Source: Salipaludibacillus agaradhaerens (lineage in GTDB: Bacteria > Bacillota > Bacilli > Bacillales > Salisediminibacteriaceae). Taken from it: DNA of 64,000 nucleotides. The stretch is from NCBI RefSeq assembly GCF_002019735.1, contig NZ_KV917378.1, positions 3,188,869-3,252,868 on the forward strand, in the 5' to 3' direction. Positions 1-64,000 of the stretch are shown here, piece by piece. Position numbers and translations under genes: made by a program. The first letter of the stretch is position 1; each line of letters begins with the position of its first letter. Under the pieces are notes generated by a model that did not search any database, was not told where the DNA came from, and saw nothing but the letters and a program-made list of their open reading frames with translations.

Positions 1-1
1 G

Positions 2-493
2 TCCTTAATTGATATCTTTAAACTCTCACCTTTCACTTATACAAACGGTGCTATTGGAGGGACAGAGATAGAATTCAACAAGCAACGGTATCTCGATTTA
101 GCAAACTTGCTAGAAAGTGAGATTGTTCCTCAACTGAAGAAAGCCTTAGGGCTTCATGAAAGTATGGAAGAGGATATAAGTGGAGAAATACGCCGGATCA
201 TCGATAAAGCTGAAAGTGGTATTATGGAAATTGAATATGATAAGGATGTTATTGGAACAACAGCGTGCGGTGATCCTAGAGTTGATAAAATAAGTGAGTT
301 TAAAAGTAACTATTTAATCGATGGGAAATATAGATGTTATGATAATTCACGTTTAACTCAGTTGCTTGAAAAGAATCATGAATTACAACAAAGACTATCC
401 CAGTTTGCATCAAGGCTGCAAGAAACAGCACACCACTTGGAGATTATGGATATGATATCAGCAGTAAATATAAAAGGAAGTAAAAGCCAATGA
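2..493 (+). CDS. Unrecognised small protein, 5' end uncertain (partial)
   Basis: The reading frame is open to the left edge, so the true start may lie outside the window. Inside it, a strong ribosome-binding sequence GGAGGG (56-61) sits six bases before an in-frame ATA at 68, while the TTG at 107 has no such site. The encoded chain is hydrophilic, with no signal peptide or membrane segment, and its C-terminal third (about the last 50 residues) looks like an amphipathic, coiled-coil-forming helix. It overlaps the next gene by four bases (ATGA), so the two are translationally coupled and probably act together. I do not recognise the family. Small paired helical proteins like this occur next to LXG/type VII secretion toxins, but nothing here proves that. 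Confidence 0.55.
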   Translation, partial: SLIDIFKLSPFTYTNGAIGGTEIEFNKQRYLDLANLLESEIVPQLKKALGLHESMEEDISGEIRRIIDKAESGIMEIEYDKDVIGTTACGDPRVDKISEFKSNYLIDGKYRCYDNSRLTQLLEKNHELQQRLSQFASRLQETAHHLEIMDMISAVNIKGSKSQ

Positions 494-801
494 TACTATG
501 GATGAATAAAGATTATATGGAAAAAACGAACTTTAACGCTGAAGTTAATGGCTTTTTAAAGACCGCTAAAAACGAAATTGAGGCGTTAAGTGAGAGAGAA
601 AAAAATCAAGATGAAAGAAATCAAGAGATCGTCACACAAATGTATCTCCTTGAAGTTATGATTCAATCTATGTATTTAGAAATCGATACCTCTATGCGTG
701 GGAAATATCGAGATGAAGTCCTATTAGAAATGTTTTGGATTGTGATGGATATGTACCATTTAAATAAAGAATGGGAAAATTTCCGTAAGACATTTGCATA
801 A
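490..801 (+). CDS. Unrecognised small helical protein
   Basis: This encodes 103 residues. The ATG at 490 overlaps the upstream stop and is preceded by AGGAAG at suitable spacing, which favours it over the second ATG at 502. The protein is charged and predicted mainly helical (runs such as EIEALSEREKNQDERNQ), with an aromatic/Met-rich second half and no signal peptide. It is the last gene of a two-gene unit cut by the window edge. No conserved catalytic motif is visible and I do not recognise the family. By size and pairing it could be a helical accessory or immunity-type protein of an LXG/type VII locus, but this is inference only. Confidence 0.6.
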   Translation: MILWMNKDYMEKTNFNAEVNGFLKTAKNEIEALSEREKNQDERNQEIVTQMYLLEVMIQSMYLEIDTSMRGKYRDEVLLEMFWIVMDMYHLNKEWENFRKTFA

Positions 802-868
802 TACATAAAGGATCCACCGAGATCGGGTAGGTTGTTAAATGTTAAGAAAGTAAACAGCCTTTTTCTCG

Positions 869-946
869 AATGAACCTTCAATCAAGACCTTCCCGTCCGT
901 CATCTCCCGCTTGAGCCGAAGTTTTACGGACGGTTAGCTGTTATAA
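869..946 (-). repeat. Type I dispersed repeat, internally deleted copy
   Basis: Read on the minus strand, this begins TTATAACAGCTAACCGTCCGT and ends GATTGAAGGTTCATT, matching both ends of the dispersed repeat found at 7998-8312 but lacking the middle. The remaining arms CCGTCCGT and ACGGACGG can pair over eight bases. Confidence 0.7.
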
Positions 947-956
947 TAAGTGACTG

Positions 957-1000
957 AAACGTAAGATGGCGACTCCTGGAGGATGAAGCGCAACCTGAAG
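957..1000 (+). repeat. Fragment of the GC-richer Bacillaceae repeat (type III)
   Basis: The stretch beginning GTAAGATGGCGACTCCTG matches the 5' part of the longer copy at 44487-44588. Only about 40 bases are kept. It adjoins the type I repeat fragment, which makes this gap a composite of repeat remnants. Confidence 0.55.
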
Positions 1001-1057
1001 TGAATGTCATACTCATTATTCGAATTTTATTATTTGATTTAAAACGCTAAAGTTCAC

Positions 1058-1104
1058 ATAAAAACGTTGAGACATTATCAATAAAAAACACTTATGTCCC
1101 AACG
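1058..1104 (-). terminator. Rho-independent terminator of lipL
   Basis: On the minus strand an 11-bp stem (CGTTGGGACAT with ATGTCTCAACG, one G-U) is followed by TTTTTATG. It lies 24 bases past the lipL stop. Confidence 0.8.
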
Positions 1105-1127
1105 GTCAGTCATAAGGTACTTCCCAT

Positions 1128-1967
1128 TTAAGAAAGATCAGGGAATGGTAATTTCTCGTTTCGTTTGACCATGCGTGCGATGTTATTTTCATAAACAGAC
1201 CAATCTTCTTCGTTCAACTGATAAGTTGTTAAACGATCGCTTAATTGTTGGAGCTGTAATAATAGCCGATGATTCAGCACCTCTGCTGTGTAATGATAAC
1301 CTGCTAATTCTTCAAGTGACGCCATTTTTTCTGGGGAAATGTGCGGATACTTAAATTTTGTCTCTGCTTTGTTTACTGCATATTTATAAAAATCGCGAAT
1401 AAGACTAGCGCGTTGTGAGCCGCTTCCATTCATCGCTAAATAAATTTGCACTGCTACCCCACCCCGTAATCGGCGTTGAGAAATGCCGGCAAATTTTTGA
1501 CCGTTAACGCTTAAGTCATAACGGCCAGGGCAATAAGATTCTTTAATTTCACCATCGACGATGTCCGTACCCAGCTCCTCGATAAGCCCACGGGTCAGTC
1601 CCACCATCATCTCGTAGCCTTGATCAATTGTCAGTCCTTTTTCCTCTTTGAAAATAAGAGACAAGTTGTAAATGCCAGGGTCCAGCACGACTGCTAAACC
1701 ACCTGAATTTCGTACAATCACATCATAGCCTTCATTTTGAAGATACCTAATACCATGTTCAATAAAAGGAAGACGGCTATCTTGAATACCGAGGACAACT
1801 GTTTTGTCGTGAACCCATGACCGGGCGAATGCCGTATCATGGAGATTGGCCGCTTTTTGACATAATGTATCATCCATTGCAAAAGAATGGATTGGATTCA
1901 TCGTTAAACCAGAGAAAGCTTGATCATAGAACAGCCAATGTTGCCGGTGAAGTAGTTGATTTGTCAT
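1128..1967 (-). CDS. lipL: Octanoyl-[GcvH]:protein N-octanoyltransferase LipL
   Basis: This 279-residue protein belongs to the lipoate/biotin ligase (LplA-BirA) fold family. In B. subtilis LipL moves octanoyl groups from GcvH to the E2 subunits of 2-oxo-acid dehydrogenases during lipoate synthesis, through a cysteine acyl-enzyme. Visible motifs are VRNSGGLAVV (residues 85-94), SYCPGRYD with the candidate catalytic Cys146, and GQKFAG with the conserved Lys158. Length equals the family's usual ~280. The gene is monocistronic, with its own terminator downstream. The ATG start has AGAGGAG upstream on the minus strand. LipM-type octanoyltransferases are similar, but the short form with Cys near 146-150 and this synteny fit LipL best. 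Confidence 0.85.
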   Translation of the reverse strand: MTNQLLHRQHWLFYDQAFSGLTMNPIHSFAMDDTLCQKAANLHDTAFARSWVHDKTVVLGIQDSRLPFIEHGIRYLQNEGYDVIVRNSGGLAVVLDPGIYNLSLIFKEEKGLTIDQGYEMMVGLTRGLIEELGTDIVDGEIKESYCPGRYDLSVNGQKFAGISQRRLRGGVAVQIYLAMNGSGSQRASLIRDFYKYAVNKAETKFKYPHISPEKMASLEELAGYHYTAEVLNHRLLLQLQQLSDRLTTYQLNEEDWSVYENNIARMVKRNEKLPFPDLS

Positions 1968-2145
1968 AGTTTGAACTCCTCTGTCATTCCTTGAAAGATA
2001 GCATTTTAAGAGCTATACCGAGAAAATTATATCATATTTCTTTTGAACAGATTAAACAAGGTTATTGCAATTTACTATCAAGAAGTTGTAAAATACATCA
2101 GTAACCATCATAGAGGAGATTGACTTAAAAAGGACGTGGTGTCAA

Positions 2146-2367
2146 ATGGCAAACGAATTTAAAATTTGTGATGATTGCCAGGCCACTAATATTAAAACAT
2201 TACTTCCGAAGTTAAAAAAATTAGATCCAGATGCGAACATAGATATCGGGTGTCAATCATACTGTGGACCGGGACGTAAAAAGGCTTTTGCATTCGTCAA
2301 TGACCGTCCGGTAACGGCGCCAGATGAGGATCAATTAATTGAGAAAGTAAAAAAGCGAATGAAATAA
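2146..2367 (+). CDS. DUF1450 family protein (YuzB-like)
   Basis: This encodes a 73-residue soluble protein with the DUF1450 pattern: CDDCQ near residue 8, and [18 protein letters not shown] at 36-53. Several cysteines are spaced as in thiol-redox or metal-binding proteins, but the function of the family is unknown. The start ATG follows AAAGGACGTGGTGTCAA, a modest ribosome-binding site. It stands alone between the divergent lipL and a clear terminator at 2460. The family is widespread in Bacillaceae, so this is a normal core gene. Confidence 0.8.
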
Positions 2368-2393
2368 TGTGTGGCCACGTTATGGATATATAC

Positions 2394-2444
2394 AACTAAG
2401 CTTCAATCAGTGGGGTTTTACTGTCCCTTAAGAGAGGGATAAAG
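2394..2444 (-). repeat. Type II dispersed repeat fragment
   Basis: On the minus strand the end CCCCACTGATTGAAGCTTAGTT and the inner TCTTAAGGGACAGTAAAACC match the element at 57697-57858. The central part of that element is missing here. Confidence 0.55.
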
Positions 2445-2459
2445 TTCAAAATGACGATT

Positions 2460-2500
2460 CTGCAGACGGGTGAGTGATCACGGCCGCCTGCAGTTTTTTT
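2460..2500 (+). terminator. Rho-independent terminator
   Basis: CTGCAGACGG pairs with CCGCCTGCAG (one A-C mismatch) around a short loop, followed by seven T. It closes the DUF1450 gene. Confidence 0.85.
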
Positions 2501-2542
2501 ACGATTAATTAAAGAATAAGTCCTTTTCTTGTTAAAAAATGG

Positions 2543-2592
2543 CGTCTAGTAGACGGAAGCGGGTGCCAATTTTACAGCTTGTCTAGTATAAT
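2543..2592 (+). promoter_or_regulatory. Promoter of the ywfO-ywgA pair with upstream palindrome
   Basis: TATAAT at 2587-2592 is a perfect -10; GTGCCA at 2563-2568 is a weak -35 at 18 bp. Just upstream, 2543-2555 (CGTCTAGTAGACG) is a perfect 6-1-6 palindrome that could be an operator. The regulator is unknown. Confidence 0.5.
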
Positions 2593-2651
2593 AAAATGAG
2601 ATTAACTAGAGCTGAACGTCACAGTTAGACATGGAAGGGGTCACCGACGAC

Positions 2652-3956
2652 ATGACTAGGCCAGATGGTAAACTCGAAGAAGAAAAAGTATTTAAAGATC
2701 CAGTTCATCGTTACATTCACGTAAGAGATGAACTTATTTGGGAACTCATTGGCACGAAAGAGTTTCAAAGACTAAGGCGTATCAGGCAACTGGGTACGAC
2801 GTATGTGACGTTTCATGGTGCTGAACATACGCGCTTTAATCATTCGCTCGGCGTGTATGAAATTATGCGGCGGATGGTCGATATTTTAGAGCGAAAAGGG
2901 GTATGGGATGCTGATGAACGTCTTGTCTGTTTAGCATCAGCTTTATTGCATGATGTGGGACACGGGCCCTTTTCTCATTCGTTCGAAAAAGTGTTTCATA
3001 TGGATCATGAGCAGTGGACGCGTCGCATTATTACGGGAGAAACGGAAATTAATGAGGTCCTTAAAAAGATGGGTGATGACTTCCCAAACAAAGTAGCAGA
3101 TGTTATTGCCAAAACATATGATAATAAGCTGTTAGTTAGTTTAATTTCAAGTCAAATTGATGCGGATCGAATGGATTATTTATTACGGGATGCGTTTTAC
3201 ACAGGCGTCAGTTACGGCCAGTTTGATATGGAACGAATATTACGGGTGATGCGCCCTGAAGAAGATCAAGCGGTCTTTAAACATAGTGGTATGCACGCCG
3301 TAGAGGATTATATTATGAGTCGTTATCAAATGTACTGGCAAGTGTACTTTCATCCCGTGACACGAAGTGCTGAAGTGATCCTCTGCAAAATATTAAATCG
3401 CGCTAAAGAATTACTTGAGGAAGGGTACGACTTTCAGATTACCCCCGTTCACTTCATGTCGATGTTTAGCGGTCAGGTAACGTTAAATGATTATTTGAAA
3501 TTAGATGAATCCATCATCCTCTACTATTTTCAAGCATGGGAAGATGAAAAAGACACAATTTTAAGCGACCTATGTCAGCGGTTTATGCACCGACGCTTAT
3601 TTAAATATGTGGAATGTAATCCAAGTAAGCAAATGCTTATTTGGCCGGAACTGCAAGAGCTCTTTAAAAAAATAGGGCTCAACCCAGACTATTACCTTGT
3701 CATCGATTCCTCCTCTGATTTACCGTACGATTTTTATCGGCCAGGAGAGAAAGATGAACGATTGCCGATTCATCTATTAATGCCAAATGGAGAATTGCGA
3801 GAATTGTCTAGAGAATCTGATGTGGTAGAAGCGATTTCTGGGAAAAAACGCACGGACCATAAGCTCTATTTTCCTAAAGATTTGTTAACCGACCACACGC
3901 CGTTTCGGGAAGAAAAACAACGGATTTTGTCATTACTTTTAAATCAGGAGGGATAG
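2652..3956 (+). CDS. ywfO: HD-domain phosphohydrolase YwfO
   Basis: This encodes a 434-residue HD superfamily protein. Metal-binding residues are seen as HTRFNHSLGVYE (N-terminal His), LLHDVGHGPFSH (the HD pair) and SQIDADRMDYLLRD (the final Asp), as in dNTP/nucleotide phosphohydrolases related to SAMHD1. B. subtilis YwfO belongs to this class; its exact substrate here cannot be told from sequence. The start at 2652 is chosen because AAGGGGT lies upstream; an in-frame ATG at 2631 has no ribosome-binding site and would add seven residues. The next gene starts two bases after the stop, so the pair forms an operon. Confidence 0.85.
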   Translation: MTRPDGKLEEEKVFKDPVHRYIHVRDELIWELIGTKEFQRLRRIRQLGTTYVTFHGAEHTRFNHSLGVYEIMRRMVDILERKGVWDADERLVCLASALLHDVGHGPFSHSFEKVFHMDHEQWTRRIITGETEINEVLKKMGDDFPNKVADVIAKTYDNKLLVSLISSQIDADRMDYLLRDAFYTGVSYGQFDMERILRVMRPEEDQAVFKHSGMHAVEDYIMSRYQMYWQVYFHPVTRSAEVILCKILNRAKELLEEGYDFQITPVHFMSMFSGQVTLNDYLKLDESIILYYFQAWEDEKDTILSDLCQRFMHRRLFKYVECNPSKQMLIWPELQELFKKIGLNPDYYLVIDSSSDLPYDFYRPGEKDERLPIHLLMPNGELRELSRESDVVEAISGKKRTDHKLYFPKDLLTDHTPFREEKQRILSLLLNQEG

Positions 3957-3958
3957 TT

Positions 3959-4498
3959 GTGTTGAATGAACATGCGAAGCTTTTAGCACTATTCCAACAA
4001 ACTGGGGAAATTGTTGGTCGGAAAAAGCTTCAGAAGATGATTTACATAGCTAAAAAGCTAGGCTTGCCGTTTTACGAGAAATATCAGTATCATATGTATG
4101 GTCCCTATTCTGAAGAGTTGACGCTGAGAGTCGAGGAGATGACCCAATTGGCCTTTATTTCCGAAGTGAAGGAACAAAAAGCCGGTTACCAACAATATCG
4201 TTATACGTTAGCGGAAGCAGGGGCTGAATTTTTGAGGGTGGCAGGCGGGGAGTTTCCTGATGTTTCTCATGTGCTGAAACATCTCAATGAACAAAGTGCT
4301 AAATTTCTTGAATTAGTATCTACTGTTCTTTTCTTTGAGGAGTTACCGAAAGAAGACGTGACGAAAAAAGTGTTTAAATTAAAAGCGAAGCAAAACTACA
4401 CAGAGGAAGATATTGCGGAAGCCTATCACTTAATTGAAGCCTTAAGAGGCGAAGTGACGGCCAGTGGGCTTATTAACGTGAGTAATGGTGGTCAATAA
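3959..4498 (+). CDS. ywgA: YwgA family protein
   Basis: This encodes 179 residues resembling B. subtilis YwgA, which also follows ywfO. The N-terminal region (KLQKMIYIAKKLGLPF, then HMYGPYSEEL) looks like a winged-helix or antitoxin-like fold (the YPSYxxL-type segment), followed by a helical tail. No enzymatic motif is visible and the function is unknown; a regulatory or adaptor role with the HD protein is plausible from the fixed pairing. The start is GTG at 3959 preceded by AGGAGGG; a TTG at 3962 is a possible alternative. Confidence 0.75.
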   Translation: MLNEHAKLLALFQQTGEIVGRKKLQKMIYIAKKLGLPFYEKYQYHMYGPYSEELTLRVEEMTQLAFISEVKEQKAGYQQYRYTLAEAGAEFLRVAGGEFPDVSHVLKHLNEQSAKFLELVSTVLFFEELPKEDVTKKVFKLKAKQNYTEEDIAEAYHLIEALRGEVTASGLINVSNGGQ

Positions 4499-4543
4499 AG
4501 AGAACGGTTTGTTCCTGTAGTTTAGACGACGTTTAAAAAAGGA

Positions 4544-4586
4544 CTGTGAGACAAGAGAAAGTCAGCTTGTCTTACAGCACTTTTTT
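4544..4586. terminator. Bidirectional terminator between ywgA and ywhB
   Basis: CTGTGAGACAAG pairs with CTTGTCTTACAG over 12 bp (one G-U). A T run follows on the plus strand and an A run precedes it, so it can stop transcription from both convergent genes. Confidence 0.85.
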
Positions 4587-4602
4587 CATGTTTATAGACT
4601 GT

Positions 4603-4791
4603 TTAAGCTTTATCACTAGCCCGTGTGCCGCCAACGCCAAAATGGGCTGGAGACATTTCTTCGATGACCACAGACACTCTTTCTGCTGACGCTTGTGTTG
4701 TTTCGGTGACGGCTTCTGTCACTTTTTCCACGAGGGCACGTTTTTGGTCATCTGTACGTCCTTCAAGCATTTTTATCGTTACAATTGGCAT
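4603..4791 (-). CDS. ywhB: 4-oxalocrotonate tautomerase family enzyme (YwhB)
   Basis: This 62-residue protein has the family hallmark: Pro directly after the start Met (MPIVTIKMLEGR), the general base of tautomerases, plus Arg12 and a C-terminal region typical of the hexamer-forming small subunit. B. subtilis YwhB has low-level 2-hydroxymuconate tautomerase activity; the physiological substrate is unknown. The ATG is preceded on the minus strand by AAAGGAGCAATCAGTT, a strong ribosome-binding site. It is convergent with ywgA and divergent from ywhD, as in B. subtilis. Confidence 0.85.
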   Translation of the reverse strand: MPIVTIKMLEGRTDDQKRALVEKVTEAVTETTQASAERVSVVIEEMSPAHFGVGGTRASDKA

Positions 4792-5000
4792 AACTGATTG
4801 CTCCTTTCATCACATGAGTGTGTCTATATTTAACCATTCATTTTCCTATCTTTCAATACCTCTGTCGGACAATGTGACTTCTTTAGGTGACGTATTGATA
4901 AGGGTCAAGCGAGAGGAGGGGTGCCAGTTGTGCATGACAAAAACGTTCTATGATAAACTAGAGGAAACGATGATGACTCGGTGAAGGTGAGGGATAATAC

Positions 5001-5537
5001 ATGAATGAAGCAGATAAAGAGAAAAATGAAAAAATTAAGAAAATGAGCAAAAGCTTTAACATTTTAAGCAATGATTCTACTGATGGTCACGGGGGATTTG
5101 GGGTTGGGACATTAAATTTAAACAACATCACCCCTGTGTTTGTTGATGTTAAAGCAGGTGAGGCATTTGTGGATATGGGTGCTTTACATGCCCGGAGTGT
5201 TGTGGAAAAAGGGATTAAATTTTTAAAAGATAAAGAGGAAGTGCCGAATGGCCGCCCATACTGGCTAGTGTGGGTAACGGTTGAACCAGTAAACGGCGGA
5301 CCAGCATATGTGGGTGTGACAGGCTGTGAAATGACGGTTGATAGAGACATTCGCAGAGGGTACAAAAGCTTGCCTGAACACGTTAACAATATGGATAAAT
5401 CGCTTAAACGAAAAATCATCGTTTCTCACATGGATGACACATCAAAGGCTATATTAAAAAGATTTTTGATGGACTTTGATGCAGGTATGTGGGAGCGGGC
5501 AGATGCTCAGTTAAAGGAAGATCTAAGCACAACATAA
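5001..5537 (+). CDS. ywhD: YwhD family protein
   Basis: This encodes 178 residues of the YwhD family, which has no assigned function. It is soluble, without signal peptide or membrane segment. Conserved-looking stretches are FNILSNDSTDGHGGFGVG near the N-terminus and GRPYWLVWVTVE in the middle. The ATG follows GAAGGTGAGGGATAATAC. The gene stands between ywhB and pbpG as in B. subtilis and ends before a bidirectional terminator. Lysine- and glutamate-rich N-terminal 15 residues are probably disordered. Confidence 0.8.
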   Translation: MNEADKEKNEKIKKMSKSFNILSNDSTDGHGGFGVGTLNLNNITPVFVDVKAGEAFVDMGALHARSVVEKGIKFLKDKEEVPNGRPYWLVWVTVEPVNGGPAYVGVTGCEMTVDRDIRRGYKSLPEHVNNMDKSLKRKIIVSHMDDTSKAILKRFLMDFDAGMWERADAQLKEDLSTT

Positions 5538-5650
5538 AGACAAAATTGAGGTAGGGAAAGTATGAATGATATGTGATTTTCTAAATTTTGTCTTGCTTGA
5601 TCTCCTTTCCTTTTGTAAACTATAGCCACATGCTCATAGAAATACTAAGA

Positions 5651-5701
5651 CAAAAAAACAGACGAAGGTGAATCTCTCTCGATTCTCTTCGTCTGTTTTT
5701 T
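5651..5701. terminator. Bidirectional terminator between ywhD and pbpG
   Basis: ACAGACGAAG pairs with CTTCGTCTGT over 10 bp, flanked by an A run before and a T run after, so it serves both convergent genes. Confidence 0.9.
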
Positions 5702-5713
5702 ATCATCATGGTA

Positions 5714-7822
5714 TTAGTCATTTAGTGTGACCCAGTCAAATAATTTATCTAGCCATTTTTCTTTTTTCTTATCTTCTCTTTGACGGAACTTTTCTCGTAA
5801 TTCGTCATTATTCCCATCGTTATCTTCGGTGTCATCAATATGCTCTATACAATATTCTGATGGTTCGGAGCCGCTTAAAAATAGCGTGGGTCGGCTGACT
5901 GGACAGTCTTCAGTAGCTAACAAGCCATTGAAAGGATTAATGTTTACTTCAACCACGTTATCAGGAATAGGGAAAGAGAGTTTTAAATCATTTTTTAACG
6001 CATTTTTCATGAAAAGTGCCCAGATTTGCTTTGAATGCTGGGCATCATCTCCTTCTAATGCTCTAGCATCGTCATAGCCAGTCCATACACCTGTCACTAG
6101 TTGAGGTGTAAACCCAATCATCCAGCTATCTGATTGGGTCGACCCGCTTTTTCCAGCGACAGGTCTGTCTTCAAGAATGTCTGCGATACTTCCTCCGGTA
6201 ACAGACGCATAGTCAGCTCCTAAATCAGGTTCAAACATCCCTTTCATCATATTCGTCATGATTGCTGTGTAAGCTGGGTCTAACGTCTGCTTGCGTTCTG
6301 TTTTTGCTTCGAAAAGGATATTCCCATCCCGGTCGACTATCTTCTCTACGAACCGAGGCGTGATGTGATAACCGCCATTTGCAAAAGGGCTGTAACTACT
6401 CGTCATTTCCATAATCCCTACGTCACTGGTGCCAAGCGCAAGTGAAGGAACAGGGGACATCTGACTAGTGATACCAAACTTGGCAGCCGTGTCCACTAAA
6501 TCTTCAAACCCTAATAAAAAGTGAGTTTTCATTGCGTAAATATTATCAGAGACAGCAAGAGCTTGGAGCATCGTAATATAATCATCTGCGTAACGGTGGT
6601 TAAAATTACCGGGATGATACTCTTCTCTACCTTCGTCATAAACAAACGTTGTTTCCTCACTTTTTAACATGGAGTTAGGTCTCAACCCATGTTCTAATGA
6701 GGCATAGTACAGAAAAGGTTTTAGCGTGGACCCAGGGTGGCGTTTAGCTTGCGTTGCGCGATTAAAAGTGCTTTCATTATAATTTTTGCCCCCTGCGAGA
6801 GCTCGGACATCACCCGTACGAGGATCAAGCGCTACGAGCGCGGTTTCTAGCTCTTCATCTAAAGAAAGCTCCTTAGCAATAAGACGTTCAGCTTCTTTTT
6901 GCATATCTGTTAACAACGTTGTGTAAATAGTTAATCCCCCACCATCTAAAACGGTCATATCAAAGTCGTGCTCTTCAACAAGCCACTGGCGAAGGGCATC
7001 TTGAAAATAGGGAGCGATACGTTTGCCTGTCATCGTGCTCTCTTCGGCAAGCTGAATGTCTTCTTCTTTAGAGATCTCGATTTCTTTTTCTGTTGCTACA
7101 CCCATCTCTCGCATGGCATTGAGTACGACATGTTGTCTGTTTGTTGCTTTATTTAAATCGACGAAAGGAGAGTAGAGGCTCGGTCCCTTGGGAATGCCTG
7201 CTAACATGGCTGCTTCGGCTGTCGTTAATGTTTCAGCATTTTTTTGAAAATATAAATTGGCAGCTGCTTCAATACCGTATGCGCCGTGTCCGTAATAAAT
7301 CGTATTGAGGTAGCCTTCTAAAATCTCTTCCTTCGTATAATGAAGCTCAAGCCTGAGAGCATAAAGAGCCTCATTAAACTTTCGAACCCACGTTTTATCA
7401 TGTGATAAAAAAAGGTTTCGAGCGTATTGCTGAGTAATGGTACTCGCACCTTGAGATTTGCTACCCGTTGTAAGATTAGTTAGAATGGCTCGTCCAATTC
7501 GAATAGGATCAAAGCCATAATGATCGTAAAAGCGTCTATCCTCAATGGCAAGTGTGGCATTGAGGATGTCCTCTCCCATATGGTCAAGTGGAATCCAATA
7601 ACGATGTTCACCTTGACTAAATTCCCCTATCGTTTGTCCGTCGGCTGAATAGACAATACTTGTTTCAGGAACAGTTAAAGAAGGTGCTTCCATGTTATAA
7701 ATATATAAAATAAAAGCACTCATTGTAAGAAAGGCAAAAAAGATAACTAATAAGCCTGACCAAAGTATTCTTTTCCACAACCGCCGGCGTCTTCGCTGGG
7801 CTGTTCTTGTTAAAACTTCCAT
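5714..7822 (-). CDS. pbpG: Class A penicillin-binding protein (PBP2d-type, PbpG)
   Basis: This 702-residue bifunctional murein synthase has a basic cytoplasmic N-terminus, one membrane anchor (about residues 20-43), a GT51 transglycosylase domain (EDRRFYDHYG with catalytic Glu94; QGASTITQQYARN near 124-136) and a transpeptidase domain (STLK with Ser365; SDN 425-427; KSG 558-560 in place of the commoner KTG). PBP2d of B. subtilis (pbpG, next to speE) acts in spore peptidoglycan synthesis under forespore sigma-F. Start: ATG at 7822 has AGAAGGAAC upstream; a TTG at 7843 lacks a site. On the minus strand upstream, GTATA-16-GGAAAACTGT is a poor sigma-F match. The acidic, then basic, C-terminal tail is likely disordered. 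Confidence 0.88.
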   Translation of the reverse strand: MEVLTRTAQRRRRRLWKRILWSGLLVIFFAFLTMSAFILYIYNMEAPSLTVPETSIVYSADGQTIGEFSQGEHRYWIPLDHMGEDILNATLAIEDRRFYDHYGFDPIRIGRAILTNLTTGSKSQGASTITQQYARNLFLSHDKTWVRKFNEALYALRLELHYTKEEILEGYLNTIYYGHGAYGIEAAANLYFQKNAETLTTAEAAMLAGIPKGPSLYSPFVDLNKATNRQHVVLNAMREMGVATEKEIEISKEEDIQLAEESTMTGKRIAPYFQDALRQWLVEEHDFDMTVLDGGGLTIYTTLLTDMQKEAERLIAKELSLDEELETALVALDPRTGDVRALAGGKNYNESTFNRATQAKRHPGSTLKPFLYYASLEHGLRPNSMLKSEETTFVYDEGREEYHPGNFNHRYADDYITMLQALAVSDNIYAMKTHFLLGFEDLVDTAAKFGITSQMSPVPSLALGTSDVGIMEMTSSYSPFANGGYHITPRFVEKIVDRDGNILFEAKTERKQTLDPAYTAIMTNMMKGMFEPDLGADYASVTGGSIADILEDRPVAGKSGSTQSDSWMIGFTPQLVTGVWTGYDDARALEGDDAQHSKQIWALFMKNALKNDLKLSFPIPDNVVEVNINPFNGLLATEDCPVSRPTLFLSGSEPSEYCIEHIDDTEDNDGNNDELREKFRQREDKKKEKWLDKLFDWVTLND

Positions 7823-7997
7823 TCTGTTCCTTCTTTCTGACAATGCTGGTCGTCGTCAGTTCTTTGTACCGTTATTACCACAGTTTTCCACACGATATTA
7901 GATGTTATACGTGTGAAAAAACAAAGAGAAAATGGTTTCTATTTTTGCGCAATTCGGCTATACTTTTCCTGTAGTTTTTTCAAAAGAGAAGAGCTAC

Positions 7998-8154
7998 TTT
8001 TATCACAGATAACCGTTCGTAAAGCTCCCAGATCAAAATAGAGTAAAGAGCAAAATCGATATAGGGTGGATGGAGCTAACGGTCGATAATGTCCTGATTA
8101 AACTCAACTACCAATCAGTGGGAGAAGGACGAATGCCCACTGATTGAAGGTTCG
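7998..8154 (+). repeat. Type I dispersed repeat, copy 1 of a tandem pair
   Basis: This full-length ~157-bp copy starts TTTATCACAGATAACCGT and ends CACTGATTGAAGGTTCGT. Its 3' part forms a perfect 11-bp hairpin, CAATCAGTGGG with CCCACTGATTG. A second copy follows directly, head to tail. Related copies lie at 869, 10269, 12949, 38403 and 57565. Confidence 0.85.
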
Positions 8155-8312
8155 TTATATCACAGATAACCGTCCGTAAACCTCCTGGCTCAAATATAGA
8201 GAGGAGAGCGACATTCATTTAGGAGGGGGCTAACGGCTGTTGAAGTCCTGATTCACTCAACTACAAATAGTGGGGAAGAACGAAAACGTCCACTGATTGA
8301 AGGTTCATTTAC
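8155..8312 (+). repeat. Type I dispersed repeat, copy 2 of a tandem pair
   Basis: This copy starts TTATATCACAGATAACCGTCC and ends CCACTGATTGAAGGTTCATT. It diverges from the adjacent copy at many positions, so the tandem is not recent. The 3' hairpin is kept with one mismatch and one wobble. The two copies fill most of the gap between pbpG and speE. Confidence 0.85.
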
Positions 8313-8426
8313 GTGATGTCTTTTTTTGACGAGATAACGAGATGAAGAACGATATGTATGAGGTTGAATGAAAGGATAGATGAGTCAAAAGAAAATTGGT
8401 TGACATTATGATAAGAGGTGATTGAA

Positions 8427-9263
8427 ATGAGTATTTGGTTTACAGAAAAACAGACAGAGCATTTTGGCATAACGGCGAAAATTAAACGGACGTACGTCAG
8501 TGAAAAAACGCCTTATCAGCAGCTTGATATGGTGGAAACAGAAGAGTTCGGCAATATGCTGTTACTGGATGGCATGGTGATGACGACTGAAAGAGATGAA
8601 TTCGTCTATCACGAAATGGTAGCCCATGTCCCCCTCCATACTCACCCGAATCCAGAAAACGTTCTCGTTGTAGGTGGTGGGGACGGTGGTGTGATACGTG
8701 AAATTCTCAAACACCCAGAAGTAAAGAAAGCCACTCTCGTGGAGATTGATGGTAAAGTTATCGAATATTCTAAAGAGTTTCTACCGAGTATTGCTGGTAA
8801 ATTGGATGATCCTCGTGTAGAGGTGAAAGTGGCAGATGGATTCATGCATATTGCAGAAAGTGATGCCGTATATGATGTGATCATGGTTGATTCAACGGAA
8901 CCTGTCGGACCAGCTGTGAATTTGTTTACAAAAGGGTTTTATGAAGGCATTGCCAAAGCGTTGAAAGAAGACGGCTTGTTCGTTGCTCAAACGGACAATC
9001 CATGGTTTCATCAAGACTTAATTCGTAACGCGTACCGTGATGTCTCAGAAACATTTCCCGTCACACGCCTTTATACGGCCAATATTCCCACATATCCAAG
9101 TGGATTGTGGACATTTACGTTAGGGTCAAAGAAACATGATCCGTTACATGTGGCTGAGGAGCGCTTTCGCTTTCATGATATCGATACAAAATACTACACA
9201 AAAGATATCCACAAGGCGTCCTTCGTATTACCTAAATTTGTAGCTGACTTAACGGAAGCTTAA
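8427..9263 (+). CDS. speE: Spermidine synthase (polyamine aminopropyltransferase)
   Basis: This 278-residue enzyme transfers an aminopropyl group from decarboxylated S-adenosylmethionine to putrescine. It shows the SAM-like nucleotide-binding loop GGGDGG (residues 83-88), the acidic VEIDGKVIE segment (104-112) and [11 protein letters not shown] with the catalytic Asp155. Length is normal. The ATG at 8427 follows AAGAGGTGATTGAA; a GTG nine bases earlier overlaps that site and is unlikely. speB starts 16 bases after the stop, forming the agmatine-to-spermidine operon in the same order as B. subtilis. Confidence 0.93.
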
Positions 9264-9279
9264 CAGGAGGACATGAGTC

Positions 9280-10155
9280 ATGTATTTTGATGAAGGCTAT
9301 TCAGGGCGAAAATTTATTATGGCGGATAAAACATATGAAGAAAGCCAGATCGTCATGTTTGGGATACCGATGGACTATACAGTTAGTTTTCGGCCAGGTT
9401 CACGTTTTGGCCCTAATCGTATTAGAGAAGCATCTATTGGGCTAGAAGAGTACAGTGTTTATTTAGATAAGCATTTAGAAGAACTAGCTGTTCACGATGC
9501 TGGGGATATGCTTTTGCCATTTGGAAATGCAGCCCGCAGTTTAGATATGATTGAAGGTTACGCAGATCAGCTGCTAGAGGATGGTAAGTTTATCGTTGGT
9601 CTTGGAGGCGAACACTTAGTGTCATGGCCTGTTATGCGTGCCGTCTTCAAAAGACATCCAAATTTAGCAATCATTCATATTGATGCCCATGCGGACTTGC
9701 GGGAATCCTACGAAGGGGAAGTGCTATCCCATTCCACACCCATTCGTAAAGTGTGTGAGTTAATTGGTGCTGAGAATGTTTATTCATTCGGCATCCGTTC
9801 AGGTATGAGAGAAGAATTCCACTATGCTCAAGAATCGGGTATGCATATGAGTAAATTTACAGTAGCAGAACCGCTGAAGGCCGTGCTTCCTAGCTTAGCG
9901 GGACGCCCCGTGTATGTTACGATAGATATTGATGTCCTTGATCCAGCTTATGCCCCTGGCACAGGAACAGCAGAAGCTGGGGGGATTTCATCAACAGAAT
10001 TATTAGAGGCTATCCATGCCATTGCTGGCTCTGAAGTGACAGTCGTGGGTTGTGACCTCGTTGAAGTGGCCCCAGTCTATGACCATGCTGAAAAAACGGC
10101 GATTGCTGCAAGTAAATTTTTAAGAGAAATGATGTTAGGTTTTCCTAAACCTTAA
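9280..10155 (+). CDS. speB: Agmatinase (agmatine ureohydrolase)
   Basis: This 291-residue ureohydrolase converts agmatine to putrescine and urea, supplying the substrate of SpeE. The dinuclear Mn site is complete: GGEH (His112), HIDAHAD (Asp135, His137, Asp139) and IDIDVLDP (Asp216, Asp218). Arginase and formiminoglutamase share this fold, but the gene pairing with speE and the length support agmatinase. The ATG follows AGGAGGACATGAGTC. A terminator follows the stop by a few bases, closing the operon. Confidence 0.93.
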   Translation: MYFDEGYSGRKFIMADKTYEESQIVMFGIPMDYTVSFRPGSRFGPNRIREASIGLEEYSVYLDKHLEELAVHDAGDMLLPFGNAARSLDMIEGYADQLLEDGKFIVGLGGEHLVSWPVMRAVFKRHPNLAIIHIDAHADLRESYEGEVLSHSTPIRKVCELIGAENVYSFGIRSGMREEFHYAQESGMHMSKFTVAEPLKAVLPSLAGRPVYVTIDIDVLDPAYAPGTGTAEAGGISSTELLEAIHAIAGSEVTVVGCDLVEVAPVYDHAEKTAIAASKFLREMMLGFPKP

Positions 10156-10159
10156 CCGT

Positions 10160-10204
10160 CAGCCCTTTTATGGCTTACCATGGCCTTAGAAGGGCTGTTT
10201 TAAG
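10160..10204 (+). terminator. Terminator of speE-speB
   Basis: CAGCCCTT pairs with AAGGGCTG, followed by TTTTAAG, starting five bases after the speB stop. Confidence 0.8.
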
Positions 10205-10268
10205 TGTGTTGAATCAATTTCATAATGACGTTTCATGAGCAATAAAACGACTAAATCTATCTATTAGA

Positions 10269-10429
10269 TTTATCAGAAAAAACCGTCCGAAACCTTCTAG
10301 CTCAAGATAGGAGCAAGAGCGACATCTATTTAGGCGTAAGCTAACGGCCGCTAATGTCTTGATTAACGCAATTAATAATCAGTGGGAGAAGAATGGAAAT
10401 GCCCACTAACCGTCCGAAGTGAGGACGGC
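10269..10429 (+). repeat. Type I dispersed repeat, altered 3' end
   Basis: This starts TTTATCAGAAAAAACCGTCC and follows the family to CCCACTAAC. The usual GATTGAAGGTTC end is replaced by a small hairpin, CCGTCC with GGACGG (10411-10429). The rest of the 10205-10672 gap holds only the ywiB promoter. Confidence 0.75.
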
Positions 10430-10601
10430 CACATTCATAATTATCTTATTTTGAATGATGGGATTCCGTTGTGTTAGCTAAGACATAGTCATTATGACCA
10501 TATTTCTTTCGGAGAGTTTGTCATGTAACTGAGGTACGATGTACTCTCATTCATTTGTCTGTCGGGTTTTAGTCATAAAGGCGAAATCCCTTTAAAATGG
10601 C

Positions 10602-10631
10602 TTGAACGGTAGGTTCTATTTTCGTTATAAT
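10602..10631 (+). promoter_or_regulatory. Sigma-A promoter of ywiB-argS
   Basis: TTGAAC (10602-10607), an 18-bp spacer and TATAAT (10626-10631). Confidence 0.7.
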
Positions 10632-10672
10632 AGTAGAGTTATTAAATGGAGATAAAAGGAGAATGTAAGCTT

Positions 10673-11110
10673 ATGCCTTCAACGGGATCGACTGTCTTAA
10701 TAACCATTCATACGACAGTTAAAGATGGGAAACGCAAAGAGGTTCATAAAATGGAGGCATCAGGTCGTCTATTCCAGCGTGGTCATATCCTTGTATTGCG
10801 TTTTACAGAACCGAGAGAGGAAGGGCAGGAGAGGACGACAGATCAGACCATTAAACTTAGTGATGGCCAAATGCTCGTTCAGCGAAAAGGGGCTATTACG
10901 ATGAATCAACGGTTTATCCCTGGCACGGAAACAGAAGGAACCTATCACAGCTTATATGGCCCGTTGGCGATGCGGACATCAACATCGGAGGTTACCTATG
11001 ACTGGGATGAGATAGCGGGTGAAGGTGACATTCATCTTCGGTACGGGCTAGTCATGCAAGGAGCAAGTACGGGAAGTTATCATATGCACGTGGAAATTAA
11101 GGAGGTATAG
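10673..11110 (+). CDS. ywiB: DUF1934 family protein (YwiB)
   Basis: This encodes 145 residues of the DUF1934 family, a calycin-like beta-barrel of unknown function always found just before argS in Bacillus. Features include alternating beta-strand pattern and the [15 protein letters not shown] segment. An in-frame ATG at 10646 would add nine residues (MEIKGECKL) but overlaps the AAAGGAG site that serves the ATG at 10673; alignment with B. subtilis YwiB also favours the later start. argS begins four bases after the stop, and the two share one promoter. Confidence 0.82.
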
Positions 11111-11114
11111 ATAT

Positions 11115-12782
11115 ATGAGTCAAGTGGAGCAATTGAAAGAAGGCTTAAAAAAGGAATTAGCTGAAGCTACTGTTCGAGCTGGCCTCGCTTCAATTGAAGA
11201 GCTGCCAGAGATCGTTATAGAGACACCTAAAGACAAAACCCATGGCGATTTTGCGACTAACTTAGCGATGCAGTTGGCACGAGTAGCTAAAAAAGCACCT
11301 AAAATGATAGCGGAGGATATTGTAGCTCATTTTAATTATGAAACAGCGTCTGTAGAGAAACTTGATATTGCAGGACCAGGGTTCATTAACTTTTTTATGA
11401 AAAAAGATTATTTGACTGAGATCGTCAGTACCGTGCTAGAACAAAAAGACGATTTTGGAAGCACGAATGTAGGGAATGGGAAGAAAATTCAAGTGGAGTT
11501 CGTCTCCGCGAATCCAACAGGGACCCTTCATTTAGGACACGCAAGAGGGGCCGCAGTTGGCGACTCTCTATGCAACATATTAGAAAAAGCCGGTTATGAC
11601 GTGGCGAGAGAATATTACATTAATGATGCAGGTAATCAAATTGATAATCTCGCATTATCCCTTGAAGCACGTTATCTTCAAGAGCTTGGTGAAGATGCGG
11701 CAATGCCAGAGGATGGCTATCAAGGTAAAGACATTATCGGCTTTGCTAAAGAGATTGTTGACACATATAATGACCGCTTTAAAACGAGCGACCGTGAAGA
11801 AAGACTCGCCTTTTTCCGTGAATATGGTCTTAAGCGTGAATTAGACAAGCTCAAAAAGGATTTGGCTGATTTTAGAGTGAATTTTGATAACTGGTTTTCT
11901 GAGACGTCGTTATACGAGGATGGTAAAGTAGAACTTATCTTGGAAGATTTGAAAAAGAAGGGTAAAACGTACGAAAAGGAAGGAGCCATTTGGTTCCAGT
12001 CCACTGAGTACGGTGATGATAAAGACCGTGTTCTTGTAAAAAGTGATGGTTCTTACACGTATCTAACGCCTGATATTTCTTATCATAAAGATAAATTTTC
12101 TCGTGGATTTGATGAATTAATTAATATTTGGGGAGCGGATCATCACGGATATATTCCGCGGATGAAAGCGGCTGTTCAAGCGATGGGCTATGATGAAGAT
12201 CAGCTGGGTGTGCAAATTATTCAAATGGTGAACTTATTTGAAAATGGAGAAAAAGTGAAAATGAGTAAGCGAACAGGCAAAGCGGTTACAATGCGTGATC
12301 TTATGGAAGAGGTAGGGATTGATGCAACTCGTTATTTCTTTGCCATGCGTGCTGCTGATACCCATTTAGACTTCGATCTAGACTTAGCTAAGTCCCAATC
12401 CAATGAAAACCCAGTATTTTATGTTCAATATGCCCATGCGCGTATTTGCAGCATGCTACGACAGGCAATCGATAAGGGCTATACAACAGGGTCATCAAGT
12501 GACTTAAGTCTGTTGACAGCTGAAAAAGAACAGGATCTTATGAAAAAATTAGGTGAGTTTCCTGAAGCGGTAGCTGATGCAGCGACCCGTCGTTCACCAC
12601 ACCGCATCACTCATTACGTGCATGAGCTTGCTCAAGCGTTACATAGCTTTTACAACGCTGAAAAAGTCATAAACGAAAATGAGGCACTGACGAATGCACG
12701 TCTATCTCTTATGGAAGCTGTTAGGCTGACATTGAGAAACGGGCTTGCCCTTGTAGGTGTTGAAGCACCTGAAAAAATGTAA
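11115..12782 (+). CDS. argS: Arginyl-tRNA synthetase
   Basis: This 555-residue class I aminoacyl-tRNA synthetase charges tRNA-Arg. It has the N-terminal additional domain (about 1-110), the HIGH-type signature HLGH at 139-142 in the [14 protein letters not shown] context, the KMSKS-type KMSKR at 382-386 and the all-alpha anticodon-binding DALR domain at the end. Length is typical. The start follows AAGGAGGTATAGATAT. No T-box leader is seen upstream of the operon, so control is through the ywiB promoter. A strong terminator follows. Confidence 0.95.
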
Positions 12783-12806
12783 TCATTATCAGTATCTTAC
12801 AAAGAG

Positions 12807-12836
12807 CTGTTGAGAAAAATCTCAACAGTTTTTTTT
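12807..12836 (+). terminator. Terminator of ywiB-argS
   Basis: CTGTTGAGA pairs with TCTCAACAG over 9 bp around four A, followed by eight T. Confidence 0.92.
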
Positions 12837-12948
12837 GAATTAAATGTTGTGATGACAAAGCTTACGAGCAACTATGTGCTGAGTGACTCAATTAAGTAAC
12901 AAAAGAACGATTCAAGGTGGGCAAACAGTATGAGAAAATCAAGGTATG

Positions 12949-13058
12949 TTTATCACAAGTAAGCGTTGTGAAACGCCTGGCTCAAAAGTGAGATGGGTGG
13001 TAAATCTATTGTGGTGGATGCTAACAGCTGCTAAAGTCGTCATTGAAGGATCATTTTA
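12949..13058 (+). repeat. Type I dispersed repeat, copy lacking the 3' hairpin
   Basis: This starts TTTATCACAAGTAAGCGT, keeps the CTGGCTCAAAA and GATGCTAACAGCTGCTAA blocks and jumps to ATTGAAGGATCATTTTA, losing the CAATCAGTGGG hairpin. Nothing else is evident in the 12837-13243 gap. Confidence 0.65.
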
Positions 13059-13243
13059 TTTCGTTTTAGGCAAAAAACTAACACTGTAGTTGTAAAGAAA
13101 TATGACTAATGTGAGAAAAATTCATCAAATATCTGGATGTACGTACCTCTTTCTGTTAGGATATAAATGTTGGTTTTAATACACACTATGAATGGATGAC
13201 TATTCTAGCTAGATGCGTTATCTTTAAAAAGAAGGTGAAGGAT

Positions 13244-13414
13244 ATGCAAGAAGTTATTTTAGCTTTAGTAGCAGGACTCGTTGTTGGTTTCCTTTTTGGC
13301 TTAATCAAACTACCTATTCCGGCGCCACCAGCATTAGCAGGGGTGATGGGGATATTTGGTGTATATTTAGGTTATAAGTTATTCCAATGGGTGACGGCAT
13401 CATTTTTCGGATAA
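13244..13414 (+). CDS. XapX-domain (DUF1427) small membrane protein
   Basis: This encodes 56 residues that are almost entirely two hydrophobic segments (about 5-22 and 31-50) around a LPIPAPPALAG turn, the signature of XapX/DUF1427 proteins found with nucleoside or small-molecule transporters. The function is unknown. The ATG at 13244 has GAAGGTGAAGGAT upstream; an in-frame ATG at 13196 gives a non-conserved, basic extension. The hydrolase gene downstream starts 56 bases on and could be co-transcribed. Confidence 0.75.
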   Translation: MQEVILALVAGLVVGFLFGLIKLPIPAPPALAGVMGIFGVYLGYKLFQWVTASFFG

Positions 13415-13470
13415 ATAATTAAAATTAGCACATGCTACCTCTATCAGTTAAAGTGAGTGGAGGAAAGCAT

Positions 13471-14247
13471 ATGCCATGGACGAAAGATCGACATCAAGCA
13501 GCTATATATTTTGAAAAGGAGGGGAGAGGTGTTCCGCTCCTTTTTGTGCATCCTCCTGCGATGGGGCATGTCACTTTTCGCAGACAAAAAAATGGTCTAT
13601 CAAAAAAGTTTAAAGTCTTAACTTTGGATCTTCGTGGGAATGGGCGAAGCGGAAACGATGACACCCCCCTTTCGATGGAACTACTTGCCGAAGATGTGAT
13701 AAGGGTACTAGATGCAGCTAGAGTAAAGCGGGCATTTATTTGCGGCTATTCAAATGGAGGATCTATTGTTCAAGAAGTGGCTATACGTTACCCTGACAGA
13801 GTGTGTGGCATTATTTTGCTTGGTGGGTTCTCCGAAGTCAATAGTTTTTTATTACGAAACGAATTTCGTGCGGGCATACTGGCAGCTAAAGCAAAACAAA
13901 TGACGTTGATTAGCCGTGTATTAGCAGTAGCTCATGAACGTGATAGCGAGAAAAAACGGCAACTAAGACATTATATTCGTAAGATGTCTCCGTCTGTTCT
14001 TGAAGAATATTATCGGCTAGGCTTAGCCTATAAATCAACCGAGAGACTAGAGTGTATCTATTGTCCTGTCCTCCTCCTTTATGGCAGGAGAGATGATTAC
14101 GTTCATCATTACCGACATCTTTTTCATAATAACGTGACGGGGCCAGTGGAACAAGTCCTAGTAGATGATGTTGGCCACCAGCTCCCGACGAAAAAGGCAT
14201 CAGCTGTCCAACAAGTTATAACACGGTTTATACTGCAATATCGCTAA
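13471..14247 (+). CDS. Alpha/beta hydrolase
   Basis: This 258-residue protein has the alpha/beta-hydrolase fold: an oxyanion segment VHPPAMG (26-32), DLRGNGRSG, the nucleophile elbow GYSNGG (Ser94), a late Asp in YGRRDD and the His of VDDVGHQLP. The substrate cannot be inferred; such proteins include esterases, lactonases and haloperoxidase-like enzymes. The ATG at 13471 has GGAGGAAAGC upstream and is preferred over the frame's earlier ATG at 13432. It ends 10 bases before the convergent P-type ATPase, with no clear terminator between. Confidence 0.82.
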   Translation: MPWTKDRHQAAIYFEKEGRGVPLLFVHPPAMGHVTFRRQKNGLSKKFKVLTLDLRGNGRSGNDDTPLSMELLAEDVIRVLDAARVKRAFICGYSNGGSIVQEVAIRYPDRVCGIILLGGFSEVNSFLLRNEFRAGILAAKAKQMTLISRVLAVAHERDSEKKRQLRHYIRKMSPSVLEEYYRLGLAYKSTERLECIYCPVLLLYGRRDDYVHHYRHLFHNNVTGPVEQVLVDDVGHQLPTKKASAVQQVITRFILQYR

Positions 14248-14257
14248 AGGCTTTCAG

Positions 14258-16207
14258 TTAAAATTTTAATAAACGAAGACCGTTTAAGATAACGAGAATC
14301 GTACTTCCTTCATGTCCTAATACACCAATAGGAAGGGAGAGCCCTTGAGTAAAATTAGTGATGAGAAGCGCTATGATGACAGAGACAGAGAAAATAAGGT
14401 TTTGAGTAATAATGCGATTTAATTTCTTGGAGAGCTGGTAAGAGAATGCTATTTTTTTTAGCTCACTTTTCATAAGGACCATATCGGCAGTATCTATTGC
14501 CACATCAGTACCACAGCCCATCGCTATGCCAATATCCGCTTTAGCCATTGCAGGAGCGTCATTGACGCCATCTCCAACCATAACAATAGGTCCATATGTT
14601 TCTTTTAACTGGGTGATCTTCTTGACTTTATCAGCAGGTAAACAGGAAGATATCCAGTCGCCCACACCAGCTTCTTTAGCAATTGCTTGTGCGGTTGTTT
14701 CCTGATCCCCGGTGATCATAATCGTTTGAAGCCCTTGGCTCTCCAGGTAGTTAACAAGCTCTTGTGCGTCCTCACGAATGGCATCTTTAATAGCTATTAA
14801 ACCAATTATCTGGGTATTTCTAGCAATATAAACGAGCGTTTTTCCTTCGTTTTCCCACTTGTTTGTAAGCTCTGTCAGTTCTTCTGTGAGGGCCGTTTCT
14901 TTTTCCTTTTTAAGCGACGTCATCAATTTATAGTTGCCAATTGCCCACTGATCTTGGCCGATAGAGCCGACTATTCCAAACCCAGTCATATCTTGACTCG
15001 AAGAGATAGTCACCTGTTGGTGTGTACCATTCTTTTCACAAAAAGTGACGATAGCTTTAGCTAAAGGATGATTTGATTGTTGTTCAAGGGCGATCACGTA
15101 AGGCGTAATATCTTCTGGAAGAGAACAAAACCAATTGGTCACCTTAGGCTTTCCTTCTGTAATGGTCCCTGTTTTATCAAAGGCTACGACAGCTGTTTTA
15201 GATAACTGCTCTAGATATGTTCCACCTTTCATGAGGATACCTCGCCGTGCCCCATTAGATATAGCAGAGAGAAGGGCAGGCATTATAGAAGCGACGACGG
15301 CACAAGGAGAGGCAACCACGAGAAACACCATTGCCTTGTAAAAAGTCTCTTGAAAGGGAGTGTTAAAAGCAAGAGGCGGTAAGACAAGCATGATGGCCAT
15401 TCCTAAAAGCACTGCTATCACATACGGGCCTTCTATTTTCTCAATGAATAACTGGGTAGGGGGACGACTAGCTTTCGCTTGCTCCACAAGCTTGATCATT
15501 TTTTGAAAAAGTGTGTCGGCATTTTCCTTCATCACCTCAACCATGATAGGGCCACTTCCATTCATTGTACCGGTATAGACATCATCTCCTTCTTGTTTAC
15601 TTACAGAGAGTGGTTCTCCTGTAATAGGTGCTTCATCTATGACCGTTTCACCACGAATGACCTTCCCATCAGCAGGAACCCTTTCACCACTACGTATTAG
15701 AATCGTATCACCTATTGCTAAATCTTCGACAGAGACAGTCATAGTTCTTCCATCGTTAAGCCACTTGTTCGCTTCTAAAGGAGCCATTTCTACAAGCTTT
15801 GACAAGTCTTTTTTGCTTTTGTCCCACGTGTAAGTTTCTAAAGCACCACTTAATGAAAAGATAAAAATTAAGATTGCCCCTTCGTTCCAATATCCGATTG
15901 AAGCGGCCCCCAGTGCAGCAAGAATCATCAAAATTTCCACGTTAAAAGCCCGTTCATTCACTAAGTCTGTAATCCCTTCTCTTGCTTTGTAAAACCCACC
16001 TATTACGTAGGAGAGGACGTAACTTAATAACGCAACAAATTGCCAAAGGCTCCCTTCATACAGATCAGCGAGCATGGCGATCAGAAGACAGGCACCGCCT
16101 AAAAGTGACAGTGTTAGCTGTCGATGTGTGAACGCACTGGTCAAGCATTTTATCATGTAATCAATAGGGACTTGTGAGTCTTTTTTAAGAGATGTGCCTA
16201 ATTTCAT
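14258..16207 (-). CDS. Heavy-metal-transporting P1B-type ATPase
   Basis: This 649-residue membrane pump has all P-type hallmarks: TGEP (196-199, actuator), the metal-site SPC at 300-302 in transmembrane helix 6, DKTGT with phosphorylated Asp344, SNHPLAK (nucleotide site) and GDGVNDAP. It has no N-terminal CxxC metal-binding domain. The arrangement resembles B. subtilis ZosA (zinc uptake) and CadA-type Zn/Cd/Co pumps; direction and metal are not decided by sequence. The start at 16207 follows AAAGGATGATGATTAC; an earlier ATG at 16240 has a weaker site. A leader with a 12-bp hairpin precedes it. Confidence 0.88.
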   Translation of the reverse strand: MKLGTSLKKDSQVPIDYMIKCLTSAFTHRQLTLSLLGGACLLIAMLADLYEGSLWQFVALLSYVLSYVIGGFYKAREGITDLVNERAFNVEILMILAALGAASIGYWNEGAILIFIFSLSGALETYTWDKSKKDLSKLVEMAPLEANKWLNDGRTMTVSVEDLAIGDTILIRSGERVPADGKVIRGETVIDEAPITGEPLSVSKQEGDDVYTGTMNGSGPIMVEVMKENADTLFQKMIKLVEQAKASRPPTQLFIEKIEGPYVIAVLLGMAIMLVLPPLAFNTPFQETFYKAMVFLVVASPCAVVASIMPALLSAISNGARRGILMKGGTYLEQLSKTAVVAFDKTGTITEGKPKVTNWFCSLPEDITPYVIALEQQSNHPLAKAIVTFCEKNGTHQQVTISSSQDMTGFGIVGSIGQDQWAIGNYKLMTSLKKEKETALTEELTELTNKWENEGKTLVYIARNTQIIGLIAIKDAIREDAQELVNYLESQGLQTIMITGDQETTAQAIAKEAGVGDWISSCLPADKVKKITQLKETYGPIVMVGDGVNDAPAMAKADIGIAMGCGTDVAIDTADMVLMKSELKKIAFSYQLSKKLNRIITQNLIFSVSVIIALLITNFTQGLSLPIGVLGHEGSTILVILNGLRLLKF

Positions 16208-16270
16208 GTAATCATCATCCTTTCTAATTGATAAAGACATTCATCGTCATTTGCCCCTTAAACGCAGAAA

Positions 16271-16297
16271 TTGCTGCCACCCCATGGGTGACAGCAA
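16271..16297 (-). promoter_or_regulatory. Leader hairpin before the heavy-metal ATPase
   Basis: On the minus strand TTGCTGTCACCC pairs with GGGTGGCAGCAA over 12 bp with one G-U and a three-base loop. It lies 64 bases before the ATPase start and about 55 bases after a TATAAT (16352-16357, minus strand), so it should be in the leader RNA. Confidence 0.5.
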
Positions 16298-16460
16298 AAA
16301 ATAAGCGCTCAAAAGACCTTGAATTAATACCTATATAAAGTTGTTAACACCATTATATGCTGAATGTTTAAAAATGGGAATCTTTTTTTGAGATGTTGCA
16401 TCAGATAACGAGAATGGGAGGAGGATGATTATTAGAAAATGGCGACGAGACTAACGTTTG

Positions 16461-16508
16461 AAAAAGGCAGAATCCTCTAAATCTGTAGGGACAGCGGAAG
16501 GATTCTGC
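16461..16508 (-). terminator. Terminator of the cardiolipin synthase gene
   Basis: On the minus strand GCAGAATCCT pairs with AGGATTCTGC (10 bp) around a loop with its own short CTGT/ACAG stem, followed by CTTTTTC. Confidence 0.75.
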
Positions 16509-16566
16509 AAGGTAGCGAGAACACTTTCAAAGCAGGATGAATTGGGCTTTTTAGTGTCTTTTCAAC

Positions 16567-17766
16567 CTATAAAAAGTAAGAGATTAAGGTGGCCAATTTT
16601 TCTTTTGTTTTTTCCCACAAAGAGCGGTTTTGAACATGCGCCATCGTAATTGGCTCAGAGCTTTCAATTAGATCCTTCTCGATCTCAGCCTTCGCGTCAC
16701 GTGTCCATTCTGAATCCTCAATGAAGCAATTAATTTCTTTATTAATAAAGAAGCTTCTTTTATCAAAATTTGACGTGCCGATACATATTAAAGCATCATC
16801 TACAATAATCACTTTGGCGTGATAAAATCCCTCATAAAATTGGTGAAAATGCACACCAGCCTGGAGTAAAGCAGGGAAATAAGGATAGGCAGCGTCCTTT
16901 ACAAGTGGGTGATCCGGGTATTTAGGGAGGAGAACGTTAATCTCCATCCCTTTTTCTGCAAGATCAATCAATTTAGCAGTCAGTGATTTATCAGGAATAA
17001 AATAAGGCGTGCCAATAAAGATGGACTTCTCAGCTTTGTCAAGCATGCCATGGATGGACTCAATTACGTGTGAGCCATCAGTGGTAACCATAGTGAGAGA
17101 TGTCGGTCCTGCTTTAAGTGTTTTGCTAGTTAATGGCTCAAGAGACAATAAGTCATTAGAGGCAGTGTTCCAATCTTTTACGAATTGTTGTTGAAGATCC
17201 TGACACGCCTCACCTTGTATGTACAAATGATAGTCACGCCAGCGGCCCTTTTTAGGATCCCGACCTAAGTATTCATCGCCTACATTGTAACCGCCTATAT
17301 ACCCATGTTCACCATCAATAATAGATACTTTTCTATGGTTTCGTTTATTGATAGAGTAAAAAAGAAAGGGGAAAGCAGGTACGTTTGTTATAGCTACTTG
17401 AACACCGGCTTTTTTTAAAGAGGCTTTCTCTTTACGTGAAATATGATCGCCACCCCAGTCAACGAGTAAGCGAACGTCTATCCCTTGCTGAGCTTTTTGT
17501 TTAAAGAGATCAAGAAATTTCTGCCCGATATGATCACTGCGAAAAATAAAGAATTGAATATGTATATGGTGGTGGGCTTTATCAATCGTACTTAGCATGT
17601 GATCAAATAATGAATCACCGTGTGTAAATAAAACAGCTTGACTTTTTCGAATGACACCGTCTTTATATGGTGATAAGGTAGAGCGTTGGCGCTTTGTTCC
17701 TAGTATTAAATCAACCGTTATCCATGTAACGAGAAGGAGACATACAATAAAGATGTATAGCCACAT
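16567..17766 (-). CDS. Cardiolipin synthase-type phospholipase D (YwjE-like)
   Basis: This 399-residue membrane-anchored enzyme (hydrophobic residues 1-22) carries two HKD phospholipase D motifs: HRKVSIIDGEHGYIGG (His144, Lys146, Asp151) and HAKVIIVDDALICIGTSN further on. Such enzymes condense phosphatidylglycerol to cardiolipin. B. subtilis has a minor synthase, ywjE/clsB, at this same place beside fadF. The usual two-transmembrane N-terminus of major ClsA is absent (only one segment), which supports the minor-synthase assignment. The ATG at 17766 is preferred; a TTG four codons earlier is possible. The gene is divergent from fadF. Confidence 0.8.
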   Translation of the reverse strand: MWLYIFIVCLLLVTWITVDLILGTKRQRSTLSPYKDGVIRKSQAVLFTHGDSLFDHMLSTIDKAHHHIHIQFFIFRSDHIGQKFLDLFKQKAQQGIDVRLLVDWGGDHISRKEKASLKKAGVQVAITNVPAFPFLFYSINKRNHRKVSIIDGEHGYIGGYNVGDEYLGRDPKKGRWRDYHLYIQGEACQDLQQQFVKDWNTASNDLLSLEPLTSKTLKAGPTSLTMVTTDGSHVIESIHGMLDKAEKSIFIGTPYFIPDKSLTAKLIDLAEKGMEINVLLPKYPDHPLVKDAAYPYFPALLQAGVHFHQFYEGFYHAKVIIVDDALICIGTSNFDKRSFFINKEINCFIEDSEWTRDAKAEIEKDLIESSEPITMAHVQNRSLWEKTKEKLATLISYFL

Positions 17767-17861
17767 AACTGTTCCCAACTTTCGTATATAAATGTATCAT
17801 TACTATTCCCAGAAGAAGATAGGACAATGCAAGTAATTTAGTATATCTACAATAAATTAAA

Positions 17862-17899
17862 TGAATGAGTATTCATTCATGGTGTTTTTGTGCTATACT
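17862..17899 (+). promoter_or_regulatory. fadF promoter with FadR operator
   Basis: TGAATGAGTATTCATTCA (17862-17879) matches the B. subtilis FadR box TGAATGAMTANTCATTCA except for one position. The -10 TATACT lies at 17894-17899, so the operator covers the -35 region and bound FadR should block transcription until long-chain acyl-CoA releases it. Confidence 0.85.
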
Positions 17900-17949
17900 A
17901 AAAGAACAATTTAACCAAGGAGAATAACTAATTAAAAGGGGATGGTTGT

Positions 17950-20055
17950 GTGAGCCTCGTTTTTATTAATTGGATTTTGTTTAGTGTTGTAACCGTTTAC
18001 GCCATCTATTTGTTTGCCTCTCTTGTCAAAACGAGACGAGATTATATTAAGCTAGGGCAAAAGCCAGAATTTATCCTTTCGAAAAAGGAGCGTATAGAGG
18101 CTGTCATGACGATGGTATTCGGACAGAAAAAGCTTCTAAAAGATAAAAAGAGTGGGATCATCCATGTAATGCTTTTTTATGGATTTATTCTCGTGCAATT
18201 CTCAGCAATTGATGTGATTTGGAAGGGATTGAGTCCAGGAAGTCACCTCCCCCTTGGACCATTCTATCCTGCATTCACACTATCGCAAGAGTTAGTAGTG
18301 GTGATGATATTAGTTGCGGTAGTATGGGCTTTTCATCGTCGCTATGTGGAGAAACTAGTAAGGTTGAAACGTAACTTCAAAGCAGGGCTTGTCCTTATTT
18401 TTATTGGCGGATTAATGATTTCTAAGTTGTTTGCTAAAGGAATGGAGATGATTTGGCTTGATAAGCAAGCCACTTTTGCAGAGCCTATTGCCACAGCTAT
18501 TGCCACAGCTTTTGGTTGGATGAGCGAGGGGGCTGCTGGAGTTGGGTTTTTCGTATTTTGGTGGGCGCACCTTTTATTTCTTTTAACATTTCTCGTTTAC
18601 ATTCCTCAATCAAAGCATGCTCATTTAATTGCGGGTCCCGCAAATGTGTGGCTTGGCCCAACCCATAAAAAAGGTCAGCTCGAAGCAATAGATTTTGAAG
18701 ATGAAGAGTCAGAGAAATTTGGAAAAAATCAAATAGAAGATTTTGATCAAAAGCAGCTACTTGATCTTTATGCCTGTGTGGAATGTGGGCGCTGTACGAG
18801 TGTTTGTCCCGCTACAGGCACAGGTAAAATCCTGTCACCAATGGATTTAATCGTAAAAATGCGTGATCATCTCACAGAAAAAGGAGCGGTTGTGACATCA
18901 AGGGCCCCATGGATGCCAAAGTTTGCTTTTAATCATACGTTAGGCAATCGTTTGGCTTCAGCAGGTGGGAAGGAAGCTGCCGCAACACTTGAGGAGAATC
19001 CTTATGACACGAACCTTATAGGCGAGGTCATTACAGAAGAAGAACTTTGGGCGTGTACCACTTGTCGTAACTGTGAGGACCAATGCCCTGTTATGAATGA
19101 GCATGTAGATAAAATTATAGATATGCGTCGCTACCTTGTTTTGACTGAAGGACAAATGGATCCAGAGGCTCAGCGGACAATTAAAAATATAGAAAAACAA
19201 GGTAATCCTTGGGGGATTAATCGGAAAGAACGGGAAAAGTGGCGGGAGCAGGACGAGACGCTAGACATACCTACCGTCAAAGATATGAAAAAGCGAGGCG
19301 AGGATTTTGACTACTTATTCTTTGTAGGCTCAATGGGTTCTTACGATAATCGAAGTCAAAAGATTGTAAGAGCATTTGCAAGGATCATGAATGAGGCTGG
19401 TGTGACCTTTGCGATTCTTGGGAATAAAGAGAAAAACTCAGGTGATACACCACGGAGAATTGGTAATGAGTTTCTTTTTCAAGAACTGGCCACTGCTAAT
19501 ATTCAAGAGTTTGAAAAAAATAATATTAAAAGGATTGTCACTATCGATCCGCATACGTACAATACGTTTAAAAACGAATACCCAGACTTCGGTCTTGATG
19601 CAGAGGTCTACCATCACACCGAATTAATTTTCAAATGGCTGAAAGAAGGAAGAATCCGTCCCAAAAAAGAAGTTAATGAAACGATTGTTTATCATGACTC
19701 CTGTTATCTTGGGCGTTACAATGATGTCTACGACCCTCCTAGAGAAATTTTAAAGGCAATTCCAGGCGTCAAACTTGTAGAAATGGAACGAAATAGAGAA
19801 AATGGTATGTGCTGTGGTGCTGGTGGAGGCATGATGTGGATGGAGGAAAACACGGGCACACGTGTGAATGAGGCCCGTACAGAACAGGCGCTTGCCACAT
19901 CACCAGGAGTTATTGGAAGTGCTTGCCCTTATTGTTTAACGATGCTTAGTGATGGGACGAAAGCTAAGGAAATGGAAGATAGTGTTAAAACACTTGATGT
20001 GGCAGAAATCGTAGTCGCTTCTTTGCAAGAAGAGACATCATTATCACATATTTAA
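17950..20055 (+). CDS. fadF: Fe-S oxidoreductase FadF (fatty-acid oxidation electron transfer)
   Basis: This 701-residue membrane protein has an N-terminal domain with about five or six transmembrane segments (1-220), two 4Fe-4S motifs (Cys276/279/282/286 and Cys369/372/375/379) and C-terminal CCG cysteine-rich repeats (HDSCYLGRYND, MCCGAGGGMMW, SACPYC), as in heterodisulfide-reductase-like quinone-linked oxidoreductases. In B. subtilis FadF (YwjF) is in the FadR regulon and probably passes electrons from acyl-CoA dehydrogenation via ETF to menaquinone. The start is GTG with AAAAGGGGATGG upstream. In B. subtilis acdA follows; here it is absent, and a 575-base gap leads to rpoE. Confidence 0.87.
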   Translation: MSLVFINWILFSVVTVYAIYLFASLVKTRRDYIKLGQKPEFILSKKERIEAVMTMVFGQKKLLKDKKSGIIHVMLFYGFILVQFSAIDVIWKGLSPGSHLPLGPFYPAFTLSQELVVVMILVAVVWAFHRRYVEKLVRLKRNFKAGLVLIFIGGLMISKLFAKGMEMIWLDKQATFAEPIATAIATAFGWMSEGAAGVGFFVFWWAHLLFLLTFLVYIPQSKHAHLIAGPANVWLGPTHKKGQLEAIDFEDEESEKFGKNQIEDFDQKQLLDLYACVECGRCTSVCPATGTGKILSPMDLIVKMRDHLTEKGAVVTSRAPWMPKFAFNHTLGNRLASAGGKEAAATLEENPYDTNLIGEVITEEELWACTTCRNCEDQCPVMNEHVDKIIDMRRYLVLTEGQMDPEAQRTIKNIEKQGNPWGINRKEREKWREQDETLDIPTVKDMKKRGEDFDYLFFVGSMGSYDNRSQKIVRAFARIMNEAGVTFAILGNKEKNSGDTPRRIGNEFLFQELATANIQEFEKNNIKRIVTIDPHTYNTFKNEYPDFGLDAEVYHHTELIFKWLKEGRIRPKKEVNETIVYHDSCYLGRYNDVYDPPREILKAIPGVKLVEMERNRENGMCCGAGGGMMWMEENTGTRVNEARTEQALATSPGVIGSACPYCLTMLSDGTKAKEMEDSVKTLDVAEIVVASLQEETSLSHI

Positions 20056-20126
20056 AAAAAAGGCATAACATTGAGACGAGAGATTTGGAACACATTTATT
20101 TTAACTCTTATGTGAGTTTAAGAGGG

Positions 20127-20155
20127 CAGGAGCAGACGACTGATGCTCCTGTCTT
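20127..20155 (+). terminator. Possible weak terminator after fadF
   Basis: CAGGAGCA pairs with TGCTCCTG over 8 bp; the following T run is poor (TCTTTAAG). Confidence 0.45.
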
Positions 20156-20366
20156 TAAGTATTGCAGGAACCGAAAAGGTACTGCAGAGCTTCATGACCT
20201 ACCTCTATAAATGCAACGGTGTCAGACCCGTTTGATGCGTCGACTTTGGCAATTAAGCCTCAAAAGAGGTAGTCGGTTTGATCGGAATTTACTAATAGCA
20301 TCAGCGATATGATTCTAATCATTAAAAAACTTCATCACTCTCTGGCATAAATGATACAATTGTGTT

Positions 20367-20580
20367 TATAATGGAAGGTATGAGTTTACAAATTGGCCAA
20401 CAAATGAGCGGATTCGTTATATTGTGGTAGGATTTGCTTACACTAAGTTGCCTTCTGGTGTTGTATTGTTATAAGGGCGATTTAGGTATGGTTTAAAACA
20501 GCAACGTCTCTTAACTTAAAACTAGGATGTATGGGGAATACGTTGTGTTTCTCTCTGGATTGTTAAGAGCCGCATACATC
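20367..20580 (+). promoter_or_regulatory. rpoE upstream region with interleaved inverted repeats
   Basis: This gap (20056-20630) holds a TATAAT at 20367-20372 without a good -35, and two perfect 8-bp pairs that interlock: CTCTTAAC (20508) with GTTAAGAG (20562), and GATGTATG (20526) with CATACATC (20573). The order 1-2-1'-2' is that of an H-type pseudoknot, or of two alternative hairpins, ending 50 bases before the rpoE start. Confidence 0.5.
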
Positions 20581-20630
20581 TCTTTGTAAAACTAACCGTG
20601 ACTATATTTTGGCGAAAGGAAGTGCTGATT

Positions 20631-21113
20631 ATGAGTATAAAAGATTTTAGCAATGAACAGCTTGAAGAAACGTCAATGCTTCAGATTGCATATGAACTTC
20701 TTTTGGAGGAGAAAAAACCGATTGATTACCACGCCCTTCTCAAGCAAGTTGGGGATGTTAAAGACATGACCGAGGAACAACTGAACAAACGGATTTCACA
20801 CCTTTATACTGAAATGTCCATAGATGGTCGGTTTGTTAACATCGGGGATAGCCGATGGGGATTACGTTCTTGGTATCCATTTGACCAAACGGAGGAGGAG
20901 CTGTCTCAAACAGCTACTAAAGAGCGTAAACGTAAAGCGAAAGAAGAAGACGACTACTTAGACGAGACAGAAGACTTCGATCAATTTGAAGATCTTGAAG
21001 ATGAACTTGATGAACTTGCTAATGAAGAGGATACGGATTTTGACGAACTTGATGAAGATGATTTTGATGATAAGGATTTAGATGAAGACAGTGAAGAAGA
21101 GGATGTTCGTTAA
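20631..21113 (+). CDS. rpoE: RNA polymerase delta subunit
   Basis: This 160-residue protein has the ordered N-terminal HARE-HTH domain (about 1-85, with RFVNIGDSRWGLRSWYPFD) and a long, very acidic disordered tail (about 100-160, mostly Asp and Glu). Delta is specific to Firmicutes; it displaces nucleic acid from RNA polymerase, aids recycling and sharpens promoter response to initiating NTP levels. The ATG at 20631 follows AAAGGAAGTGCTGATT; an ATG at 20598 lacks a site. It sits before pyrG as in B. subtilis. Confidence 0.93.
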   Translation: MSIKDFSNEQLEETSMLQIAYELLLEEKKPIDYHALLKQVGDVKDMTEEQLNKRISHLYTEMSIDGRFVNIGDSRWGLRSWYPFDQTEEELSQTATKERKRKAKEEDDYLDETEDFDQFEDLEDELDELANEEDTDFDELDEDDFDDKDLDEDSEEEDVR

Positions 21114-21120
21114 AAGGAAC

Positions 21121-21157
21121 TTGACTTTTTCCCTCGATATCGCTAGAATCATTTTTG
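21121..21157 (+). promoter_or_regulatory. pyrG promoter with GGGC start
   Basis: TTGACT (21121-21126), a 17-bp spacer and TAGAAT (21144-21149); seven bases later the predicted transcript starts GGGC at 21157. In B. subtilis pyrG the same GGGC start allows repeated G addition when CTP is low. Confidence 0.75.
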
Positions 21158-21240
21158 GGCTTTACAAAGATTTTTATTATAATATGACTTGATATACATG
21201 TGAGAAAGATATGAATATTTGTCTTTTCTCACTCTTAAAA

Positions 21241-21286
21241 GCGCCCCCGTTATGACTACATAACAGGGGGGCTTTTGCTTTTTTAC
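21241..21286 (+). terminator. pyrG leader attenuator
   Basis: GCCCCCGTTATG pairs with CATAACAGGGGGGC (one bulged A), followed by TTTTGCTTTTTT. The C run in the left arm is where a 5' poly-G transcript could pair and prevent the hairpin, as known for B. subtilis pyrG. Confidence 0.8.
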
Positions 21287-21454
21287 ACCTATCTCACTGA
21301 ACGGGTATAACTAAATAAATGGACTGGATAATGTAAACTAACAATCAGTGATAACACCAGGTCAGTCAGTATACCTTAAGAAGGACAAGTTATAGGTAGC
21401 CTTAAGAAGGGTAAGCAAGTTTACTTGTTTTTAATAAAGCTTTCACCCCGGTAA

Positions 21455-23086
<1,632 letters not shown>

Positions 23087-23114
23087 TTAAAGTGTTCGTA
23101 GTAGGCCATTTATT

Positions 23115-23146
23115 AAGCCGCTGTCCTAAAGAGACAGCGGCTTTTG
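23115..23146 (+). terminator. Terminator of pyrG
   Basis: AAGCCGCTGTC pairs with GACAGCGGCTT over 11 bp around CTAAAGA, followed by TTGTATA. The T run is short. Confidence 0.8.
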
Positions 23147-23219
23147 TATACTATTATAGCGGAACGACTTTGTCTCCAGCGTCCGCATAAGGGAATAATG
23201 AGAAGTGGAAGAAAGACGC

Positions 23220-23747
23220 TCAGTCTTCTTCATGTTCCTCAAGAATATCTGTTACAGCAAAAAATAAGTGGTAATAAATGTACAGGCCTATGAGCAAGTG
23301 GGGAGAGCCGATACGTCTTCCTGATTCTAACGGGACTAAGCCGTGCTCGATACCAGTAGGAAGCATAAAATCAATATCCGTAATGACTGAGTCAATCTGA
23401 GGAGTAGAGCTAATAGCAATTACGGTAGCCCCATCTTTTTTTGCTTTGGCTATGAGTGTTAATAAGAAAGGGTCTGACATACTTGTATAAGCAATTACAA
23501 GCGTATCCATAGGGGAAAAATCCTCTATTTGCCCGTTATGAATAGGTTGGCTATCCTTAATGCGATCTTCGGCAGAACACGCTTGAGTGACTACGCCGGA
23601 CATTTCAATATCGCTAGCCCAATACACGCTGCCATCACTGATGACACTTTGCGCCATTAGTCTTGCCGCATCTTCTATCTCCTCTGTCAGCTCACCTAAG
23701 CGATCTATCAATCCAGTTAATTGTGTATGAAAAATTTTCAAAGTCAA
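23220..23747 (-). CDS. ywjG: DUF2529 family protein (YwjG)
   Basis: This 175-residue protein has a SIS-domain-like (sugar isomerase) pattern: VYWASDIEMSG, DTLVIAYTSMSD and ATVIAISSTPQ resemble the phosphosugar-binding strands and loops. Family members have no assigned function. The start is TTG (AAAGGATGA upstream). It lies between pyrG and spo0F on the opposite strand, exactly as in B. subtilis, so it is a conserved core gene of unknown role. Confidence 0.8.
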   Translation of the reverse strand: MTLKIFHTQLTGLIDRLGELTEEIEDAARLMAQSVISDGSVYWASDIEMSGVVTQACSAEDRIKDSQPIHNGQIEDFSPMDTLVIAYTSMSDPFLLTLIAKAKKDGATVIAISSTPQIDSVITDIDFMLPTGIEHGLVPLESGRRIGSPHLLIGLYIYYHLFFAVTDILEEHEED

Positions 23748-24051
23748 TCATCCTTTCAGCGACTACTAAAGATATTGTAACAAGATGAGTTCTCATGCGC
23801 ACGACTAATATGACGTACTCACTTAGTAATCAGCAAAGTAAAACGGTTGTAATTTAACGTTTTTTTCATTATAGTTTAGCTGAAGTCATACTGAAAATGT
23901 ATAAATTACAAAGTAATCAAAAAAATTTAATTTCAATAAAATTAAAGGAACAGCTACTATGGAAAGCGAAACTAATCTAAAAGGCGAACATCGACTGACT
24001 AAACTAAAAGCTGTTACAGTAAACGTGGGAAATGAGAGAGGAGATTGGTTA
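23748..24051. other. AT-rich gap between ywjG and spo0F
   Basis: This divergent control region must carry the ywjG and spo0F promoters. I find no convincing sigma-H or Spo0A box. An in-frame ATG at 23959 would extend spo0F by 31 non-conserved residues and is not favoured. Confidence 0.4.
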
Positions 24052-24420
24052 ATGACACATAAACTTCTAATCGTAGACGATCAATTTGGCATTCGAGTGT
24101 TATTAAAAGAAGTCTTTGAAAAGGATGGTTATGAAACATATGAGGCCTCTAATGGGAAACAGGCATTAAATTTAATAAAAGAGAAGCAGCCTCATCTCGT
24201 CTTGCTCGATATGAAAATCCCAGGAATGGATGGACTTGAAATTTTACGCGAAATAAGGGAACGTAACTTGGAAGCAAACGTTATTATGATGACAGCTTAT
24301 GGCGAATTAGAAATGATTAATGAAGCGAAAAAATTAGGTGCTATTGCGCATTTTGCCAAGCCGTTTGACATTGATGAAGTCCGTGGGAAGATACGAGATT
24401 TTTTTAACGGAGAAAATTGA
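24052..24420 (+). CDS. spo0F: Sporulation phosphorelay response regulator Spo0F
   Basis: This 122-residue single receiver domain without output domain shows the acidic pocket at KLLIVDDQ, the phospho-acceptor Asp53 in [13 protein letters not shown], Thr81 in MMTAYGE and Lys103 in HFAKPFD. Spo0F receives phosphate from Kin histidine kinases and passes it to Spo0B and then Spo0A to start sporulation. The sequence follows B. subtilis Spo0F closely, including VDDQ-GIR-LL. The ATG at 24052 has AGAGGAGATTGG upstream. The gene is followed by a long leader to fbaA. Confidence 0.95.
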
Positions 24421-24477
24421 CTTATGTTTGTCAAATAAATTCTCATAATAGACACGTGAAAAATACAAGCTATATGC

Positions 24478-24686
24478 TATAATAGGGGGGTGAGTCTGCC
24501 TTAAAGTTGAATGAGATCGCTCTGAATAAGGGAATTCGACTTTAGTACATAAACGTCCGAAACGTACAAATAATAAAGATTGGACCCATTTTGGCTGGAT
24601 TCGATCATATTATTTGTATGTTTGTTTGTGAAAATTACTGTCAGGTAGACAAATCATGCACGTGAAATCAAAGGAGGATTTTGAAA
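24478..24686 (+). promoter_or_regulatory. fbaA promoter and structured leader
   Basis: An extended -10, TGC-TATAAT (TATAAT 24478-24483), starts a leader of about 195 bases. It contains two long-range stems: 24502-24512 with 24534-24544 (11 bp) and 24562-24574 with 24609-24621 (13 bp, one G-U), the latter enclosing a possible GATTG/CGATC inner stem. No T run follows, so it is not a plain terminator. Confidence 0.5.
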
Positions 24687-25550
24687 ATGCCTTTAGTGTC
24701 AATGAAAGAAATGCTTGAAAAAGCAAAAGAAAACTCTTATGGAGTAGGACAATTCAACCTGAATAACCTTGAGTTTACTCAGGCAATTTTGCAAGCTGCT
24801 GAAGAAGAGAAGTCACCTGTTATCTTAGGTGTTTCTGAAGGTGCTGCCCGTTATATGGGAGGATTCCATACAGTGGTCGCCATGGTTGAGGCGTTAATGG
24901 CTGAGTATGAAACAACTGTTCCAGTTGCTATTCACTTAGACCACGGTTCAAGCTTTGAAAAGTGTGTTGAAGCGATGTATGCAGGTTTCACATCTGTTAT
25001 GATCGATGGATCTCACTTTCCATTAGAAGAAAACATTGCTTTAACTAAAAAAGTTGTTGACGTTGCTCACACACTAGGTGTTTCTGTTGAAGCTGAACTA
25101 GGACGAATCGGTGGTCAAGAAGACGACCTTATCGTAGATGAAGCTGATGCAGCTTATGCTATTCCTGCTGAGTGTGACCAATTAATCCGCGAGACTAATG
25201 TAGATTGCTTTGCACCTGCATTAGGTTCTGTCCATGGTCCTTACAAAGGGGAACCGAACCTTGGTTTTGACCGAATGGAAGAAATCTCTAAATTGACTGC
25301 TGTACCTTTAGTCCTTCATGGAGGAACGGGTATTCCTACACACGATATTAAAAAAGCTATCTCATTTGGAACAGCTAAAATTAACGTAAACACTGAAAAC
25401 CAAATTACATCTGTAAAGCGAGTTCGTGAAGTGTTAAACGAAAATCCGGACATGGTTGACCCACGTAAATATCTTGGGCCAGCTCGCGAAGCGATTAAAG
25501 AAACAGTCATCGGTAAAATGCGCGAATTTGGTTCTTCTGGCCAAGCGTAA
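24687..25550 (+). CDS. fbaA: Class II fructose-bisphosphate aldolase
   Basis: This 287-residue zinc-dependent aldolase cleaves fructose-1,6-bisphosphate into two triose phosphates in glycolysis. Visible are Asp85-His86 in HLDHGSS, the EAELGRIGG segment, VHGPYKG and LHGGTGIP with the further zinc-ligand histidines, and INVNTENQ. Length is standard for the Bacillus FbaA type. The ATG at 24687 has AAAGGAGGATTTTGAAA upstream; the frame's TTG at 24681 overlaps that spacing. It follows spo0F and precedes the transaldolase-like gene, as in B. subtilis, and has its own structured leader. Confidence 0.95.
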
Positions 25551-25570
25551 GACATAAACTAACTTCAATG

Positions 25571-25625
25571 CACCAGTCGTGAAACGATGTTGACAAACAA
25601 ATATGTTCATCGGCTGGTGTTTTTT
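25571..25625 (+). terminator. Terminator of fbaA
   Basis: CACCAGTCGTGAA pairs with TTCATCGGCTGGTG with small mismatches, followed by six T. Confidence 0.75.
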
Positions 25626-25674
25626 AAATACAACGAGTAAGCGTTAACATTATGACTGCTGGAGGGGTGGAACG

Positions 25675-26322
25675 GTGAAATTTTTCATTGATACAGCTAA
25701 TTTGGAAGAAATAAAAGAAGCGCACTCACTGGGGATATTAGCAGGTGTTACGACTAACCCGTCTCTCGTGGCTAAAGAAGGCGTTGATTTCCATGAGAGA
25801 TTACGAGAGATAACGAAGCTTGTCAATGGTTCTGTCAGTGCAGAAGTCATTGCTGAAGATGCGGCGGGAATGATTGAAGAAGGGAAGGAATTAGCGGCAA
25901 TTGCACCCAATATCACGGTGAAAGTACCGATGACATTAGAAGGTTTAAAAGCTGTTCGGACGTTCAGTGATCTAAACATTAAAACAAACGTGACATTAAT
26001 CTTTTCTGCAAATCAAGCCCTTCTCGCAGCGAGAGCGGGAGCCACGTATGTGTCACCATTTCTTGGGCGCCTTGATGATATTGGGCATGACGGATTAGAT
26101 CTCATCACGACAATTTCAGAACTATTTTATCTCCATAATATTGATACGGAAATAATAGCTGCCTCAATTCGGCACCCGCAGCATGTGACAGAGTCTGCAT
26201 TACGTGGGGCTCATATCGCCACCATTCCGTTTAACGTGATTAAACAATTAGCTAAACATCCTTTAACAGATCAAGGAATTGAAAAATTCCTCACTGATTG
26301 GAAAAACACAACGACATCATAA
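25675..26322 (+). CDS. tal: Transaldolase-like protein (YwjH/TalC type)
   Basis: This 215-residue short-form transaldolase/fructose-6-phosphate aldolase family member has the N-terminal [10 protein letters not shown] and [13 protein letters not shown] blocks and the Schiff-base Lys83 in NITVKVPMT. Members move a dihydroxyacetone unit between sugar phosphates. The short subtype of Bacillus (YwjH) sits next to fbaA and is usually annotated as transaldolase. The start is GTG with GGAGGGGTGGAACG upstream. A good terminator follows directly. Confidence 0.9.
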
Positions 26323-26333
26323 ACGACAAGACT

Positions 26334-26373
26334 AGGAGCCCCAAAAGTATCACTTTTTGGGTGCTCCTTTTTT
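26334..26373 (+). terminator. Terminator of tal
   Basis: AGGAGCCCCAAAA pairs with TTTTTGGGTGCTCCT with minor mismatches, followed by TTTTTT. Confidence 0.88.
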
Positions 26374-26873
26374 AATAGAGAAGATTCAAACGTTTTGAAA
26401 GCCAAATCACTTAAAGGCTACCCCTTCCTTCTTCAAAGAAAAAGTATTTAACCTGACAGATATTATCATAATGACTATAGCTGTTTTCCTTACAAATATA
26501 TTTAAAGTACAATTGTCTCTTCGCCTCATGCATTACCTGGAGTACGGTTGGACGGTTGGTTATAAGGACTTTAATTATAAATAATACACAGGGCTTCTGT
26601 TCAAAGAGAAAATAGCGTATAGTAGAAGTGAAAAGACTATTTTATGTGCTAATAACTTGTAAAAAAGTGATGTTAAAACTTTAAAGTACATCCTTTTTTA
26701 TGTACAGGCTATTTATTAACGCTAAACTAATATGGATAAGACAAATAAACGCACATAAATTAGAACGAGTTTAGGGCCTTCGAAGTCTTCTAAACACAAT
26801 GTCTAACTACTTATAGCTCATGTCACATCCAGGCCCAGTCAATTATGCATTATGGAAGGGAAGCTGTTTTAAT
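26374..26873. other. Gap before murA
   Basis: About 500 AT-rich bases with no supported gene. One small hairpin (GTACAT with ATGTAC near 26685-26705) is present. No convincing promoter pair, riboswitch or repeat copy was found; an in-frame ATG at 26820 would give murA an 18-residue non-conserved extension. Confidence 0.4.
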
Positions 26874-28160
26874 ATGGAAAAATTATTAATTGAAGGCGGT
26901 CATGAATTAAAAGGGACCGTTCAAGTGAGCGGAGCAAAAAATAGTGCAGTCGCCCTTATACCTGCTGCAATTTTAGCTGATTCTACAGTCACAATTGACA
27001 ATTTACCAAACATATCTGATGTTGAAACATTAGCGTACTTGCTTGAAGAAATTGGGGGCACAACCAAATTAGATGGAGATACTCTTGTCATTCACCCCGA
27101 GAAAATGTTTTCGATGCCCCTCCCAAATGGACGGGTGAAACAGTTACGAGCTTCGTACTATATGATGGGAGCAATGTTAGGCAAGTTTAATAAAGCTGTG
27201 ATTGGCTTGCCAGGGGGATGTAACCTTGGGCCACGGCCGATAGATCAGCATATTAAAGGGTTTGAAGCTCTGGGGGCTAAAGTGACAAACGAGCAAGGGG
27301 CTATTTATCTTCAAGCGGAACAGTTGACAGGAGCACGTATTTACCTTGATGTGGTAAGTGTTGGAGCAACAATTAATATTATGCTAGCGGCAGTAAAAGC
27401 CAAAGGCAAAACAGTCATCGAAAACGCGGCAAAAGAACCGGAGATTATTGACGTGGCTACTCTATTGTCAAATATGGGAGCTAATATTAAAGGTGCTGGA
27501 ACGAATGTTATTCGTATTGAGGGAGTAGATGAGCTTCACGGCTGTCGACATTCCATTATTCCCGATAGGATTGAAGCTGGAACTTATATGATTGTGGCTG
27601 CGGCGATGGGAAAGGGTGTCAAAGTAGATAATGTTATTCCACTTCATCTTGAATCTTTAAGCTCTAAACTGAGGGAAATGGGTATTTTAGTAGAGGACGG
27701 CGATGATTTCATTTACATAGAAAATCGAAAGTCACTGTCACCGATAGATGTTAAAACCCTCGTTTATCCCGGATTTGCCACGGATTTACAACAGCCGTTT
27801 ACAAGTCTGCTTACAAAAGTTAAAGGAGCGAGCATTGTAACAGACACGATTTATAATGCCCGTTTTAAGCATATTGATGAACTGCGTCGAATGGGGGCGA
27901 AGATTAAGGTTGAAGGTCGTTCTGCTTTAGTGAACGGAGGGACGCCATTACAGGGAGCTAAAGTGAGAGCTTCTGATTTACGGGCAGGCGCTGCGCTCGT
28001 TGTAGCTGGTCTCATGGCTGAAGGAGTGACAGAAATTACTGGTGTCAATCATATTGACCGAGGGTATGCTGCTCTCGAAGAAAAATTAATAGGACTTGGA
28101 GCTAACATTTGGCGTGAATCACTTACTTCTCATGAACTAGAAGAAATCGAAAGCTCTTAG
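26874..28160 (+). CDS. murA: UDP-N-acetylglucosamine 1-carboxyvinyltransferase (MurZ/MurAB type)
   Basis: This 428-residue enzyme transfers enolpyruvate from PEP to UDP-GlcNAc, the first committed step of peptidoglycan synthesis. Conserved Lys22-Asn23 in [13 protein letters not shown] and the catalytic Cys116 in [14 protein letters not shown] are present; the Cys means normal fosfomycin sensitivity is expected. Low-GC Gram-positives have two copies; position between ywjH and glpX marks this as the second one (murAB/murZ of B. subtilis). The ATG at 26874 follows GGAAGGGAAGC at rather long spacing. Confidence 0.92.
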
Positions 28161-28184
28161 TCACAGAGGTAGGTAGCTATTATT

Positions 28185-28224
28185 AGGAGAGATTGCAGAT
28201 ATCGCTATGCTCTCCTCCTTTTTT
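28185..28224 (+). terminator. Terminator of murA
   Basis: AGGAGAG pairs with CTCTCCT, followed by CCTTTTTTC. Confidence 0.75.
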
Positions 28225-28437
28225 CTTATTGTATTATGAATGATTTGAAATGTTTAATTGTCATGACTCTTTAACCTGATCTATCGTGAAAAATTAGGTG
28301 GCATATTATGATAATCTGAAATTATTAATAAAACGACCTAACTATAGACATGAAAAAATGGCATTAATTAAGAGACCTCATGAAAGTTCATACATAAATA
28401 TAATAGTGATACTGTATTTAAAAAGGAGAGGACAACG

Positions 28438-29403
28438 ATGGAACGAAGCTTGTCAATGGAGTTAGTACGAGTCACAGAAGCAGCAGCATTAGCCTCTGCT
28501 AGGTGGATGGGGAAAGGTAAGAAAGAAGAAGCCGACCAGGCTGCTACAGAAGCAATGCGTGATGTTTTTGACACGATTCCGATGAAAGGAACTGTCGTTA
28601 TTGGAGAAGGAGAAATGGATGAAGCGCCAATGTTATACATTGGTGAAAAGCTCGGCAATGGCTTTGGTCCTCGTGTGGATGTGGCAGTTGACCCTCTTGA
28701 AGGTACAAATATTGTAGCTAATGGCGAGTGGAATGGCCTTGCCGTTCTTGGTGTCGCTGATAAAGGATGCTTACTCCATGCCCCTGACATGTACATGGAC
28801 AAGATCGCTGTGGGCCCAGAAGCGGTCGGGAAAGTTGATATTAACGCTTCTGTGGCGGACAATTTAGCAGCAGTAGCAAAAGCGAAACAGAAAGATGTTG
28901 AAGACGTTGTGGTAGCCATTTTGCGGAGAGAAAGGCACGCGCACTTAATCGAAGAAGTCCGAGAAGCAGGGGCAAGGATAAAATTAATGGGAGATGGCGA
29001 CGTGGCAGCAGCCATTAATACAGCTTTTGAAGATACTGGCGTTGATATGTTGCTTGGCTCTGGTGGAGCCCCGGAAGGTGTCTTAGCAGCCATAGGACTA
29101 AAATGCCTCGGGGGAGAATTTCAAGGAAAACTCCTTCCGCAAAATGAAGACGAGCGAAAACGATGTTTAGAGATGGGGATTAACGATATTAATAAAGTTC
29201 TGTTTATGGATGATCTCGTTGGTGGAGATGATGCTATTTTTGCTGCAACGGGTGTAACAGATGGCGAGTTACTAAAAGGTGTCCAATATAAAGGTGCGAA
29301 AGGGACCACGCAGTCCCTTGTTATGAGAGCCAAATCAGGAACTGTACGATTTGTAGATGGGAAGCACTTATTAACGAAAAAACCAGACCTTGTCATACGC
29401 TGA
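28438..29403 (+). CDS. glpX: Class II fructose-1,6-bisphosphatase GlpX
   Basis: This 321-residue metal-dependent phosphatase hydrolyses fructose-1,6-bisphosphate in gluconeogenesis. Family motifs are [10 protein letters not shown] (56-65), VDPLEGTN (84-91, metal-binding Asp and Glu), the GDGDVAAAI stretch and GSGGAPEGV. It lies between murA and rho as ywjI does in B. subtilis. The ATG follows AAAGGAGAGGACAACG. A TATAAT at 28399-28404 is its likely -10; the -35 is weak. A small hairpin (TGAGAC with GTCTCA) overlaps the stop but lacks a T run. Confidence 0.93.
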
Positions 29404-29766
29404 GACGTTAAGTCTCAGCTTCACCTCATGAAAAAAGACTATCGCCCTCTTGTTTTCAGTGGGAAATTATGCTTAGATAAAGAGTGGAGTGACAGGTTAC
29501 ATTTTAGGCAAGTAATCACGGGATAGCCTAAGGTCATTTCACGAAGTACTCTATCCTGCCTCAAGATACTTCTACTCATTGCTTCAGGTTAGATAACACC
29601 CTTCATTCATTTAAGATCCAGACTAAAATTCTCTTAAATTTATAAAAGACCGTTTAACGATGAATTTTTTTGGCTAATAAGAAGTCAGGAACCTTAAAAA
29701 GAACGAAAGCATTTTGCAGGTTGGATAAATAGACGCGCATTAACAAACAGATTAAGAAAAGGTGTG
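29404..29766. other. rho upstream region
   Basis: No gene is supported in these ~360 bases. A possible bulged hairpin joins AGGCA-GGATAG (29506-29526) to CTATCC-TGCCT (29551-29561). rho is autoregulated in other bacteria, so a control element is plausible, but nothing here is diagnostic. Confidence 0.35.
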
Positions 29767-31059
29767 ATGAAACGCATGGGCGTGACTTTAAAAGAAATGG
29801 AGCATATGAAGCTCAAAGAATTATATGAACTGGCTAAAGAACATAAAGTTCAATATTATAGCCAACTTACAAAAAAAGAACTTATGTTTGCTATTTTCAA
29901 GAAACAAGCAGAGAATGAAGATCTGATGTTCATGGAAGGCATTTTAGAGATTATCACATCTGAAGGCTTTGGTTTCCTGCGTTCAAATACGTATAAGCCA
30001 AGTTCTCAGGACATTTACATCTCTGCTTCCCAGATACGCAGGTTTCAATTAAGAAATGGTGATACGGTGTCTGGGAAGGTCCGTAAACCAAAAGAAAATG
30101 AACGATATTATGGTTTGCTACAAGTAGCTGCAGTCAATGGGGAAGATCCTGAAAAAGCGAGTGAACGACCACATTTCCCTCAATTAACACCTTTATACCC
30201 CGAGAAAAAACTGACCCTAGAATATCAATCGAGTATGATCGCTTCCCGTGTGGTAGATATGATTTCTCCTGTGGGGTTTGGACAGCGTGGGTTGATTGTT
30301 GCCCCGCCTAAAGCAGGTAAAACACTATTATTAAAAGAAGTAGCTAATAGCATAGCAAAGAATCATCCAGATGTTGAGTTGATGGTTTTACTCATTGATG
30401 AACGGCCAGAAGAAGTGACAGATATGGAGAGGTCTGTTAAAGGTGAAGTGGTTAGCTCCACATTTGATGAAGTGCCGGAAAACCATATTAAAGTGGCGGA
30501 ACTCGTACTAGATCGTGCCATGCGTCTTGTTGAAGCTAAAAAAGATGTTGTTATTCTAATGGACAGTATTACGAGGCTTGCTCGAGCATATAACCTCGTT
30601 ATTCCACCAAGTGGCCGAACTTTGTCAGGAGGCATTGACCCTGCTAGTTTCCATAGGCCCAAGCGTTTCTTTGGTGCGGCAAGAAACATTGAAGAAGGCG
30701 GGAGCTTAACAATTTTAGCCACTGCGCTTGTTGAAACAGGCTCTCGTATGGATGATGTTATTTATGAAGAGTTTAAGGGAACTGGAAATATGGAGCTTCA
30801 CCTTGACCGTAAATTGGCAGAACGTCGGATTTATCCAGCTATTGACATACGACGTTCTAGTACTCGCCGTGAAGAGTTACTCCTTCCTAAAAACCAAATT
30901 GAAAATTTATGGGCTATTCGTAAGACAATGAACGACCAGCCAGACTTCTTAGATCGTTTTCTTAAAAAGGTTCGTAATACGAAAACAAATGATGAGTTCT
31001 TTGATACATTTGAAAAAGAAAAATCAGGAAGTACTCGTCCCAAAAATACGACAGTATAA
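29767..31059 (+). CDS. rho: Transcription termination factor Rho
   Basis: This 430-residue hexameric RNA-dependent ATPase ends untranslated or Rho-dependent transcripts. It has the N-terminal Rho domain with LKELYELAKEHKV, the cold-shock RNA-binding domain (EGFGFLRS near 67-74), Walker A PPKAGKT (180-186) and Walker B VVILMDS, and the Q-loop region YNLVIPPSGRTLSGG. Length matches Bacillus Rho, with no extra N-terminal insertion. The ATG at 29767 follows AAAAGGTGTG; a GTG immediately before it is possible. Confidence 0.95.
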   Translation: MKRMGVTLKEMEHMKLKELYELAKEHKVQYYSQLTKKELMFAIFKKQAENEDLMFMEGILEIITSEGFGFLRSNTYKPSSQDIYISASQIRRFQLRNGDTVSGKVRKPKENERYYGLLQVAAVNGEDPEKASERPHFPQLTPLYPEKKLTLEYQSSMIASRVVDMISPVGFGQRGLIVAPPKAGKTLLLKEVANSIAKNHPDVELMVLLIDERPEEVTDMERSVKGEVVSSTFDEVPENHIKVAELVLDRAMRLVEAKKDVVILMDSITRLARAYNLVIPPSGRTLSGGIDPASFHRPKRFFGAARNIEEGGSLTILATALVETGSRMDDVIYEEFKGTGNMELHLDRKLAERRIYPAIDIRRSSTRREELLLPKNQIENLWAIRKTMNDQPDFLDRFLKKVRNTKTNDEFFDTFEKEKSGSTRPKNTTV

Positions 31060-31192
31060 ACGAATAAAAAATGTTCATTGTGGCAGGCGGACAAGCTACA
31101 ATAAATTAAACAAACGTTTGATGAAGAGAAAAGAGAATGTCATTTAACGTGACAAAGAAACGGGTTGTCTTTGTCCGTTTTTAAAGTAACTC

Positions 31193-31221
31193 TTGCATTC
31201 TCTGTATTCACTTGATATAAT
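31193..31221 (+). promoter_or_regulatory. Sigma-A promoter of rpmE
   Basis: TTGCAT (31193-31198), 17 bp, TATAAT (31216-31221), giving a leader of about 75 bases before rpmE. Confidence 0.75.
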
Positions 31222-31303
31222 TTCGTCATGTGTGAATAAGGTCTCGAGAGACTGGAATCGTAACTCTGTTTCGAAAGATTCAGGGCGGAAGGAGTTGAAA
31301 AAC

Positions 31304-31546
31304 ATGAAACAAGGAATTCATCCGGAATACCGTAAAGTTGTTTTTAAGGATACAAGCACAGGCTTTATGTTCTTGTCGGGGTCTACTAGCCAAACGGAAG
31401 AGACTGTTGAGTGGGAAGATGGAAACACGTACCCGCTACTTACTGTTGAGGTAAGCTCGGATTCTCACCCATTCTACACAGGTAAGCAAAAGTTTGCCGA
31501 TGCTGGTGGTCGTGTGGATCGTTTCAAAAAGAAATACGGTATGTAA
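31304..31546 (+). CDS. rpmE2: Ribosomal protein L31, type B (zinc-free form)
   Basis: This 80-residue L31 begins [16 protein letters not shown] and ends [17 protein letters not shown]. It has no cysteine at all, so it is the type B (C-minus, RpmE2/YtiA-like) form with the extra ~15 residues around [10 protein letters not shown]. In B. subtilis the gene next to rho encodes the Zn-binding CxxC form. The start ATG at 31304 follows CGGAAGGAGTTGAAAAAC. It has its own promoter and a terminator. Confidence 0.92.
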
Positions 31547-31561
31547 GTTTAACCGTATGGC

Positions 31562-31596
31562 AAAAACAGGCAGACTCTTGTCTTGCCTGTTTTTTT
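31562..31596 (+). terminator. Terminator of rpmE
   Basis: ACAGGCA pairs with TGCCTGT, with an inner GAC/GTC, followed by a T run. Confidence 0.85.
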
Positions 31597-32188
31597 ATGC
31601 GCCTTTTTCCATGGGGGGCATTTACAATGAAAATGAATAAGAATAAAATACGCTATCTGAATTATTTTCTTATACCTATCCATAAACAGTTTTTATAGTG
31701 ACAGGTAACATCAGATAATTCTATATTAAGGTGTACTGATTGAATGTCACGATTGGATTGTCAGCACAAACAAGGGGTTATATGCCCGTCTGTAGCAGAT
31801 AATTCATGCATGAGTCGTTCTTTACAGATCTATTTTGTCTGATGAAGTTGGTTCTAAATAAGTATAAATTAAATTAATATTCAAGAGATTTTTCTCACCT
31901 TTTTAAAAACAATGAGATTGTCCTATTTTCGAAAAAGTCATTGTTTTAATTAAGAGTGGCAAATTATAATAGAGAGGTCACATGTTACATATCAGTGGCA
32001 TTTTTCTTTTTGGTTTTAGGGAGTCAGTTAGATACACACACCTTTGGATCCATTATGCGAAAAGCCGCTCTAAATTAATGGTGTTCTACCTATAGGGAAC
32101 TAATGACTGATGAAAGTAAAGAAAACTTTGGGCTTCTACGAAAAGTGTTTTGTTGTTGGGCCGAGTTTTAAGACGGGGGAGTCGACAT
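31597..32188 (+). promoter_or_regulatory. tdk upstream region and promoter
   Basis: TTGTTT (31941-31946), 18 bp and TATAAT (31965-31970) form a sigma-A promoter about 220 bases before tdk. The -35 lies in the right arm of a perfect 10-bp inverted repeat, AAAACAATGA (31906) with TCATTGTTTT (31938), which may be a terminator or an operator. No gene is supported in the rest. Confidence 0.5.
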
Positions 32189-32812
32189 ATGCATTTAACT
32201 AGAAGAGAAGGCTGGTTAGAAGTCGTTTGTGGCAGTATGTTTTCTGGGAAATCAGAAGAGTTAATTCGACGAGTGCGCCGAGCCAGTTTTGGGAAACAAA
32301 AAATTCAGGTGTTTAAGCCTAAAATGGATAATCGCTACAGTGAAAAGGAAGTCGTTTCACATAACGGAACTAAAATCTATGCGTGGCCAGTGGGAAAATC
32401 CATTGATATTTTACACCAACTAGAGAATGATACCCAAGTTGTGGCCATTGACGAAGTTCAGTTTTTTGACGAGGATGTTGTGGGCGTTATTCAACATCTA
32501 GCGGATGAGGGTATCCGTGTTATAGTTGCGGGTTTAGACCAAGATTTTCGTGGAGAGCCATTTGGACATGTACCTACGTTGATGGCACTTGCCGAAACGG
32601 TTACTAAGCTCCAAGCTATATGTTTATCGTGCGGATCACCAGCAAGCCGTACACAACGGCTTATTGACGGAAAGCCTGCGTCTTATGATGATCCCATTAT
32701 TCTTGTAGGGGCTTCAGAGTCATATGAACCACGATGTCGCCATTGTCATGAAGTACCAGGCAAACCTGAGATTAAACCTGTTACAGGGCAGTCATTGCCA
32801 GCGAATAAGTAA
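32189..32812 (+). CDS. tdk: Thymidine kinase (type II)
   Basis: This 207-residue enzyme phosphorylates thymidine in dTMP salvage. It shows the P-loop GSMFSGKS (15-22), the catalytic Glu in [10 protein letters not shown], the lasso region and a zinc site made by CLSCG and CRHCH. The ATG at 32189 follows ACGGGGGAGTCGACAT. It sits between rpmE and prfA as in B. subtilis, but here two extra genes intervene before prfA. Confidence 0.93.
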
Positions 32813-32818
32813 TGAGAG

Positions 32819-32847
32819 TAACCGCAGAGTTGTTCTGCGGTTTTTTT
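32819..32847 (+). terminator. Terminator of tdk
   Basis: CCGCAGA pairs with TCTGCGG around a short loop, followed by seven T. Confidence 0.88.
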
Positions 32848-32890
32848 AATGATAAGAAAATATAGTGTTTTTACTGATTTCAACATTGCA

Positions 32891-33005
32891 AGCGGACGCT
32901 TTCCGTGGCGCTCGTCTTCAACTTATTCTGACTCAGCGAAGCTTGCCTAAAATGGATTTTCAGACTGCGTTGATGCTACCGGAGTAAGTATCCGCCTGGC
33001 TTTCT
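32891..33005 (-). repeat. Type III GC-richer repeat copy
   Basis: On the minus strand the segment GAATAAGTTGAAGACGAGCG and then GGAAAGCGTCCGC match the copy at 44487-44588. Sequences of this type are scattered in many Bacillaceae genomes. Confidence 0.65.
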
Positions 33006-33161
33006 TCAATCTAAGTATAAGCGCCATAATCTCTATTTAGAGAAAATACGTGGTAATGATAAGTATATCAAAGACAAGTATTGCTAATATTTCCTCATCT
33101 GTCCTGTATGGGTTTCTTTTTAAGAGGTAAACATAGTAATAAAGGCGGGTGAGAGAACTTT

Positions 33162-33668
33162 ATGAAGGCAAAGAAAATCATGATGTTTATAATGGTCGGA
33201 ATGATATTATTAAGTGGTTGTAATCGTCCAAATCCACCTGAAGTAGAGGAAGGGGCAGCCGGCTATCATGACCAAGAGCAAGTAGTGGAACAGCAAAAGG
33301 ACTGGACGAGAAGTATGTTCGGTCCTGGCCCTATTAATTATGATTTTATCGAACGGCAACATGAGCCATACCAAATATCAGAAGCTAATGTAACAGGGAA
33401 AAGCTATCGCTCTCTTAACTCACCGAGACAAACAGAAGAAGATGATCAGAAGTTAATAGAGGATATTATTTATGACTTGGATGGCGTGGTCCCTGGTATG
33501 GTTATTTTAGTTGGAGCCCAAGCATGGGTCAATGTGATGCCTGATGATGCTAGTCCTCAATCGTACACGAAAGAAGAGGAAGATCGATTAAAAGATAAAA
33601 TTGAGAATGAATTGAAAAAAGTCAACCCTCGTTATCAGTATCGTGTGATTCTTAATAAATTTGAATAG
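33162..33668 (+). CDS. Lipoprotein, possibly YhcN/YlaJ-type sporulation protein
   Basis: This 168-residue protein has a lipobox LLSGC with Cys20, so it is a membrane-anchored lipoprotein on the outer face. The C-terminal half (DLDGVVPGMVILVGAQAWV... then a Lys/Glu-rich helix and YRVILN) follows the strand-helix-strand layout of the YhcN/YlaJ sporulation lipoproteins, which coat the forespore membrane. Upstream, GTATG-15-GGTAAACATA (33106-33135) is a near match to a forespore sigma-F promoter. The family call is an inference from pattern, not a certain match. The ATG follows GGCGGGTGAGAGAACTTT. Confidence 0.6.
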   Translation: MKAKKIMMFIMVGMILLSGCNRPNPPEVEEGAAGYHDQEQVVEQQKDWTRSMFGPGPINYDFIERQHEPYQISEANVTGKSYRSLNSPRQTEEDDQKLIEDIIYDLDGVVPGMVILVGAQAWVNVMPDDASPQSYTKEEEDRLKDKIENELKKVNPRYQYRVILNKFE

Positions 33669-33768
33669 GCGTGTAGTATTTGACACACATTCTCTTAACC
33701 TTAATAGGGAGCGGAATTGCGGAAACACAACGTTACAATTAATTGAAAGGGGTTAATCCCGGTGAAGA

Positions 33769-33794
33769 GACTCAATGTTGAATCGCATTGAGTC
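33769..33794. terminator. Perfect hairpin between convergent genes
   Basis: GACTCAATG pairs with CATTGAGTC over 9 bp around TTGAATCG. No T run is present on either strand, so its role as terminator is uncertain. Confidence 0.4.
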
Positions 33795-33874
33795 ATACCA
33801 CCGTGATAAACCATTACATAAGTATTTAACTTTAGGTCTCAGTCTTTAATGTCATAACGCTACTGGACATAAGG

Positions 33875-35212
33875 TTATAGTCTTCGTGCCCCTTGTTGAA
33901 TAGGGTCCCATGGCGAGTTAAATGGCGGGGCATAGCTTAAATCAAGGTTTTCTAAATCTTCTGTTGTCATTTCGTGATATAAGGCAGTAGCTGCCACGTC
34001 TATACGTTTATCCACACCTATTGCGCCAACGGCTTGAACACCGAGTAGAACGTCTGTATCGCGATTTTTAATCATGTGAATGAAGAGTTGATTATTACCA
34101 GGATAATAACTAGCATGAGTGGTTGTTGTGTAACTTAACTTGCAACACGCAATACCTAATTCAGTTGCTTCCTTTTCATTTAGTCCCGTCTTCCCAATCG
34201 TGACGTCAAAAAATTTGACAATCGCAGATCCTACCACTCCTTTAAATGCTTTTCTGTTACCGGCCACATTCGCACCAGCGATCCGACCTTGTTTATTTGC
34301 ATGTGTACCGAGAGGAATATAGTCGTCTCGTTGTTTTAAGCGATGATAATGCGTGGCACAATCTCCAGCGGCATAGACGTGAGGAAGTGTTGTTTCCATG
34401 TACGGATTAACGACAATGGCACCAGACTGATGAAGATGAATGTCTGTGTTAGTGAAAAAATCAGTGTTTGGTTTTATACCGGCTGCTACGATAACCATGT
34501 CAGTCTCCAATGGCCCATTATTTGTTATCACTCTCTCGACTTGTCCATCCCCTTCAAAACCGCTCACTGAAGTTGATAGAAGGACCTCGACGCCGTTTTT
34601 AATAGCTTCTTGTTTTATTTTCTCTGAAATATCAGATGCGTAAATAGAGGATCCGATTTGATCTGCTGTATCAATAAGGGTTACTTTTCGACCAGAAGCT
34701 ACTAAATTCTCAGTCACCTCTAGTCCGATATAGCCTGCCCCAATCACAGTCACATTCAAAACATTTGATGTTAACTCATCGATTATTTTTTGGGCATCCG
34801 GTATAGTTTTTAATACATGAATGCCAGCTAAATTCTTTCCTGTAAAAGGTGGCACGACTGGTGAGGCTCCTGATGCCACAATTAATTTATCATACGGCAA
34901 GGAAAAATTCTTAGCTGAGTGACCCTCGTAATAGGTTCCTATGACACGTTGCTTCTTATGGTTAATCTCTTTAACCTCGTGATATATTCGAGCGTCAATG
35001 CCGTATCTTTCCTGAAAAACTTCGCGCGCCCTTACAATTAGGTCGTTATGGCTCTTTATAATACCACCGATATAGTAAGGTAGACCACATTGACCATATG
35101 AATATATCGCTCCTTTTTCAAGGACGGTAATTTGCCATTTTGGTTGAGCCCGAACGATTTGCATTGCTGCACTCATTCCTGCTGCATCACCACCAATAAT
35201 AACGATGTTCAT
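33875..35212 (-). CDS. CoA-disulfide reductase / NAD(P)H oxidase-like flavoprotein
   Basis: This 445-residue FAD/NAD(P)-dependent disulfide oxidoreductase has an FAD loop VIIGGDAAGMS, a single redox Cys42 in YGQCGLPYYIGG (as in CoA-disulfide reductases and NADH oxidases, not the CxxxxC of glutathione reductase), NAD loop VIGAGYIGLEV and a second FAD motif VYAAGDCA. The SYG(Q)CGLPY context favours CoA-disulfide reductase or a polysulfide-type relative; Bacillus cells use CoA and bacillithiol in thiol balance. The ATG follows TAAGGAGGAACCCTTG on the minus strand. It is not part of the B. subtilis layout here. Confidence 0.8.
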   Translation of the reverse strand: MNIVIIGGDAAGMSAAMQIVRAQPKWQITVLEKGAIYSYGQCGLPYYIGGIIKSHNDLIVRAREVFQERYGIDARIYHEVKEINHKKQRVIGTYYEGHSAKNFSLPYDKLIVASGASPVVPPFTGKNLAGIHVLKTIPDAQKIIDELTSNVLNVTVIGAGYIGLEVTENLVASGRKVTLIDTADQIGSSIYASDISEKIKQEAIKNGVEVLLSTSVSGFEGDGQVERVITNNGPLETDMVIVAAGIKPNTDFFTNTDIHLHQSGAIVVNPYMETTLPHVYAAGDCATHYHRLKQRDDYIPLGTHANKQGRIAGANVAGNRKAFKGVVGSAIVKFFDVTIGKTGLNEKEATELGIACCKLSYTTTTHASYYPGNNQLFIHMIKNRDTDVLLGVQAVGAIGVDKRIDVAATALYHEMTTEDLENLDLSYAPPFNSPWDPIQQGARRL

Positions 35213-35400
35213 CAAGGGTTCCTCCTTAAAAGTAGTGCTTATTATTTTCCACTAAACATGCCAAATCAAACAAAACGGCTTCTGTATGGACAACTAGTAA
35301 CACGAAAAACGAGTAGTGATTAAGAACTCATTGATTTTACGCAACATAAAACCTATACTATAGAAAGACTAAAACAGTCATTTAAAATGAGGTGAAGAAT

Positions 35401-36468
35401 GTGTTTGACCGCCTTCAGGCAGTAGAAGATCGTTATGAAAAACTGAATGAATTATTGATGGATCCAGATGTGATAAGCGATACGAAGAAGCTTCGTGATT
35501 ATTCGAAAGAGCAATCAGATATACAAGAAACGGTGGAAACATACCGCCAATATAAAGAAATTAAGACACAGTATGATGAAGCTAAAAGTATGCTCCATGA
35601 AAATCTTGATGATGAGATGCGTGACATGGTGAAAATGGAAGTGGAAGAGCTTGAAGACCAACTCCCACCACTTGAAGAGAAGCTTAAGTTACTTCTCCTC
35701 CCAAAAGATCCGAATGACGATAAGAATGTCATTGTAGAAGTACGCGGAGCGGCTGGTGGAGATGAAGCTGCCTTGTTTGCAGGGGATTTATTCCGCATGT
35801 ATACGCGATACGCTGACTCCCGAGGATGGAAAACAGATGTCATTGAATCGAATGAAACGGGCATCGGAGGCTTTAAAGAAGTTATATTTACAATAAATGG
35901 CAAAGGTGCTTATTCACGAATGAAGTATGAAAACGGGGCACATCGTGTACAAAGGGTCCCATCGACTGAATCTGGTGGCAGAATTCACACATCAACAGCA
36001 ACGGTGGCTGTTCTCGCTGAAGCAGAAGATGTGGAAGTAGATATCCATGAAAAAGATATCCGCGTTGATACGTTTGCATCGAGTGGACCTGGAGGACAGA
36101 GTGTAAATACGACCATGTCAGCAGTAAGACTTACTCATATGCCTACTGGAATCGTTGTGTCATGTCAGGATGAAAAATCTCAAATTAAAAATAAAGATAA
36201 AGCTATGAAAGTATTGCGGGCTAGAATTTATGATAAATTTCAAAAAGAAGCACAAGCTGAATATGATGAACATCGTAAATCTGCTGTTGGTACAGGGGAT
36301 CGCTCCGAGCGAATTCGTACTTATAACTTCCCGCAAAGCCGTGTAACGGATCATCGAATTGGTCTTACCCTACAAAAGTTGGACCAGATTTTAGAGGGGA
36401 AGCTCGACGAGATTATTGATCCTCTCATTATGGAAGAACAATCACAAATGATGGAAAATGCGGAGTAA
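35401..36468 (+). CDS. prfA: Peptide chain release factor 1
   Basis: This 355-residue factor reads UAA and UAG and triggers peptide release through the GGQ loop (231-233 in [10 protein letters not shown]); the codon-recognition PxT-type motif lies in RVPSTESGG (185-193). The start is taken as GTG at 35401 (GAGGTGAAGAAT upstream, and the protein then aligns with MLDRL of B. subtilis RF1); a GTG at 35392 is possible. prmC begins four bases after the stop; its product methylates the Gln of GGQ. Confidence 0.93.
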
Positions 36469-36471
36469 CCT

Positions 36472-37362
36472 ATGAGCCTACCAACGACAACTAAAACTTA
36501 CGAAGCCCTCAATTGGGCTTCGTCTTTTTTACAACAACATAATTACGAAGAGACAATCGGCCACATCCTATTGATGCACCATACCGGATGGAGTCGTACA
36601 AGGATGTTAACAGAACAACAAACGGTCCTATCGTCCGACCTTTTTGCAGCATTTCAGCATGATGTACGCCGTGCTGCATCAGGAATTCCTGTTCAACATA
36701 TAACCGGGAAAGAAACATTTTATGACCGCCACTATCATGTAAATAATCATGTCCTTATCCCACGTCCGGAAACGGAAGAATTAGTAGAGACACTCCTGAC
36801 AACGTTAGACAATCACAAACACCTTTTTAACAAAAATGAGGAGGAGCCACTGACTATTGTGGATGTAGGGACAGGCAGTGGTATTATTGCTATTACAATG
36901 GCCCTTGAGCTTCCAAATAGTCACGTTTTTGCTTCAGATATCAGTGCTGAAGCACTCGTTGTGGCGAAAGGGAACGCCCGGGATCTTGGAGCTGGAGTGA
37001 CGTATATACATGGAGATTTACTACTTCCTTTTATAGAAAAAGGTTTCAAATCAGATGTTATTATCTCGAACCCACCTTATATACCTATTGGCGACAAGGC
37101 GCGTATGAAAGAGAACGTGAAAGACCATGAACCATTAGGAGCACTTTTTGCGGGCGAAGACGGGCTCGATATTTATCGACGACTCGTTAACCAAATCCCA
37201 CGCGTTCTGTCTCATCCAGGTATCGTAGCACTTGAAATTGGCTATAACCAAGGAGATACTGTTACTGAGCTACTACAACAGGTACTACCTCTAAATACTT
37301 ATATTGAAGTTATTAATGACATAAATGGAAATGAACGAATTGTCTTAGCCATTGTCCCTTAA
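36472..37362 (+). CDS. prmC: Release factor glutamine methyltransferase PrmC
   Basis: This 296-residue SAM-dependent methyltransferase modifies the GGQ glutamine of RF1 and RF2. It has an N-terminal helical bundle (1-80), RPETEELVE (98-106), the SAM loop DVGTGSG (131-137) and the catalytic NPPY (200-203), which also binds the glutamine amide. It is co-transcribed with prfA (four-base spacing) and ends about 100 bases before a strong terminator. Confidence 0.93.
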   Translation: MSLPTTTKTYEALNWASSFLQQHNYEETIGHILLMHHTGWSRTRMLTEQQTVLSSDLFAAFQHDVRRAASGIPVQHITGKETFYDRHYHVNNHVLIPRPETEELVETLLTTLDNHKHLFNKNEEEPLTIVDVGTGSGIIAITMALELPNSHVFASDISAEALVVAKGNARDLGAGVTYIHGDLLLPFIEKGFKSDVIISNPPYIPIGDKARMKENVKDHEPLGALFAGEDGLDIYRRLVNQIPRVLSHPGIVALEIGYNQGDTVTELLQQVLPLNTYIEVINDINGNERIVLAIVP

Positions 37363-37468
37363 AGCTATTCTTTGAAAAAGATTGCTTAATGATGATTTGT
37401 GGACAGGCGTTAATGTTTGAGCTAACTTTTTAATTGGAAAAAGTGGCTTCTAGTCTTTTAATATGAAG

Positions 37469-37501
37469 CGACCGGGACCCTTCAGTCCGGTCGTCTTTTT
37501 A
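37469..37501 (+). terminator. Terminator of prfA-prmC
   Basis: CGACCGG pairs with CCGGTCG, followed by TCTTTTTA. Confidence 0.88.
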
Positions 37502-37539
37502 TTTGTAAATTTTCCTCCTATTATGTCGAACGATTATAG

Positions 37540-37569
37540 GTTTACCCACCCATTAGCTTGCCAAGAATA
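37540..37569 (+). promoter_or_regulatory. Sigma-F promoter of spoIIR
   Basis: GTTTA (37540-37544), exactly 15 bp, then GCCAAGAATA (37560-37569) match the forespore sigma-F pattern (GywTA-15-GGnrAnAnTw) at all but one position. spoIIR is a known sigma-F gene. Confidence 0.75.
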
Positions 37570-37595
37570 GCAAGTATAAAGGGGAGGGAGTAAAC

Positions 37596-38258
37596 GTGAA
37601 ACAAAGACATAGCTTAATAGATTGGAAGAAACGCCTACTTGTGGCCTTATATAGTTCGTTTATTGTGACAGTTTTTTTATTATCATGGGAAGCGCATTTT
37701 TTTAATCCGCAGTATGAGACGGCTTCTGCAAATGTTATTTCATCTTCCGGAGTGCAGATAGAGATTCCAGAAGAAGCGATTAGATTAAGAATTAAATCGA
37801 ATAGTCAATCTCCAGAGGACCAACAATTAAAGTTAACCATACGTAACGAGGTGAATCGATACATCCGTTCGTGGACAGAAGAAAGCAGTGATGTGGATGA
37901 AGCTAGGGAAATAATTAAAGCAAAATTACCAGAGATAGAAGAAGTCATAAAAAAAGCAATGATTAAAGCTAACGTTTTCTCATCGTTTACTGTTGATTTG
38001 AAAGAAGTGGACTTTCCGACGAAACAGTATGGAGATAGGATTTATCCTGCGGGTGATTATGAAGCGGTTTATATTGAAATTGGAGAAGGTCTAGGTGACA
38101 ATTGGTGGTGTGTATTATTTCCGCCTCTATGTTTCATAGATTCTGGAGGCGAAGAAGCGAATGATGAGGCTGAAGAGGAAGAGACCGATGAAGATGTTGA
38201 AATATCGTTTTTTCTTGTAGAAGTCATCCAGAGTTTATGGACAAAATTGACGACTTGA
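37596..38258 (+). CDS. spoIIR: Stage II sporulation protein R
   Basis: This 220-residue secreted signalling protein has an N-terminal signal/anchor (about residues 14-30). After export from the forespore it activates the SpoIIGA protease, which processes pro-sigma-E in the mother cell. Family features are the AIRLRIKSNSQSPEDQ block, the Arg-rich helix region and the near C-terminal GDNWWCVLFPPLCF motif. An acidic linker (EEANDEAEEEETDED) follows it. The start is GTG with GGGGAGGGAG upstream, behind a sigma-F promoter. Confidence 0.94.
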   Translation: MKQRHSLIDWKKRLLVALYSSFIVTVFLLSWEAHFFNPQYETASANVISSSGVQIEIPEEAIRLRIKSNSQSPEDQQLKLTIRNEVNRYIRSWTEESSDVDEAREIIKAKLPEIEEVIKKAMIKANVFSSFTVDLKEVDFPTKQYGDRIYPAGDYEAVYIEIGEGLGDNWWCVLFPPLCFIDSGGEEANDEAEEEETDEDVEISFFLVEVIQSLWTKLTT

Positions 38259-38402
38259 CCATTTAAGTTAAACGCGGACACTCATTTTTCTATCATATTC
38301 CTCTGTCTTTTGAATAGACTCGTAGTACAAGCTGGTCATCGTATAAGGGATATAAAGGTTATTAGGTTGAAAATACACTATTTTTCAAAACAGGAGATAC
38401 CC

Positions 38403-38553
38403 TTTATCACAGCTAAGCGTCCGTAAGACATCCGGCTCAAAATAGAGAAGAGATAAATCTATTTAGGCGGGAGATAACGGATGCTAATGTCCTGATTCAG
38501 TCAATTACCAATCAGTTGGAGAAGAACGAAAAAACCCAATGATTTTTGGTGAT
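38403..38553 (+). repeat. Type I dispersed repeat
   Basis: This starts TTTATCACAGCTAAGCGTCC. Arms GCGTCCGT and ACGGATGC pair over 8 bp (one G-U). The 3' hairpin is kept by changed arms, AATCA-g-TTGG with CCAA-TGATT, which suggests selection for structure. It fills the middle of the spoIIR-ywlB gap. Confidence 0.8.
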
Positions 38554-38672
38554 TGGTTTTATCTGTTTATACGATCTTGGTTTGTTTCACGACTCGTTTA
38601 CTAAAATTCAGTTAAGGACTTTACATCTCTTAAGAGGAACAACTGTAAAGTCTTGAAAAGGAAGGGATAAGA

Positions 38673-39125
38673 GTGACGTTTATTATACGTGAAGCGCGAG
38701 AAGATGATGTATTAAAAATTCAACATTTTATAAGTAAAGCCGGTGTCTCACTCGAAACAGTGCCAAACGGATGGGAACCCTACATTTTGGCAGAAGATAC
38801 AATGGAATCTATCGTCGCTACAGCTGCCCTACAGGTGATCCCAACCAATGCTTATTTAATAAGGAGTTTGGTTGTGGATTCTGAGCAAGTAAGTGGAAGT
38901 TTTCTTATCAAAATGCTAGAAACCACAATACAGTATGCCAGAGAAAAAGGTGCCCAATGTGTATACTTTATCGTGAAACAGGGTGGCGATATGATGGAAA
39001 GCCTCGGATTCACTTTGCTTTCTAAAGAGGACATTCCAAAGGAATTAAAGCAACTCAATGAGGTCAAGGATTATTTAAAGAAAGGCTATCCTGTGTACTG
39101 TTTACAGGAAGTTGGGGATAAGTAG
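38673..39125 (+). CDS. ywlB: GNAT family acetyltransferase (YwlB)
   Basis: This 150-residue GNAT-fold protein has IREAREDDV at the start (strand 1), the LIRSLVVDSEQVSGSFLIKML segment in place of the acetyl-CoA loop (unusual: the classical R/Q-x-x-G-x-G/A is not clear) and the MESLGF near-terminal motif. B. subtilis ywlB holds the same position. Its substrate is unknown. The start is GTG with AAAAGGAAGGGATAAGA upstream. Confidence 0.75.
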   Translation: MTFIIREAREDDVLKIQHFISKAGVSLETVPNGWEPYILAEDTMESIVATAALQVIPTNAYLIRSLVVDSEQVSGSFLIKMLETTIQYAREKGAQCVYFIVKQGGDMMESLGFTLLSKEDIPKELKQLNEVKDYLKKGYPVYCLQEVGDK

Positions 39126-39160
39126 TCTATCTATGCACACATGTTCCACAGGTTATAAAC

Positions 39161-39210
39161 AACAACCAAAGGGTTATCCACAAAATTTTGTGGATAACCC
39201 TTTGGTTGTT
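39161..39210. promoter_or_regulatory. Perfect 50-bp palindrome with two inverted DnaA boxes
   Basis: All 25 base pairs from 39161 to 39210 are self-complementary with no spacer. Each arm holds a consensus DnaA box: TTATCCACA (39174-39182) and TGTGGATAA (39189-39197). Two more boxes lie at the start of ywlC. It may also end ywlB transcription, though no T run follows. Confidence 0.85.
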
Positions 39211-39343
39211 ACATATACATCATCACAGATGGCGTCTGGCGAAATACGTTGTTGCTTACTATTGAATAAGTGATTTATAAGCAATCTATTGACATATTCG
39301 GTAAACAGCAGCAAAATAATGTGAGAATGAGGAGGCAGAACGA

Positions 39344-40399
39344 ATGGAACAATTAACAAAACAATGGATTGTGGATACATCTGTGGATAACCTTGTTAGT
39401 AACTCTCATATTGTAGAGGCAGCTCATGAGTTAGTATCACAACAAGTGGTTGCTTTCCCAACAGAAACGGTATATGGATTAGGAGGTGATGCTACTTCTG
39501 ATTTGGCGATAGAACGGATATTTGAGGCGAAAGGGCGACCGGCCGATAACCCTCTGATCGTCCATATTGCAGAACGTTCTCAGCTGAAAGATTATGTCAA
39601 AGAGATTCCACCGCTAGCTGATAAATTAATGAGTGCTTTTTGGCCAGGACCGTTAACCATTGTCTTTAAACACAATGGGAACCTATCGAAACGGGTTACA
39701 GCAGGATTGTCTACAGTGGCTGTGAGAATGCCTGATCACCCTATAGCTTTAGCTCTAATTAAGGCGGCAGGTATCCCTTTAGCAGCACCTAGTGCTAATC
39801 GTTCTGGGCGTCCAAGCCCAACTTTGGCGTCTCATGTTAATGAAGACTTGAAGGGTAAAATTAAAGGTATTATCGATGGAGGAGCGACAGGTTTAGGTTT
39901 AGAATCGACTGTTGTCGCATGTACTGAAGATAAAGTAACGATTTTGCGGCCAGGTGGGATAACAAAAGAAGATTTAGAAGCAGTTTGTGGCCATGTGTTT
40001 TACGATTTTGTGTTAAAGAAAGAGGATGAAGCACCGACCTCACCAGGGATGAAATATGTGCACTATGCACCGCATGCGCCTCTCACCTTAGTGGAAGGGA
40101 CAGATGCGTTCCTTCATAAAACAGCAGAGGCTGCGTATGAAAAAGGATTGAAAGTAGGTTTACTCGTTACGTATGATTATCAGTTTGCTACAAAGGTTCA
40201 TAAAAAAGTTGTGATCGGGTCACGGGATGATTTAACTACGATTGCTCATCATTTGTATGAAGCATTGCGAACATTTGCTGAAGGGGAGGTAGATGTGATT
40301 TTCTCTGAAGTATTTCCTGAACATGGACTGGGGCGTGCCATCATGAATAGGTTGAAAAAAGCTGCAGGGGGAAGGATGGTTACTGAGTCGGATAATTGA
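39344..40399 (+). CDS. ywlC: Threonylcarbamoyl-AMP synthase (Sua5/YwlC)
   Basis: This 351-residue enzyme makes threonylcarbamoyl-AMP from Thr, bicarbonate and ATP for the t6A37 base of ANN-reading tRNAs. It has the YrdC-like catalytic domain (about 20-215: VVAFPTETVYGLG, AKGRPADNPLIVH, PSANRSGRPSPT, ILRPGGIT) and the C-terminal Sua5 domain (240-351) joined by the linker SPGMKYVHYAPHAP. The two-domain length is typical. The ATG follows AATGAGGAGGCAGAACG. Its first codons carry DnaA boxes. Confidence 0.93.
   Translation: MEQLTKQWIVDTSVDNLVSNSHIVEAAHELVSQQVVAFPTETVYGLGGDATSDLAIERIFEAKGRPADNPLIVHIAERSQLKDYVKEIPPLADKLMSAFWPGPLTIVFKHNGNLSKRVTAGLSTVAVRMPDHPIALALIKAAGIPLAAPSANRSGRPSPTLASHVNEDLKGKIKGIIDGGATGLGLESTVVACTEDKVTILRPGGITKEDLEAVCGHVFYDFVLKKEDEAPTSPGMKYVHYAPHAPLTLVEGTDAFLHKTAEAAYEKGLKVGLLVTYDYQFATKVHKKVVIGSRDDLTTIAHHLYEALRTFAEGEVDVIFSEVFPEHGLGRAIMNRLKKAAGGRMVTESDN
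39370..39390. promoter_or_regulatory. Two further DnaA boxes inside the ywlC start
   Basis: TGTGGATAC (39370-39378, one mismatch) and TGTGGATAA (39382-39390, perfect) lie in the first 16 codons of ywlC. B. subtilis has a DnaA-box cluster at ywlC. Confidence 0.75.
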
Positions 40400-40459
40400 C
40401 GTTAATAAACTCTGTTGGACATGCATACATTGGAGTAGCTAGTCCGAGGGGTTGATAGA

Positions 40460-41005
40460 ATGTCTGATCTGGTGACTGTCGCGTTGATGGCATTGGCTTT
40501 AAGTATGGATGCTTTTTCTATTTCGGTTGGAATTGGTTTGTTAGGGATGAGATATAAACGTATTGTCCTCGTAAGTGCGACTGTTGGTTTTTTTCATATG
40601 ATTATGCCAGTTGTGGGTATTATTATCGGTCGATTATTATCAGAATATATGGGGGCCCTCGCTTTTTTCATCGGCGGTAGCGGCCTTATTGTTTTAGGCA
40701 TGCAGATGATTATTTCCTCGGTTAAAAAAGAACCTTCATCACTATTTTCACCAATTGGGACAGGGCTTGTGGTGTTTGCCATGAGTGTGAGTATGGATAG
40801 CCTCTCATTAGGACTTACACTTGGAGTACTTGGGGTAAACACTTGGCTAATTAGCACTTTCTTTGGGGTTGCTAGTGCTTTTTTCACCGGCCTTGGTTTA
40901 ATGATCGGGAAGAAAGCCGGATATTGGTTAGGGACAGGTGGTGAGTGGATTGGGGGTTTTGTTTTGCTAATCTTTGGGGTAAAAATGATACTAACCCCTT
41001 TTTAA
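40460..41005 (+). CDS. mntP: Manganese efflux pump MntP
   Basis: This 181-residue membrane protein has six hydrophobic segments in two similar halves; the acidic motifs SMDAFSISVG (about 15-24) and SMDSLSLGLT (114-123) carry the Asp residues of MntP/LysE-type manganese exporters. It is ywlD of B. subtilis and lies in the same place. It starts 60 bases after ywlC with AGTCCGAGGGGTTGATAGA upstream; no yybP-ykoY manganese riboswitch fits in that short space. Confidence 0.88.
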   Translation: MSDLVTVALMALALSMDAFSISVGIGLLGMRYKRIVLVSATVGFFHMIMPVVGIIIGRLLSEYMGALAFFIGGSGLIVLGMQMIISSVKKEPSSLFSPIGTGLVVFAMSVSMDSLSLGLTLGVLGVNTWLISTFFGVASAFFTGLGLMIGKKAGYWLGTGGEWIGGFVLLIFGVKMILTPF

Positions 41006-41138
41006 AAAGTAGGACTTGTTTTAACAATCCAGAAGGAAGTTTGCCTGAATTATGATAAAATAAACATAGGAACTTAGTCCCTTTAATTTGAAAATTATCT
41101 GGGATGAGTACCTGTGAAATGAGAAGGATGTGGCAAGG

Positions 41139-41807
41139 ATGGAAAGGGTTTTATTTGTTTGTACAGGTAACACATGTCGAAGTCCGATGGCTGAGGCTAT
41201 TTTTGAGCAGAAAAAAACCAAAGAAAATTTACAGGCTAAATCAGCCGGTGTGCATGGTATGGAAAATGTGCCAATGTCAGAAGGGACGCGTTTAGCATTA
41301 GCTAAGCGAGGTATTATGGAAAGTCATCAATCAAAAGCATTATCACCTGAGCTTATTCGCTGGGCAGATGTAATTCTTACGATGACAGAGGGTCATAAAA
41401 AAATTGTCCAAGGAACTTATCCAGAAGCCTCACCTTATATCTTTACACTTAAAGAATTTATTATCACGGATCCTGATAAGGTTAAAAAGATGGAAGAGCT
41501 TGCAGAACACCGAGCACAAATAGAGCAAAAACGAGCTGCTTTTTTATCTGATAATGAGGGGAAGGTAGCAAAATATAATAAAGAAAAAGAGGTTCACAAC
41601 CAGTCTACAATGGAAGAGGAATTATTGGATTTATTACACCCTCATCAGACAGCGATAGATAGGATTGAATGGGACCTTCCTACTCTTGATTTTCCAGATC
41701 CGTTTGGGGGAGAACAAGAGACATATGAAGAGCTCTATCAAGAAATGGAACAAGCTATTGAAGACTTACTGACGATTTTGAACGATCGCTCTGATTTGGA
41801 AGACTAA
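41139..41807 (+). CDS. ywlE: Protein arginine phosphatase YwlE with inserted helical segment
   Basis: This 222-residue low-molecular-weight phosphatase-fold enzyme removes phosphate from McsB-phosphorylated arginines. The P-loop CTGNTCRS (Cys8, Arg14) has Thr12, the residue that gives phosphoarginine preference in B. subtilis YwlE, and the general acid lies in DPFGG (Asp187). The usual length is ~150; here about 70 charged residues (roughly 109-182) are inserted before DPFGG. The ATG at 41139 makes the protein open MERVLFVCTGN; a GTG at 41130 is possible. Confidence 0.85.
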   Translation: MERVLFVCTGNTCRSPMAEAIFEQKKTKENLQAKSAGVHGMENVPMSEGTRLALAKRGIMESHQSKALSPELIRWADVILTMTEGHKKIVQGTYPEASPYIFTLKEFIITDPDKVKKMEELAEHRAQIEQKRAAFLSDNEGKVAKYNKEKEVHNQSTMEEELLDLLHPHQTAIDRIEWDLPTLDFPDPFGGEQETYEELYQEMEQAIEDLLTILNDRSDLED

Positions 41808-41837
41808 AAAGACAAGGGTAAACTTGGGGGGAGAGCT

Positions 41838-43124
41838 ATGAGAGTGAGGGGTTTGGGATTAAGGGGAAAGATGGTTTTAGGTATTTGTTCTGTTGCGGCC
41901 ATTACATATGCGATAAGTGCGTTTTTTATCTTTTTTCTACATGATATCATTGGAGAATCACTAGGTTTAAACCCAGATAGTTTTTTAATTGCAGTCCTCA
42001 TATTAGGCGTCATCTGGTGTGGTATTTTAGGCTATTTTGGTGCGGGCTTCATCGTCAAACCATTAAAGCAGCTTGAAACAGCAGCTGTTAAAGTTGCAGA
42101 AGGGGATATACGACATAATGTGGAAGTACCGAGGTCGCAGGATGAGCTCTATGCATTGGCTATAGCTTATAACCATATGATTGATAGCCTTAGATCGATG
42201 GTAGCGGATGTTAACCGTAATTTTAATGCGACTAATGAAAAAGTTCTTAATATTAAACAGTCTTCTTCAGATGCTGCTGCACAGGCTGAATCCATTAGTC
42301 GCACTGTAGGCGAAATTTCTTCAGGTGCAGAGGGCTCAGCGCACGCTATTCAACAAACAGCAGAACGGATAGAAGAGGTCACTGTTATCGGAGCGCAAGT
42401 TCAATCACACGCCTACGATTCTGATAAAATGTCTAAAGATATGCTAACGGCACTAAAAGAAAGCCGAGATATGATTCAATCACTTGTAGCGGGCATTCAG
42501 CAATTATCTAATACTCACCAAGCTTCATTAGATTCTGTTCAACGACTAGAAGGGAACGCTGCAAAAGTTGGGGAGATTGTGTCTCTTGTTGGAGAAATGG
42601 CAGAACAAACGAACCTACTTGCTTTAAATGCCTCTATAGAAGCAGCAAGAGCAGGTGAACAAGGGAAGGGCTTTGCTGTCGTAGCAGATGAGGTAAGGAA
42701 GCTTGCAGATCAAAGTACAACGGCTGTCCAAGGCATTTCAGAGCTTGTAAAAAATATGCAGAATGATGTGAGCCATGTAGCGTCACAAATTAAAGATCAA
42801 GTTGAAGCTGCAAATTTGGAAGCGGTTAAAGGAACAAAAACGAATGAAACCATTGCGGAGATGGGGGACTCCGTGAATGAGGTTGCCAGCTCTATAAAGG
42901 AAATACTTGAGCTTATAGAGAAACAAATGCATTATGTGGAAACCACCGGGGAAGAGTCACAAAATGTCGCAGCAATTGCGGAACAAACTTCTGCTGGAGC
43001 TGCCGATGTAGCAACAGTTATTGATGACCAGACGGCTGTTATACTGGAAGTGGCTACTTCCGCAGAAATTTTACTTGACCAGGCGAATGACTTGAAAAAA
43101 ACGATCAGTCGATTTACTGTTTAA
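41838..43124 (+). CDS. Methyl-accepting chemotaxis protein with minimal sensor
   Basis: This 428-residue chemoreceptor has two close membrane segments (about 12-34 and 48-70) separated by only ~13 residues, so no external ligand domain. A HAMP domain follows (70-125), then a long coiled coil with the conserved hairpin tip around residues 245-285 ([20 protein letters not shown] and onwards), which contacts CheA/CheW. It may sense membrane state, energy or a cytoplasmic partner. The ATG follows TTGGGGGGAGAGCT. It is inserted between ywlE and rpiB, which adjoin in B. subtilis. Confidence 0.85.
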
Positions 43125-43144
43125 CATATAGAGGAGGATGTCAA

Positions 43145-43594
43145 ATGAAAATAGTTATCGCATCAGACCATGCAGGATATGCTTTGAAGAAGGACATCAT
43201 ACACGTGGTAGAAGAACTAGGGCATCAAGTAGAGGATGTAGGATGTGATTGTGCTGACTCCGTAGACTATGCTGATTATGGTATACCAGCTGCTGAAATG
43301 GTAGCAAACGGAAAGGCTGACAGGGGTATCATTATTTGTGGGACAGGTATTGGCATGTCTATCTCAGCAAATAAGGTGAAGGGTATTCGATGTGCACTCG
43401 TTCATGATTTATTCTCTGCTAAAGCGACAAGAGAACACAACGACACCAATGTCCTCGCTATGGGAGAACGTGTTATTGGTCCCGGACTTGCTCAGGAAAT
43501 AACAAAAGTATGGTTAACGACCCCATTTGAAGGTGGACGTCATGCACGAAGAATTGACAAGATTACGGACTATGAAGAAAAAAGTGAAGGATAA
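43145..43594 (+). CDS. rpiB: Ribose-5-phosphate isomerase B
   Basis: This 149-residue RpiB/LacAB-family enzyme interconverts ribulose-5-P and ribose-5-P. The SDHAGYALK start (Asp8, His9), CGTGIGMSI (active Cys and phosphate loop) and HNDTNVLAMGERV are all present. It is ywlF of B. subtilis. The ATG follows AGAGGAGGATGTCAA, 20 bases after the chemoreceptor gene, suggesting co-transcription. The stop codon lies within the terminator hairpin. Confidence 0.92.
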   Translation: MKIVIASDHAGYALKKDIIHVVEELGHQVEDVGCDCADSVDYADYGIPAAEMVANGKADRGIIICGTGIGMSISANKVKGIRCALVHDLFSAKATREHNDTNVLAMGERVIGPGLAQEITKVWLTTPFEGGRHARRIDKITDYEEKSEG

Positions 43595-43611
43595 GTATCC
43601 TTCACTTTTTG
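43579..43611 (+). terminator. Terminator overlapping the rpiB stop
   Basis: AAAAGTGAAGGAT pairs with ATCCTTCACTTTT; the left arm encodes the last residues of RpiB and the stop lies in the loop. Confidence 0.85.
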
Positions 43612-43731
43612 ATACCTTCTCATCATTCTAGTAGGAACCTCATGGCAGTTTTTCTAAAGACATGGTAAAGTCTTAGTCGTAATGCTCTCAAATGTCTTAA
43701 AAAATCCACTTTTTGAAGGGGGGTACACACG

Positions 43732-44301
43732 TTGAGTGAGTTAAATACTAATGAAATGTCCAAATCCCTGACTCAAGCGCTTGAAGAATTCCAAAGCGAA
43801 GCTCATTTACAAAAAGACCAGCTATTTATAATTGGTGCTAGTACAAGTGAAGTGTTAGGGGAGCGTATAGGGAGTTCTGGCACGATAGAAGTGGCAAGAG
43901 CCTTATGGAAAGCGATTAGTCACTTTCAGAAAAAGACTGGTGTTGCATGTGCTTATCAAGGTTGTGAACATATTAATAGAGCACTCGTTATAGAGAGAGA
44001 AACAGCGGACAGGTTTAATTTAGAGCCTGTTAGTGTCATTCCTCACCAGAAAGCTGGGGGCTCAATGGCAGCTTATGCATTTAACCAGATGCGTGATCCC
44101 GTTGTAGTTGAAGAGTTGAAGGCACATGCTGGTATTGATATTGGTGACACTTTTATAGGTATGCATTTGCGAAAAGTAGCTGTACCAGTTCGAACAAGTA
44201 TTAAGGCTATTGGCTGTGCTCATTTGACATTGGCACGAACAAGGCCGAAGCTAATCGGAGGAGAACGGGCTGTGTATACACGAGATTTATCTGATTGCTG
44301 A
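43732..44301 (+). CDS. ywlG: DUF436 family protein (YwlG)
   Basis: This 189-residue protein of the DUF436/TIGR01440 family is conserved in Firmicutes and found between rpiB and glyA. It is soluble; notable stretches are IIGASTSEVLGERIGSSG, ACAYQGCEHINRALVIE and HQKAGGSMAAYAF. The function is unknown. The start is TTG preceded by GAAGGGGGGTACACAC. It has no close operon partner after the rpiB terminator. Confidence 0.82.
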   Translation: MSELNTNEMSKSLTQALEEFQSEAHLQKDQLFIIGASTSEVLGERIGSSGTIEVARALWKAISHFQKKTGVACAYQGCEHINRALVIERETADRFNLEPVSVIPHQKAGGSMAAYAFNQMRDPVVVEELKAHAGIDIGDTFIGMHLRKVAVPVRTSIKAIGCAHLTLARTRPKLIGGERAVYTRDLSDC

Positions 44302-44486
44302 TAAGTTCTTTATTCACGCTCTTCTGGGAGTCACCGTCTTTTACTGTAGTCCTTTTTAAAAACGGACATTTGATAACGCTTATTTATAATTGAATGAATG
44401 TCATAATGCCATGTCACGCTCAATATAACGAATATTATTGGAAATTAACAATAAAAAGTTCGTCTATTAGAAGCGAAGAGTTGGAA

Positions 44487-44588
44487 CTAAGATGGCGACT
44501 CCTGTGGGAAGGAGCGACGTCTGAAAAATTCTGACTGAGCTTTGTAAAGGCAGAATGAGTTGAAGACGAGCCCCGCGGAAAGCGTCCA
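44487..44588 (+). repeat. Type III GC-richer repeat copy
   Basis: This runs from ACTAAGATGGCGACTCCTG to CCGCGGAAAGCGTCC. It is the fullest of three copies here (others at 957 and 32891). It lies in the ~700-base gap before glyA, which otherwise holds only the glyA control region. Confidence 0.7.
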
Positions 44589-44856
44589 TCGATAGTGCAA
44601 ATGAGTCATCACGTTCCGAAGTAACGATGCAACCATGATTTATGAAATCGATTTAATCATTCGATTTTTCGTTTGAACCTTTTATTTGTGACATTCAAGT
44701 TGTTCATGATCCATGATGATTAGATATGTTTAGTAAGTGGGTTCCAGGAGGATAGAACGTGATGGCCTCTTAGATCAAGATTTACATGACAACCGACAAT
44801 AACCGTCAATTTTGTCAAAATCACATGTAAGGAAATTTTTAATTAAAAAAGAACAA

Positions 44857-44925
44857 TTTGAAAACGTATACATACGTCTGACAAGTCCAGATACCTTTTA
44901 CATATGAAACATAAACGTTTAGAAT
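44857..44925 (+). promoter_or_regulatory. glyA promoter with upstream cre-like site
   Basis: TTTACA (44897-44902), 17 bp, TAGAAT (44920-44925). TTGAAAACGTATACAT (44857-44872) fits the CcpA cre consensus WTGNAARCGNWWWCAW at every position and lies upstream of the -35, where CcpA sites usually activate. Confidence 0.6.
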
Positions 44926-45000
44926 AGATAGCAGATTAAAATTCACCCACGTGTACTAGAGTCAAGCCGCGTGGAACATCGCTTAGGGAGGGTTCGACAA

Positions 45001-46266
45001 ATGGCATCAAACAATCAACGGGAATTAGCACACGTCAGCAATCAAGACAGTGACGTGTATAATGCAATGACAGCAGAATTGAAGCGACAGCAAGAAAACA
45101 TTGAATTAATCGCATCAGAAAACTTTGTCTCAAAGGCTGTTATGGAGGCTCAAGGCTCTGTTTTAACGAATAAATATGCTGAAGGCTATCCGAGTAAACG
45201 ATATTATGGCGGTTGCGAGCACGTCGATGTGGTAGAAGATATCGCGAGAGAACGGGCAAAGCAAATCTTTGGTGCAGAGCATGTTAATGTTCAACCACAT
45301 TCGGGAGCCCAAGCGAACATGGCTGTTTATTTTGCATTTTTAGAGCATGGTGATACGGTTCTAGGAATGAATTTATCACATGGAGGGCATTTAACACACG
45401 GAAGTCCAGTTAATTTTAGTGGTAAAGATTATTCATTTGTTGATTATGGCGTCGAGCAAGATACTGGTTTAATCAACTATGATGACGTGAGGAAAAAAGC
45501 ACTTGAGCATAAGCCGAAAATGATTGTAGCCGGTGCCAGTGCTTATCCACGGGCAATAGACTTTGCGAAATTTAAAGAAATTGCCGATGAAGTGGACGCT
45601 TATCTTATGGTGGATATGGCGCATATAGCAGGTTTAGTGGCTACAGGAGAGCATCAAAGCCCTGTACCATATGCAGACTTTGTGACAACGACAACACATA
45701 AAACATTACGAGGCCCCCGCGGTGGTATGATTTTATCCAGAGAAGAATATGGTAAAAAGATAGACAAAGCGATCTTCCCTGGTTTGCAAGGTGGCCCGCT
45801 TATGCATGTTATTGCCTCAAAAGCTGTTGCACTAGGAGAAGTTTTAACAGATGAATTTAAAACATATACAAAACAGATTAGACTCAATGCCACTTCTTTG
45901 GCGGAATCGTTAACTAAAGAAGGAATCAATTTGGTCTCAGGTGGTACAGATAATCACCTTGTCCTCTTAGATTTAAGAAGTCTATCCATTACTGGAAAAG
46001 TGGCGGAGGAAGCACTTGATAAAGTGGGTGTCACAACAAACAAAAACACGATTCCATTTGATCCTGAAAGTCCTTTTATTACAAGTGGTCTTCGAATTGG
46101 AACGGCAGCTGTCACATCTCGAGGATTTAAAGAAGAAGATTTAACAGAAGTAGGGAATATCATCGCCCGCGTATTAAAAAATGTTGAGGATGAGTTGGTT
46201 CTTAAAGAGGCAAAAGAAGCAGTGAGACAGTTAACAGACCGCTATCCATTATACGAAAATAGCTAA
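45001..46266 (+). CDS. glyA: Serine hydroxymethyltransferase
   Basis: This 421-residue PLP enzyme interconverts serine and glycine and charges tetrahydrofolate with one-carbon units. The [10 protein letters not shown] and [12 protein letters not shown] blocks and the PLP-binding Lys234 in [14 protein letters not shown] are present. Length is normal. The ATG at 45001 follows TTAGGGAGGGTTCGACAA; an ATG at 44971 would add 10 residues without a site. A terminator follows. Confidence 0.95.
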
Positions 46267-46278
46267 ATAGTTCTAGAT

Positions 46279-46313
46279 AGGAGCGCTACCTGCTACACTG
46301 AGCGCTCCTTTTT
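46279..46313 (+). terminator. Terminator of glyA
   Basis: AGGAGCGCT pairs with AGCGCTCCT over 9 bp, followed by TTTTTA. Confidence 0.9.
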
Positions 46314-46526
46314 ATGTTCACTTTTTGAAATAGAGCTTGAATCTAGCTCGTAGATTATGTAGAATTTCATAGGAGTATGTCAAAACGAAGCTTTTATTGA
46401 TAAGCTGGATAATCTATTTTAATGGTGTAAGGCTAAAAGCTACTAATGGACTAAATTTAAGAAAACATTCTTTTTACCTTAAGTAAGAAGCGTGGATTTC
46501 TTAACTAATGAAGGAGCGGGGTTAAC

Positions 46527-47156
46527 ATGGGGAAAGTATATGTCTTTGATCATCCACTGATTCAACACAAGTTAACGTATATTCGTAACAAAAATACGGG
46601 TACTAAAGAATTTAGAGAACTGACTAACGAAATTGCTGGACTAATGGCTTTTGAAATAACACGAGAGTTGCCATTAAGAGAAGTTGATGTGGAAACACCA
46701 GTAGGTCCGGCAAAATGCAAAATGATCTCTGGGAAAAAATTAGGTATTATTCCAATTCTTCGAGCAGGACTTGGGATGGTAGATGGTATTTTGGAATTAA
46801 TTCCAGCAGCGAAGGTCGGACACGTCGGGCTATATCGAGATCCAGAAACGTTAAAACCTGTGGAATACTATGTGAAGCTTCCTAAGGATATTGAGGAGCG
46901 AGAGTTAATTGTTGTGGACCCAATGCTGGCAACAGGTGGCTCTGCTATTGAAGCGATTAATGTAATGAAAGCCCGAGGGGCAAAAAACATAAAACTAATG
47001 TGCTTAGTGGCCGCTCCAGAAGGGGTCGAGGAAATGAAAAAAGTGCATCCTGAGGTTGACATATATTTAGCAGCTTTGGATGAAAAACTAAATGAAAAAG
47101 GATATATCGTTCCAGGCCTTGGGGATGCAGGAGACCGCTTATTTGGAACGAAATAA
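46527..47156 (+). CDS. upp: Uracil phosphoribosyltransferase
   Basis: This 209-residue salvage enzyme makes UMP from uracil and PRPP. The PRPP-binding motif [12 protein letters not shown], the [11 protein letters not shown] loop and the C-terminal uracil-binding [16 protein letters not shown] are complete. It sits between glyA and the atp operon as in B. subtilis. The ATG follows GAAGGAGCGGGGTTAAC. A long terminator closes it. Confidence 0.95.
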
Positions 47157-47184
47157 AAATGAAAGAAGAAGATGTTTTATTTAG

Positions 47185-47222
47185 AGAGCAAGGTGCCATG
47201 TGAAGGCACCTTGCTCTTTTTC
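47185..47222 (+). terminator. Terminator of upp
   Basis: AGAGCAAGGTGCC pairs with GGCACCTTGCTCT over 13 bp, followed by TTTTCC. The rest of the gap to 47462 shows no other feature. Confidence 0.92.
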
Positions 47223-47462
47223 CTGTTGGTACCAATCGATGATTCACAGGCGATATTTTATTGTTGTCGTTGCCATAAATGAAAGATGGAAAAAGACGCA
47301 TGTAATTGATTGAACAGTGTTTGTATAATGTGTAAGGCATAAAAAAATAGACGATGATTAATGGAATAACTAAAGAATGCAAAAGAAAGCCAAGCAAGAA
47401 TAAAAAATAAGCAAATGTAAAACATAATAGGCAGGAAACTAAATACAGAAAGGAGTTATCCA

Positions 47463-49766
47463 TTGAATTCTTTAGCCTCTTTTCTCTTTTACATTAGCTT
47501 TACTAGACCATCTCGAGTATTTGGTTACGTCTTATTCTGTTTCCTTGTTCTTTGTGGGCTAGGGGTAAAAGTGCAAGCAGAAGATGATTCAGTCCCTGTA
47601 TTCCCAGAAAGGCCAGAAATTTTAAGTACAACACCGAGTGAACAGCCATCTATCTATATCGTGGAAGCTGAAACTGATGCAGAGCTTTTAGCAAAAAGGC
47701 TGGAAAATCAAGTGGAGGGTGTAACATTAAGGAAATTATTTTCGACCCTTTATAATGGTTTTTCGATAGAAGTACCTATAAATAAAGTGGATGAGGTTCG
47801 TGATATGCCAGGGGTAGTAAGTGTTGATGAACTAGCTTTCTATGAACCTTATGTAGATGAGAGTATTCCTTTTATAGGAGGAACATCAGGTGAAACAAAC
47901 AGTTTATTTACTCGTGAAGATGACACTTTAACTGGAAAAGGAGTGCAAGTTGCTGTCATTGATACCGGTGTAGATTATAATCATCCTGATTTAAAGCATA
48001 GCTTTCAAGGTGGCTTTGATATAGTGGATCAAGATGATGATCCAATGGAAACTGTCAAAACACAAGGTATGCCAACGCTACATGGCACCCACGTAGCAGG
48101 GATCATTTCAGCGAACGGAAAATTAAAAGGAGTGGCTCCTGAAGCAGATATTTATGCCTACCGGGCATTAGGGCCATCAGGGATGGGGACTACCGAGCAA
48201 GTGATCGAGGCGATTGAAAAGGCGGTTGTTGATGGGGCGGAAGTCATTAATCTCTCCCTTGGTAATACTGTTAACGGTCCAGATTGGCCGACAAGTAAAG
48301 CGTTAGATAAAGCAGTAGATAAAGGAGTAGTAGCGGTAACCTCAAACGGTAATAGTGGCCCGAGTCTTTGGACGGTAGGGTCACCAGGAACATCTGCAAA
48401 AGCAATATCAGTTGGTGCTTCCACCCCACCTCTATCAATTCCATATCTCATTACGGACACCAATCGTCATCATGAAACGCCTGTCCAGCAAATGCAAAAA
48501 GCATCATTGTGGGATATGAAACGGGCCTACCCTGTTGTGGATGTGGGGCTTGGTAGAGAGGAAGACTACGATGAACTGGATGTGAATAATCACATCGTCC
48601 TTGCAAAGCGGGGACTTATTAGCTTTACGATGAAGGCTAAAATTGCTAAAGAAAAAGGAGCGAAGGCGCTTATCGTTTATAATCATCTCCCAGGTGAATT
48701 TGCTGGTAGACTTGAAGAACCTGTAGATTTACCAGTCGTCAGTATTGAGAAAGAAGAAGGGGAACGTTTAGCTAAACAATTAGAGACGAATGATAACGAA
48801 TATATAAGAACGATTTATCGCAAAGAGGAAGATCAAATTGCGCCTTTCAGCTCACGTGGCCCTGTGACGCATACATGGGATGTAAAACCTGATATAGTAG
48901 CCCCAGGCGTCCATATAGACAGTACTGTTCCAAGTGGTTATTTAGATTTAAACGGGACGAGTATGGCGGCCCCACACGTAGCAGGTGCGGTGGCTTTGAT
49001 TAAACAAAAATATCCCGAATGGACGCCAGATCAAGTGAAAGCAGCTTTAATGAATACGGCAAAGCCTTTGAAAGATAAAAAAGGAAAAAGCCATCCACCA
49101 CATGTTCAAGGGACAGGAAGAATACAAATAGATGAGGCTCTTTCAACGGAAACACTCGTATATCCTGGGCAGGTGAGCTTTGGCCAATGGTTGAGAACGG
49201 ATAGCCGCTTAGAGAAACACGTGACATTCACAATAGAAAATTTATCAGATAAACGAAAAAAATACACTGTGGAACCTCCTTTTGAAGCGCCTGACGGAAT
49301 CCAGTGGAAAGTCCCATTTTCAACTTATGTAGAACCGGGTGAAAAGAAAGATGTGACGGTGTCAATAGATGTTTTCCCTGCTGTTTTCGAAGAAGGCGTT
49401 TACAATGGCGAGATTATAGTGAAGGAAGGGACAGAAGAAATACGTGTTCCTTATATTTTTTTTGTGGAAGAGCCAGAATACCCTCGGCTTATGTCTTTTA
49501 TGTTTGAGCGTGTGACAGCACCAGATACGTATCATTATGAGGTCTACCTACCAGGGGGCGCTGACGAAATGGGTATTGCCTTATATGATCCCGATACTTT
49601 TCGCTTTATCAGTTATTTAGATATGGAAAATGACTTGCACAGGGGAATGTTTGAAAAAAATATTGAAGTAGAAGGCGTGCCTGGCGGTATTTATAAAGCT
49701 TTAATCTTTGCTAGTAAAGGCAATAGAGAAGACACGATAGAGCAAATGATTTATTTAGGAGATTGA
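47463..49766 (+). CDS. Vpr-type extracellular subtilisin-like serine protease
   Basis: This 767-residue secreted S8 protease has a signal peptide (about 1-39, ending VQA), an I9 propeptide inhibitor domain (63-128) and a catalytic domain with Asp167 (VIDTGVDYNHPD), His207 (LHGTHVAG) and Ser500 (NGTSMAAPHVAG), split by a PA domain (about 355-450). A C-terminal beta-rich region (570-767) resembles Fn3-like domains of cell-envelope subtilases. The layout is that of B. subtilis Vpr. The start is TTG with AAAGGAGTTATCCA upstream. It lies between upp and atp, unlike B. subtilis. Confidence 0.88.
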   Translation: MNSLASFLFYISFTRPSRVFGYVLFCFLVLCGLGVKVQAEDDSVPVFPERPEILSTTPSEQPSIYIVEAETDAELLAKRLENQVEGVTLRKLFSTLYNGFSIEVPINKVDEVRDMPGVVSVDELAFYEPYVDESIPFIGGTSGETNSLFTREDDTLTGKGVQVAVIDTGVDYNHPDLKHSFQGGFDIVDQDDDPMETVKTQGMPTLHGTHVAGIISANGKLKGVAPEADIYAYRALGPSGMGTTEQVIEAIEKAVVDGAEVINLSLGNTVNGPDWPTSKALDKAVDKGVVAVTSNGNSGPSLWTVGSPGTSAKAISVGASTPPLSIPYLITDTNRHHETPVQQMQKASLWDMKRAYPVVDVGLGREEDYDELDVNNHIVLAKRGLISFTMKAKIAKEKGAKALIVYNHLPGEFAGRLEEPVDLPVVSIEKEEGERLAKQLETNDNEYIRTIYRKEEDQIAPFSSRGPVTHTWDVKPDIVAPGVHIDSTVPSGYLDLNGTSMAAPHVAGAVALIKQKYPEWTPDQVKAALMNTAKPLKDKKGKSHPPHVQGTGRIQIDEALSTETLVYPGQVSFGQWLRTDSRLEKHVTFTIENLSDKRKKYTVEPPFEAPDGIQWKVPFSTYVEPGEKKDVTVSIDVFPAVFEEGVYNGEIIVKEGTEEIRVPYIFFVEEPEYPRLMSFMFERVTAPDTYHYEVYLPGGADEMGIALYDPDTFRFISYLDMENDLHRGMFEKNIEVEGVPGGIYKALIFASKGNREDTIEQMIYLGD

Positions 49767-49795
49767 AGCAGTTTCTCAAGAGGGACTGCTTCTCT
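49765..49795 (+). terminator. Weak terminator after the protease gene
   Basis: GAAGCAGT pairs with ACTGCTTC, followed by the poor run TCTCCCTT; the left arm overlaps the stop. Confidence 0.5.
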
Positions 49796-49962
49796 CCCTT
49801 GTGTAAAAAGATCTTAGAGATTTCTTTAAATTTAGAAAGACAGGACAACCAGATTTATGTATAATATAAAACGTGCGCAATGTCACAGTTTGTAGTTTTT
49901 GTGAAATGGCCTGAAAGCGTTTTATTCAATCGTTTCCAAAGTGCTGTTAGACCCCTATCATA

Positions 49963-49991
49963 TTGACACGACCCTTTGCCTGTTGTACGAT
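49963..49991 (+). promoter_or_regulatory. Promoter of the atp operon
   Basis: TTGACA (49963-49968), 17 bp and TACGAT (49986-49991), 70 bases before atpZ. Confidence 0.75.
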
Positions 49992-50060
49992 GACTAAGGA
50001 TATTAGGCGCCTAAATAATCAGTTATACCAATGAAAAAATGAGTAAAAAGGTGGGGGACA

Positions 50061-50294
50061 ATGACACGACCTTCCAAACAACGCCAATTCATAAGGGCTT
50101 TTGCACTAATGTCCACATTGACATCATACATTGTTGGTGCGGTTTTATTGAGTGTGTTTGGTGGTAGATGGTTGGACCAGCGTTTCGATGGAGGTGGGCT
50201 GTACCTCGTAATAAGCCTTCTTGCCGGTTTTATTACAGCGGCATATGGAATAGTGAAAGCTGTTCAGCAATTTATGGGAGACGATTCGTCATGA
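50061..50294 (+). CDS. atpZ: AtpZ, ATP synthase accessory protein
   Basis: This 77-residue protein has two membrane segments (about 16-35 and 46-68) with the GGRWLDQRF loop, the pattern of AtpZ/AtpQ-like proteins. In alkaliphilic B. pseudofirmus atpZ precedes atpI and supports magnesium transport and ATP synthase function. The ATG follows AAGGTGGGGGACA. Its stop overlaps the atpI start (ATGA), so both are coupled. Confidence 0.82.
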   Translation: MTRPSKQRQFIRAFALMSTLTSYIVGAVLLSVFGGRWLDQRFDGGGLYLVISLLAGFITAAYGIVKAVQQFMGDDSS

Positions 50295-50668
50295 ATGAAC
50301 TGGAAAGCCTTTTAAAGCGCTATACGATCTACTCGGTTATTATAATCGGAAGCTTAATTTTAGGGACTTTGTTCATTTCAGACGCAACGTTTCTTGCTGG
50401 TATGGCTGTGGGGGCTATATTCAGTCTGTTGAATTTGTATAGTACATATTTCCAAGTGAAACGTTTGACCTCATCAGTCATGGATAGCAAAGTACGATTC
50501 TCGTTTGGGACGATAGGAAGAATTATTGTGGTTCTTTTAGCATTACTCATTGCTGAAGAATTTCCTCAGTACCTCGACCTTACCGGGGTGATCATAGGAC
50601 TGGCTTTCAAATATTGTATTTTGTTAATTGATCCTATTTTCTACTTTAGAACGAGATCCACAGGTTAG
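50291..50668 (+). CDS. atpI: ATP synthase assembly protein AtpI
   Basis: This 125-residue hydrophobic protein has about four membrane segments. AtpI is the small accessory protein at the head of atp operons that helps assemble the c-ring in several bacteria and may transport Mg2+. The ATG at 50291 overlaps the atpZ stop; longer frames starting earlier read through atpZ in another frame and are unlikely. The family varies strongly in sequence, so the call rests on position, length and topology. Confidence 0.82.
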   Translation: MNELESLLKRYTIYSVIIIGSLILGTLFISDATFLAGMAVGAIFSLLNLYSTYFQVKRLTSSVMDSKVRFSFGTIGRIIVVLLALLIAEEFPQYLDLTGVIIGLAFKYCILLIDPIFYFRTRSTG

Positions 50669-50729
50669 AAAGAGTGCACTGACTGTTAATTCAGAGTACT
50701 CTTCGCATATGAGAAAAGAGGTGAAAAGA

Positions 50730-51452
50730 TTGGATAGTCACTACTTGAAAGTTGATCTATTTGGTATTCCATGGATGACTTTAAACGTTCCAAATATGAT
50801 CATGACCACTGTAGCGATGGTAATCGTTTTCTTCGTCTGCTTTTTTATGTCGAGAAAAATCCAGATGTATCCTAAAGGCGCCCAAAATGCATTGGAGTAT
50901 CTCGTCCAATTTATTAAAAATATTATTAACAGTACGATGGATTGGAAGCAAGGGAAGAACTTTGTTATGTTGGGTATCACGATCATTCTTTACGTGTTTG
51001 TGGCGAATATGCTCGGTGTACCGTTTGAGCTTGCCACTGCTGATCACGATGTGTGGTGGAGTTCACCGACATCGAACCCCGTGCTTACCATCTCTTTAGC
51101 AGCGTTTGTTATTGTACTAACCCATATTTATGGTTTGAAACTGAAAGGACCAAAAGAATATGGGAAGGACTATTTTCGACCAGCACCATTTATGGCACCT
51201 TTTAAAATTATCGAAGACTTCTCGAACACACTGACATTGGGAATGCGTCTTTACGCCAATATATACGCTAAGGAAATGATTATGGTGATGCTTGTAGGTC
51301 TTGGTGTATCAAGTGCTTTTTGGGCCTTTGGTGCATTTGTACCGTTGATTGTTTTCCAAGCATTTAGTGTCTTTATTGGTTCATTACAAGCATTCATCTT
51401 CTGTATGCTGACGATGGTTTACATGTCGCATAAAGTAAGTGAAGATCACTAA
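50730..51452 (+). CDS. atpB: ATP synthase F0 subunit a, alkaliphile type
   Basis: This 240-residue membrane stator subunit forms the proton half-channels next to the c-ring. The essential Arg173 lies in TLGMRLYANIYAKEM, eight residues before Lys181. The latter corresponds to Lys180 of B. pseudofirmus subunit a, where non-alkaliphiles have Gly. Start: TTG at 50730 has AAGAGGTGAAAAGA upstream; the ATG at 50709 would add seven residues but has no site. A hairpin follows before atpE. Confidence 0.9.
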   Translation: MDSHYLKVDLFGIPWMTLNVPNMIMTTVAMVIVFFVCFFMSRKIQMYPKGAQNALEYLVQFIKNIINSTMDWKQGKNFVMLGITIILYVFVANMLGVPFELATADHDVWWSSPTSNPVLTISLAAFVIVLTHIYGLKLKGPKEYGKDYFRPAPFMAPFKIIEDFSNTLTLGMRLYANIYAKEMIMVMLVGLGVSSAFWAFGAFVPLIVFQAFSVFIGSLQAFIFCMLTMVYMSHKVSEDH

Positions 51453-51528
51453 TAAACGTGTCTTCATGAATTTTGTTAAAGTAAAATTCAAACTATTTTT
51501 ACAAGTGTTATGACTCTAGTGAATAAGA

Positions 51529-51552
51529 ACTCTTTACATCATTTAAAGAGTC
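51529..51552 (+). promoter_or_regulatory. Intercistronic hairpin before atpE
   Basis: ACTCTTT pairs with AAAGAGT in the 153-base spacer between atpB and atpE. It may protect or separate the atpE message, as the c subunit is needed in many copies. Confidence 0.45.
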
Positions 51553-51605
51553 CTTTATTTCATAAAAAAACTATCATTTTCAAATATTTAAAGGAGGATT
51601 TTATT

Positions 51606-51827
51606 ATGGGTATTGTCGCTATTGCAGTCGCTATTGTAGCAAGTTTTGCAGCTATCGCTGGAGCATTTGGGGTGGCTATCGTTGTTAAGAGTACGTTACA
51701 AGGAATTACACGTCAACCGGAGATTCGTGGTCCGCTTCAAACAATTATGTTTATCGGTGTACCACTTGTTGAGGCCCTACCTATCTTCGCGATCGTTATT
51801 GCCTTCTTACTTCTTGGTAACATTTAA
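51606..51827 (+). CDS. atpE: ATP synthase F0 subunit c, alkaliphile type
   Basis: This 73-residue two-helix proteolipid forms the rotor ring. The proton site Glu56 sits in VPLVEALP, where Pro53 replaces the Gly of neutralophiles, as Pro51 does in B. pseudofirmus. In helix 1 the stretch AGAFGVA (18-24) keeps three of the four alanines of the alkaliphile AxAxAxA motif, which replaces GxGxGxG. The loop RQPE is conserved. The ATG at 51606 follows AAAGGAGGATTTTATT, the best ribosome-binding site in the operon. Confidence 0.93.
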
Positions 51828-51852
51828 GACAGAATGTCCTGAATGAACAAAT

Positions 51853-51890
51853 GGCGAAGAACGTAGTTCATACAATCTTCGCCTTTCCTT
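51853..51890 (+). terminator. Intra-operon attenuator-like hairpin after atpE
   Basis: GGCGAAGA pairs with TCTTCGCC over 8 bp, followed by TTTCCTTTT. A leaky terminator here would lower atpF-atpC relative to atpE. Confidence 0.6.
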
Positions 51891-51924
51891 TTATATTAAA
51901 TGTGAGCAAAAGGAGGCGAATCCG

Positions 51925-52418
51925 GTGTTTGACATATATGAAATTGAGTGGATGAATGCAGTGTATCAAATTTTGGCCTTCCTCGTTCTCTTAATGCTTT
52001 TGAAAAAATTCGCGTTTGGACCAATCATGGATATGATGGATAAGCGTGAACAGCATGTGGCTGATGAGATTGCCTCTGCGGAAAAAAACCGTAAAGAGTC
52101 AGAGAAGTATTTAGCAGAACAACGAGAAGCCATTCAAGCTGCTCGTGAGGAAGCCAAAAAAATCATGGAAAACTCGAAAAAAATGAGTGAACAGCAAGCA
52201 GAAGAAGTATTGGCAAACGCTAGAAAAGAAGCAGAGCGAATGAAACAATCTGCTCTTGCTGAAATTCATACAGAGAAAGAACAAGCTGTCTCCGCACTTC
52301 GTGAGCAAGTTTCGACCTTGTCTGTCCTCGTAGCTACTAAAGTCATTGAGAAAGAACTTGATGAGAAGGAGCAGGAAAGACTTATACAGGATACGCTTAA
52401 AGAAGTGGGCGAAGACGT

Positions 52419-52422
<4 letters not shown>
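51925..52422 (+). CDS. atpF: ATP synthase F0 subunit b
   Basis: This 165-residue peripheral stalk protein has one N-terminal membrane helix (about 10-27), then a long charged coiled coil (35-150) that reaches F1 and binds delta. Length is typical. The start is GTG with AAAGGAGGCGAATCCG upstream. Its stop overlaps the atpH start by four bases (ATGA). Confidence 0.92.
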
Positions 52423-54487
<2,065 letters not shown>

Positions 54488-54534
54488 TACGGTGTCAATA
54501 ACTTATTCGTCCAGTTTCATAGTGAAGGTGGTGA

Positions 54535-55419
<885 letters not shown>

Positions 55420-55442
55420 AATGCTTGTATTACGAAAAATGA

Positions 55443-56909
<1,467 letters not shown>

Positions 56910-56941
56910 ATTAAACGATCAGCCTAAAAGTCAGGATGTGA

Positions 56942-56971
56942 GAGTCATTAGCTCGTCTATGCTAATGACTC
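56942..56971 (+). promoter_or_regulatory. Intercistronic hairpin between atpD and atpC
   Basis: GAGTCATTAGC pairs with GCTAATGACTC over 11 perfect bp around TCGTCTAT. No T run follows, so an mRNA stabiliser or processing block is likelier than a terminator. Confidence 0.55.
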
Positions 56972-57016
56972 ATACCACTGACTCCCGGTAAGTCGTCCCA
57001 TTGATAAGGAGGATGA

Positions 57017-57427
<411 letters not shown>

Positions 57428-57496
57428 TATGTCTTAAAACAGGTTGAATAGAAAGCGTTACAGTATTTATGTAGTTGCTAATATATGTTGAGAAAC

Positions 57497-57529
57497 GAGA
57501 CGGGATATTTATCCTTGTCTCTTTTTTTT
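57497..57529 (+). terminator. Terminator of the atp operon
   Basis: GAGAC-GGA pairs with TCC-GTCTC, followed by eight T. Confidence 0.85.
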
Positions 57530-57564
57530 ATGTGATTCTTATAAATAGTAAGACTTATATCTCC

Positions 57565-57712
57565 TTTATCACAGGATAATCGTCCGAAAATTCTCGCATC
57601 AAAAATAGAGAGGAGAGTTAAGTCTATATAGGCGGGAGATAACAGATACTAAAGTCCCGCTTCACTCAACAATCAATAAGTGGGAGAGAAGATTTGTTTT
57701 ATCCCACTCTTA
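57565..57712 (+). repeat. Type I dispersed repeat
   Basis: This starts TTTATCACAGGATAATCGTCC. The 3' hairpin has altered arms, AGTGGGA with TCCCACT. It runs directly into the type II element. Confidence 0.75.
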
Positions 57713-57858
57713 AGGAGCAGTAAAACCCCCCGCCTCAAAACTTAAGAAGATCGAAAAGTTAAGGTGAGGGATAAACTGCTCCCTAAAGGCCCGATAAGTT
57801 AAACTAACAATCAGTGGGGATGAAGGAAAACGCCCACTGATTGAAGCTTAGTTTTATT
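57697..57858 (+). repeat. Type II dispersed element with nested hairpin
   Basis: GGAGCAGT (57714-57721) pairs with ACTGCTCC; inside, CCTCA pairs with TGAGG and AACTT with AAGTT. A second hairpin, CAATCAGTGGG with CCCACTGATTG, follows and is shared with type I. A fragment lies at 2394. The remaining 57859-58242 is AT-rich with no feature seen. Confidence 0.65.
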
Positions 57859-58242
57859 TTAGATTAATATTAACTAGTATGGACTTTGAAACCCCAACAT
57901 AAGTATAGAAGAACACTGTTATAAAAGGAATATCAAACTGTTATAGTCATTGTGTAGACTAACACATAAATTAGAAAGTAGAAAACATTACTCCCTCATC
58001 GCTTCTCCAACTGAAACTTTTGTAATTTAATATGAACAGTAGAGCCGGCTAGCTATAACAACTATTCACATATTTAAATTTCATTTGTTATTAGGAGATA
58101 TTTATTATAAAAACAAACAACATTTCAAATGATATAAAAACCTTAATAAGACACACCTCATAACTCATATGGATAAAAAAGGGTTAGTTTAAGCATGTAA
58201 AAACGTTAGTTACAGTGTATACTTGGTAATGCAGAATAATAT

Positions 58243-58272
58243 AGACAGTTTTTTAGCAGTTTTGATATAATT
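58243..58272 (+). promoter_or_regulatory. Promoter of the nuo operon
   Basis: TAGACA (58243-58248), 18 bp and TATAAT (58267-58272), 50 bases before nuoA. Confidence 0.65.
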
Positions 58273-58322
58273 TTAGTGAGCAATGGATGGACAATCTTAT
58301 ATTTTAGGAAGGGAGTGAAAGT

Positions 58323-58694
58323 ATGGGGCTTCAAGCCTATTATGACAATTACATTCTCGTTCTGATCTTTATGTTACTTGGTGTGGCGCTTCCTGTTGCT
58401 TCGCTTACATTTGGACGGCTATTAAGGCCAAAAAATCCTTATGCAGAGAAGATAACCACATATGAAAGTGGGATTCAACCAGAAGGTGACGCTCAAGTAC
58501 GCTATCATGTGGCCTACTACATTGTAGCGCTAGAGTTTATCATTTTTGATGTTGAAACCGTTTTCTTAATTCCGTGGGCCGTTGCTCTTGAGCATCTTGG
58601 CTGGGTTGGCCTTAACATGATGCTTGTTTTTATTGTTATTCTAGCGTTAGGTATTGCCTATTCTTGGAAAAAGAAGGTGTTAGAATGGAGTTGA
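58323..58694 (+). CDS. nuoA: NADH-quinone oxidoreductase subunit A
   Basis: This 123-residue membrane subunit of complex I has three hydrophobic helices and the conserved loop [15 protein letters not shown] with [19 protein letters not shown] after it. It opens the nuo operon behind its own promoter. The ATG follows AGGAAGGGAGTGAAAGT. Its end overlaps the nuoB start by ten bases. Confidence 0.94.
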
Positions 58695-59212
58695 GGGGAT
58701 TTCAGGATTCAGAGAAGTACGATCCGCGTATGATGGAGGATGTGAAAAAAAGTGTTTTCTTTACTAAAGTGGATCAATTAAAGGCGTGGTCCCGGACGAG
58801 GTCATTTTGGCCATTGAGTTTCGGGCTTGCTTGTTGTGCCATTGAAATGATGGGAACAGGTGGATCACGTTATGATTTTGATCGGTTTGGGGTTATCTTT
58901 AGAGCTTCGCCAAGACATGCTGACGTCATGATTGTAGCGGGAACTGTGACAGGGAAGATGGCGCCTATTTTAAGAACACTATACGATCAAATGCCAGAGC
59001 CAAAATGGGTTATTTCCATGGGGTCGTGTGCAACCTGTGGTGGTCCTTACAAGGAGGCTTATAGTGTTTTAAATGGCGTTGATAAGATCGTACCGGTAGA
59101 TGTGTATGTATCTGGTTGTCCACCAACACCACCGGCACTGTTAGATGGGATTGAAAAGCTTAGAGAAAAAATACGACTGGAAGCAAAGGGAGAGAGGGTG
59201 TCAAACACATGA
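58685..59212 (+). CDS. nuoB: NADH-quinone oxidoreductase subunit B
   Basis: This 175-residue hydrophilic subunit holds the terminal N2 4Fe-4S cluster through the unusual paired Cys50-Cys51 (LACCAIEMM), Cys115 (MGSCATCGG) and Cys145 (VSGCPPTP). It forms the quinone site with NuoD. The ATG at 58685 has AAGAAGGTGTTAGA upstream; the frame's earlier ATG at 58664 overlaps nuoA further. Confidence 0.95.
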
Positions 59213-59688
59213 GTCAGGATGTGCTGGATCTTGTTCTGAACAAACTACAAGCGCAACTCGGCCCAGATGCCATAAAAGACGGGAAGCTCAATTTTGAGAA
59301 GCCTATGGTAACTATCTCTAGTGACCATTGGGATGAACATACAGGCCGTTTCCTTCGAGATGACAAGGCTCTACAGTTTGACTTTCTTTCATGTGTCACA
59401 GGCGTTGACTATGACGAACATATGGAAGTAATATACAACCTTTATTCCACAACTCATGACCATTATTTATATTTAAAAGTAATTGCGTCCAAAGAAAAGC
59501 CAATAGTGCACTCAGCAGAGCCTGTTTGGAAATCAGCGGATTACATGGAAAGAGAGACATATGATCTACTAGGCATCGACTTTCCAGGCCATTGGCGCTT
59601 AAAACGTATATTACTTGATGACGAATGGGAAGGTCATCCACTTCGTAAAGATTACGTCACAGATAAAAAAGCGCTCGGCTTAGATTAA
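59209..59688 (+). CDS. nuoC: NADH-quinone oxidoreductase subunit C
   Basis: This 159-residue peripheral-arm subunit has the 30-kDa signature [29 protein letters not shown] region (split across 529-end of the chain) and ends [13 protein letters not shown]. It is separate from NuoD, not fused. It is coupled to nuoB by an ATGA overlap. Confidence 0.93.
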
Positions 59689-59700
59689 GGGGGTGACATA

Positions 59701-60813
59701 ATGGCAGAATTAAAAACAGAAACGATGACGCTCAATATGGGACCACAGCACCCAAGTACGCATGGCGTTTTTCGTTTACAGCTGAAAGTGGATGGGGAAA
59801 CAATTGTAGAAGCAGTACCCATTATGGGATATCTTCATCGAGGTTCAGAAAAATTAGCTGAAGGCTTTTTGTACTCACAATTTATTCCTTATACTGATCG
59901 CCTCGATTACTTAAATGCTATGACGAATAATTATATTTACTGTGCGGCTATTGAAGAATTATTAGAGTGGGATATTCCAGAGCGAGCAGAATATTTACGT
60001 GTTATTACGATGGAATTAAATCGCATTGCGAGCCATCTTGTTTGGTGGGGAACGTATTTGTTAGATATAGGAGCCATGAGTCCTTTCCTTTACGCTTTCA
60101 GAGATAGAGAGACGATACTGGACCGATTAAATGAAATTAGCGGAGCAAGAATGACATTTAATTACCACCGTATCGGTGGTGTTAAATGGGATGCCCCAGA
60201 GGGCTGGATTGCGAAAGTTCAAGAAACGGTGAAGGAGCTGTACGAGAATATTCAAACATTTGATACGCTCGTGACAGGAAATGAAATCTTTCAAGCACGA
60301 ACGATTGGTGTCGGAAGATTGTCAAAAGAAGATGTAATAAATTGGGGCTTATCAGGACCGATAGCGAGGGGAAGCGGGATTGATATTGATATAAGAAAAA
60401 CAGAGCCCTACTCTCTGTATGACCGTTTTGATTTTGATGTTGTGACGGAAGAGGAGGGGGATGTTTATGCAAGATATAAAGTCCGTATTGGTGAGATGTT
60501 TCAATCCTTGAAAATCATTGAACAGGCCTGTGACCAAATTCCTGACGGAGATATTATCACAAAAAAAGGAAAGCGAATTATGATGATTAAGCCACCGGCT
60601 GGTGAAGTGTATAAACGGGCAGAAGCTTCCAAAGGGGAGATTGGTGTCTATGCCATTAGTAATGGCAAAAATAAGCCCTACCGCATTAAACTTCGTCGTC
60701 CCTCCTTTGTAAATGTCTCTATTTTACAAGCGCTGTTAGTAGGGGAGTCGATCCAAAATTTAGTTGCCATTTTCGGGAGCCTCGATGTGGTGCTTGGAGA
60801 GGTTGATGCTTGA
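59701..60813 (+). CDS. nuoD: NADH-quinone oxidoreductase subunit D
   Basis: This 370-residue 49-kDa-type subunit, related to NiFe-hydrogenase large subunits, has NMGPQHPSTHGVFRL, the quinone-channel MGYLHRGSEKL and DRLDYLNAM. Hydrogenase metal-site cysteines are absent, as expected. The ATG follows AAGGGGGTGACATA. Its stop overlaps the nuoH ATG by one base. Confidence 0.94.
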   Translation: MAELKTETMTLNMGPQHPSTHGVFRLQLKVDGETIVEAVPIMGYLHRGSEKLAEGFLYSQFIPYTDRLDYLNAMTNNYIYCAAIEELLEWDIPERAEYLRVITMELNRIASHLVWWGTYLLDIGAMSPFLYAFRDRETILDRLNEISGARMTFNYHRIGGVKWDAPEGWIAKVQETVKELYENIQTFDTLVTGNEIFQARTIGVGRLSKEDVINWGLSGPIARGSGIDIDIRKTEPYSLYDRFDFDVVTEEEGDVYARYKVRIGEMFQSLKIIEQACDQIPDGDIITKKGKRIMMIKPPAGEVYKRAEASKGEIGVYAISNGKNKPYRIKLRRPSFVNVSILQALLVGESIQNLVAIFGSLDVVLGEVDA

Positions 60814-61772
60814 TGGATTATTTACTGATGTTTTTATATGCTGTTGCCGTTTTGATTGTCTTATTAGGTGGCGTGACATTTGCCATATTAGCTGAACGAA
60901 AAGTCATCGGTTACATTCAACTAAGGCCTGGTCCAAATCGTCATGGACCATGGGGGACAGCACAAACGATTGCAGACGTTGTTAAATTATTGCTAAAAGA
61001 AGATATTATACCTGCTAAAGCAGACAAAAAAATCTTTGTATTAGCCCCAGTTTTAGCTTTTGCACCAGCATTCTCAGTGATGGCTGTACTCGTATACAGC
61101 AGTTCAATAGGTGGAGCAGATATCAATATCGGTGTGTTATATTTTCTTGGTGTATCGTCCATCACAATGCTTGGTGTCTTAATGGGAGGATGGAGTTCTA
61201 ACAACAAGTATGCCCTACTCGGTTCAATTCGAGGGGTCGCCCAGATGGTCAGCTATGAATTACCTCTAATACTCTCCATTGTCGGTATTATCATTCTCGT
61301 TGGTTCACTGAATATGACGGATATCGTCAATTATCAGGCAGATATGGGAATGTGGTTTATCGTACCGCAATTTCTTGCTTTCATTGTCTATATGATTTCC
61401 TCTATTGCAGAATTGAATCGTTCACCTTTTGATTTACCTGAAGCAGAATCGGAGCTTGTGGCCGGCTATTTTACTGAATACTCAGGTTTTCGATTTGCTA
61501 TGTTTATGCTAGCAGAGTATACCTATGCCATTGCCATAGCAGGACTTGCCACAACCTTGTTTCTCGGAGGCTGGCTTGGCCCGGCATTTTTGCCAGGGAT
61601 CGTATGGTTTTTACTTAAAGTATGTGCCGTTATGTTCATCTGGTTCTGGCTTACAGCTACGTTGCCGCGGGCTCGGGTGGATCAACTCATGAACTTCGGC
61701 TGGAAAGTACTTATACCTTTGGCGCTTCTTAACATCGTAGTGACGGCGATTATTAAAGTGTGGATGGGGTGA
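60813..61772 (+). CDS. nuoH: NADH-quinone oxidoreductase subunit H
   Basis: This 319-residue membrane subunit has about eight helices and joins the arms at the quinone entrance. Conserved loops include AERKVIGYIQLRPGPNRHG (30-48) and LNRSPFDLPEAESELVAGY, with the acidic residues of the E-channel. The ATG at 60813 follows GGAGAGGTTGATGCTTG. Confidence 0.95.
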   Translation: MDYLLMFLYAVAVLIVLLGGVTFAILAERKVIGYIQLRPGPNRHGPWGTAQTIADVVKLLLKEDIIPAKADKKIFVLAPVLAFAPAFSVMAVLVYSSSIGGADINIGVLYFLGVSSITMLGVLMGGWSSNNKYALLGSIRGVAQMVSYELPLILSIVGIIILVGSLNMTDIVNYQADMGMWFIVPQFLAFIVYMISSIAELNRSPFDLPEAESELVAGYFTEYSGFRFAMFMLAEYTYAIAIAGLATTLFLGGWLGPAFLPGIVWFLLKVCAVMFIWFWLTATLPRARVDQLMNFGWKVLIPLALLNIVVTAIIKVWMG

Positions 61773-61776
61773 TAAA

Positions 61777-62460
61777 ATGTTTCGATTATTAAAGGGATTT
61801 GGTGTGACGTTAAATTATTTAACAAAAAAGAATATCACCGTTCAATATCCCGAGGAAAAAGTTGTGATGCCCGAGCGCTTTCGAGGGATCCATCGCTTCT
61901 TTCCAGAGAAATGTATTGTCTGTAATTTATGCGTACAGGCCTGTCCCACCGATGTCATTTCTCTTACAGGCAAAAAAAGTGAAGAAAATCCTAAAAAGAA
62001 AGTCATTGAGACATATAATATTGATTTTCAGGGGTGTATTTTATGCGATTTTTGCACTGAAGTATGTCCAACAGATGCCATCGTGATGACAGCGAGGTAT
62101 GACAACTTAAGTGAATATAATCGCTCGGCTCATTTTAAGGACATGGATTGGCTTACGAACAATCATGTTTACGGAAATTATACAGAAGAGACAGATGAGC
62201 CAAAAAAAGAGGAAAAACCGAAACCACATTCTGAAACTAGTAACCCAACTAAACGAAGTGCGAGTGATACCTCCTTAGATAAGGGAAATGAGAACCAAGA
62301 GCTAGGGACAACACGCTCAAAGGACACAAAAACAGAGGGAATTGTAGAAAATCGTGAGGCTGTATCGACGCCCAAACCTAAAAAAACAAACTTAAGTAAA
62401 GAAGAACCTTCTCATGGGGATCATTCCAAAGATGGGGCAGGAAGAGGTGACCACGTGTGA
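61777..62460 (+). CDS. nuoI: NADH-quinone oxidoreductase subunit I with long C-terminal tail
   Basis: This 227-residue protein has two 4Fe-4S motifs, Cys46/49/52/56 and Cys87/90/93/97, which carry clusters N6a and N6b towards N2. The conserved part ends near residue 136; about 90 further residues are charged and low in complexity (rich in Lys, Glu, Ser, Thr, Asp), whereas typical Bacillus NuoI is ~140 long. The tail has no cysteine and looks disordered. nuoJ begins in the last four bases (GTGA). Confidence 0.92.
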   Translation: MFRLLKGFGVTLNYLTKKNITVQYPEEKVVMPERFRGIHRFFPEKCIVCNLCVQACPTDVISLTGKKSEENPKKKVIETYNIDFQGCILCDFCTEVCPTDAIVMTARYDNLSEYNRSAHFKDMDWLTNNHVYGNYTEETDEPKKEEKPKPHSETSNPTKRSASDTSLDKGNENQELGTTRSKDTKTEGIVENREAVSTPKPKKTNLSKEEPSHGDHSKDGAGRGDHV

Positions 62461-62954
62461 ATGGCCAAATGATATTCTTTACACTATTTGCTGTTATTGC
62501 TATTTCAGGGGCTGTGTTAATGATAGCTTTGCAAAAAATTTCACACCGCATTGTGTCTATGGTATTTAGTTTTTTTGCTGTTGCAGGGCTCTATTTTCTT
62601 TTAGGTGCTGAATTTATCGGTATTGTCCAGATCATGGTTTATGTAGGGGCAATCACCATTTTATTTGTGTTTGGGATGATGATGACAGAGCACCGCAATA
62701 TTGGTTTTGGACCGGATCCCCATAAGTGGCAACGGGGGCTAAGCTTTGTGGGAGTTTTAACCTTACTCATTATCATGCTTTACGGCATCTTTAATATGGA
62801 CCTTCCTAATACACCACAGCCATATATTGGCACGGTAGAAAGCATAGGTATTGAGCTTTATGGTCATTACTTTATCGCATTTCTCGGCTCAGCTTTTCTG
62901 CTAACCGCAGCTCTCATTGGGGCTGTCGTCATTGCGAGAAAGGAGGCCGAATAA
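62457..62954 (+). CDS. nuoJ: NADH-quinone oxidoreductase subunit J
   Basis: This 165-residue membrane subunit has five predicted helices, with the conserved [14 protein letters not shown] stretch in helix 3 that contains the pi-bulge. The start is GTG with GGAAGAGGTGACCAC upstream, overlapping the nuoI stop. Confidence 0.93.
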
Positions 62955-62955
62955 T

Positions 62956-63264
62956 ATGGTTCCTATCACACTATTTTTAGCACTTGCAGCCATTTTATTT
63001 TGCGTTGGATTATATGGCGTTTTAACGCGACGCCATCTTGTCATTGTTCTTGCTAGTATTGAACTGATGCTAAACTCAGTCAATATAAATTTGGTAGCTT
63101 TCTCAGCTATAGGGCCATTTGCGAACATATCTGGGCAAGTGTTTACTTTGTTTGTTATTACGGTTGCTGCGGCTGAAGCTGCTGTAGGACTTGCCATTCT
63201 CATTGCCCTGTATAGAAACCGTCACACAATTGATGTTATTAAGCATGATTTATTGCGGTGGTAA
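62956..63264 (+). CDS. nuoK: NADH-quinone oxidoreductase subunit K
   Basis: This 102-residue three-helix subunit, related to MrpC of Na+/H+ antiporters, has the channel glutamates in [14 protein letters not shown] and [15 protein letters not shown]. The ATG at 62956 follows AAAGGAGGCCGAATAAT. Confidence 0.95.
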
Positions 63265-63353
63265 GCGAATAATTCTACTTACTAAACGTTTACTGACTTA
63301 CTAGTATAGCGTGCATATTCGTTTATAAAACTATGTAAAGAAAAGGTGATGAC

Positions 63354-64000
63354 ATGCTACAAAGTGCCTGGTTAATACCGGTTTTTCCACTTATCGCCTT
63401 CCTCATTTTGCTATTTGCTGGACGGCTACTTAAGGAAAAGTCGCCATATGTCGGGATAGCAGCTTTGGCTCTTTCATTTATCCTATCCGTAAGTGTTCTA
63501 ATCGAACGGATAGGCGGAGAAACTTATACGTATGTTGTAAACTGGTTAGCATTTGGTGACTCCTTTGTCACGATGGGATTTGAGGTTACCCCATTAAATG
63601 CTATGATGCTGATCATTGTCACTCTCGTCAGTCTAGTCGTGCATATTTTTTCAAAGGAATATATGCATGATGACAGTAGAATCCATATCTTTTATGCTTA
63701 TTTAGGTTTATTTTCTTTTTCAATGTTAGGTCTAGTTCTTGCTCCAAATATTTTACAGTTATTTATATTTTGGGAGTTAGTTGGCCTTTGCTCGTTCCTG
63801 CTTGTTGGATTCTGGTATTTTAAGCCTGAAGCTGCTGCGGCGGCAAAGAAAGCCTTTTTGACTACTAGAATAGGAGATGTTGGGCTTTTAATAGGTCTCG
63901 TTTTACTATTTAACGAGACCGGAAGTTTTGATTATAGCCGAATCTATAGCACGATTGAGAACGGTTTGATTAATGACACCATGCTGACTGTTACCGCCCT
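63354..64000 (+). CDS. nuoL: NADH-quinone oxidoreductase subunit L (partial)
   Basis: The start of the largest antiporter-like subunit runs past the right edge; 215 residues are seen. The N-terminal helices, the HIFSKEYMHDD loop, the channel Glu in FWELVGLCSFLLVGFW and the Lys-bearing AAAAAKKAFLTTRIGD segment are clear. The ATG follows AAAAGGTGATGAC. nuoM and nuoN are expected beyond the window. Confidence 0.93.
   Translation, partial: MLQSAWLIPVFPLIAFLILLFAGRLLKEKSPYVGIAALALSFILSVSVLIERIGGETYTYVVNWLAFGDSFVTMGFEVTPLNAMMLIIVTLVSLVVHIFSKEYMHDDSRIHIFYAYLGLFSFSMLGLVLAPNILQLFIFWELVGLCSFLLVGFWYFKPEAAAAAKKAFLTTRIGDVGLLIGLVLLFNETGSFDYSRIYSTIENGLINDTMLTVTA

Follow-up and report, generated by a model that had tools for sequence, protein, structure and literature searches.

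The gap between ywlB and ywlC of Salipaludibacillus agaradhaerens probably holds a DnaA sink that is also an operator of ywlC, and its head-to-head pair of DnaA boxes seems to double as the intrinsic terminator of ywlB, a reading to which we assign a probability of about 0.7. DnaA would bind this head-to-head pair, the phased weak boxes that precede it, and those within the first ywlC codons. By extension from B. subtilis, this binding would draw DnaA from oriC, ~352 kb away (dnaA starts near 2876460 and ywlC lies at 3228212), and bound DnaA would repress ywlC. Moreover, the two boxes of the pair would form the centre of a hairpin just downstream of ywlB, which in many relatives carries in addition species-specific complementary arms and a T-run, making it a putative intrinsic terminator for ywlB. 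The same stretch that ends ywlB transcription could, in this manner, keep RNA polymerase off the DnaA complex and out of ywlC. Binding, repression, termination, and any coupling among them are what we infer from the site. The boxes, their conservation, the codon choice in ywlC, the complementary arms, the polarity of the T-runs, and the place behind a recognised ywlB are observed.

In the window, i.e., the whole stretch of 64,000 nucleotides that was analysed, open frames and NCBIfam/Pfam matches give a gene row of prfA, prmC, spoIIR, a ywlB-like gene, ywlC, mntP, a phosphatase gene, rpiB, and glyA. An earlier note on this DNA had spoken of rearranged surroundings, which is doubtful, since prfA to glyA stand in one row in the B. 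subtilis order, plus one chemotaxis-receptor-like gene. The latter (41838–43124), similar to genes for methyl-accepting chemotaxis proteins, is located between the low-molecular-weight phosphatase gene and rpiB, and we know of no chemotaxis gene between these two in B. subtilis. The ywlB-like gene is presumably ywlB, being named from its place; neither NCBIfam (E 1e-10) nor Pfam (E 1e-5) has a match to its product. Promoter-like hexamers are found before ywlC, and such matches are no commoner in the ywlB–ywlC region than in shuffles. The features of the site, in window positions, are the following:

38673–39125, plus strand: ywlB-like gene of 150 aa (open frame) with its stop codon at 39123–39125, source of the transcript that the hairpin would end
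39113–39121, minus strand: DnaA box with one mismatch (motif scan), in the 3' end of ywlB and 61 bp ahead of the pair's left box
39131–39161, plus strand: three degenerate DnaA boxes, each with two mismatches, at 11-bp steps (starts 39131, 39142, 39153) and in the orientation of the box at 39174
39161–39210, no strand: perfect 25+25 palindrome, comprising the head-to-head DnaA box pair and the probable ywlB terminator hairpin (RNA fold z-score -8.5 for 39126–39240)
39174–39182, plus strand: DnaA box TTATCCACA, exact, left member of the pair (motif scan)
39189–39197, minus strand: DnaA box TTATCCACA, exact, right member of the pair (motif scan)
39201–39210, plus strand: weak T-run TTTGGTTGTT, which would follow the inner hairpin (sequence)
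39289–39317, plus strand: promoter-like hexamers TTGACA-17-CAAAAT before ywlC (consensus match only, 10/12)
39344–40399, plus strand: ywlC (tsaC/Sua5), L-threonylcarbamoyladenylate synthase (TIGR00057, 203 bits against a cut-off of 123.2; PF01300, PF03481)
39370–39378, minus strand: DnaA box with one mismatch in ywlC codons 9–12 (motif scan; in relatives, such boxes are commonly 12 bp apart, with 71 instances)
39382–39390, minus strand: DnaA box, exact, in ywlC codons 13–16 (motif scan and V-D codon choice)

The stretch 39161–39210 had been described as a gap-free 25+25 palindrome with a consensus DnaA box in each arm, and this description is accurate to the base, as by exact comparison its 50 bases are their own reverse complement, with arms of 25 and no loop. 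It starts 36 bases past the end of the ywlB stop codon, and its arms are longer than those of the other two inverted repeats of the 64-kb window (arms of at least 12, loop of at most 10), which have arms of 15 with a loop of 2 and arms of 13 with a loop of 7. Chance is ruled out as its origin by base composition, from which ~8e-9 perfect palindromes with 25-base arms would be expected in 4.32 Mb. The two further boxes reported in the first codons of ywlC are likewise confirmed, one of them exact and the other with one mismatch. The weak fifth box reported at 39142, TGTTCCACA, is present as a DnaA box with two mismatches, but the list of boxes was incomplete, as the one-mismatch box at 39113–39121 had been missed; at the offset equivalent to this last box, 8 of the 31 own-family genomes with a pair have a box with at most two mismatches. 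Between 39131 and 39182, degenerate boxes spaced by 11 bp run up to the pair. A forward box with at most one mismatch is found 21 bp before the pair in 72 of the 151 pair-bearing genomes and 33 bp before it in 37 of them, which, together with the degenerate 11-bp boxes, suggests a helically phased DnaA array. Over the whole window, 24 boxes with at most one mismatch were found against 19.86 expected, i.e., without enrichment, and genome-wide enrichment was discarded as evidence, the exact box occurring 78 times and the reversed motif 70 times. Thus, the unusual thing is the cluster and not the DnaA box itself.

The claim that B. subtilis carries a DnaA-box cluster at ywlC agrees with a published DnaA region that excerpts of PMC4447404 place "upstream of ywlC; downstream of ywlB", with 9 sites and a Kd of 0.25 uM for ATP-DnaA. 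This region is among the eight strongest DnaA regions of B. subtilis in vitro, the same eight being found in vivo, and ywlC is apparently repressed by DnaA (excerpts of PMC4447404 and PMC12112137). As in the present genome, the B. subtilis region is flanked by ywlB and ywlC and has several DnaA boxes between them, and no box-pair hairpin or terminator is described in the excerpts of PMC4447404, where the terms palindrom, inverted, and terminat are absent. Since its place matches the published B. subtilis site, the cluster at ywlB–ywlC is of an already known kind, and what is apparently new is the conserved use of a DnaA box pair as a putative terminator stem. No use of box pairs as terminator stems appears among the titles and abstract beginnings listed from the open-licence literature; Ishikawa 2007 and Okumura 2012, the original papers on the B. 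subtilis clusters, may describe one. We take the ywlC cluster to be one of the six that were deleted in B. subtilis. Loss of these six clusters outside oriC advanced initiation (excerpts of PMC5295017 and PMC13220808). According to review passages, restraint of initiation is strong only upon the joint loss of the six clusters, which singly are of little weight, and overproduction of DnaA in wild-type Bacillus cells causes no over-initiation. In addition, one review states that B. subtilis clusters with significant roles in the control of initiation have not been found, which weakens the sink part of our reading.

Among 228 genomes (G000–G227), 227 had a ywlC match; 177 were taken, namely the first 60 plus order-level genomes mostly chosen closest-ywlC-first, and G204 was dropped, leaving 176. 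The sample leans to nearer relatives, and related genomes are not independent. Boxes were counted from -350 to +80 relative to ywlC, a near box having at most one mismatch. The comparison across relatives, called for beforehand, did find boxes at ywlC, with an exact box in 166/176 genomes and at least three near boxes in 167/176. In total, the 176 genomes contain at ywlC 458 exact boxes versus 1 reversed motif and 1150 near boxes versus 25 reversed, and the position profile (177 genomes, including G204, wrong side) has its maxima near -200 to -75 and 0 to +50. Fewer than three near boxes were found at ywlC in 9/176 genomes, one of which, G030, carries an exact pair directly behind ywlB and ~950 nt from ywlC (L303). 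In a set of 80 named loci, where the match sometimes starts within the gene and the examined stretch is then shifted, and where the family placing is presumptive, at least three near boxes are found in 13 of 16 Bacillaceae-type records (L043–L051, L053–L057, L059, L060) and in 3 of 4 records from Lysinibacillus and Kurthia; no other record has more than one near box, Sporolactobacillus (1) and Paenibacillus (5) included. Furthermore, in 60 full ywlC genes V-D is encoded as GTGGAT in 75 of 84 cases within the first 24 codons versus 86 of 230 in the rest (Fisher p 2e-17), and this codon choice at the ywlC boxes points to selection on the DNA. The view that the site is conserved and selected is borne out, as the 167/176 genomes with at least three near boxes and the codon choice speak for selection on a box cluster that would be the counterpart of the B. 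subtilis ywlC site.

A pair was defined as two head-to-head box 8-mers, neither with more than one mismatch, separated by 1–16 bases and lying within 600 nt upstream of ywlC. Such a pair is present in 151/176 genomes and free of mismatches in 70/176, and tail-to-tail pairs are present in 45/176; 8 of the 151 chosen pairs sit 347–581 nt upstream and may fall inside the neighbouring gene. The 50-base palindrome is an extreme form of this common head-to-head pair, with 13 extra base pairs outside the boxes, the maximum among the 151. At least four extra pairs occur in 46/151 genomes (shuffled flanks: mean 3.6, maximum 11), in 33/126 once identical flanks are removed (shuffled: mean 2.6, maximum 8), and in 14/27 within the own family (shuffled: mean 1.4, maximum 5). 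Each of the first four outer positions shows all four kinds of base pair, and among the pairs with at least four extra pairs there are 19 distinct 4-bp arms over 13 families. Complementarity also depends on register when one flank is slid, an operation that preserves relatedness: over the six outer positions of the 52 exact pairs with unique flanks, pairing is 0.63 in register versus 0.26–0.33 when slid by 1–3 bases, which abolishes all 23 runs of four, and the 126 unique pairs together give 0.50 in register versus 0.28–0.33 slid.

These arms bear on the foremost rival explanation, namely, that the site is a DnaA-box cluster only, in which the pair faces head to head for good DnaA binding and the arms arise as a by-product without terminator function; we regard it as unlikely. 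It would fit the 58/151 ywlC pairs that have no extra complementary base and the 23 yqeG–sda loci that have an identical exact pair without extended arms, and, in excerpted literature, E. coli DnaA favours box pairs 2 or 3 bp apart, though in tandem and not head to head. It does not fit the varied sequences of the 46 pairs with at least four extra pairs. To our knowledge, DnaA needs no complementarity outside its 9-mers. Genome-wide, 64 exact pairs were found in 60 genomes (2 for the reversed control), and 57 of them lie at B. subtilis DnaA loci: 26 at ywlC, 23 at yqeG–sda, 4 at tsaD/ydiF, 3 at dnaA, and 1 at yyzF. The remaining seven are the pair behind ywlB in G030 and six without an assigned locus. 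In the same genomes, the yqeG–sda cluster differs from ywlC in that none of its 23 exact pairs has at least four extra pairs, versus 17/26 at ywlC (p 5e-7), and its pairing is 0.18 in register versus 0.16–0.26 slid; where the matches show both yqeG and sda, the two genes flank the pair and are encoded on opposite strands. Thus, extended arms do not come with the boxes as such.

The polarity of the T-runs also argues against a cluster without a terminator. Among the 41 unique pairs with at least three extra pairs, a T-run follows on the plus strand (that of ywlB and ywlC) only in 26 and on the minus strand only in 2; among the 85 unique pairs with fewer than three, the corresponding numbers are 24 and 10. 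The polarity is therefore weaker but present without long arms and is not tied to the arms alone, which slightly lowers our confidence in a combined sink, operator, and terminator. The gene ywlB was recognised in 50/176 genomes, 45 of them with a pair, and in 45/45 the left box follows the ywlB stop codon, at a median of 48 nt. In the analysis of the gaps, in which the end of the upstream gene was the longest open frame and not an annotation and 172/176 genomes were usable, terminator candidates were found on the plus strand in 95/172 and on the minus strand in 54/172; the best plus-strand candidate holds the pair in 76/172, is separate from it in 19/172, and is absent in 77/172. At least three extra pairs occur in 0/12 pair-bearing genomes with a separate candidate versus 55/136 of the others (p 0.004), a contrast that stems partly from the scoring of candidates and that likewise speaks against the arms as a by-product. 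Simpler terminator counts (plus strand 149/176, minus strand 125/176, pair in the best plus-strand hairpin 79) were rejected as too lenient, since inverted boxes fold anyway.

In this genome, a stable coding-strand hairpin lies behind the gene, as in an intrinsic terminator (fold z-score -8.5). The hairpin energy is -36.2 on the minus strand versus -22.5 on the plus strand, and a generic terminator scan of the window called the minus strand only. The plus-strand run after the scored stem, whose 8 bases are TGGTTGTT, is weak here, many relatives having a clear T-run, and the T-runs are broken in the close relatives G004 and G006 too. Terminator use of the pair is common but not universal, given the 58 pairs without an extra base and the 77 gaps without a candidate above the threshold. 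As a ywlB terminator, the pair looks clear in many relatives and may be only partial in this genome.

A cruciform-forming site had also been suggested as the reason for the palindrome; such a DNA structure could act in recombination, in replication pausing, or as a structural signal for DnaA, and we consider it very improbable. The palindrome of this genome is perfect and loop-free, and complementary arms suit a DNA cruciform equally well. However, the 50-base perfection is not found in the two closest relatives (G004, arms of 14 and loop of 4; G006, arms of 20 and loop of 2), the arms of G001, G002, G007, and G010 are separated by an unpaired 8-base centre, and a cruciform gives no reason for one-sided T-runs. 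Since the outer arms vary and yet often remain complementary, and are followed by T on the coding strand, an RNA terminator hairpin fits better, a second function that the earlier note had not put forward. Still less credit is due to an ordinary terminator whose box-like words arose by chance or from shared composition, with no DnaA function: although the hairpin lies right behind ywlB and the RNA fold is strong, the 458 exact boxes versus 1 reversed motif in the same stretches, the boxes within ywlC codons with their codon bias, and the 57/64 exact pairs at B. subtilis DnaA loci oppose it. Finally, long palindromes are common in families of dispersed repeats and mobile palindromes, but membership in such a family has a negligible chance and was rejected, as 39135–39235 (101 bases) is single copy in the genome, with no match but itself and, on the opposite strand, its own palindrome; the next-best matches are of 17, 15, and 14 bases.

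Places with at least two exact boxes within 200 bp number six in this genome: ywlC, the start of dnaA, htrA–yyzF–rlmH, yqeG–sda, ydiF–tsaD, and one unnamed spot 6.6 kb from dnaA. Each of the five named places corresponds, by gene names, to a B. subtilis DnaA region; DnaA, RlmH, Sda, and TsaD were confirmed by Pfam, and htrA, yyzF, yqeG, and ydiF are presumptive names. An 18-base palindrome of two abutting exact boxes is located ~6.6 kb from dnaA (G000:C1:2883095-2883112; L041:1501-1518). The convergent ydiF–tsaD gap has an exact head-to-head pair with 5 extra pairs (G000:C1:2091630-2091650; L040:1501-1521), and the tsaD box pair has 5 extra pairs in G004, 4 in G007, and 0 in G032. Another DnaA cluster offers a further candidate box-pair terminator, as the htrA–yyzF gap of G028 has, behind htrA, a box pair with 10 extra pairs (L298:697-717). 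In this genome and, by gene names, also in B. subtilis, tsaC (ywlC; 39344–40399) and tsaD (gcp; L040:1709-2740) are each next to a DnaA-box cluster; we take the two genes to belong to one tRNA-modification pathway, that of t6A.

There is also a likeness with datA of E. coli, a locus that titrates DnaA and inactivates it by IHF-dependent hydrolysis of DnaA-bound ATP, and that lies behind a gene with a terminator/attenuator; in excerpts of PMC10950094, this terminator/attenuator and DnaA at datA box 2 limit read-through, which otherwise lowers IHF binding. The likeness is an analogy only, as in those excerpts the terminator and the boxes of datA are separate elements and IHF is central, whereas at ywlC the boxes would themselves be the hairpin stem. 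Since read-through lowers IHF binding at datA, shielding the DnaA complex from transcription would be a sensible reason for the overlap at ywlC. In the E. coli DnaA roadblock, at asnC among other genes, termination is promoted by DnaA that sits on transcribed DNA (PMC11317965, excerpts, citing earlier work); this is a block by a protein, and what is proposed for ywlC is an RNA hairpin built from boxes.

A two-state switch, in which the pair as DNA nucleates the DnaA complex and as RNA is the ywlB terminator, with DnaA occupancy and polymerase traffic controlling each other, is an extension that we put forward only tentatively. The role of the extra-origin clusters of Bacillus is puzzling, as, in the excerpted literature, the six-fold deletion advances initiation and single clusters matter little. 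One cluster kept in 167/176 genomes, together with the codon choice, offers a handle on the role of the clusters through natural variation. The dual use of the pair as a hairpin stem would be a testable reason for the boxes to face each other in the ywlB–ywlC gap. Moreover, transcription and DnaA binding at ywlC may affect each other, as transcription and IHF binding do at datA of E. coli. If the two-state switch were true, termination would shield the DnaA sink and bound DnaA would alter read-through into the t6A gene ywlC, so that, across much of the order, a tRNA-modification enzyme would be coupled to the replication cycle.
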